In this document: positions 1 through 64,000 of the stretch, piece after piece
Numbering within the stretch: the first letter of the stretch is position 1
How the letters are laid out: each line of letters opens with the position of its first letter
Source: Antennarius striatus
Taxonomy: Eukaryota; Chordata; Actinopteri; Lophiiformes; Antennariidae
DNA length: 64,000 nucleotides
Reading direction: 5' to 3'
NCBI RefSeq assembly: GCF_040054535.1
Contig: NC_090780.1
Span: 3,120,001 to 3,184,000, forward strand
Made by a program: the position numbers and the translations under genes
Notes under the pieces: generated by a model
Seen by the model: the letters and a program-made list of their open reading frames with translations, nothing else
What the model was told of the DNA's origin: nothing
Databases searched by the model: none

Positions 1-52
<52 letters not shown>
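1..52. repeat. (CA)n microsatellite at window edge
   Basis: About 26 uninterrupted CA units start at the first bases and continue beyond the left edge. The tract encodes nothing. Confidence 0.95.
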
Positions 53-53
<1 letters not shown>

Positions 54-2905
54 ATTCCCTCCTTGTGTGTTTCTGCCCAGTGATTGGTGACAGGTCTGTT
101 TGTTTGTGATGCCGTGTTTCTTGCATGTTGTGTTACTCCAGGTTGCATTAGACAGGTTAGTGCTAGAAGAATGCTTTTACAGGCTAGCAGCAGAAGGACC
201 CAAAGGACTCCATTTTGCCTGATCAGAATCCTTCTGATGACAAACACTACAAATTGATGTTTTGGTCCAGATCGTCCTGCCGTCGAGATTTGGCCAACTG
301 GCCACTAATTTTCAACCCCTGAACAGGATTATTATTAACCCTAACCCTAACCCTAACCCTACACTGAGTAAATATTAGAGCAGGTGCATTGCTAACCTGA
401 TATCTTAAAATGTAATCAATGCTTAAAATTGTGATCAAACTGGTATAAAAACCAGATATAACTGCATCACATCGTATCAGCCCCTCAGGGATCACTGCCA
501 GGACATCTGTTGATGCAAGTGAAATGTGCTATCGGAGGTTACACGTAAATTTTAGTTTTGCATTTGTTTTTTCCCCTGAGAAAACATCATCTTTAGGCTG
601 TTAAGTCACCAAATACGATCTTTAATGTTCTAATGACTGAATGATTGAGCAATAAGATGACGCTTGATTGAAAGGTGCATGATATAATCTTTACAAACTG
701 ACTTGGACGTCTCCTTTGCTTTTACTGAAACCTCGATACTCCTACTTTACATCAGTCATTAAGTCTAGGGGTTGAACACAGACGACTCTTCAACACGGAG
801 TTTCTTCAAAGACCAGAACGTTTGCTGTGAATTTTAAAACAGCCATTATTTGCTATAGAAATTTTGGACCTAATATATTTATTCATGCATGTGATGATTT
901 AAATACCCCTGTTTGAAAAAGTGTCCGAATCAGAATCATCAGACTGACCTCTGGTCGTCTTTCAGGACCAGATTCAGGATCGAGCTGCTTGTGCTCAGAA
1001 TGATTTGTCGTCTCCAGACAGAGGATGTTGTAATCACCCTCAGTGTGCTGTCTGTGTTATCGTGCCTCGAGTGGAGCGGCTCCACATTTTTCTCGACAAA
1101 AGCAAATCGGTTTTGGGACGTGTTCGGGTCCATGAACGTGGAGTTCACAGGTTGAAACCGCAGGAATTCCTTTCTTCAAAAAGTTTGTGTAAATTGTTAC
1201 GACAGTCAGATTTCGAGGACACGTAGGTCAGTAAAAGGATATCTGTGTCGTGATTCAACTTCTCCTGACATGGGATGTTACCTGGTGGTTTAGTGTGAAT
1301 GAATATCATTTGGGCTCTGATGGGTGTGTTCATTTGCATCAGGCTGATAGAAGAAAGCCGCTGCACGTGATGTCAGGAAACACAAACCGTTCATGCGGCA
1401 ACACGGCCTGATGCAAAACCATGAAAACTAAACATCACAGGTTTTCTGTTGTCACACTTCTCCCCAAAAATACAACAAAATTATTTTGGCAGTTTGCGAT
1501 CTGCATGTGTCAGACTGATAGTCTGGCCCTACGCTGGTCTGTACGGCTCAGTCGGATTCACACGACAAACGTCCATGTTTACAAGGAGAGAACACATAAA
1601 TATTTAGAGTAATACATAATAAAACTTCATACATGCCTGTGACCCAGCGTTTCGGAGCAGATTTCGTCCCCTTGACACATCGAGCGGCTGCAGCCACCTG
1701 AGACCAGCGCTCCAAAACGTTACAGAACACGACTTTCTCTGTTTTGCTTAAATAAACATCTCTGATAAAAGCTTTTGCTCCCAGCTGAATGTGACAGTTC
1801 AGTAATAATACAGAACACAACTACAGGCAAAGGTCCCGCAAGGTCGTAATGTTCCCATAATGAATCCCAGAATCCCTTGTGGCTTCAACAAACGCCGATT
1901 CAGCGTGATTTTTTTTTTTTTTTTTTTAAATTTCAGCTTTTATTCATTCTGTTAAAAGTCGTTAGCCTTCCCGCTGCGAAGCATTAATCATCTGGCGTTG
2001 CTGCTGGAAATACAGACATGACAATAATTATCACAACCAGGAGGAGCGACAGGGGGGGAAAATCATAAATTTGATTTGAAAGCATCCAAAGCTGAACTCA
2101 GCCTTAAGCTAGAGGTTACAGATGTCCACGTGACCCCACGCGAGAGTGGCTGATGTCCACATTTCTTCCAACCAGATGTTATTTTATATTTAGTGTTACA
2201 GACCACACAGATCTAACAGTAATAATAATAATGCCCTTCCTTTCTCAAACAGCCTTGGGAAAGCTGACTCGTCTTACGAGTGTGGAACCCGCGTTTCACG
2301 TTCTTTTCACCTCCACTCGTCCGTCTAAAGCGATGTCACTGACAGGAATGCGGATCGCTTCATGTTCCTCCTTGTCTAAAAGAGAAAGAAAAACAGGGCC
2401 CCGCCCACAGCAGGAGCGACCCACAATGCCCTTCAAAGGCCCTGGGGGCAGAACATACGGCAGCTCGCTGCTGATGCTCACTTTCATTTGGTGATTCGTG
2501 TTGTGGGTTTACACAACAGGAGGTTCATTTCAAACAGCAGCTTCATATCTACGGAGCCTACTACAGATCCACACATTGGAAAAACTCAGAACATCAAGTT
2601 ACATTCATCAGGTGTAATATAATTTATAGTGAGGTCAACGGGAAAATCAGATCACTTAAATGTAAGAGCAAGTCAAATCAGAATGAAGAGCCGAGTTCAA
2701 ATGAAGATAAATGTCACAGAATTAGAATGAAAAAAAGAAGAAATCAAGGTGGTGGTGGTGGGGGGTCACTCCATGCATTTTTTTTCTTGTTTCTGCTACT
2801 TTAATGATTTTACGGTTTATTTTATGAGTAACACCAGATCCCATATTTCATATGCTGCAGATGGGGCGTTGAAGCTGGGCTAACGTCTTCTCTCCTCCGA
2901 TGCAG
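53..2905. other. Non-coding stretch upstream of first recognised cers5 exon
   Basis: I read this stretch for the missing N-terminal exon of the ceramide synthase (signal-anchor helix and WSERFWLP-like motif) and found no convincing match, so it is probably cers5 intron 1. It holds a short telomere-like repeat and a T-rich run near 1911-1927. The open frames here have no recognisable protein content. Confidence 0.6.
336..361. repeat. Interstitial telomere-type repeat, (TAACCC)4
   Basis: Four perfect tandem copies of TAACCC, the vertebrate telomere unit (C-strand orientation), lie in ordinary unique sequence. The array is far too short to be a chromosome end; it is an interstitial telomeric sequence, commonly left by break repair or chance expansion. 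Confidence 0.85.
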
Positions 2906-5900
2906 GTTTATCGCCAGTAATTGTGCCCAAAGTCTCCACATCCATCCAGGAGTTGGACGGAGAGCTCAGCCCAACGCGGTGCTGGAGAAAGTGTTTACAT
3001 CCATCACAAAGGTTGGCTCGCTGTTCTTTATTATAATAAAATAATAACGTAGCAGCGGCGGTTCGTTGATCGGATATTGTGTCACCACTCATGACAGAAT
3101 GAGACATTTGGTTACACTTAGAGTCGGTCATGTGAGTGAAAAATGTGTGCTTTAAGGGACTTCCACATTATTATGAGAAATCTGGGTTTCACATTCATCT
3201 TTCAGTCTGACGTGAACATTTTTCAGGAATCAGAAACTTCTAATCCCAAAGATTTGATACGATGAGACGCAGCATTATTACTACTGTGAGAAAGAATCTT
3301 CAGAAGTATGCACTGGTTTTCCGTGTGTATCAGGGACTAAAAGCGTGTATGGGTGTGTGATGCTGGGTCAACGTGTTTCTTCTCGCCGTCCACAGAACCC
3401 AGACGCTCGCCATCTGGAGGGCCTGTCCAAGCAGCTGGACTGGGACATGAGAAAGGTCCAGCGATGGTTCCGACAGCGCAGGAACCAGGACAAGCCCAGC
3501 ACACACACTAAGTTCTGTGAGAGCATGTAGGTTACTACCTATTTTGTTGACCCTTGACCTCTCTACTTGTGGGAGCGCACGGTGGTGTTTCCATAATATG
3601 TTCTTGTATTTCTGTTATTGATTGAAGAATTTGGCTGTTAGATGATCAGGTTTGAACTGAGATTATCGTATTAAATTATCGTATTAAAATGATATGAATG
3701 AAGTTGACGTTGAGGCTGCTGTTGTTGATGTTTCTTCTGACTTTTGCGTTCTGTTTTCTGGGTCCTAATTCAATGTCTTCTGTGCAGGTGGAGGTTTACA
3801 TTTTATTTGTGCATATTTATCTATGGCTTGCGCTTTCTGTGGCAGGTGAGCATTCCCTCGGACTGTTGTCCGATTGACCGGGAATATTTTTGTCATGTAA
3901 AACATTGTTGATGCATTTAATTATCCCGTTGATTTTCCTTTAGTCTCCATGGATGTGGGACACACGACATTGCTGGTACGGTTACCCCTATCAGGTACGA
4001 TTGCAGGTCTTCACTTCCATTTGACTTCAGATTTGTCAGGCATGAAGACTTACGTCTGTATTTGATCACCTGATTTTGTCACCTGATAAACTGGTATGTG
4101 GTGTTATTTGTGCAAAGCTATGCAGAATTGAAGCTTTTATCCTCTAAAATGAAGGTAAATAAAAGTAGAAGCATTGTCAGTATGTTTGCTTTGCTTCACT
4201 GTATTTTCTTTCAACTTAATGCAAACATTTTACAAAAGCAATCCAACAAGAATTCTATCATCTAGATATCCCATTATTCCAGTTGATCCCTCCTGTTAAT
4301 CATCCACAGCGTCCATCGTCTAAAGCAGGGGTGTCAAACTCTTTTTCACCAACCACCACATCAGCATAATATCTGATTTAACTTGTAAATGTAACTCAAT
4401 GTAATGTAAAATAAATGTAACTAATCATTAATGTTAAATAACTTTGTTTATTACTTATTTAAGTCACAAACATCACTGTTGCACAAAAAAAGGTTTGTTT
4501 CTCTGTTATAAAAAACCCTTAAACCCACAGAACTCCATCAATCAAGGATCAAACTATCAGTGAATTAACTTTGTACAAAATGTTTTTGTTAATGTGAAAT
4601 GAGCTTAATTACTGCATTGTGGGAAATTGTAGTTGTGCTTAAAGCACACTTTTGTCCCATTTATTTTTTAGACACTCTGACCTTTTATGCTCTCGTGGGC
4701 CACATAAAATGATGTGACGGGCCACATTTGGCCCCCAGGCCTTGAGTTTGACACATTGTGGTCTAAATGTTTCTATGAAATCAGTGACAGTGGGTCGAAT
4801 CTGTCCCCTCATACTTACTGCTGAAGTAACTTTGGGACGGTGGGGGTCAGAAGTCACGGTTTACGCTCAGTAACTCGTGACGCCGGCGACATTAACGTTA
4901 ATGAATGGAACTGTTATGTGAAGTGACTCTGGCTCCGCTCTGTGCTCAGGTCCTGACCCCGGGTCTTTACCACTACTACATGACGGAGCTGTCCTTCTAC
5001 TGGTCGCTCATGTTCACCCAGTTCACCGACATTAAGAGAAAGGTGAGGGCAGCTCCATCTCACCCTGAACGCGCCACAGCTGCCACGCCCTTCAGTCGTG
5101 TGTGTACTAATCCTCGTTTTTGCAGCGACAGAGTGTGTGTGCTTGTGTGGGAATTGAAGGTGCTGGTTTGTTTCTAAAGGCCTCGTGGTCGTGTTGATTT
5201 CAGTCACATGTTTGCATTTTTGAAAAAAGGGGGCGGGAACGCCTGTGAACGCTTTGTGTGTCCAGCATGAGGGAACCCACCACCGTCATGTGATGGAGCA
5301 CGACTAATTCTATTAGAATTCAGAATACCAAAGTATTAGAGCCGGGGTGGGTTACAGACACAGACGTTGGCTTCACATGTTTCATGTTGCCGATACAAAA
5401 GGGGGCCGGTGTTTGTCAGAGTCCATCTGGATGACACCAGGCTCTGAATGGACACTTCAGGGTCGCGATCATCTGATTGTTTCAAAGAAAAAAAGGCTTA
5501 CCGCTGTTTATTTCTTGGTCTGTTTATTTTCTTTCTTTCCTTTTTTTAACTTAACTGAAAGGTGGAGCACGTTTTGGATGTAGCTCCTGGAGAAAGCCAT
5601 CATCATTGAGACTGCGTTTCTTAAATATCTATAAAACACATACTGTCAGTCCAAAGGTTAGGGTTTAATTGCTCCCTTTTTATGATAGTCAAACTATCCA
5701 GCCTTGTAAAAGCTCCAAACCCTCTCAATTGTGATTTTTAAAAAAAAAATCATGCATACTATACCTGTGTATTAATTAATTTTATATAAGTTTATAAGTG
5801 TTAAGTATGAAAAGAAATGCAGAAGTCACACCCAAACGCGAGCTGCGTCTTTACTCTGTGAAGGAGGACACTATCCGGTCTCAGCCAACGTATCCGTCAG

Positions 5901-8900
5901 TATTAACGGTTTTTATCTTGGATTTTTCTCGTGTGTGAAAAAAAAAAATGTGGACAGAGCGACGACTCGTATCTTAAACATTTGTGGACTTGGTTTCACA
6001 AATCCGCTGTGTGGGACCGAGAGGGAATAAATACATGGTAGCTGACAGGGAAGGTTTTTTTCTTCTTTTTACTTTTTTAGTGTTTCTTGATGTTCCTGCT
6101 GCTTTAGAGACACACTGATCATTAAATATTCATGTTATTGATAGATTGTGGAAATGCTGAACAACTTAAAGATTTGGATTCTAAATCTTTTAGTCCAGAT
6201 GTTGACTGGATCCACCGTTCCAGTCAGCTGCCGTCGGCCCACGTGACTTTCCTGTCAGAAACGCGCGTCTCCTGTCTTCCTCGTCTCTCTTCGGCCGTTC
6301 TACCTGTCAGTGTCAGATCTCAGAGTCACATTCAGTTTATTTCAGTTTATTCTGTCAGCTTCCTCTGAAACGTCGTTACGAAACAGCAGTGATGAAATCG
6401 GTACAAACTAGGGAAGCAACGTGTGGAGGAAACATTCGAATCAAGTCTGGCACAATATCAGATGTTCATTCTGTGACTGTCGTCGTGTACAGCCACCAGT
6501 CAAAGTCAACTTTAACTTTATTTATTAGATTGGTTTTTTTAACAAATATATGTAAAATACAGGTCTATGGAAATTCACATAAACATTTTATTGTTAAAGT
6601 TTGAAGCTTTTGTCCAATAAAGAGGGATGTCTGTGACCCCTATCTCAGATAAGTGGTAAAAGATGGATGATGGATGGATGAACTACTGTCCTTCATTAAC
6701 GGCTGGGAGCGAAACTGTGTGACTGAATTAACTTTTTATGATGAAGCTGCTGAAGAAGATGAGTAATGGTCGGGAGCTTGGAGAACGGTGTTAATTATGG
6801 ATGAATGTTGGGGATTATTCTAAGGATTTTTTTGAGGTGGGGGGGGGGGTCATCTGTCATCTGCCCTCCTTAGTTGAGGTGAGTGGGTTGATCCCCTGCA
6901 GTGGTGGGGCTTCCCACCCCCTTCTGGAGTGACAGTTGTGTGATTTGGGTTCTTTGTCCTGATTGGTCGACCGGTCGATCCCGACCAGAGATGCATCGTT
7001 CCGTCATCTTTGTCTTTAACCTGGGCTTTCTCTTCCATTTAGCACTTACTTTGGTTTTCTTTATTTCAAATCTTTTTTGTATTTTTACTGACATTATTTT
7101 TCGAATAAGTTTTAAACATAATTTGCTGTTTAAACATAATCCACTGTCTCATGAAAATGTGACTGAATGAAACATGAATTTGTCGAGTCTGTATATCATT
7201 CTCTATTAATTATTCTATTCTCTTGTTAAAAAAATAGAAATTGTGTGATTTCCAACTTAAATGTTAATACATCATAACAACCAGAGCTTACTTTCCCTTC
7301 ATTTTAATACCATCTTTAATTAATCGAAGCATAGCTGTATTTTCCTCTGACTAAATTTCAGGAAGTTTTTTCTAAAATGATTTCTATCAAGCTATGTTTT
7401 TATTTTATTTATTTTATTTTATTTAACACTTTCGTCTACCTTTTACGGTTTTTTTTTTTTTCATTCATGACTGTTCCGTAGCAGTGAGAGCCGTCGGGGA
7501 CAGAAGAGAAGGTTTGTGTCTCCTGCTGACCTTTTCTGTCCCGTTTATAATTTCAGGACTTCTTAATCATGTTCATCCATCATCTGGCTACAGTCGGCCT
7601 CATCGGTTTCTCCTACGTCAACAACATGGCGAGGGTGGGGAGCCTGGTGATGTGCGTCCACGATGCCTCTGACTTCGTGTTAGAGGTGGGTTGAGGAACA
7701 CTGCAATTCCAAAAGAAATCTACTGTATTTACATATTTATGGTCATTTCTTTAAACATACTGAGTAAAGTTTGATTTTTTTTTTGACATTCTTGTCATTT
7801 TAACACCGATTCTCTCCAAAAAGTTCTTACAGCGCACTTAAAAGGTTATTTACAGCTTTCCTTAAAATAGACATGTTCTAAAAACCAGTTAATGTTTAAA
7901 TCCTGTCTGAACACAAACACAAAACAGGAGACAAGAATAATTAAGACCTGACAGTCGTCCACACCCGGTGTGAAAAATCACAGGAGGTCACCTTCACACG
8001 ACTTGGTCACATGACAAGCATGTGACCTGAGATGTAAAATGTAATGTCCAGTGAAACACCACTGAGGTTAGCGCCAAACAAAGCCAATGTGCAGTATCTG
8101 CAAAGCTGACAATTCAGAGCATCGGATTATATATCTAATAAAATTAGATATACAGTATATGTAAGTAAAACGTTTCTGTGTGAATAGAGGAGAGGGAAAC
8201 GAACTGCAGGCCTGTTTTAGTTTGATTTAAGTTTTAATACTGCTCTTTGTTTTACTACTTTGTTTTACTTTCACTGTGTTGAAAACATCAAACTAGTTAT
8301 ACATTTTTTAAAAAAAATGAAAACTCTTTTCTGAGTTTACGAGACTTTTCTGATCCAAAATTAACCTGTAAAGAAAAATTCAAGCCAAACAGCTGCTATT
8401 TCAGAGCTTCACCCTGAATGTTTGGAGTCCATCTCTTCGGCTCCAGAAGACGTTTAACAGTTTAGTTCGGAGAGACGACGTGACAGAATGACGGCAGATG
8501 CTACACCTTCCTTTAGTCCTTGGAATTTAAGCCCCTCCTCCGCCCGTCACCCATTGATGGACGGTGGGCCTTCCTCCTACAATAGATCGTCCTCCCTGTG
8601 CTTGACGGCTTTATAACAACCCTCTTAAAACAACTGGAATGAAAACCTTGACATTCAGGTTAAATGAGACCATTCCTTTCGGAGGATGTTGTGTGAACAC
8701 AGGTTTAAACACACTTTGTGGTCAGCAGAGCGACGCTACCTGGTCAGTCCGGCTCATGTGACTCCTGTGCCTCAGGTCATGTGCTCGTCATGAGACCTCC
8801 GAGGTTGATTTCTCCCACTGACTGTTATAAATGAATACATTTAACAGACCTTGATGGTGAGACGTCTTTTTTGATTTATTGTAGTTGAATTCTGGAATGA

Positions 8901-11900
8901 ATTGTGATTATTATTTCCTTGACTGAAAATCCAAACTTAGTTGAAATCCAACATCATTGTTGTTTCAGGATTAGCGGTGCGACAGTGGATTTATTTGTTC
9001 AATGGTACAAAAAAGAAAATCTGCCTTACTTGAAACTGAAGAACTGTTTATTTTTTCCTACAGGCAGCCAAGATGGCCAACTACGCCAAGTACCAGCGCT
9101 TGTGTGACTTCCTTTTCGTTGTGTTTAGTGCGGCGTTCTTCGTCACACGACTCGTCATCTATCCAGTGTGGTGAGTTCCCAGAAACACCTGCAACCTCAG
9201 GATGAATCTGATCATCTGTCATAATATTCTAATGATTTTTGCAACACCACACCTGTGGCGTGAAAACACGATGGAAACGACTCGTGCTCTGTTTATAAAA
9301 CACCAGAACGTCATCAGATGAGCTCGTCTCCAGCGGGTGTCCTGCATCCGACTGGCTGACTCATTGTTTTGTGTGTTTAGCATCGCTGCACGCTAATGTT
9401 CAGGCTCTTGGGGGGCCGCGTTCAGGTAGTGATGCTTCACAGGGACCTGGATGTGGAAGCTTCCACCTCTAGAGACGGAGACAATAGGGAAGCGATCGCC
9501 GGCAGTAACCGGAGCAGCCTGATTCAGTGTCTTGGTGTGGATGAGTGATAAAGCTAGTGTTGCCGAGCAGTTACCAGGAATGAAATCCAAACCTCTGTAG
9601 GGGTGGGGTGGTGGTGGTGGTGGTGGTGTGTGTAGGGGGGGTCTGTTGATGGCTTCCTGTAAAATTAGCGCCAGAGTCTAGACAGTAAAGACGCGGCTTC
9701 ACGTCTGTCTGTGTTTTCCAGGGTCCTGAACTCCACCCTGTTTGAGAGCTGGGCCATCGTGGGGCCGTACCCCTCCTGGTGGCTCTTCAACTTCTTACTG
9801 CTGGTCCTGCAAGTGCTGCACATCATCTGGTTCTACCTCATAGTTCGCATCGCCGTCAAAGCGATGCTGCGGGGAAGGGTAGGTCACCGCACCGACTGTA
9901 AGGTCACCGAGATTTATATTGTTGACCTCGAAGAAATATTTAACAGCTGACAGAGAGGAAATTCCTCTCAGATTTTCTGACAGTTTATTTATTTACTTAT
10001 TCTTTCTTTAAATTGGAAGTTTTTAAAAAAAAATTTTGTTATATACTGTACTAAAAGGAATTTTAGGGGTTTTGAAGGTGCAGTCCAAACATATATTCAC
10101 CTATCATCCTGCAAACTATAGGAAGGTATTTTTAGTAATTGCACTGAAACCGTTGATTGATAACTAGTCAGGGGTAATAAGCAGCTGCAGTCATTTTTCT
10201 ACCTGCTGAGCGAGTTGACATCCTACACATGTATGGTAAAACTGCACGGAGGAACTTAGAAAAATGTAATTTAAAAAAACACACCGAAGTTCTGTGACTC
10301 AAAAAGAGATCAAGACGGGATTGAAGGTAGTTTTCATTTCCTGTGACGAGAATTTTGGAGAAGTAGTTTTATCCAAAAGACAAAATAAACCTTCACAGCT
10401 CTCGTTACAGATTTAAAAACAGTCCTAAAGTTGAACCTAAGAAGTGGATCTTAGAACATTAACAAGGCTTTATGACTTCATTAAACGTGGTTTCAGCAAA
10501 AAAAAAACTAAGTCCCATTTCTAAGAGTTTGTGTCCGCAAAGAAAACATTTATTTTTTCTTTCGTGCATGCAGTAGCGGTTGTTTCTGGTGCTGTTGTCC
10601 CTGACTCTCTCTCGTTCTCTCTGCAGACGCTGTTTGTTTCCTCTCCCTCTGGAATGAGAGAGGGAGACGCTGTCTTTCTGTCTGTCTTTGTCCACTGAGC
10701 CCTCCTCCACTGCTCCCTTGCTTCTCCTCGTTTGCTTTGTGCTCTCGAGGCCTTTACCCTCTCTGTTTCTGGCTGTAAGTTTCTGCTGACCCCCCCCCAC
10801 CCACCCTTCTCTGTTCTGATTCTTTTCATACATCGTGATCCGGTCTGTCCTCTCCATTTCTGCAGCCGTTCAGTGGCTTTAATTACACACTAGTTGAAGT
10901 AGGACAACACTCCAACTTGTCCTGAAGACAACAATAAGAGCTAGAAACAATAATCGTCAAGAATGTTGAAGGAATATGTTCCACTGCTTCTATTAGACGA
11001 CAGTTTTGTCCCGCACCACCACCCTGTGGTCACAATCAACACCTGAATATTTATATCTGGTGTAATATTACTCCACGTTATTATCAGGGATATTTTATTT
11101 TTCCATACATTGTATCTACAATATGAGAAAAACAACAAACTCACAGGTAATTTCATGAGCGTCAAGCTTTAACAGTGGGATGAAATCACAGAAAAAATAC
11201 AACGGTGGGTCCTGGTCATAGTCCATCTGGTTTATGAAAAAGATGAGCAATGCAACCGTCAGTCACCAGAAATTGTGACTGAAAAATAAGATTTGTAGAA
11301 AAAAAATCTAAATACTAAAAGACACAACTGCTCATTGTGCAGTTTGGTGATGTTAAATTATGCCCCAGAAAAAATATAAATATGGACAGACAGACATTCT
11401 GATATCCCCATAGTTTCACAATCAGGGGAGATAAAAAAGTTTAACATTTGAAAAATGACTGATGGGATTTTGTTATTGCCTCCGTGGTCAAACCTCTGTG
11501 AGCAGCATGACCTCCAGGTTGGAGACCCCAGAACCATGAAACAATCCTACGGAGAGGAGAACATCGCTCCTGTCGTCTCTGTTCACAGGACAGATAAAAA
11601 TCAATTGTCTGCTTCATAGCTGCCATAAGGCTGGATTGACACCAGACACCAATAAGTATCACAACTCTCACAAGGTTTCCAAACATGAAGCTTTGTCCAT
11701 TCTGATTCTGTGCTTTTGTGGAATCCTTTATAATTCAATTTAGGATAAATTTATTTTTTTAAATTGGTGGATAAGCCATCAAAAACATTATTATACGACA
11801 TTCACACAGATTTTCTTCTAATGGGTTGTTAATGTTCCTTTTCACAATGGTCTCAAAGGATTGACTCCATTGATGATATGAGTGTCTCTTTACTGTAGTG

Positions 11901-12530
11901 AATCTTAAATAGTGGGGTGGGTCCTCTAAGGGGGGGCGTTATGAGTTGTGGGGCAGAGGGGGGAGGGGGGTAACGCAGTAAAACCATGTTTGCTTAAAGT
12001 GTAATTACACATCCACTACAGTAGGTGGCAGCGTCGCGTTCACAACAACATGTAATGTGCCATTAACTGAATATTTACTTCTGCTGTGGTGTAGGTTTTT
12101 TTCACTGTACACACACACACACCAAAGAATGTGCATAGAGGAGGGTGGGGGGACACAAACTGTGTTCTACTTTCTAGGGGGTGTTAAACAGAACAAAATA
12201 AGAAGCACTGCTTTGCAGGAAGATGCAACATGAAGCTCATAAAACATTTAAAAAGTCACCATTATGAAAAATGAAGGTGGATAAGTGAATAAACCCTCCG
12301 TTGGGTGTTTCTGGTTTCCTCTAACTCTTCCAGTTTGAGCTCACCTCTGCCCTCCGTCTCCCCTCCAGGTGAGCAAAGACGTCCGCAGCGACATTGAGAG
12401 CAGCTCAGACGAGGAGCCCCAGCCGCCCGCGGACGGCCTGAAGGCCCCCCACACTCCCAAAGGAGAGAACGGCACCAACGGCCATTACACTGTCGCTAAA
12501 GCCCGACTGTACAACCACAACAGTTGGTGA
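2906..12530 (+). CDS. cers5: Ceramide synthase 5-like, partial at the 5' end (exons 2 to last)
   Basis: ER-membrane acyl-CoA:sphinganine N-acyltransferase of de novo ceramide synthesis. Nine coding exons: 2906-3011, 3396-3526, 3788-3845, 3944-3994, 4950-5042, 7557-7685, 9064-9170, 9722-9878, 12369-12530. Phases agree throughout and give 330 residues ending in TGA at 12528. In order: a partial homeobox-like region ([33 protein letters not shown]), TLC-domain helices, the Lag1 motif with the conserved HH pair (exon at 7557), the loop [11 protein letters not shown] that in this family sets acyl-chain choice and here resembles C16-type CERS5/6, and an acidic serine tail [10 protein letters not shown] typical of CK2 sites. 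The N-terminal exon with the first membrane helix was not found and probably lies left of the window. In the first exon seen, FIASNCAQ differs from the usual FIAKPCA. CERS6 is the alternative; adjacency to cox14 and bcdin3d, and residues such as [12 protein letters not shown], favour cers5. Confidence 0.92.
4326..4760. mobile_element. hAT-type non-autonomous DNA transposon (MITE)
   Basis: The element begins CAGGGGTGTCAAACTC and ends with the near-complement GAGTTTGACACATTGTG. It is flanked by GTCTAAAG (4318-4325) and GTCTAAAT (4761-4768), an 8-bp target duplication with one mismatch. Terminal repeats of this form with 8-bp duplications are characteristic of hAT/Charlie elements. There is no transposase frame inside. 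It sits in a cers5 intron. Confidence 0.8.
6636..6681. repeat. Probable LINE 3' tail fragment with GATG repeats
   Basis: ATAAGTGGTAAAAGATGGAT followed by irregular GATG repeats resembles the 3' ends of CR1/L2-type fish LINEs. Too short to classify firmly. Confidence 0.35.
9606..9630. repeat. (GGT)n short tandem repeat in a cers5 intron
   Basis: A run of about six GGT/TGG units followed by TGTGTG. Simple repeat only. Confidence 0.6.
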
Positions 12531-13408
12531 CAAGACAGTGGCCCCGTCCCCATCCCACTCCATCCCCCACCCACCCATGTCTGCAAAGAGCTTTCTGATG
12601 ATACGCACCACACCCCCCTGCTGGGAAACTGACGGTGGACAGACATCGGATTCGTGTTGTCGTGACTCTTGACAAAGCAACACGGAAACCCGTGAGAGAC
12701 TGGACCAGCCTTATTTTGAGATGTGATGTATTTGCTGCCAGATGTTGGTTTAAATGTTCTCTCCCAGTTTTATTGGTCAGATGAACTCGGTTACTTTAAA
12801 GAATGAATTCACCTGTGGATTACAAAGGAGAGAAAACTGTTGTATTTCTAGTCAATCCTGTCACAGAAGGTATCAGACGTCTGCAAAATGAAGGTTCTAC
12901 TGGACGACCGGCTGTGAATGAGATCAGAGGTGCGACCCTTCAGACAGCAGCTGTCCTTTGTGATTCACTACAGGTTCACCTTTTACCTACGTTGACGTGC
13001 TTTTATCCGTTTTTGTTTCACTAGTTCTGAGACCAAATGTTTCTAAGTTTGTCACTATGAGGACGATTTTAATGGCTGGAATCACGTTGTCCTTTAGGTG
13101 CCTTATAAAGATGTGCTTCTAAATATATTGTGTTGTTGAACCACACTTTCCTGTTGCGGTCATGTGTGTGAAACGACACTGATCTGAGCGGTTAAAGGTA
13201 TTTAATAGTATAGTACAAACATCGTGACATTTTACACAGGCTGCAGGATTATTCAGGGTCAATGTGAAGTTTTTACAAACACAACTGTCACACGAGTACA
13301 CAATGTCCTAAAGGAAATGACCGAGAAGGCCAAACATCTTCATGACTTTGTGATGGCAAAATCAAAGGGGGTTATGGGAAACGTACGCATCAGTCAGTCC
13401 CTCTGCAG
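12531..13408. other. Shared 3' region of convergent cers5 and cox14
   Basis: This 0.9 kb separates the cers5 stop (+) from the cox14 stop (-), so it must hold both 3' UTRs. I saw no clear canonical poly(A) signal for either gene and no coding content. The open frame at 12803-13024 has no recognisable similarity. Confidence 0.6.
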
Positions 13409-13588
13409 TCAGTCTTTGAGGACTTCAGGATCCTGGTTTTCCGCTGCCACTTTCAGCTGTTTCTGCGTCTGCATGTAGCGGTAAGCTCGCATCGTACACA
13501 GGTAGCCTCCGTACGCCGTCAGCAGCATCATCGTGGCGGAAAAGCCTTTGTAGCCGAGGTCGGCCAGGCGTTTCCCAGACACCATCAT
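13409..13588 (-). CDS. cox14: Cytochrome c oxidase assembly protein COX14
   Basis: Small mitochondrial inner-membrane protein that supports early assembly of complex IV, coupling COX1 synthesis to maturation. The reverse strand encodes 59 residues (58 from the second ATG) starting [20 protein letters not shown] and ending DPEVLKD; the human protein is 57 aa and has the same plan. A single membrane helix covers roughly residues 16-36 ([17 protein letters not shown]), followed by a basic, glutamine-rich tail. An acceptor (CCCCTCAG) lies at 13596-13604, seven bases before the first ATG, so the whole coding sequence is in one exon with a non-coding first exon upstream; a donor at 14325 (ACAG/GTGAGC) is a good partner. 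The frame overlaps a longer unrelated frame on the same strand, so it is easily missed. Confidence 0.92.
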
Positions 13589-14010
13589 GAGGATCCTGAG
13601 GGGTCAAGAAGAACACACTCCATCAGACGTCTGAGGCGACTTTGAACTGGTTTACAGATTCAAAGGTGACATCGTAATCAGATCTTCAAGTATGATTCGT
13701 TTTGCTGTGACAAACTTGTTCCCAGTACTGGTTTGTTAATCTGCCTGTTCGTGGGATTACTGTTACTGTTTGGTAGCTAATCCGATCATCTGAATCCAGA
13801 GTTAAGGTTTGGGTCTTATCGTGGGATGGAGACAAAAATTCGATTCCTATTTAGAAAGTGTTTATGAATGTCTGAAACCTGGAATAATAATCTAATTCCA
13901 AATTTGATCCTGTTACTTAAAAAATAGGTTAAGATGAGGGAAATAAAATCCACAAAATATTTTTGCATCAGGGGGACAACTACAGTGTTTTTGGGGTGGG
14001 GGTCCCAAAA

Positions 14011-14116
<106 letters not shown>

Positions 14117-14325
14117 GAAACATCAGTGGAGCCATGAGCTCCAACACGTTTCATTGTACTTCCGGTAGATATTATCTTGAGGGTAAATACTTGTTCTTGA
14201 AACTATATTTATGGCCTGTTATCAAAATGACATGAGACGGAATCATTAAACGTCTTATTTTCCACTTAAACACACAAAACACACCTTCAACACTTCATCA
14301 CAGCTACTAGCTAGCAGGCGCTCAC

Positions 14326-14835
14326 CTGTTTTCACACAAGTTGACGGAAAAAAACTATTTAACGACCTGGAGAGTCCTGTGTGTTAATCTGTCTTCTGTC
14401 GAATCACTTTAATTTGTCTTTTCTTACCTTTTCTTTTAAATTGATGTCTTGTATTGTCCAAGTACTCCTCAATGTCAGCTCCCCAGCCTGCAGTTAGCAT
14501 CAAAGTTAAATGTCGTTCGCTTTAATAAACTACGGGAAGCCGGAGGAGACATTTCTGCTGGAAAAAACAGCAGCACGCCACCTATTGGCCTGGAGTACAA
14601 TAATCACTGTTGATGTAGCGCTGTGCGATAATTCTATACTTACGTAAAAAAATCAGATGATCTTTGAGTTTTAATATTACTTTAATTAGACATAATTGAT
14701 ATAAAATAAATAAGTTGCACATTCTATGCTTATTAAAAATAAAGACTATTAAACCAGAATCGTATTCGTTCTGTTCTGACTGGAACCCACCGATGTTTCA
14801 GCCCGGACCCATTTCGGAGTTGCACACCCTCAAAT
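14326..14835. promoter_or_regulatory. Head-to-head promoter region of cox14 (-) and bcdin3d (+)
   Basis: The cox14 non-coding exon should end at 14326 (donor on the reverse strand) and the bcdin3d ATG is at 14836, so both transcripts must start inside about 0.5 kb. Divergent housekeeping genes this close normally share a bidirectional promoter. No TATA box was identified. Start sites are inferred from gene layout only. Confidence 0.55.
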
Positions 14836-15807
14836 ATGGCAACATGCTCGCTCGGTAACGACGCTGCCGATGAAGCGAACGATCCAGGAGCTGCTAGTTT
14901 TGGGAACTTTATAAACTATTACACATTCAACCCTCCCGAGAACCGCCTGAGTCTGATTCCAGCCACACTCCTGCAGGATTTAGGCTTTGGTGACGGCCGT
15001 CACCCCACGGAGATCCTGGACGTGGGCTGTAATTCAGGGGTATGCGATTCTGGGATGGGGAGGATGTGATGCTGAGGGCGATCGAGCAAATTTTGCAGAA
15101 TAAAGTTTGTTATCATAAAGAAGTTGTATTTAATACTACCTCTCCACACAAATCAATGTATTTTTAACGTGAAATCTGACTTGTCTCCTTGTGAACGGCA
15201 GGAACTGAGTATAGCCTTTTACAAACATGTGGTGCAGCAGCCTGTGTGCGAACTGGAGTCTGATCAAACCCACGTCCACCTGCTCGGCTGTGACCTGGAT
15301 GACGTCCTCATCCATCGGGCTCAGCAGGCGAACCCACTGCCGTGCAGCATCACCTTCCTCCAGCTTGACGTCATGAAGGACGCGGAGCAGCTGCAAGATT
15401 ACCTCCAGCAGCGCGGCTGCTCGTGTTTCCACGTGTGTCTGTGTCTGGCGGTCACCATGTGGGTCCACCTGCACCACGGGGACTCCGGCCTCCTGCGGCT
15501 CCTCTCCCACCTGGCCTCCATCAGCCAGCACCTCCTGCTGGAGGCTCAGCCCTGGAAGTGTTACCGCTCTGCAGCCCGGCGGCTGAGGAAGCTGGGCCGA
15601 GCAGACTTTGACCACTTCAAGGCCCTGAAGATCCGTGGGGACATAGCGGGACACGCCAGGGAGCACCTGGAAAGACACTGTGGAATGGAGCTCATCCAGA
15701 GCTTTGGAAGCACTACATGGGACCGAGAGCTACTGCTCTTCAAAAAGAGATGTGAAAAAGAGGAGTTTTCATCTGAGGCAGAGGATCAGCAGGGGGATGA
15801 GTTGTGA
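14836..15807 (+). CDS. bcdin3d: RNA 5'-monophosphate methyltransferase BCDIN3D
   Basis: SAM-dependent methyltransferase of the Bin3/MePCE family that methylates the 5' monophosphate of small RNAs (cytosolic tRNA-His, pre-miRNAs in mammals). Two exons, 14836-15039 and 15202-15807, join in phase 0 across a 162-bp intron (donor GG/GTATGC, acceptor GGCAG/GAAC) to give 269 residues; human is 292. Exon 1 carries the family N-terminus (FGNFINYYTFNPPENRLSLI) and SAM motif I, LDVGCNSG, which ends exactly at the splice site. Exon 2 starts ELSIAFYKH, then has the acidic motif II (GCDLDD), the VTMWVHLHHGD segment and the Bin3 C-terminal hallmark QPWKCYRSAARRLRKLG. The tail after WDRELLLF is short and acidic. 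No missing key residue was seen. The start is the first ATG before the conserved region. Confidence 0.96.
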
Positions 15808-18602
15808 CAGCATCAGTGAGTGGAAGTGGGAGGAAAGACACCAATAAGGACAACATTAGTTACTGCAGTTTGTCTCTGATCGTGTCAAACTGCTGGATGA
15901 AATGTGACACTATGTGAAACCTGAGTGTTTAAGAGCATTTACTCAGAGGCAAACCGAAGACGTGTCAACAGGTTAAAGACTTGTTTCCACATATTTCTTT
16001 TCAAAAGGAATGACACCACAATAACTGCTTACAAAAAAAAAAAAAAATAGAATAGCACTGGAGAAGCTTTAATCAGACTGTTGGGCGTCCCTAGAAATAT
16101 TCCAGTTATATTATGTCATAATTTATTAACCTGACATTGGAAAAATATACATGTTAGCCTTGACAATTATGTCTGATTAACAATACGTCACCCTTAGCTA
16201 GTTTTGCAGTTTGTAAAACAGGTTCCACAAGACATGAGAGGGGAGGGAAAAAAGTCAACAGGTTATAACGGAAGATGAAATGATCCATCAGGTCTGGCTG
16301 AATTGTAGTCGTTCTTACAGTTTGGTGTGGGTACACTACGGGTTATGAACTGTTAATACAAAAAAATGTGAAGTATCTATTTAAAAATGACAGAATTCAA
16401 ACTTGTCTGTTCAGCCTTTGGTTGCTGGTCTAGAACGAAAAATTATGCATTTACTTGTTATACCTAAAAACCATGAAATACGTATTTTGTGTTGCGTTCA
16501 AATTGTTTACAACATGACGTAGCTACACAACATGGTATGTAGACAGAATACGATGAATTCCCCCTCTGTCGAAACTGACTGAAGGTCAACAACTACACAA
16601 AAAAAAAGCACGAGTATTGTCATCATTTTAATTACAGAATACTAAAAATAACATTACATAAAATGTCTTCTTAAAAGAAACCATTGAATATTACAAAGGT
16701 TGCAAATTTTGTAAAGTTAGGATATAAAATCTTTGAACAGTGGTGCATACTTGAAAAAGAAAAATAATTTTTGTAAAATGTATATATTAACTGTTCTACT
16801 ACATTAAAAAAAATGAGATGGACACAAATTGCAGACAGACGAGATGAGTCGCCGCTGCCATTACCGCAGCGAGCGCTCGTCTCCCGAGGAAGAAAGACTT
16901 GAGATGCACAGCACACACCACAATCAGCTTAAGTCTTCAAGTTACGTCTATGTTAAAAAAAAATCTCAAAAATGGGGGAGGGATAGGGGGTGGGTGTTAC
17001 CATTTACAACAGATGAAAAACAACAAGCTCTGATAGACTTAAAAAAGTGACTTGGTGGCTGCTCCCAATATTCACACACGTCTCGGTGGGTGAAAACCCG
17101 ACTACACTGGCCTTGGTTCCATACACACAATTATCCACAGGTTCAAACTGTACAGGTGAGTTTTGAGTAACCTCATACTTAAAATCTTTCCACCGACATG
17201 GAAGTAACATCCAGCTGTTTTTGTTTCCTAACAGCCATTCCTATATCCTACTGTACAACTGGTCAGTCAGAGCCACCGTCACACAATTCAATACCAGGAG
17301 GTCACCTTAAGGAAATGGAATCAACTGTACACCAGGTGGAGGGAGGGAGCTGTGAGAGGGGGGGGGGGGCATGCATATTCCAACATGTGCTTGCTTTCTT
17401 CCTGTGTTTTTTTTTTCCTTCTTCTACAATTTGTCACCCTGTGTCATTCATCATGAGCCCTTGAGATGTTTTAATTCAAACCCACAGAATCAATGAAAAA
17501 AAAATAAAAAATCACGCATTAATAGCATTCAAAAAAACCAAAAACCTGTTTGATCCGCGGACGTTTGATCCTCTAACGTACGACACACTGGCCAGTCATG
17601 TCCAGAGGTATTTTTTTTTGTTAAAGTCTCCTGCTGTTTCTCGAGACACGTTGCGTCACATTTTTTTGGTAAACAAACACGAGGAAAGATGAAGGGGAAG
17701 GGTTCTTTCCTGAAAAAAAAAAAAAGTCAAGGTCGGAGGGGGTTTTAATCAAGGGTTACGCTGAGTGGCAGAATCGCTGTTACTTCTGTGCAGCAGTAGT
17801 GGTTTCATCGGCCCGTGACGACCGGGGGGGGGGGGGGGCAGCGACGACGACTAAGGGATGAACCCGGAGGACACGTCTGAGAAGACCGAGGCATTCAGGA
17901 GGAGATAGAGGCGAGCGGAGCTACATGAGTCGACGGGTCTGTTTGCTCAGACCGCTGGCGTTTGTTTTTTTTTCTTTCCATCACGGGTCCAGAAGCTGAT
18001 GCTTATCATGTAAGCTAATAATGCTGTTAAGGTTCAGATGAGTCCCCCTGAGTTAGTGCACACATCAGAGTCAGGCAGACCTTCGCCCACTTGTTCATTA
18101 AGAAATTCACAATAAGAAATTCAACAATTTAATATCAAACTTTTTACAAGCTTTGGAGAGAAAGGAGCCCGTTGTAGTTTTTACAAGTCTGTGATTGGGG
18201 AAGATTTGTGTCAGGGTTAGTGTGGAGGAAAGGGTGGGTGGGGAGGGGGGGGTGGCAGCAGCACCCACAAACTGGTGCAGCTAAACTCTTTTGAGTCCTG
18301 CTCATTTGCTGAAGATCTCTGAGAAGAATGCATCTTGCGTTCAGAATGTGATGTGCGCTACGTAGTGCCCGACCAGAGTGGGGGGGGGGTGTCGTTTTGA
18401 GCGAGCTCACACCTTCATTACTGATGTCTGATGTGATTCATGAGAGGTCGTCTGTGCAGGTCTGTCCAGCAGGCGAGTGGTTGAGGATCTGGTCAAGTGC
18501 TGGTGTTGCAGGTTTCGCTGACTGTGTGTCAGTCAGACAGACAGGTAGGTAGGTAGACAGGCATGTGGACTGTAATGAGACTAAGAAGGGGGAAGCTAAA
18601 GG
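15808..18602. other. 3' region between bcdin3d and ppp4r1l
   Basis: 2.8 kb between convergent stops. It must contain the bcdin3d 3' UTR (+) and the ppp4r1l 3' UTR (-). A reverse-strand AATAAA at 16122-16127 could end a long ppp4r1l UTR; this is a guess. Several A or G homopolymer runs are present (A at 16031-16046, G near 17824-17838). No coding content was recognised. Confidence 0.5.
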
Positions 18603-21600
18603 CTAAATCAAGGGAGCCGTCTCCATCAAGCCTTTTTTGGGGTCCAGGCTGGCAAAGAAGCGGACGTCCCGGTCCTTGTCGGACTGCAGAGTCATCACCG
18701 TCTCTTCCAGCTCGTCGGAGTACGCACAGCCAGGATCCTTGAAGTAGGCTGCAAACACACAATTCAGTTAAAGGATGTAGGCAGCAGATGATGTAGAAGA
18801 TAACTAAAGGGCTGCTGTAGTCTTATTGCAAAGAAAACCCAAGAAAACACCCACGGTTAACTCTAATCTGAGTAACATTTGATAAAAACCTCAATATTCA
18901 GATGAGTCATGAGACGTTTGCACCATCAGCAACAAAGAAAATGTTTATAATAAATAATAAGGTAAAAAATAAAAGTTGCTGCAGTGGAAAAGGACTTTTA
19001 AGAATTTAATTCTTAAAAAGGAACCAATGAACATTGAGTCATCAGTTAAAATGGTTTTGATCTCAATTTATTTACTGCCAACAATAAAAACTTCATTGCC
19101 TTTTTCCTGAAAACATGAATCAACTGTTTTTTCTCTTACCTTTCTCCATGATACTCTGCCGTAGAGCCTTGGCCACCAGGACGCGGACATTGGCCACCGG
19201 GTCCGAGGAGAGGCTGAGCAGACTGGGGAGAAGGTGCTGGCTAAACTGGTCCATGGGCATACAGTCCTCCTCCACCACGGCCTAGAGTCGGAGACAGAAA
19301 GAAGAAGCTCTGGATGATGAACGTCTGTCACACGAGTCAGAAGGTACAGGAGAGAAACCAGTCAGGGTCCGTTTAGAAATACTGTCCAAGAAAAAGGAAC
19401 ATTTCACATTTGGTTTTTATTTCTTTAAATCCAGAATCTGAAGGCGTGTTTCACACTTAAAGGCGATAATAAAAGAGATGAAAGTCTGCTTTGGTGAACA
19501 TTTCATTCTTTAGACGGGACCGGTTAATCATCTGAAACCACTGACCTGGCAGATGAAGGCGAAGGCCTGCCGTCCGACCCACTTGGGACAGTGGCAGAAC
19601 CTGACAGTGAGCTCATTGATGAAGTTCAAGCCCAGATCATCAGCCCCACACGTATATAATTTCTGGAGGATCTCTACGACCTGAAAAACAGGCGACACAA
19701 TTCAAAGCAACAAATCTCTCGTGCGTTTGTAGCAGTTCCATTTCTGAACCAGATTCAGAAGTAGATGTTGGACCGACAAAAGTGACAGAATAAGACAGAT
19801 TATGAGTCACAAGCTGAACCCTTATACCAATGGAGTATCATGTTAGCCTATGTCGGAGGATTAGCAACTTCAAAACAGTTTAAATATCTTCAGAAATGTT
19901 TGTCGACTTATTGAACTGAACATTTTGATTGCTTACAGCAGCAGAAAGACACTCAACGTTTTAAACTCACCAATTTATACGAGATCCATCTGACCTCCGA
20001 GACTTTGTCAGAACAGAGTGTGAGAGCGATTTGTCTGAGGTAGTCATACACGTCGTAGTGGCTGTACAACTCTATGATCAAGATCAGCTGTCTGCAGGGG
20101 GCACAAAGAACACTTCAGGTCAGCAGGTCTGACAGTCATGGAAGCTTTTTTTCTATTCATTACAATAACAGAAGCTCCAGATGAAGTTGGATGAGTCTGT
20201 CACAGCGTGAGTGTAATGATCTCCAGAACGGAAACGCAGGAGGAGACGTACTCAGCAAGCTCGTATCTGAATCTCCAGTTGCGGTTGTTGTCCGTCACCA
20301 TGAACTCCTGCAGCTGGTACAGATATTCTCTCCTCTTGTCTGCATGCAGAAGCTGGAACAGAATAAACATGAAGCATCTCATTTACATCTAACACGACCT
20401 GTAAGTGTTACTGCACCGGAGTCGACGATCTCACCTTGAGGAAGTCGTAGAGGTGTTTTAGCACTCCTATTCGCACCTCGTCCAGGTCTTTGAGGAAACC
20501 GTTGAAGATGGGCACCAGGTCAGCTGCTGTCAACTGGTCTCCTAGAATGACGGCCAGCTCGTGGATGGAGAAGGCCAGCGTACGCCGCACCTTCCACTGA
20601 GAGCATGAAGGTGGGAGAGAAACAAGACCAGCCGGTTTCATAAATACCCTCATGCACAAACTTAAAGGTTCTAAACAGTTCACGCTTTCAAAAATTGCTG
20701 ATAGTGACACGACAGTCAGATTTGTCACCTCACAGACTAAAAATAACGGCACGTCAATTCTGAACGTCCGATATTTTGTGAATTGTCCTCCTGCACGATT
20801 ACCTTTTGCCGTACCCTACAATAGCACCCAGTATGTTGGTGGGCTTACAATGTCACCATAGTAACACAAGAGCAGCACAAATGGATTGATCACAAAGAAG
20901 AAAGGCAAATTCCAACCCCTGGAATAACACTGTATTTTGCAACATAATAATATAAATATTATTTTAATAAATGGTCATTTGGCTTAATTATAACCTCATT
21001 TTTGAATTGTTGTTGAATCATGTCAGAAAAAATGTCAGTTTGTCAGACGTGCTGCATGTTCAGCGACCCGTCAGTTGTGAAGCATTGAAAATATTCCTAC
21101 AGCAGCCTTTAACAAGTGTCCTGGTAAGATAATCCATCCTTACATCTCCTCTTAAAACAGGAAACTGCAGGAAGATAATGAACGAAAAATGTGACTACGC
21201 AAATTCGAATGGAAATGAAGCCGTCCAGTCACTGGTGTGGATCCAGTACAATGCTGTCATTCCACCAGTGACATCAGTGCTGTGGTGAAGTAATGAGTAA
21301 CAGCATGACTGAGTGCCGTCAGCCTTCCTGCTCCTGTGAGGTGATGAAATGTTCCCTACGTACGTCGTGTTCCTTTGACACAAGTAACACATTTACACAA
21401 CAAGTGTAACATACAAGAAAACACTGACAGGGACACACTGTTGCCCCACAAGCACATAAAGAAAAGCCCAGCTACAAACAGCTAATGGGTGGCCACTTTA
21501 TTCAGTAAAAGTTTTAAGCACTAGTTCAGATTTTTTTTGTTAATTTATGACGTCACCATTAAACACGCAAACAAAAACTTAACAGTGCTCCAACATCTAA

Positions 21601-24600
21601 AAAACCTCTTGATCCGAACGTCTTACAAATCAAGCTTTAACTACAGAAGTCCTTCTGCTGAAGTGTGACACAACCTTTAACACTTTATAACTAGTTTAGT
21701 GTGAAATTATTGATGAGGAAAACAAAACACTGACTTAAAATAAGCCGACATATTTAATAAAAAGTTAACTTCCTGTGTTTAAAATAAATTCAGTCACTGT
21801 TCAAAGTCACTTCAACGTTCCATCTTCAGACTTGAGAGAAGACGACGCCTCTCTTGGCTTCTAGCCATAGGTCATATTTACATTATTTAAAATTCACATT
21901 TAGTACGTCTAGTTTGACAACTTTCTCTTGTTTGTCAGAAGGAAACCAGAATTTGTTAAGTGAAATGCTGTGAGCATTCTCATTGGTCTAAAATCATTGC
22001 ATAGTCATTCGATCAATTTGTTAGCAAACACACTTAAGTTAGTTCAATTTTCCGTCACGGAAAATTGAAATTCCGTCCCGTCTCTCTGCCTACCTGCACG
22101 TCCGTGGCGAGGGTTTCGTACGTGTCCTTGAGGCAGTGCCAGTTCTGTCGTCCCAGAGTGAGCGCCACCCCCGGCAGGCTGAAGGCACAGTGTTTGGCTA
22201 TCTCTGTGTCCACCGTCTGGGCCCGGGTCGGGTCCGTCATCGAGAGGTACTGGTCCAGCAGCTGCTGGGGGATGACGTTCTGGAGACAGGAGGAACATCA
22301 GCGCACGGGGAAGAGGTAGTTTAGTCCACGCCGTTCAGTATCAGCTGTGAGGGTCTGATCAATACCTGTACAAAGCTTTAACTGACCTGGACCTTCGGTC
22401 TATCCTCCGGTACCGGGCTGTGAGCAGAATTCTCCTTCACCTCCTCCTCCAATCTCTCTATTAGTTCAGACGCCTGCACACAGAATCACGTTCACGGTTA
22501 AGAAATAAGTTGTAATCGATCATAACAGTCAATCCACATAACCTACAGCAGCTCAAGCTACACAATAAGAGCTCAAATATTTCCTACCAGAACAGGGAAA
22601 TCAGGAGGACATTCTTCCTGGTCCGGTTCTTCCTCCACAGGCTCCGTCTGCGTCTCCTCGTCTCCTTGCTCCTGGATGGGATTCGACTCAGCGTCCGGAG
22701 GAGTTTCGACTGTTTGCTCCTCCGCTGTCGGACTCTCGTCGGTTTCTGATTGGATCTCCACGGACTCGCCGTCGGGCGTCGGATCGGCGTTGGTCTCAGG
22801 CTGCTGCTCCTCCTCTGGATGGGGTTCAGTCAGGCTGTCGTCTGTTGGACTGTCATCCGCCGGGCTGTCCAGCTGGGCTGCCTTCAAAGCCGCTGACAGC
22901 ACCTGGACTTGAGCTGGAGGTCAATTCACACACAAACTTACTGCAGGTGAACAAAATCTACGCTCATCATATATAGTCTGGCTCTTGAGGCCTACCTTGG
23001 ACATCAGGGTCATCCAGGTGGGGCTGCAAACGGTCTAAGACCATTTGGATCTGATCGCTGGTTGCTTTGCCGGGGCTGGACTTAGACTCAGGACAAGTAT
23101 TTTCAGGTTGCTCCTTGTCCTTGTTCTCGTTCTCCTCCACAGATGTCTGACAGCTGAGCATCTCCAGCTCCCCGCTGATGTCTGGCAGAGGAGATCTCCA
23201 ATAGTGGAAAGAATTAAAGTTCTCGTCTGTGTGCTCTGATTCTTTTGTGTTCTTAGTGTTGTTGCTGGTTGTGGGGCTGGTGTTGCTACAGGAGAGCGCT
23301 TGAGAGAAGCTGCTGAACATCTCTCTAGGGGCAGAGTTGTGGCTGTCATCAAAGTGCATTTCCTCTGTGTCAGCTGTCAGCGCGTGCTCTGGAGACGGCG
23401 TGGCACGGCCGTCCTGGTTCGGAGGCGTGTGAGTCACGGTTCTTTCTGTGCGGCAGCTGCTGATGTCCGAGCAGTTCAGAGAGTTGAGGGAGAGGTCGCT
23501 GAAATGTGGGGCAAAAAGGATAGAAATAATTAGAAAACAGAATAATCACGAGATTTTTTAAACTTCAGCACATATATCAATATTTGCGAACTCAGAGTGT
23601 AATTTGAGACATTTAAGAGCAAAAAGCTAACTGAGGAAAAGGAACTGTGTGTGGTGTTAAAGCATGTGGTTTTCTGTGCCTCCAGCAGTGTCCAAACAAA
23701 CTGAAAAGAATCGAGTGATTTATCAAAGTGAAACATCAGCTGTAAAATGCGTGCTAAGGTTAAGGTCAGGCGGTCCTACTTGTCCAAAGTACACCGGGGG
23801 ACTTCTAGTAGGGCGCCGTCCTCCCTGAAGTGAAAACCTGTGCTGGAGGGGTTGGCAAAGGTGGAGATGAACCGACCTAGAGACTGAAAAGCAGCTTGTC
23901 GCACCTAAAAGTGTGGGGAAAAAAATATTATGTCAAGTGTGTACAATAATTTGAATATAATTTCTTCTTCAACAGTGTAAAAAAACAAAAATATATGATC
24001 AAATTTAAGATAAAGCAAAGTACATCAAGACGACATACACGGTGGTGAGGAAAATACACATTTAGGATGCAATTCAGAGCAAACACTGCTCTACTTTCAT
24101 CACAGATCAGAGGAAGTTACACACACCATGTGAACATCTTACCCAACGAGACTGGTCACTAATGAGGCTGATGAACAAGGGGGACAAATTTGTGCGTCGT
24201 ACTTCTGGAGAGGTGGAGTTGGAAACCATCATGAAACACTCTGCACAGGCCTTCCTGATGCCCCACAGACTGTCTGAGCACAAGTCGAAGAACTTGGGCA
24301 TCTACGTGAAAAACAGAAGATCAATCAAACTCCACACGAATAAAACGACTTTCAACAGCAGGAAACAAACAAACAACTGGCCTGATAATGGCCAATGTCA
24401 CTACACTGCAGTCACACACAGCTGACTGAACACATTATCCTAAGTCATATTCAGCCAGAATAGTTCGTTTTAAATAAATAAGTTCCTCACCAGTAGCTTT
24501 TCTGTGGCTTCCTGACCCACAATCGAACAAAACTCTCCAAAATTGGCTGCGCAGACCTGAAATCAATAACAAACAATAAATAAGGAAGGAAAGGAGAAGT

Positions 24601-27600
24601 TTGGCCACAACATAATTGTTTATTTTGAACCATCAGACAGTGGGTTAACACTGCACTCTTCATAGTGTCTCAAAAAATACCAATAATGTTGACTTACGTA
24701 TTATGGAAACGCTACGCTAAACCCTATTAATGTTTGCACCATATTATGAATAAATATCATTGTTTAAATTTAAAATATAAATGTAAATGTTGGGGAACAC
24801 TCGTGTTGCGTTACAACCTTAAATTCATCTGACACATTTAATAATAATCCTCATGAGGGATTTATTTGCTTATTTGGTTTCTTGGGGTAAAACAAGAAAT
24901 AAAAGATTTAGAGCAGAACAGAATTAAACACAAAAAAAAGAAGAATTTTCTAATGTTCGACAGCCTCTGCTGCTCCTGTGGTAGCAGCAGCTGCGTAAGA
25001 GAATTAACATTCCTCACAGAAAACAAAAGTGCAGTTTGGGCTGACGTGACACGCAAAACACAATTATGGGACGACTCGCAGTTTTATCACATTTTTCCTG
25101 AGAGAACACTTGTTCACAATTGTTCATTCAGTTGTGTGCAATGTGGCAGAAAATATCCTGAACATTTATAAACATAAAGAACATAAATGTCTGACTTCCT
25201 AGTTTTTAGACATTTGATCACAATTAAACTGTTAGGAAGTTGATTACCTTGCGAACTTGAAAGAGTCTGGCGTCACTGCACAGGTCGCAGAAACGTGGCA
25301 GCAGCAGATGCTCCACTGTGTCTTTACTAAGCATAGTGACGACTTTACACATGATCTGTATGCAGAGAGAATGTTATGAGGAAATGAGTTTGCGTCTATC
25401 AAGAGGTGAAACAGTCCTTTATGGATTATCAAACACTGGAACCTGAATTGGAATAGCTCTAACTTACACCACACGGTTTTCACCTTCATACCATTCAAGC
25501 CATTTTCCCAAGAAACACACAACAGATTGTAACGACTAAACATCTTCCTTATAAGAATAATAGTTTCTTACAGCAACTGCTTCGATTTTGTAGTCATCGT
25601 CACTGCTGGGTTCTGTGAGTTCAAGCAAAACAGGACAAACTTTGGTTTCCATATCAGCTTTAGAAATGAGGCCCTGCTCCAACAGAACGAGCAGCGCTGC
25701 CTGGCTTGTCTTCCGCACCTGCCAAAGGAGAGAGGACATTTGTAACCGTAAGGCGATGCATGAATTTGCTCAGTGAAGATATTTTTTCTACATTTTCTTA
25801 TTTGGTAAAATCCTGACAAAAAGAGTAAAAGGGTAATCTTGAGCAGCAGTAATGGTTGTTTTTACTGGAAAAATCTGCTCGTTGGTCAGTGTGAAGCATA
25901 CCTGGTTATTTGGATCAGTGAGATATCGCACCACAATGGGCACCAAGTATCTTGAGAAAGCAGCTGGGAAGTTGGGCCGACTCTCGTGTAAGAACATGGC
26001 AATGTTGGGTACCTGTTCCATCAGCTCAGCTCGCACCGTGGGCTCTGAACACACATTGAGATTAAAAGAAAAGTAAAAATACAATACGTGCAGTTTGGTT
26101 CTGTAAGTATTAGCTCCTTACAATCATGTTATGATAAATCCTTTAAGGATATTTATGGTATTTAAGGAAAAACATTGATTTAAGAAGAGAAAAAAAACTT
26201 TTAAAAAAGTAGAGATTCATCTTAAGACGTGAAAACTAAATAAATAGAAATGAATCTACCTCCATCTTCTGACATTCTGGCCACCGTCTCCATGACGCTG
26301 ATAAAATCATTCTCATTGTCACTGAACTCTCGAAGCACATCCAGCAGGCCTCGAGCCACAATCTGCCTGGAAAGCAACAGAGGGTCAAGTTAGCAGACTG
26401 CCTGCTGAGAGCGTGTGTTCTTAAAGAACACAAAACAGTGACAGGCTGTCAGGTGCGGGGGCTTGGACCGCATAAACATGAAATACCCGTAGACAGAAAC
26501 TAAACTCATCTGTATTGGGGAACTAAACATTATTGTTTGGAGCAGATAGAAAATTAATCAAACTCTTGTTCTTATGGGTTCACAATATAATCAGAGGGTT
26601 TTGATGTGAGCAAACCAACGCCATCCGTTTTCTGTACGAATGTGACAAATTTATCAGTCACCTCACGCCTCGCTCAGATGTCACACAGTCGCGGCACAAC
26701 TTTAATTCCTTTGGTGTTCCTGCACTAGACTGTAGGCAGGTATGTGCTGAGTAAACACACAGGAATGCAGACAATCATCCCCATGACAATGAAAACACAC
26801 ACCTACAGTCAACTTGAGATTGCCAATGGTGATCTCAGGTCTACATGTTCTAACTTGGGCTTTATCACACAATTACAGCAGTTAAAACGTAATAATAAAC
26901 AGAATGTTTAAGAAGAAGAGGAGAGAAAATAAAAAACATATCATTGTGTAACATTAAACCATGAAATGTTTGAGTTGTAAAAATTTGCGATAGCTTTCTC
27001 GCAACACGATCTGAAAAGTTAATAAAACTTTTTAAAAGAGCAGAACAAATACTAGAGTAAACTGGAGTCATCTCCATGTCAGGGTTGATTAAAAATACCA
27101 ACTCACTTCTCAGTTCATTTTAAACTCTTCCAAATCAAGACTTTAAATCATGATTATATCATGGCTAAATATTATTTCCAAGAGGTGACATCTATGTAAC
27201 TTGCCAGATGTTCTTTACATTATAGATTCTTCTAGGTCACATATGTTTTCTTCACATTGAATCCCGAAGAGAATGTCTACGCAGCAAGATTACAGGGAAA
27301 TATTGCAGACTTGGTGTAAACAATGAAGACACAAAAGGTCATTGATTCTCTGGAAGTAAGTTAGCAGCAAAGAACTTTAATGAATAGTCATCAAATTTCT
27401 GGTCAAAGCTTTAGCAAGTCGGGATTTGGTCTCGTCCGCGCATACACAAGGATTTAAATAAAGTTTTCTCTTCAGTTTTTAAATTAATTCACATTCATAT
27501 GAGAAAACCAATGAAAAATATCTCTGTCTACATGAAAACACAAAACAGCAGTTGAGACGATGTGCAGAGCATTCCACAGCAGCAGACGGTGACATATTTC

Positions 27601-27782
27601 AGTGTGTGACGGTTGTACCACATTTAAGACTCAAGTAAAGTCATCTTATGTTTATTTTTAACAGTAGTGAAAAAGAAAAGGACATTAGAAAGTAAAATAG
27701 CAGATCTACAACACATTTGACCACTTTCAACTTGACGCGAACACTGACCAAAAAAAAGGCAGATCTTCAAACTTTAGATGTG

Positions 27783-27830
<48 letters not shown>

Positions 27831-30800
27831 CTGCTATTTCAGTGATTATACCAGGTTGAAAGTGGCCAAATAAGTTCCATGTTGCTGTGATTTTGTTGAA
27901 TAATGCTTTAGATCCAAGCCTTAGGCACAAGACGTTTTTCCTTTCGACCGGCTGTAAACATACACACAACGTGTGTTCTAACAAATTTACCAGTTGTTGC
28001 TGTAAATTGTTGTAGATTAAACAACATTTGAATTAAACCTGCTTACCGCCTTATACTTCTGTGTGTCGGCAACTTCCTTTTGACAGGCGTTTGCATTTCA
28101 GTTGTCTGTCCTTTGAAGGAGAGGCGAAGCTGCTCACCCAAAGACATCATTTAATTTTTAATAATTTTTTTTTAAAATCAGCGACGTCCTTGATATACAA
28201 AAGTTGTCTCGCTATTCTTCAGCAATGACCTCTTTGTTCCACCAACCAGAAGCCTGACTGGGTCTCATCCAAAATTGAAGACATTGGCTTCTGTGCTGGC
28301 TGTGGACTTTTGGACGATGCATCAATACTGACCTCCGTAGCTCATTCTGATGGCTCTCCTCCCCAGCGCGGTGGAATAGTAATTGTACGTAGATGTGTAA
28401 ACACATGAAGGGTGCACTGAGTAAACTTTGGTCACATCTACCATTGTGCTGACTATCTCATGAACAGACTGTCAGCACGTCCACAGAACGGTTAACCACG
28501 CACATTATGACAACAACAAAAAAAAGCCCCTGGCGCAGACGTTTGACATGGCAGGCGAACCCTCCATCAACCTGTCCACACGTACAGTCAACCCTCGGTT
28601 TTCGAACATAATCCGTTCCAGAAGGCTGTTCGAAAAGCGAGTTGTTCGAAATCTGAAACTATTTTTCCCATTATAATTAATGTAAATAATTTTAATCCGT
28701 TCCAAGTCTAAAAAACAACTTTTTCTAAGTTTTTTTTTTACTGTTTTACACCATAAACTGCACTGTATACTGTTTACCATGAATAAAAAGGGGTAGAAAT
28801 AGACACTGTGTTTTATTTTAATAAAAGATATCCTATCGAACTTTGAACACGAATGCGCTACGGAGGAAGCACCCTGGCCATTCGAGTTCGCTCAGCTCCC
28901 AAGTGAGTTGCGTTCAGGTACGCTCGGCTTCTTTCGGTTTGGTCGAGAGCCGAATTTTGGTCGAGTTCAGAGATGTAAAATTCTCGGAACAGAAGCGTTC
29001 GAAAACCGAGGTTTGACTGTATAAGTAAATATACCATTTTTGAAAGTCTCCATCACACAAGTCGTTCTTTTAAACATCCATTGTTAAGGACCGAAAAACC
29101 CATTTACGCGTCAGCGATAGGTCCAAACGCAGAGGAAAAAAAATACCCATGCATGTGAGGACAAGACCATAACGACTGTGTTTCTGCACCATACTATGAA
29201 GTTTTTCAAAGAATCGTCACAGCCCAAAAAACTTTCCTGAACATGACTGTTCAGTATTTCAATGCAGAGTTTTATGTTCACAGTAATTTAAGGCTTTATT
29301 TACCTGTTGAAGACATTCTCACTGAAGGCGTACTTTTCTAGCCTCCCAAGAGGAGTCAGGTTGTCTTGTCCTGCGTCGAGGAAGGCTGTGATGCGGATGC
29401 CATCACACTCTGAACCATAGTCATCAAATCCAACTGTGGGATGGAAATAAAAGTCGTTTAATAAAGATTAAATCATTGTTACTACCATTTTTTTTTTGTT
29501 TTAGGCAGCGACTGCCTAAAAATAAAAACTTGAATGAAGAGTCAGACTCAGTTTTAAGAATGAAACAATGAATGGTGAATACAGCAGAAATGTTTAAGTT
29601 GAAATGATTTTCACATTTAATGTTCAAGCCAAAATACACAGAAGCTCTGCAGTTGGTATCTAAACGGTCTTTCAATGACCTACAACAGCGGGGCGTGTTT
29701 GTTTGTCTGTAGAACAGCTAATAATAGCACAGCGTAAAACCCTGACATGCTTCTGAGAGCTTTGAATTTCACATGTGTGAATGTTACGATGACATCTCAT
29801 ATCCCTCACTGCGGGAAGAATAGCAATCAAATATCCACGCTAGGTATATGCATGAAAATTTTCCAGTTGTTTTAGTAAAGAATTAAAGGTGTACTTACAA
29901 TCATCCAAATCATCATGGCCATCTTCAAAGTATAAAGATAGACCTGTAAAAATAAGGAAACACTGGTTTGCAAACATGTCACCAATATTCTGTATCACCA
30001 CAAGATCCACCGCTCCCTAAACAAAAATGGTTGAGTTATACATGACAAAAATATTAAGGAAATATGTTTTCTTAGTAATTTTGGGAATATATCACCATTG
30101 CCGCTCTCAACAATTACTATGTAAAAATAAAAATTGACTCCTCTGTGTGGCCTCATCAACGTTGTAATGTGATCGAGAAAAGAAATTCAGTAAAAGTCAG
30201 TAAACTCAGATACCTCAGATTCCTCTCATCAACAAGATGAAGTCAACGTATGAGAGCCGTGTGAACGCTCATAAAATATAGCTCATAAAGCTATAGCTCA
30301 CAAAATCAACAGGAATAAGTGATTTCTAAATCTCTGGTTATTTCTGATGAATTTTTATGGACTGTACACACTTTTAATTTCTCTGTCAAGGAAATACTGA
30401 CACTGGGTTTAGTTTGTTTGTGTGACTGCTGGGATGATCTTGCAAAAATCTAATGGCTGAATTTGAATGAAAGTATCAGCAAAAAATAAGGAATTGGTTT
30501 GAAAAGTGACTAATAAAAAAATTACAGCCTTTTTTTTCTAAATTTAATGCGAAGGCATTTCAATGTATTTTTAAAGTTTCTGCAGACAGACTGTCAGATG
30601 ACACGGACGCAACTCATCATTTTTTTTGGTACACTTTGACTTATTTCAGGTTATTTTTGTCTCACTGCCCAGTCAAGCATTTATTTACGTTTGACACATG
30701 AATTATTAAAAAGTCCTGTTTATATTTTTTCTGGTTCTGTGTTAAGACCAACTGATCTTGTAGGAAAACCTTGAAGTACCATGACCAAATAATAGAACCT

Positions 30801-31742
30801 CCAGAGTTTTTCATGGTCATTACTAATTTAACAGAAGCAGCTGATGCTCTACTTTCTGTTGTTTACCTACATTATGTACATATACTTGGCATTTTTCACG
30901 TTAGTAACATTTCAGTTGGACAAAGTTCGATAACGTGTGCCTTATTTACATTCAATCCTTAATAAAACATGATACATTGATACAGTAAGGGAAGTTTCTA
31001 TCGATATTCGTCTCAATCACAACTCAGAACAATAATTCAAATCAGAGTCAAGCAGCGGTCTCAGACAGAAGCATGTGGTCAGGCGGCTAATGCCAATGTT
31101 TACACCTGGGCAAGCTACAGAATCTGTTCCTAGTAATATAAAACAATTACCTCCAACAGATAACTTTAGTGTGTTGTGAAATGGTCGGGTAAAATATCTA
31201 GACGATGCGTGAAATAAAACCACCAAACGTGTGTTGGTAAAGAACAACACCTCCCTTTAGCTGTAGTTTAAAGCAGGATTTGTTCAGCTTATGGCTGAAA
31301 ATGACTTTAGCAACTAGGCTAGCATTAGCCGGTCTACTCGCTAGCCTCCGTTATAACAACACCTCGATTACAAACAAGACTGTAAATATGTGATAATGTT
31401 TAACTGCAGACAAGGGTGGCAATGGAAAAAAAACCATATATACGTACTGAGTAGTTGTGCTGTAAGAAATACTTTTAAAGTCACACATTTCGTTCACCCT
31501 GAGTAGCTTTCATAAGCTAACTGGCTTGTAATGCTAAGTTTGCTAACACGGCTTGTCCAGCCCTTGCGCTTGACTTGACTCGCTTTAGCCGCCACTCAGT
31601 CCAGATTACTGTAAATACAGTGAGGTCTGAACCGCTAAAATACTAAAATGAACTCTTATGTCCAAAATAAATAATTATGAGTTCCAATACAGAGTTAGAG
31701 TATTAAAGAAGCCACTGTCTAAAAAGTGCATTTACCTGCCAT
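18603..31742 (-). CDS. ppp4r1l: PPP4R1-family regulatory subunit of protein phosphatase 4, complete (ppp4r1l)
   Basis: HEAT-repeat scaffold predicted to bind the PP4 catalytic subunit. Twenty exons in transcript order: 31736-31742, 29899-29943, 29304-29433, 26260-26366, 25902-26044, 25572-25718, 25248-25355, 24491-24556, 24143-24301, 23780-23904, 22996-23498, 22588-22913, 22387-22473, 22094-22279, 20435-20596, 20252-20352, 19971-20091, 19546-19680, 19140-19281, 18603-18748. All GT-AG, all phases agree, 2946 nt = 981 codons plus stop. N-terminal HEAT repeats (exons 3-10; LTPLGRLEKYAFSENVFN, PTVRAELMEQVPNIA, WGIRKACAECFM) are followed by an acidic variable linker in the two large exons and C-terminal HEAT repeats (VRRTLAFSIHELAVILGDQL). 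Human PPP4R1 is 950 aa. Linkage to rab22a and vapb, rather than rab31 and vapa, identifies the PPP4R1L paralogue; the human copy is annotated as a pseudogene. Expression is untested. Confidence 0.93.
27784..27829. repeat. (TG)n microsatellite in ppp4r1l intron 3
   Basis: About 23 TG units. Simple repeat in the intron between exons 3 and 4. Confidence 0.95.
28585..29019. mobile_element. Tc1/mariner-pogo-like MITE with TA target duplication
   Basis: Starts CAGTCAACCCTCGGTTTTCG and ends with the near-exact inverse CGAAAACCGAGGTTTGACTG. TA dinucleotides flank both ends (28583-28584, 29020-29021). TTCGAA-type subterminal motifs recur inside. CAGT...CCTC termini with TA duplication fit the pogo/Tigger branch. 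435 bp without transposase, in ppp4r1l intron 3. Confidence 0.82.
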
Positions 31743-31746
31743 CTTG
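31736..31746 (-). promoter_or_regulatory. TISU/YY1-like element over the ppp4r1l start codon
   Basis: The reverse strand reads CAAGATGGCAG across the ATG, close to the TISU consensus (SAASATGGCGGC), which serves as a YY1 site and directs initiation on mRNAs with very short leaders. The coding part of exon 1 is only seven nucleotides and the splice donor follows directly. Confidence 0.5.
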
Positions 31747-32264
31747 AGTATCGGCTCGGCTCGGCGGGTTGCCGTCGTCCCGTGTGGGCTGTCACCGCCG
31801 CACGGATGTCAGTCAAACGAGGAAACAATGTACTTCCTGAAAGTACTTCCTGATGCTGGTGTTCACCTGCGGATTGTACAAAAACAACTAGTTTGGAGCC
31901 ACCGCTGGCCCTCACTGAGGGTACAGACTCGTCATAGCAGAACATAAACGCAGCCCGTGGGCTTTGTGCACTTCTAACAAAAAGAACCGGAACAGTCACG
32001 TGACTGTACTCCGAGTTCAAGATGGCGCCTGAGTAGTTCGGAGTCTTCCCGGTTAGCTAGCTAGCTGTTCACAACAATCACAATATGGCTTTAACGACGG
32101 ACTAAGAGAAACATCTACAACCACACATGAGTTGTTAACGTGGCTGCTTGTGATTACGATGAAATTAAATCGCTAATAAACACCCCGCAGAGTATTCAAG
32201 AGGTAGCAGGGAAGGAAAACTGCCAATGGTGTTTATCAAGTCATTTTAGAAGAGAGGAATCGAT
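31743..32264. promoter_or_regulatory. Bidirectional promoter, ppp4r1l (-) / rab22a (+)
   Basis: The two start codons face away from each other 522 bp apart. Sites seen: two ACTTCCTG ETS-type cores (31832-31851), a 16-bp palindrome with CACGTG (31992-32007) and AAGATGGCGCC, a YY1-type motif (32019-32029). No TATA box was evident. The layout suggests one shared housekeeping promoter; start sites are not known. Confidence 0.65.
31992..32007. promoter_or_regulatory. 16-bp palindrome with CLEAR / E-box core GTCACGTGAC
   Basis: ACAGTCACGTGACTGT is a perfect palindrome. Its core GTCACGTGAC equals the CLEAR consensus bound by TFEB/TFE3 and is also a good USF site. It lies about 260 bp upstream of the rab22a ATG and 250 bp upstream of the ppp4r1l ATG. 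Confidence 0.6.
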
Positions 32265-35200
32265 ATGGCGCTGCGAGAATTAAAAGTTTGTCTCCTCGGG
32301 GTAAGTTCACACTCATTGTTTTTTTTTTGTTTTTTTTTATTGTCACATTGTTCGTCTCACTGGACCTGTGGCATCACAGGGACCTCACATGGCTGCACCA
32401 CAACAACACACAAGTCTGTTTACATCAGTTGAGTGTGATGATGTCTGAGATCGCGTCAGTAATAACACACATCCCAACATCAAATACAGCTTTACTGGTT
32501 TTTATTATTATTATTATTATTATTACTATTTTACTATTTTACACTGGAACATTTATTCACGTTTCCATTCGTGCATCATTCGTGGCTCCTTACGTCTCTC
32601 GATCACCTGCTAATAAAACCAGAATCGAGTGCATTAACCAGAGATCACTATCAGCATTGATCGTCAAGTTATCTTTCAAATAGTTTCTTCAAGTTACCCT
32701 TTTGCCCACTTGGGGCATTTTTGGGCATTTTCTCAACTTAATTTTTTTCTTGATTTCGCTGTTACTGTTTGCAAGAACTTGAAAACCGGTGTCTTTGACT
32801 GTTTGACTGTTTTTATATATTCCATAATTCATTTTGCACCCTTTTGACACCTTAGTGCCAAAAACGTACAGAAATCAGCTATTAAATCATCATACATCAA
32901 TATTTCGCTCTGCCTTTCCCCCCATATATAAATTAGACAACACCTTGCTGCTGTTTTGATGTATCTAAGTATATGTTCCATATACACTTTATGGAACATT
33001 TAATGTTTTTTTGTAATAAATCATATATAATTCTGACATTACAAATGACCTTTAAAGGGTTGAAATCCTGAAAATTATTTTGCATTTGTTTTTTCAGGGA
33101 AGTTTTCATGTTTGTTTCTGTAATTTATGGAAAAAAGCAGGACAAATGTATGTATGATTATTTATAGCACTTTTTTGTATGTGTGTCCTTTTTTTTTTGC
33201 CATGAAGGCATCCAGGCTGTAGTGGATGCCTTCATGGAGGGAAAATTGAAATACCAGAATCAGAATGGTCAAAATGTGATATACAGTAAATAGGCCAAAC
33301 AATTTGTAGTTGTAGCCATAATCCTTGAATAACTTTTTAAATAACACAACTGGTCTTTTCTGGTGGAGCAAAATAGTCACAATCATGTTTATGCATGCCC
33401 CACTCATCACGAATGTTGTCACTAACATTATCTCAGGTTTCTCAGGCTAAATCCATTAATGGATTTTTGTCATAGGTTTTCTCACTTATGTGTCCTCATC
33501 AACTTTTATATTAAATGTGAACAATATCCTGGAACAGGAGGCAGACAGATACCTCAGAAGAGCTCACAAATATCTTGGAAGATTTACAGTGAATGTTTTC
33601 TGTTGTGATTTTACAAGTGACATCTGACTGTTTATTACACATCATTCTTATTCTGTCTCTGCAGGAGACTGGTGTCGGGAAGTCGAGTATTGTTTGGAGA
33701 TTTGTGGAGGACAGCTTTGACCCAAACATCAATCCAACAATTGGGTAGGTTTGAGCTGTTTTCTACACTAGAATTTAATTGAATACCTGCTAGTGTGTCA
33801 TCCATTTCTCAGTTAGTTTCTCTCTCACACTCCATGACTTAAGTTAGAGCAATTATTAGATAATCATTTAAGAATGAAAACAAGTCATAGCCGATTCCCT
33901 AATTCCATGTACAGTACATAATATTTACATGTAATCACAAATGGAACTAGAACGAATGCAGTCAGAGACGGCAACATCCCGCGACACCCCTGAATTTAAA
34001 ATTTTACCCTGACCTACTTTCATAGGTCAAAGATCAAAGCTAATGCTCTGACCTACTTCCATTGATCAAAGCACTAGCTTAGAAGCGGGATGTAGAAGGT
34101 TACTTCTGTTTTGTTCCGTGACATTTTTGGGTTTTTTTACAGTAAAAGTAATATTTCTAAAACACTACTTTGTAGATCGTGCCAGGCATTTAATTTCTAA
34201 TTAGAATTAAGCCCCTTTCGATGGACTTTTTTTGTAATGTTGTCTTTCTGAAGCTGGGAGACAAAGGGTTTTCAAACCTACTGATGATAATGATGACATG
34301 AAGTGGTGTCTGTTTGTTTTTCTCACTTTCTTAGACTATTAACTATGTCTCGATATTGTCAAAGAGAAAAACTGAATGAATCCGTTTTTAATGTGACACA
34401 GTAAATCAACTGTGGGTCTATTTTTTTCACCAGGGCATCTTTTATGACCAAGACAGTCCAATACCAAAATGAGCTGCACAAATTCCTGATCTGGGACACA
34501 GCAGGACAGGAACGGGTTTGTAACATTTGTATTTCTTACGTTACACAACAGACTGATGGGTTGTAAACTTGATGTATGGCTTTATAAAGCCAAACCACAA
34601 ACACACACAGATTTGATAGTATGAGTAATCAATTTTATTGGACTTCTTCATAAATGCACTGATTCCACTTGTGGTTTTCTAGGAAGTGGGAGAGCGCATG
34701 TGGCACCACTCCCTGAATCAGCCTGGGGGAAAGTAGATGGTGTAGTTATTCTTTACCACCGATAGGGGGCAGTGTTTACCATCCTTTCACTAATAATAAC
34801 CTATTTTCCTCACTGCTCTTGTTCCAGGAGTCCCCCTCCCCAAGTTTAAATGGTGATGATAATAAATTCTGTATTTGACTCACAAATATTTCAAATACTG
34901 TAGTTTTAAACTTATTCCAGATGATATGTGATCTAAACTGAGGGAGTCTTTGCTCTATTTTAGCGTTGAAGCTCACTCAGCGACAGACTGTTGGAGCACA
35001 AGGAACTACTTTCTTTGTTTGTTCAGCATTAAAATCAAGCATGTCTTTACTTTATCTTTCCACGCATTTCCATTATTCTGTATGCCTTTTTCTTTTCTAA
35101 TCCCTGCTCCTGCTGTCCTCAGAGATGTGAGATTAGATGGCCCCTGTCTGTTATCGCTTTCCCCCTGAGGTGTCAGGTTTTTCACCGCCTTGAATGGGAC

Positions 35201-38200
35201 AATAGGCCACTGGCATCTGCTTTTACTGTGTTTAAAGAGTCACTGTAACCCCATGTTTCCTTTTTTTTACCCGTTTATTAATGTCTTCTGTCTTCCTGGC
35301 AGCAGCCTCCCTATTATTACTCTCTTGTGTTGTCTTCCGTTCTATTTTATCATCCATTTCATGTCACACAAATCTGTGTTTTCACTCCCATGTGGCCAAG
35401 AGGTTCACATCTATGGAGGAAAAGCAGCAGCATTCCTTTCATTGGTTTTAAATGCAACTGTGTTTTTATACGCAGCAGAAAAATAGTGAGAGAGAGACAG
35501 AGAGAGAGATTTGATTTGTAAAATCACGTTTATTCGTAAAAGCCAAATTACGAGATAATAACGTTGACACAAAATCCAAAAGCGATTCACGTAAAAAGTA
35601 TTTTCAATTGTACTGTGCATTTCCTGAACAAAGAAACACATCTAACCATTTTACATTTATCAAACTAAAAAAAATACAGTTTTTTTTTTAAAGCTGGCAA
35701 AATTCATAAAAAACATCGAGAGGGAAACATCAAAACCAGGGAAGGAAAGCTCTGTGATATCCATGGTCCACAGGCCTTTCAAATACATGTGAGCCCAGCT
35801 GTCAGCAGATCCAATCAGACCTCCTGATTTGACTGTTACTTCTCAAAATAAGAGATCGGAACCTCATGTCTTCGCTGAATAGGAAGGTTCCTTTCAGTGT
35901 GTACACAGCTTGTGGTTTCTGCAATTAATTTGCACTTGCCGGGCATCACCGGAGCTGTTTTCTGAAGCGCTGTGTGGCCAGACATCTGGCCTGGTTCTGA
36001 TTGCTCTGTGGGTTATGGCAGAGATAGACCACACAGGACTGGTAGCGGTGTAGCCCAACACTAGCCGGTGAAACAGACGGCGCTCTCCTCAGTGCTTCTG
36101 CCAAACATCCCAAGTTGGATTCCTGTTGGCAGACTCGGGGCTAGTAACAACTATAATTATGTGGAATGTGTGCTTTCCTGAGGTAACGGTGTCACTCCAA
36201 GATGGATAGTTTATTCCATGGTATTGTAAAGGAAAATAGAATTGGCGGGAAGGCAGGTCCATTCCCAATGAAAGACATTGTGAGACATGGGTTGTTGTTT
36301 TTTTAAATATACTGGGCTAATATGTGACACATTGTTTTATTATTTTTGTTAAAGGTTGCTGGAAAAATAAGGGATTTCCGAAGCAGTTCTAATTGAAACT
36401 GAAGGGGAACATGAACCAAGCTTCATGAAAATTATCCAGTAATTGTTAGGAAAATGTGAACCACATGGTGGTACAAAAGTTAGGTGATCACCTAAGTGTC
36501 ATCTTCTGAACACAATGGATTTACTGTGTGTTCCACATTTCTAGCCAGTCTGTCTAACAGCCATCGAGATATTTCAGTCATGCCACTTGCATTGCTATAA
36601 ACAATGTATTTTAAAATGTAACGACAGCAGGAGAATTATTGGAGCCAAATTTCAACAAGCTTTGGAAATTATTGCATCAGGAAAAACACCAAAACCTGGC
36701 AAAATGAAGAACCGCCGGCCTCTCAGATGGGTTCAGAAATGCACATGCTGCTGTGATTACGTGTGGCTCGGGACCTATTACCTATTGGCTGGAGATCAAA
36801 TGTACAATGTTCCATTAACACCAAAACTCTTAAAAGTTTTTGACACGTTCTGCTCATCTTTCTGCTGATGGCTACCACATGTGTGAGGTCTGTGTGGAAA
36901 GACGTCCCCTTTAAATGAAGCCACTTGGCTGAGTGGATCTTTGGTGTCGTCAAATGGTGTGTGGAGTCGTTTTTACTCAATTATTCTCTGTTTTGTGTCC
37001 TTTACAGTTAGTATTATCAAGTTAAAAAAAATCTCCCTGGTTTGTGTCAGTAGAGTATCAGCCACATTCCAAGAAAAGCTTAGAAGACGTGTTTATCTCT
37101 GCTGATAGTGAAAGTAAAAAAACAAAACTCACTTTTGTCCCTTTTAAATTCCAAACATTAGAGATCGGAAGGAAATCAAGATTAAGAGGACAGATTGTCC
37201 GTAAAGCAGATCTTTTAAATACTTGACTCTGATCAACACATTTCATTATACATGGCTTCATCTTTGTAATTTTTGTAACTGGTTTTAGGTTGGGTTATTG
37301 TGTCACTGCCTCGCTACCACATGAGCTAAGGGTTAAATATAATGTCAGAATATCATAGAATCTAGTTTTAGGTTTGGTTGAATGGTGTACAGACATACAG
37401 ACATCTCTTCCCTGTCAAACATTGTCCGGTACTCATTATTGCTGTCTGTCTGCCTCTCCACAGTTTCGTGCTCTAGCCCCTATGTACTACAGAGGCTCGG
37501 CTGCTGCCATCATTGTTTATGACATCACAAAAGAGGTATTATTGACTGCTAATCCAATAAGTACTTATTGTATATTTACATTTTTTCCTTGTTCGTTTTA
37601 TATATCTATTTCCTAAAGTTAATGTTTCAAGTATTTTAAGAAACTGGAATAACTCTCGCATGTCTGTAAGGTAAATGCAACTTGAAGCCAGTAGCTATAA
37701 CCATTCACCTGATTGTATCTGGAGGTAATAGAATCTGCTTTCCTGCATGTGTAAAGCTCTCGTGTCTATCTTTTATATGTTGCTTTTTTATTCTGAATAG
37801 AGTGTGAAAGCGACCTGTAAAAACAGTCAGCTCTAGTAGAAAGCAAATTAGCACATTTCATAACATGTAAAAGGAATCCTTTAAGCTTTCCTGAGAGATA
37901 CTCTGTGCCTGTCGTGTAACTGGTTCATTTACCTGCCTCCTCAGGAATCCTTCCAAACTCTAAAGAACTGGGTGAAGGAGTTGCGTCAGCACGGTCCTCC
38001 TAATATAGTGGTGGCCATCGCTGGAAACAAATGTGACCTTTCAGATGCCAGGTGAACCTCTATTACAGATAATACAACAATGCTTGTGTGCAGTATCATT
38101 ATTTAAGTCCTTACGATTGTTTGCAGTAAAGTTTGGTTTAGTGTGGTAAACACTCAGATACATACATGCTTTTGGTCATCTGTGAAACTGGGAAATCCTT

Positions 38201-38838
38201 CATATAATCAGTGTAGGAATGTATTTGATGGTTATCGGTGAATGCATGAAATCAGAGCATGTATTTGCACTTCGCAGCCTAATAATTTTAACATGCTTCA
38301 TGTGTTTATAGAGAAGTGCCAGAGAAAGATGCCAAGGACTACGCCGACTCCATCCATGCCATCTTCGTTGAAACCAGTGCCAAGAATGCCATTAACATCA
38401 ACGAGGTGTTTATAGAGATAAGTGAGTGTGTTTCTTTAGCAGTTTTTGACCCAGCCTAGAAATCTCTAGGTCCCGATAAACTGTGACACACTAAGCAACA
38501 CACAACACTGAGATAATTGTCTTCCCTTTATTTGTGTTTTAAAGCAGGTAAATTATATTTTCATTACACTGAAAAAAGATTTAAGATAATTTTAAAACTT
38601 TCATAATCTTTGAGTTTTACACCAATAAATTAAATCAGTATATTGCAGGAAATGTCAGCATGAAAGTGACATCGCTAGAATACAAAATAATATAATATTA
38701 TAATATATAAGTAATACATGTAATGTGTGTTTCTCATTAGGCAAACGCATCCCTGTTGCTGATGCAGCAGGAGCAACTTCAGGGAAAGCTTTCAAACTGG
38801 GACGTCAGGCCTCAGAGTCCCGCAGGACGTGCTGCTGA
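32265..38838 (+). CDS. rab22a: Small GTPase Rab22a, complete
   Basis: Early-endosome Rab of the Rab5 subfamily that controls endosome fusion and recycling. Seven exons: 32265-32300, 33665-33744, 34434-34515, 37464-37535, 37945-38051, 38312-38421, 38741-38838; phases agree and give 194 residues, the same as human RAB22A. Visible motifs: P-loop GETGVGKSS (usually GDTGVGKSS) split by intron 1, switch I with [15 protein letters not shown] with the catalytic Gln, GNKCDL, ETSAKNA, and a double-cysteine prenylation end RRTCC. The effector region [19 protein letters not shown] and the linker [17 protein letters not shown] match RAB22A, not its paralogue RAB31. It shares a promoter region with ppp4r1l. 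The first and third introns (1.4 and 2.9 kb) hold little beyond simple repeats and a hairpin. Confidence 0.97.
32502..32525. repeat. (TTA)n repeat in rab22a intron 1
   Basis: About eight ATT/TTA units followed by imperfect copies. Confidence 0.85.
33200..33237. repeat. Perfect inverted repeat: 14-bp stem, 10-nt loop
   Basis: CCATGAAGGCATCC (33200-33213) pairs without mismatch with GGATGCCTTCATGG (33224-33237) around the loop AGGCTGTAGT. Flanking T-rich and GGGAAAA tracts could extend the stem after one mismatch. It is transcribed within rab22a intron 1. A small hairpin RNA or a chance palindrome are both possible; no known family was recognised. Confidence 0.7.
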
Positions 38839-41800
38839 TGGTTTCAGTAACTCTCCCCTCAGAACCAGTGATCTAATCTCTAATCTTTAATCTGCTCCCA
38901 CCTTCATCAGTTTACCGCCACCTCACACCCTTTATTCACAGACACTAGGGTGCAGCATTTACAAACTGATGGCCAGAGCAAATGCATTTTTCCAGCATTC
39001 AACAGCAGCAAATCATAAAGTGTCTGAAAGGTCTGAAAAATTCTTGGATGAGAAACACTTCAGCGAACTGGGCACTGACAAAAATGCCTGCATTAACACA
39101 CTGATGTGTAATTGAAGGACACCCATACATGCAATCGTACCAGCTTCCACCACTGGGGTAACCTCTGCTCAGTGTATTATAGTGTAGCCCTAATTTGATT
39201 GGAGGAGCTTTACACTGACAGGTTAATGCTGCATATATTACTTGTATTTGTAAAGTTGTACAGATCTCTTGTCCTTCAACCAGACATGAACTGAAATTTT
39301 ATTTTCTTACCATTTAAGTTATTGCATTTTATTATTTTTTTTGGAAGATCTCTCCAAGAACATTGTGAACTTTGTGAAGAATCCATCAACACTGTCAATG
39401 TATGACAACAAAATGAAATGATTTTGATGAAGGAGGTTATGGGAGTCATAGCAACAATCTCCCATCTTTATTTTGATTTTTGATATGACATTTGAAGTTC
39501 TGTTGATTCATAGTCCAGCAAGAAGGATTGTGTGAACTAAATGTACATTTTGTGGTGTGATCACTGCAATCATAAACATTTTTTTCACAAAATATAGATA
39601 AAAAACCCCGCATGTTGATGTGAATTGTAATCACAGGGTTATAAGAGAGATTACTTCCTTTGGAGCAGTTTCATTTTTGGGGGAAATTATCTTCTTCATG
39701 TTCTTACCAAAGGTGAAACAAGAAGATTTATGTCAACCTCATGTCTGTAGGGTAAACATGTAGCTGTGATTAATCTAACAGATTATAGTCTCTGGAAACT
39801 GCTGGAAACTGTTCAAAGGTAACAAAATGTTATGTCTTTTTGTTTCATGTGTTTAAAAAAAAAGTGTAAAATTTTTTTTTTACTTCACAAGTACTTACTT
39901 CACATGTCAGAACATTTCTTGCCTCTGAGCAGCTCTCCAGACTCCAGGAAGTTACTGATCCCAGACAGGAAATAGTCCACCATATACCCCTTGTACTGTA
40001 CAATGGAAAATTTTCTTTACAACATAACACACATTTTATGTTAAGATAACCTAAGCTAAATTTAGCATAGAGATAGCTTGTTACCTGCAGCATGAGAATG
40101 GTTATGATGTCATATGATAACATCAAAGCTGTTCACGTGATCAACTCACAGACACTTTCAATGAAAACATATTGAGGTAATCTTGACAATGTTTGTGGTT
40201 GGGCGTCTCACGACTTCAGAAATACTTTGGCATTATTTGTCCTCAATTGTGTGCTTTAGTTCACCGGTTATGCTGGCATCTGGGAGGTTTTGTTAAATTC
40301 TTTGTCTTTTTCATCTCACCTTTTTTTTTTTTAACATAATCAGCACCAGTTCAGCACCCGTGTTGTTTTTACTACCTGGCCTCCGATGAAGGCAATATGA
40401 GCTGGAAACTCGAGCTCAATCAGTGGAAACTTGCATGTTAGAGCATAAATTCCCCCTTTGTAGAATGTTAATATGTGCAGAATTATATGTGGCACTCTGT
40501 CGACGTGATGACCTAAAGATGAACCATTTCGCTTTCGGTTACTGTTCGCTTTGTTCCAGAGTCTAATTTCTGGTGTTCTTTTGTCTCGTTCTTATAAATT
40601 CCAGGTATTTTATTGTTTCAGATTTTGTTCTCTGCACGACATCAGGGTTCTTTCATCCTCTGACATGTATTCAAATCTGCAGCACGGCTTCTTACCCTGT
40701 GTTGCAGTAGTTTCAGTTTCCTCTTACATCAGCCTAATTGAACTTCCCTGACAGTTGAGCTCATGAGAACCTACAGATTTGTTAATTCTGTGCAATTTCA
40801 TGCCTGTTCACAACTTATCAGACCCTAAAAGCCCAAGAACACAGATGAGGGTTTAATTACACTACGTTGATAAATTTGAGTTGTGTGATTTTCATTGTAA
40901 GCCACTGTATTTGCCTTGAAGTGTCTTAAATCTGTTATTGGTGTTTTGTGTGCTAAACAGTGCCGCCTATTTCTTTGGGATTTTCCTTTGGAGTGCAATA
41001 GTTGTTTTACAACAATGGTAAAATGTGACCTAATTTAACAAATCAGTCATGTGATGTCAAACTTGCATCACTTAGTTACATAATGTGTTCACAGAGTAGA
41101 CCACATATTTATGGAAAAATGATTTTTTTTTCTCTGCTATTGCAAAGAGATGAAGATAATGGGTTTCGTATTGATCCCATGTTATGTTGATTCAATGATA
41201 ATTTTGCTTGTGCGTAGTTGCAAGTAGGCATCACAACCAAATCTATTAAAAACCAGAAGGTCAGTGTAGGTCAAAACATCCGCTGGGGATGGATTTTGTT
41301 TTTCGCTGCTGTCTTTCATAATTCACCCTATGCTAACACTAACTCTAGCTACTCTCTAATATAGCTCACAGCCTACAGCTGTATCAAAAAGGGACTCACT
41401 CTGGCTTTGAAAGCAGCAGTTTGACTGTGTTTACTAATTGGCCCTTAATTCTAGCCGAAACTCTGCAGTTTGTTATTATCTCAGTAAAATAATAGTCTTG
41501 TAATGATATCTTCTGAATATCGCTGAAGACATCTTTTGAATGTGTTATTTTGAAGTTTTTCAGATCGCATTCTTACAAAGAATACGTGATGCCAAATAAC
41601 ATCAAAGCCATGTTACTACATCATAATTAATCTTCACTGTAGATGTAATATAGCAGTTTAAAACATTAGTCACATAAATTGTAATGTGTTAATAATGAAC
41701 TGCATTGTATTCCATCTTGGACAACAGATGTCGTAGATATAAATTTTCATTGAAGTATACTGATCATCTTGGGCTGGCCCTGGGAATATTATTAATCTAT

Positions 41801-42070
41801 ATTATGTATACCTTTCAGTGTAGATATATACCACCAAATTGCACACAAATTAATAACTATATTCTATTCTAGCTAGCTGTGTGACCTTAATATATTTGTA
41901 TACCGTTTGCAGTAATTCCATCAGCATTGTAGTAATCATATTTAGCTTTATACTATGTTTCATGTTGATTGTAACAAAATGCCTGATGACACTTATTTGC
42001 CGGGTATTTCCAAATGTAAAAAAAGGGAATTGTCAATTTGTTTACTAATAAAAGATTGACAAATATATTG
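38839..42070 (+). other. Long rab22a 3' UTR (predicted)
   Basis: No other gene is recognisable after the rab22a stop, and the first strong AATAAA followed by a GT-rich stretch is at 42047. Human RAB22A also has a multi-kilobase 3' UTR. The sequence is AT-rich; open frames inside it (for example 40551-40751) show no protein similarity. Confidence 0.55.
42047..42052 (+). terminator. Poly(A) signal AATAAA, probable end of rab22a
   Basis: AATAAA is followed 20-30 bases later by TGTGTTTGTC, a GT-rich downstream element. This is the best canonical signal between rab22a and vapb. Confidence 0.6.
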
Positions 42071-43440
42071 TGTTTGTCATTTTCTTATCTAGTTCCTTGG
42101 GGAATACAGTGACAGACTTGTGAGAGATTGCTAGTGTTGCTCAGTTGGAAAGAAGTGACCCGATTATATACAGTATATATATATATTTAGATGTGACACT
42201 TGAGATGCATGTTTGGCAGGCAGAGGGCTTTTCACTGCACTCTTCGTGACACTGAGACAGCAAAACACATGTTCACAACCAAACTCCCAGCAGGTTTAAA
42301 ACTAATCGTATCCAGTGCTTGAACAGTTTGAGGCTCATCGTTTCAAAACATTGTGGATAATTTGAAAATATGAAACATGTAATGATTTTATATTTTAATA
42401 ATAAATCTTGATGTAAATTTTTACATGTGTTTAACTTAGGGAGTATTTGAGGCATCAGTATTACAATGAAATGTCACATGGCCTTCCATTAACAAAGAGA
42501 AGAGAATGAAATGCAACTTGACACGTTAAGTCGTTGAAAGGTACTCATTGGTGTATTTCTGTTAGAATAATTTTGTCATTAAGCTGAATCATGTCAAGGA
42601 AATAAGACATTTTCATGTGTTTCATGGTTATTTACTTTGTGCTGATGCTGTAATCTAACATTGATCAAATTCTATTCTGTATTAAATGCTAAAGTGTGCC
42701 AAGGTGTTAGTTTTGTTCTAGTTTACTGATGCACAGAGCAATAATTACTATTACAGTACTTAATCATTTGTTGTGCTATATTAATTTCTCTTTGTCATTA
42801 TGAGAAACTTCACATTACAGCCTCTGGATTAATACATTAGTTGCATTACATTTTTTATTTACAAGTGTAACATGAATATAATATTTTAAAATGATTTATG
42901 CTTACAGTTCAAATAAACTGTATAATATATCTTCTAGTCAGCCCAAGGTGCACTTTTCTATATTAGGGGAAATTTAAAAAAAAGTCATTAAAACACAAGA
43001 AGGGCACATATTAAAAAAAGAAGACCCCCCCCCCCCTAAAACTGGCTGAATTAAAGAGAGGGTTTAAAGAAATGTCACATATTTTGTTAGTGACAGAATC
43101 AAAAATAATTCATGGCTGTTTTTTTCATGGGGTAATTAGAACGTGAAATTACGTGACCCATTTTATATTATAAAATTAGTTCTTACAGGTTTAAATATAC
43201 GGGGATGTGTGGAAACAATATAGCCTAGGATCAAACAGGGAAACCTATGACGAGACACTGCCTAAATTACATTGACATTGTACTAACAATTAACATAATC
43301 CCCAGTTGATATTGTATTATTGTATCTGTATTTCAATGAAAACTTCAAATTAGTAGAAGTATGTATTAGTGGGAAACACAAGAAGTACAGTCCGATTTAC
43401 CAAAAATAAAAAAGAATGCCAATTATAAAAGAGATCACTG
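42071..43440. other. rab22a-vapb intergenic region
   Basis: AT-rich spacer with a C homopolymer at 43025-43036. No gene or classified repeat was seen. Confidence 0.5.
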
Positions 43441-43746
43441 AAGGTGATGTACTGTACTGTACTTTGTGATCAGCAGAGGTGTGCGCCCAGGCATTAGCCG
43501 CCACCCTCCCGCCGGATGGCTATGCAGAGGCAGTGACGTCACCGGGCTGTCTCTCAGTCCCTTCCTGCTGCATCACAACAGCCGCTAGTAGCTCGAGTAG
43601 CACCAGTGACCGGGGTGACAGGAGATCCACAGCTAATTCATTGATACGAGGACTCTACTGAGGACGCAGGACTCGGACATCTCTTAGCACGGGGCTTACC
43701 GACAGAAACAGTAGCAGTGCGATAACCCCGCTCCAGCTGTTGGGAG
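43441..43746 (+). promoter_or_regulatory. vapb promoter / 5' leader with a CRE
   Basis: GC-richer block directly before the vapb ATG, in contrast to the AT-rich spacer on its left. It holds a perfect palindromic cAMP response element TGACGTCA at 43534-43541. The transcription start is probably in or just downstream of this block. Confidence 0.55.
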
Positions 43747-58363
<14,617 letters not shown>

Positions 58364-58807
58364 GTAAGTATTTGACGTTACTCCTCCTCTCTCTTCACCT
58401 AAGCTCCTCAGGTTTTACTGGTACTACAGACTGAAATCAAACACGTTGAGGGAAACAATCTGTCTGCCTTATTATCAGCATCTCAGGCTTCAGCAGGATG
58501 ACATTTTTAGTAATCTTTAGTTTTTATCAAATATAAAAAATGAAAACAAATCATTTACTGTACATGCGTTTGATTATAAATACTTATCTCGTAGATAATT
58601 TTTAAAGATGATTTAATATTAAATCTTGCTGCTCTGCTGTATCTGCCTCCTTATTTATTATTTATATTTTGTATTTCTGCCCCGACTCTTATCCACTTTC
58701 ATTTAATTCTCTCACCCTTAGTTCACATTTCAACTACGGTCATTGAAATGTGAATAGCATTGACCATACCCGAAAGGGTTAATAAGCTGCGACAAGACCG
58801 CCCACCT

Positions 58808-58905
58808 TCAGAACTGACGAAGCCTCTTGGATGAGAGGGGAAACATTTTCAAGAAACTTTCTTAGCATTCAGTGGATTCATTTAAACAGCTTCGGATAAA
58901 GTGGA
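58808..58905. repeat. Dispersed fish repeat beside the LTR element
   Basis: CAGAACTGACGAAGCCTCTT continues into GATGAGAGGGGAAACATTTT and CAAGAAACTTTCTTAG, a string I associate with a widespread teleost interspersed repeat of uncertain class. It ends about 30 bp before the LTR. Confidence 0.5.
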
Positions 58906-58938
58906 CATTTGACTATTCAATTGTTTTACCACCAACAT

Positions 58939-59556
58939 TGTCACGACCCGGCTCGTGAGCCATGACAGAAAGTGGAGATACGCAGTCTTTCAGGAAAAAT
59001 TAATACATTTATTTTACAAAAATAACTGCAAAGCAAACATCTGTCAATTATGAGGTGTGTAAATCAGTATTATCAGTGTGTCTGTAAATGGATGAATGGA
59101 AGATGGTGGGTGTTGCATGAAAGAAACTAACAAACAGAAGCCAACCAAACACAAACATGGTGCCGTCGTCAGGATCAGGTGAGAAGAGCAGAGCAGAGAG
59201 GGAGCCAACCAAGGAAGGTCTGAGACAGCTGATCTTAAATTACCTCACTGGGAGACTGGCCAGGCTCCCAGTTAGAGGGCTGCGACTACTTGCTGATTAC
59301 CGGCAGAATGCAATCACAGACAGACACACCCACCACATACACACACAGCAGCAGGTCCTGCCATGCAGGAGGCGGTCACACCCCCTTCCATAAGAACGGG
59401 GTCCCAACCCCGGAACCACATACTCCCCACTATACCCAATTAATTTTAACTAACAGAACTACAAACAGAAAAGTATTTCAGCAAAAATGCGTTATACCAA
59501 AGGAAAACAACACTGACCTGATGCTTGTCATCCACTGTTACTCAACCCTGCCACCA
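58939..59556 (-). mobile_element. Putative 3' LTR of the gypsy element
   Basis: The segment is bounded by TG (58939) and CA (59556) and has the end TGTCACGACCCGGCTCGTGA. On the reverse strand it is preceded by the purine tract GAGGGGGAGGGG (59558-59572), placed like a polypurine tract, and contains AATAAA (reverse complement at 59008-59013) near its far end. The second LTR copy is not in the window, so both boundaries are inferred from motifs. Confidence 0.6.
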
Positions 59557-59666
59557 TGCCCCTCCCCCTCAGAAACCTGGCAACAGTGGGAAGCAATTTA
59601 AGAGGGAGAAAGGGAGCGCACAGGTATGAGACAAGGAGATAACTTGCATTCTCTTGACATGGATGA

Positions 59667-59843
59667 TTACTGATAAGGCGCTCTGGACAAATCGTCCGCC
59701 ACCACATTGTCCGAGCCCTTAATATGTCTATACTGCAGGGAGTTAAGAAAAGTTAAGGGGTTGTGGTCAGTGTAGACCACCACAGGCACAACACCAGAAC
59801 CTACATACACATCAAAATGTTTTAATGCCCATATGGTTGCATA
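59667..59843 (-). pseudogene. Gypsy RNase H remnant, fused in frame to the captured coiled coil
   Basis: ATIWALKHFDVYVGSG, YTDHNPLTFLNSLQ and HIKGSDNVVADDLSRAP are Ty3/gypsy RNase H and end-of-RNase H motifs. The stretch normally found between the NSLQ and RHIKG motifs is missing, so about 20 residues were deleted in frame. The 78-codon frame 59667-59900 begins in the DLG5-like part (ARKERTEAIIQRDQLLREY) and passes straight into RNase H. The catalytic N-terminal half of RNase H and all of integrase are absent. Confidence 0.8.
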
Positions 59844-60530
59844 CTCTCGGAGCAACTGATCCCTCTGAATGATGGCCTCCGTCCTCTCCTTGCGGGCCAC
59901 ATCTCCTCCCGAACCATCTCAGTGTCTTTGCAAGCCTGACTCAGGTCCTTCTGGGCCTCGGCCCTGTCTTTCACCTCGTGGCAGTATTTCTCCAGCAGCT
60001 CGTTCTTCTCGCAAATCGCCTTGTCGTGGTCCACCAGTGACGAGTTCAGCTTCTGTTTCAGTGCCTCCAGCTCTTCACTGGCCACCCTTCTCTCTGAGGA
60101 GATGTTCGTCAGTCGGGCCTCCGCTGCCTCCAGCTCCGTCTGCAGCTTGTCAAGCTCGTTGATCACCTGGTCGCGCTCGCTCATTATAAGACGGCACTTG
60201 TTGAACACAGAGTCCCTCTCTACCTTATACTTCTCTCAGTCCTTGGCTGCCTTTAACTGCAGGTTCTTGTAGCGCGTCACTTGTGACTGCAGGTGCTCCA
60301 TCTCCCTCCGCAGCTTCTTGTTTTGAGCTGAGGACTTGTTCAGCTCCTGCTGCACTGAATCAAACCTCCTCTTGGAGATGGAATACTGCTGCTGGTAGTG
60401 CATGGCCGAGTCTCGCTGTTGGAGCAATGCAGCCATCTGCTACTGCAGCTTTTGGTTCTCCTCGTCGACCTGCTCCAGGCGGCTCAGGTCCGCATTGTGA
60501 CTGGCCACCACAGGAGGCGGCGGAACGCCA
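59844..60530 (-). pseudogene. DLG5-like coiled-coil sequence captured inside the gypsy element
   Basis: About 690 bp of coiled-coil coding on the same strand as gag. Diagnostic strings: LIMSERDQVINELDKLQTE, LLEKYCHEVKDRAEAQK, QACKDTEMVREE, QQELNKSSAQNKKLRREMEH. These resemble the N-terminal coiled coil of the membrane-associated guanylate kinase DLG5, as I recall that family; other long coiled-coil proteins are less likely. The frame runs through without any intron and is broken by a TAG (60440-60442), a TGA (60236-60238) and a frameshift near 59905. In vertebrate DLG5 this region is spread over several exons, so an mRNA origin is inferred. Borders: protease-like coding ends near 60531-60545; RNase H starts near 59843. 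It replaces the reverse transcriptase. Confidence 0.75.
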
Positions 60531-61743
60531 GCCCTCCTGCAACACCATTCCCTAAAATTAGTGTGATACCCTCAATTGGCAGCGCCGGACGCATGCCAAC
60601 AGTCACGCGGCCTTCAAACAGGTCGCAATACAGCATAACGTTATGCAACAGCACCTGCAGAACTTTCATGCCCATTCCCAAAACAGGAACAGAGCACCCT
60701 GTGTCACTTTCCTCTGAAAAACGGCAGCACTGAAGCCTGGATGAATGAGTAAAAGGTAGCAGTGTCCCGTAGTATCTTAACCAGCACCTTGACACCACTT
60801 CCAACCAGGGAAACAAAGCCATCGGACACAAAAGGCAGAAAAGAGTCAAGCTCACCAGCTTTTACCTGAATCTTTACACTTGCCGCATCCACAGCAGACA
60901 ATATAGGCATCGACACGGCCAGACACGCACCCTTTGCCTGTCCAGCAGGACCATTCTGTTTAGATTTATTTTTAAAAGCATAACAGTCTGCTTTCCAATG
61001 CTCTTTTTTATGACAATAGTTACAGATCTTATCTGAACTATGCATGCCACGATCTTTCAACTCAGATATACCTGGAGGAACAGCAGAATATGTGCCTGGA
61101 GTAACAGAAGAGTATGCACCAACTGCATCAGCACTCTCCCAAAAACCAGCACCACGAGTGCGTAATCCCCCAAAATTACGCTTGTGCGTTAAGACAAAAT
61201 CATCTGCAATAGCAGCTGCTGCAGCAGCAGTTTTCACCTTCTGATCGCTGATATACGTGGCAATATTCTCCGATACGGAAATCTTAAACTGTTCCAACAC
61301 TACTAAGTCACACAGCTGATCAAAAGTGTTCACCTCCAATGCAGAACACCAGTGCGTAAAATGCGCGGTCAGATCACGGGCAAATTCAAGGTACATCTGC
61401 TTAACTCCCTCCACATCCGAAACCACTGGCGATAAGCCTCGGGGACTCATAGCTCATAAGCTTCCAACACACCTGTTTTAACTGCCGAATAGTCTTGACT
61501 ATCTGCAGAAGACAATGACAAGTAGGCCTCCTGCGCTCTACCTGTCAGTGCGCACTGCAGCATCAATGTGCACGCAGACTCCGGCCACTTCCTTGTGCCT
61601 GCCACACGCTCAAACATTACAAAAAATGTCTCTGGGTCCCTCTCATTAAATTTAGGCAACAATTTCAAGTTACCCAATACATCAAACTTCTCCTCTGTAG
61701 GCACTGTCACTCTCGACAGAACCATCAGCCGACAATGTCCCAC
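60531..61743 (-). pseudogene. Gypsy Gag (capsid, zinc knuckle) and protease remnant
   Basis: Capsid-type motifs LPKFNERDPETFF and LQCALTGRAQEAYL (61447-61743) continue after a stop and frameshift near 61440 into YLEFARDLTAHF, TYISDQKV and DDFVLTHKRNFGG. A CX2CX4HX4C zinc knuckle (CNYCHKKEHWKADC) follows, then an aspartic protease region in two frames; the active-site triad DTG reads DTA. Later protease strings SEESDTGCSVPVLGMGM and RPALPIEGITLILGN are in another frame. Non-functional. Confidence 0.82.
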
Positions 61744-61744
61744 T

Positions 61745-63355
61745 TCTAATTAAATCAAGCTTATTCATTTATGTATTTGTTCAGTTTATTTTCTTCTTTC
61801 CAGACATGTTATTACAACAGACTTCACTTTCATCTGTGTTGAGACATCAGCAACAACATCCGAAAAGAAAAAATAGGGTTGACTGGTAGAAGCCATTGGC
61901 TTATAAGGTTTCCGTCCCCTAAATCATCAACATCTCTCTCATTACAGCACATTGTCAACCAATTCATACATTGCATGACACAAATCAATTTCAATTATTT
62001 TATTTTGGTACATTGTTGTTTTAATCCGTACATTCAGTCCAATAGATGTGCATCTTTGCACACCTCTTTGTCAATTCTTGAGAAGAGTCCAAATTTTGTT
62101 AATGTTCATTTTGTTATTCCTTTCAAGGGTTGTTTCTGGTCAATTGTGTCCTTGTTTACTCAGCATTCCTTTCCTTTCCACTTTCGTAGCAGTCATAACA
62201 TCTTGCATGTACTCAGTTACTGCATAAAGGTTACAGTGACATTTGTTTCACAGGATTGACAACATGAAGTTTAATTCGTCATAACAGTACAGTCCTTTAA
62301 TCATCATTCACGTCAAAAATATAACCTTGCAAAATCATTTTTTAAATGCTTTTTCAAAGGAAGTTAGAGTTCCCATACTCCTAATTTCATTATCCAGTTT
62401 ATTCAAATGTTTGACACCAGTGAACGATAATGAAAATGTTTTGAATGTTGTTCTTGCTTTTTTCTATACAAATGCTGTGTTTTCTCTTAGTTGGTAATTG
62501 GATTCATTAATCTGTATTTGTGATTGTATATTTTGAGGTAAATTGTTATTGTCAGCTTTATACATAAGTTGTACAGTTTTATAGCTTATGATATCATGTA
62601 TTTTCAGTAGTTCAGATTTAATAAATAAGTGGTTTTTGTGAGCTCTATAATGTTCATTGTGATTAATCCTTAAGGCTCTTTTCTGGGTCAGGAGTAAAGG
62701 TTGCAAGCCACTTTTATATGTGTTTCCCCATACTTCAGCACAGTAGTTCAGATAGGGCAGGGTTAGTGCACAATATATTATATGGAGTGCGTTCTGATTT
62801 AATAGTTTTTGGGTTTTCCAGAGTATGGATACACTTCTAGCTAACTTTATTTGCAGCTGTCTTAAATGAGGTTTCCATTTTAGCATCTCATCAATAATCA
62901 CTTCTAGCATTTTAAATTCATTAATCTGTTCAATATCTACATCATTCACCTTAATATTGATTTTATGTTTGCAACTTTTCTTCCCAAATAACATATACTT
63001 AGTTTTGGTTAGGTTCATGAATAATTTGTTTAAATCAAACCATAATTGCATCTTGGCTAATTCCTCGTTTACTGTTTGAGTTAGTTTGTTTATATCATTT
63101 CCTTTGCAAAGGATGGTTGTATCATCTGCAAAGAGTATCATTTTAAGTACCTTTGAAACCTTACATAAATCATTAATGTAAAGTATAAATAATTTTGGAC
63201 CCAACACTGACCCCTGTGGTACCCCACACACAATGTCTAATGTTTTTGATGTCCTCCCGCCCAGAGTGATGTACTGAGACCTCTCATGTAAATGAGAGAC
63301 CTCTCATGAAAATAACTATCCGAGGTGGCTTTAGAGCCATCTTGCCTGTTCAGAC
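61745..63355 (-). mobile_element. 5'-truncated non-LTR retrotransposon nested in gag
   Basis: It splits the Gag coding: the N-terminal part stops at about 63355 and coding resumes at 61743. The reverse strand has the C-terminal half of a reverse transcriptase of the Jockey/CR1/L2/Rex1 type, open without stops from about 63275 to 62464: GVPQGSVLGPKLFILYINDL, the catalytic FADDTT, and a C-terminal thumb-like region. About 700 bp of AT-rich 3' UTR follows. The endonuclease and RT N-terminus are missing. A CATGAGAGGTCTC motif is duplicated at the 5' break (63265-63312). Exact ends and target duplication could not be fixed. Confidence 0.78.
62464..63276 (-). pseudogene. Reverse transcriptase C-terminal fragment (LINE)
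   Basis: About 270 codons without interruption, from QYITLGGRTSK through the polymerase palm (YINDL; FADDTTILCKG) to LPQNIQSQIQINESNYQLRE and a stop at 62464. It lacks a start and the upstream finger and endonuclease regions, so it is a dead fragment, but the absence of stops implies a fairly recent insertion compared with the gypsy host element. Confidence 0.82.
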
Positions 63356-63695
63356 TGAAGATTGCAATTTTTCCACTGCCAGTTGCTTTTCAATTTCTGC
63401 ATTACACTTAATTTTATCACGTTCCAATTGCAACATCAGTATTTCTTTTTGCTGCTCAAATGTTAAACCACCGGCTGCCAATGGCGGAGACAAACCATCA
63501 GAGTTAACTAGACCAGGAGGTTGCTCCGGACCTCCAGCCAAAACACCCATAATATCTCTAATATTATTCTTCAACCGATTGTCAGGAACAACAACTTCAT
63601 AGTGCTCTGCTATGTTTAACAACTGTTCCTTCGTGCACCTGTCCAAAAACTCCTCTGCCAGAGCTTTAACGAAGTCCGATACCTCTGCCATCATA
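63353..63695 (-). pseudogene. Gypsy Gag N-terminal fragment
   Basis: Starts at MMAEVSDFVKALAEEF (ATG at 63695 or 63692), then CTKEQLLNIAEHY and a C-terminal helix rich in charged residues (EKQLAVEKL), the usual N-terminus of fish gypsy Gag proteins. The frame stops at 63350 just after the LINE junction. Upstream, 63700-64000 is the untranslated leader of the element. Confidence 0.75.
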
Positions 63696-64000
63696 CACAA
63701 CAGCTAGAGAATTAATTTTTATTACACAACCCGATACCATAGGCCAAAGCAAGTGCCAACACGGTGCCTACACACAAACAGAGCGCACAATCCCCTCTAT
63801 CTAACCCCCTCTAATCTATCCAGTTCTTACCTTACTCCACTCATCCCTAGTCTTCATGCAGTGACAATGGCAGGTACTTACGCACTCAATACCGATAGCA
63901 CAGAAAAGGCAACCAAATAATGGCAACCTCCCCGAAACTACGGCTGTGCCCCTGAGCAATTGCTCTAACCACGTTCACTACAACACTATGGAAAAAAACC

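What the first reader, a model, noticed from the sequence alone, without database searches (positions are those of the whole stretch)
59667..60545. LTR retrotransposon carrying a captured DLG5-like host coiled coil
On one strand and without intron the order is gypsy protease, about 230 codons of DLG5-like coiled coil, then gypsy RNase H. The downstream border is an in-frame fusion (LLREY straight into ATIWALKHFDVYVG), so the host and element parts were joined in one coding unit, not placed side by side by chance. Host gene capture is known for retroviruses and for a few plant LTR elements; I know of no described fish gypsy element carrying DLG5. The captured frame agrees modulo three with the zinc-knuckle frame of gag, which fits a former Gag-coiled-coil fusion protein.
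Basis: partly seen in the sequence, partly recalled or inferred. Interest (0 to 1): 0.9.

Follow-up and report, generated by a model that had tools for sequence, protein, structure and literature searches.

The report
Fish jumping gene carrying captured dlg5a
In a frogfish-like genome, a retrovirus-like jumping gene picked up a spliced piece of the host gene dlg5a in place of its own copying enzymes and then inserted at least twice with that piece inside; both copies are now broken, so it is a clear but decayed case of a known kind of gene capture.

Summary
On the minus strand, a Gmr1-like Ty3/gypsy element (SCAN-type Gag, protease tail) runs into about 224 codons of dlg5a and then into the C-terminal part of RNase H. 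The host's own dlg5a was found on another contig: three exons cover the same segment, both introns between them are missing from the element, and both borders lie inside exons. A second copy on contig C1 has two LTRs, its own target-site duplication and the same junction bases, so the chimera moved as a unit and is hardly an assembly error. The window copy also has its second LTR, just outside the window, and a 5-bp duplication. DLG5 replaced about 930 codons of integrase, RT and the start of RNase H, so the element was non-autonomous. Border overlaps with relatives (3 nt and 1 nt) fit template switching. Both junctions are in frame in C1. Both copies carry private stops and frameshifts, and substitutions look close to neutral, so no present function is indicated. 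Host mRNA capture by LTR elements is known (maize Bs1, crocodilian ERVs, LTR-mediated retrocopies in zebrafish); this is a new, well-resolved member.

The parts
58934..58938 (.). target-site duplication AACAT (partner copy beyond the window, next to the 5' LTR)
   Evidence: read
58939..59380 (-). 3' LTR; partner 5' LTR at C5:3184521-3184979, outside the window; 88% identical, K2P 0.089
59381..59393 (-). purine-rich tract before the 3' LTR (by eye)
59676..59840 (-). C-terminal RNase H remnant; lacks 58 nt that the C1 copy has
   Evidence: (PF17917, 24.6 bits, just under the 24.8 cut-off)
59841..60509 (-). captured dlg5a segment (residues 332-555 of Antennarius DLG5a), three exons joined without introns
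60236..60238 (-). in-frame TGA in the DLG5 segment (window copy only)
60440..60442 (-). in-frame TAG in the DLG5 segment (window copy only)
60507..60509 (-). 3-nt overlap shared by dlg5a and a family relative at the 5' border
   Evidence: read
60510..60720 (-). protease tail, up to PPPPVV
60704..61453 (-). Gag: SCAN-like capsid part and CCHC knuckle, into protease
   Evidence: (PF02023, 2.6e-11)
61447..61764 (-). Gag, middle part (separate frame)
61765..63327 (-). insert with LINE-type reverse transcriptase, absent from the C1 copy
   Evidence: PF00078, 1.6e-12
63328..63703 (-). Gag N-terminus
63704..64000 (-). 5' leader of the element, continuing beyond the window to the 5' LTR

Best explanation
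This is a decayed, non-autonomous derivative of a Gmr1-like Ty3/gypsy retrotransposon that captured a fragment of spliced host dlg5a mRNA. Shown: intronless dlg5a joined inside one LTR element, two separate LTR- and TSD-bounded insertions with the same borders, absence of integrase, RT and the start of RNase H. Inferred: dlg5a mRNA was packaged with element RNA in a virus-like particle; while copying the element RNA from its 3' end, reverse transcriptase jumped inside RNase H to dlg5a mRNA, copied about 670 nt, and jumped back inside the protease tail. The chimera then moved at least twice using RT and integrase made by full-length relatives, and both copies decayed. Both junctions are in frame, so the young chimera could have made a Gag-protease-DLG5-RNase H fusion, but I see no clear sign that the DLG5 part was kept by selection.
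For: DLG5a identity. Native dlg5a on C11 in three exons with GT...AG introns that the element lacks, and borders inside exons. The native 224-residue segment is 100% identical to Antennarius striatus DLG5a. Second copy C1:19163910-19168432 with two LTRs, TSD TGAC and the same junction bases. Window copy LTR pair and TSD AACAT. Relatives whose RNase H and 3' DNA is 88-91% identical in the matched pieces carry an RT-RNase H region. Border overlaps of 3 nt and 1 nt. No direct repeat of 6 nt or more was found flanking the DLG5 segment. The missing stretch corresponds to roughly residues 555-1486 of the 1562-residue relative P0136.
Against: The 3' overlap is only 1 nt and the exact parent copy is not known, so the microhomology is modest. 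Only two chimeric copies were found, so mobility was low. A DNA-level recombination of a retrocopy into an element cannot be formally excluded. No raw reads were seen. That relatives supplied RT and integrase was not tested.
Confidence: 0.93

Rival explanations
1. A LINE-made processed pseudogene of dlg5a landed inside an older gypsy element (nesting).
For: LINE-type RT sequence is present nearby, inside Gag of the window copy.
Against: The segment is cut at both ends inside coding exons and about 930 codons of pol are gone rather than split. No direct repeat of 6 nt or more flanks it, no poly(A) is seen by eye, and a second LTR-bounded copy has the same borders.
Confidence: 0.03
2. Assembly chimera or mis-join.
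For: No reads were available.
Against: Two loci on different contigs share identical junction bases but differ from each other and from dlg5a by private substitutions and indels.
Confidence: 0.01
3. The DLG5 part was a selected, working domain of a Gag fusion protein that helped the element (for example by oligomerising).
For: Both junctions are in frame in C1, a 1 in 9 chance. In the DLG5 segment all stops and indels are private to one copy. Window-C1 divergence is lowest in DLG5: K2P 0.058 against 0.073 (5' leader), 0.084 (RNase H and 3' UTR), 0.084-0.090 (LTRs), 0.090 (gag/pro) and 0.114 (Gag N-terminus). For all 31 residue changes the replacements are slightly milder than neutral (P 0.02-0.03).
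Against: Private changes are 26 replacing to 8 silent, about the share expected without constraint. Of 15 shared silent changes, the dlg5b-like gene assigns 7 to the native gene, 3 to the element and leaves 5 unclear, against 10 replacements on the element side. For the 25 private residue changes the replacements are not milder than neutral (P about 0.2), and 2 stops fit neutral expectation. Only two copies were found.
Confidence: 0.1

Closest known systems
LTR-mediated retroposition (Tan et al., as summarised in the review PMC5408686; passages read; the original was not seen)
   Same: Host mRNA copied into an LTR element, explained by template switching at short similarities; reported by the review for mosquito, zebrafish and chicken
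   Different: Here the host piece lies between Gag-protease and RNase H, in frame at both ends, and the chimera is present as two separate insertions
Maize Bs1 (named in PMC5408686 passages; details recalled)
   Same: LTR element that carries pieces of host mRNAs
   Different: Plant element with pieces of three host genes; here a vertebrate Gmr1-like element with one
Crocodilian ERVs with captured KIT-ligand and nectin3 (PMC4299795; passages read)
   Same: Vertebrate LTR element carrying a host mRNA; the paper says such capture usually deletes internal viral domains
   Different: Those are retroviruses with long host ORFs and reported purifying selection; KIT-ligand capture cost no domain. Here a gypsy element, a coding fragment, near-neutral decay
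Fish Gmr family of Ty3/gypsy (PMC11117352; passages read)
   Same: That paper lists LTRs of 337-518 bp and about 6.1-6.5 kb; LTR is 442 bp here and Gag has close fish relatives
   Different: Integrase, RT and the start of RNase H are replaced by DLG5

Membership tests
Gmr1-like Ty3/gypsy element | SCAN-type Gag | tested here: met
   PF02023, E 2.6e-11, 43.6 bits against a cut-off of 27
Gmr1-like Ty3/gypsy element | CCHC knuckle in Gag | tested here: inconclusive
   CNYC...C motif visible by eye but PF14787 only E 0.086, below cut-off
Gmr1-like Ty3/gypsy element | Two LTRs and target-site duplication | tested here: met
   Both chimeric copies
Gmr1-like Ty3/gypsy element | Integrase placed before RT | tested here: inconclusive
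   Both are lost here; in relative P0136 the order was read by eye from the sequence (that this order marks the group is recalled)
Gmr1-like Ty3/gypsy element | Complete pol (autonomous) | tested here: not met
   No match to the integrase, RT and RNase H start of relatives (C1 copy); hence a non-autonomous derivative
LTR-mediated retrocopy of a host gene | Introns of the parent gene removed | tested here: met
   Two introns of native dlg5a absent
LTR-mediated retrocopy of a host gene | Host piece inside LTR element sequence, same strand | tested here: met
LTR-mediated retrocopy of a host gene | Short identical bases at the switch points | tested here: inconclusive
   3 nt at one border and 1 nt at the other, judged against relatives, not the exact parent
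LINE-made processed pseudogene | poly(A) tail and direct repeats flanking the retrocopy | tested here: not met
   No flanking repeat of 6 nt or more; no poly(A) by eye

The most novel reading that the evidence does not exclude
A teleost gypsy element used a captured DLG5 coiled coil as a working part of a Gag-protease-DLG5 fusion protein (for example for particle assembly or targeting) while borrowing RT and integrase from relatives.
Probability: 0.1. Interest if true: 0.75.

Novelty: new member of a known kind. Interest (0 to 1): 0.47.

Why it matters
It is a well anchored natural case: parent gene, two chimeric insertions and family relatives all lie in one genome, so capture borders, intron loss, remobilisation and later decay can be read directly. 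It adds a vertebrate Ty3/gypsy example to captures known from retroviruses and plant elements, and suggests that a chimera without RT and integrase could still be mobilised.

Tried and rejected
Nested LINE-made pseudogene and assembly chimera were considered and rejected (see rivals). PDB searches gave no relative: for the DLG5 piece 16 matches at E up to 10, the best E 0.0002 to a designed helical protein; for the RNase H piece one match at E 0.15. Pfam gives no family above its cut-off for the two DLG5 ORFs; the Takusan domain of DLG5a is at residues 132-217 of P0002, outside the captured part. Viral contigs (DLG5 piece, Gag piece) and genome contigs (DLG5 piece) gave no relatives. A protein search limited by length to about 330-1050 residues for DLG5-containing fusions elsewhere gave 7 hits, none listing a retroelement Pfam domain. 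The Gag search gave 18 hits; since the captured part has no Pfam domain of its own, all 18 were compared with two fish DLG5a proteins by BLASTP: the best E was 0.02, so no second species with the fusion was seen. Selection: DLG5 changes against the majority of the 120 listed proteins (isoforms counted apart) are 31 of 202 residues, 25 seen in none of them. Simulation: 2 stops observed, about 2.1 expected for 31 changes; replacements were slightly milder than neutral for all 31 (P 0.02-0.03), not for the 25 private ones (P about 0.2); changes at hydrophobic residues 4 against 4.6-6.9 expected. An excess of G>A among changes that could be assigned (10 of 26) was noted and not pursued; one search guessed ancestral codons before the native gene was known. 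Indels in gag/pro against one family relative: three frame-breaking events are common to both copies, but they can equally be private to the relative, which is itself not in one frame; inconclusive. No paper on DLG5 capture was found (terms dlg5, retrotransposon, captured; 0 papers). Papers: PMC5408686, PMC4299795, PMC11117352, PMC6525542 and PMC3136929 seen as passages; others as search listings only.

Full report
What is there. Stop-to-stop ORFs give Gag pieces at 63350-63703, 61447-61749 and 60704-61453, protease in 60484-60861, a coiled coil in 60236-60439 and 59822-60235, and an RNase H end in 59667-59918. Pfam finds a SCAN domain in Gag (E 2.6e-11) and RT_RNaseH in the tail (E 2.9e-5, 24.6 bits, just under the cut-off of 24.8). 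The Gag query finds 18 proteins at E<=1e-3, the best 63% identical over 91% of the 249 residues; several list integrase, RT and RNase H domains, and those named come from fish. tblastn places Gag and protease of these relatives on the window, and RNase H of the longer ones at 59670-59894.

The host part is dlg5a. Residues 1-212 of the coiled-coil frame match 853 proteins at E<=1e-3. The 120 listed are 1634-2050 residues long, most are named disks large homolog 5, and the best is that of Antennarius striatus, E 4.3e-94. tblastn places the segment at residues 332-541 plus 535-555 of P0002, the break being one small frame-shifting deletion. The last residues before the junction are LLREY; DLG5a goes on with YQARQ, the element with ATIWALKHF.

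The host genome settles the origin. The window is C5:3120001-3184000 of a 548-Mb assembly. The dlg5a query has 8 matches from 6 candidates, all scored: the window, one full-length match on C1 (91%), three pieces on C11 (88-93%), and three pieces on C21 (74-84%). The C11 gene is native dlg5a: its joined 224-residue segment is 100% identical to Antennarius striatus DLG5a, the next best of the 120 being 98.2%. So the host is that species or a very close one; naming it is inference, and so is calling the C21 gene dlg5b. In native dlg5a two introns (GT...AG) split the segment; the element lacks both. The borders do not fall on exon ends: the 5' border lies inside the first of the three exons, and the 3' border 15 nt before the end of the third. 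This is spliced mRNA.

Two insertions. The C1 locus (L010) carries the same order, without the LINE insert, between two LTRs at L010 2910-3351 and 6983-7432 (92% identical, K2P 0.047). The window copy's 5' LTR lies just beyond the window (88% identical, K2P 0.089). Target-site duplications, read, are AACAT for the window copy and TGAC for C1. Junction bases are the same in both. The window copy also holds a 1.56-kb insert with LINE-type RT in Gag, and lacks 58 nt of RNase H that C1 has. The LTR has 53 matches in the genome, a lower bound that includes partial pieces (44 candidates, 40 scored), but only two copies carrying dlg5a were found.

How it arose. Family relatives on C3 and C13 have a similar 3' end (88-91% in the matched pieces) and continue upstream into RT and RNase H. 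At the RNase H border these relatives, dlg5a and the chimera share one base; at the protease border one relative, dlg5a and the chimera share GGT. The captured piece replaces about 930 codons from the end of protease to within RNase H (against P0136). This is what two template switches during reverse transcription would leave, the mechanism that the review PMC5408686 describes for LTR-mediated retrocopies (passages). Packaging of dlg5a mRNA and help in trans from relatives are inferred.

Reading frames and decay. In C1 one ORF (L010 4449-4670) runs from protease into DLG5, and another (3634-3888) from DLG5 into RNase H; both joins are in frame, a 1-in-9 coincidence if random. Over 646 ungapped columns of native, window and C1 dlg5a (26 gapped columns set aside), 585 are the same, 25 are shared by the two element copies against native, 21 are private to the window, 13 to C1, and 2 differ in all three. 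Shared changes are 15 silent and 10 replacing; private ones 6 and 15 (window) and 2 and 11 (C1), each judged singly on the native codon, against 24-28% silent expected at random. All stops and indels of the DLG5 segment are private to one copy. Shared silent changes polarised by the dlg5b-like gene fall 7 on the native gene, 3 on the element, 5 unclear. At all 10 shared replacements the native residue is the fish majority, so they are placed on the element side; the dlg5b-like gene agrees at 7, has the element's base at 2 and could not be read at 1. This fits little or no constraint, with small numbers. Against this, window-C1 divergence is lower in DLG5 (K2P 0.058) than in the 5' leader (0.073), RNase H plus 3' UTR (0.084), LTRs (0.084-0.090), gag/pro (0.090) and the Gag N-terminus (0.114); I have no firm explanation: weak constraint, recombination between family members, or chance.

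Verdict. Confirmed host-gene capture with remobilisation, now decayed; a new member of a known kind.

Noticed in passing
window 61765-63327 (-): Insert with the C-terminal part of a LINE-type reverse transcriptase inside Gag; the C1 copy shows the unoccupied site. The longest direct repeat found near its ends was 7 nt, so no clear target-site duplication.
   Followed up: partly
window 14743-15804 (+): Two adjacent ORFs, the second with a Bin3 methyltransferase domain (PF06859, E 2e-20); the name BCDIN3D-like is recalled, not tested.
   Followed up: partly
window 22970-23545 (-): ORF with a WRNPLPNID domain (PF15017, E 7.9e-11), perhaps an exon of a host gene.
   Followed up: no
L010 and window copies of the element: The DLG5 part is less diverged between the two copies (K2P 0.058) than gag/pro (0.090): possibly recombination among family members, weak constraint or chance.
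   Followed up: partly
L009 about 1505-1520 and L010 about 6966-6982: Bases next to the 5' LTR (TTGGGGCTCGTC on the element strand) resemble a proline-tRNA primer site; recalled motif, not tested.
   Followed up: no
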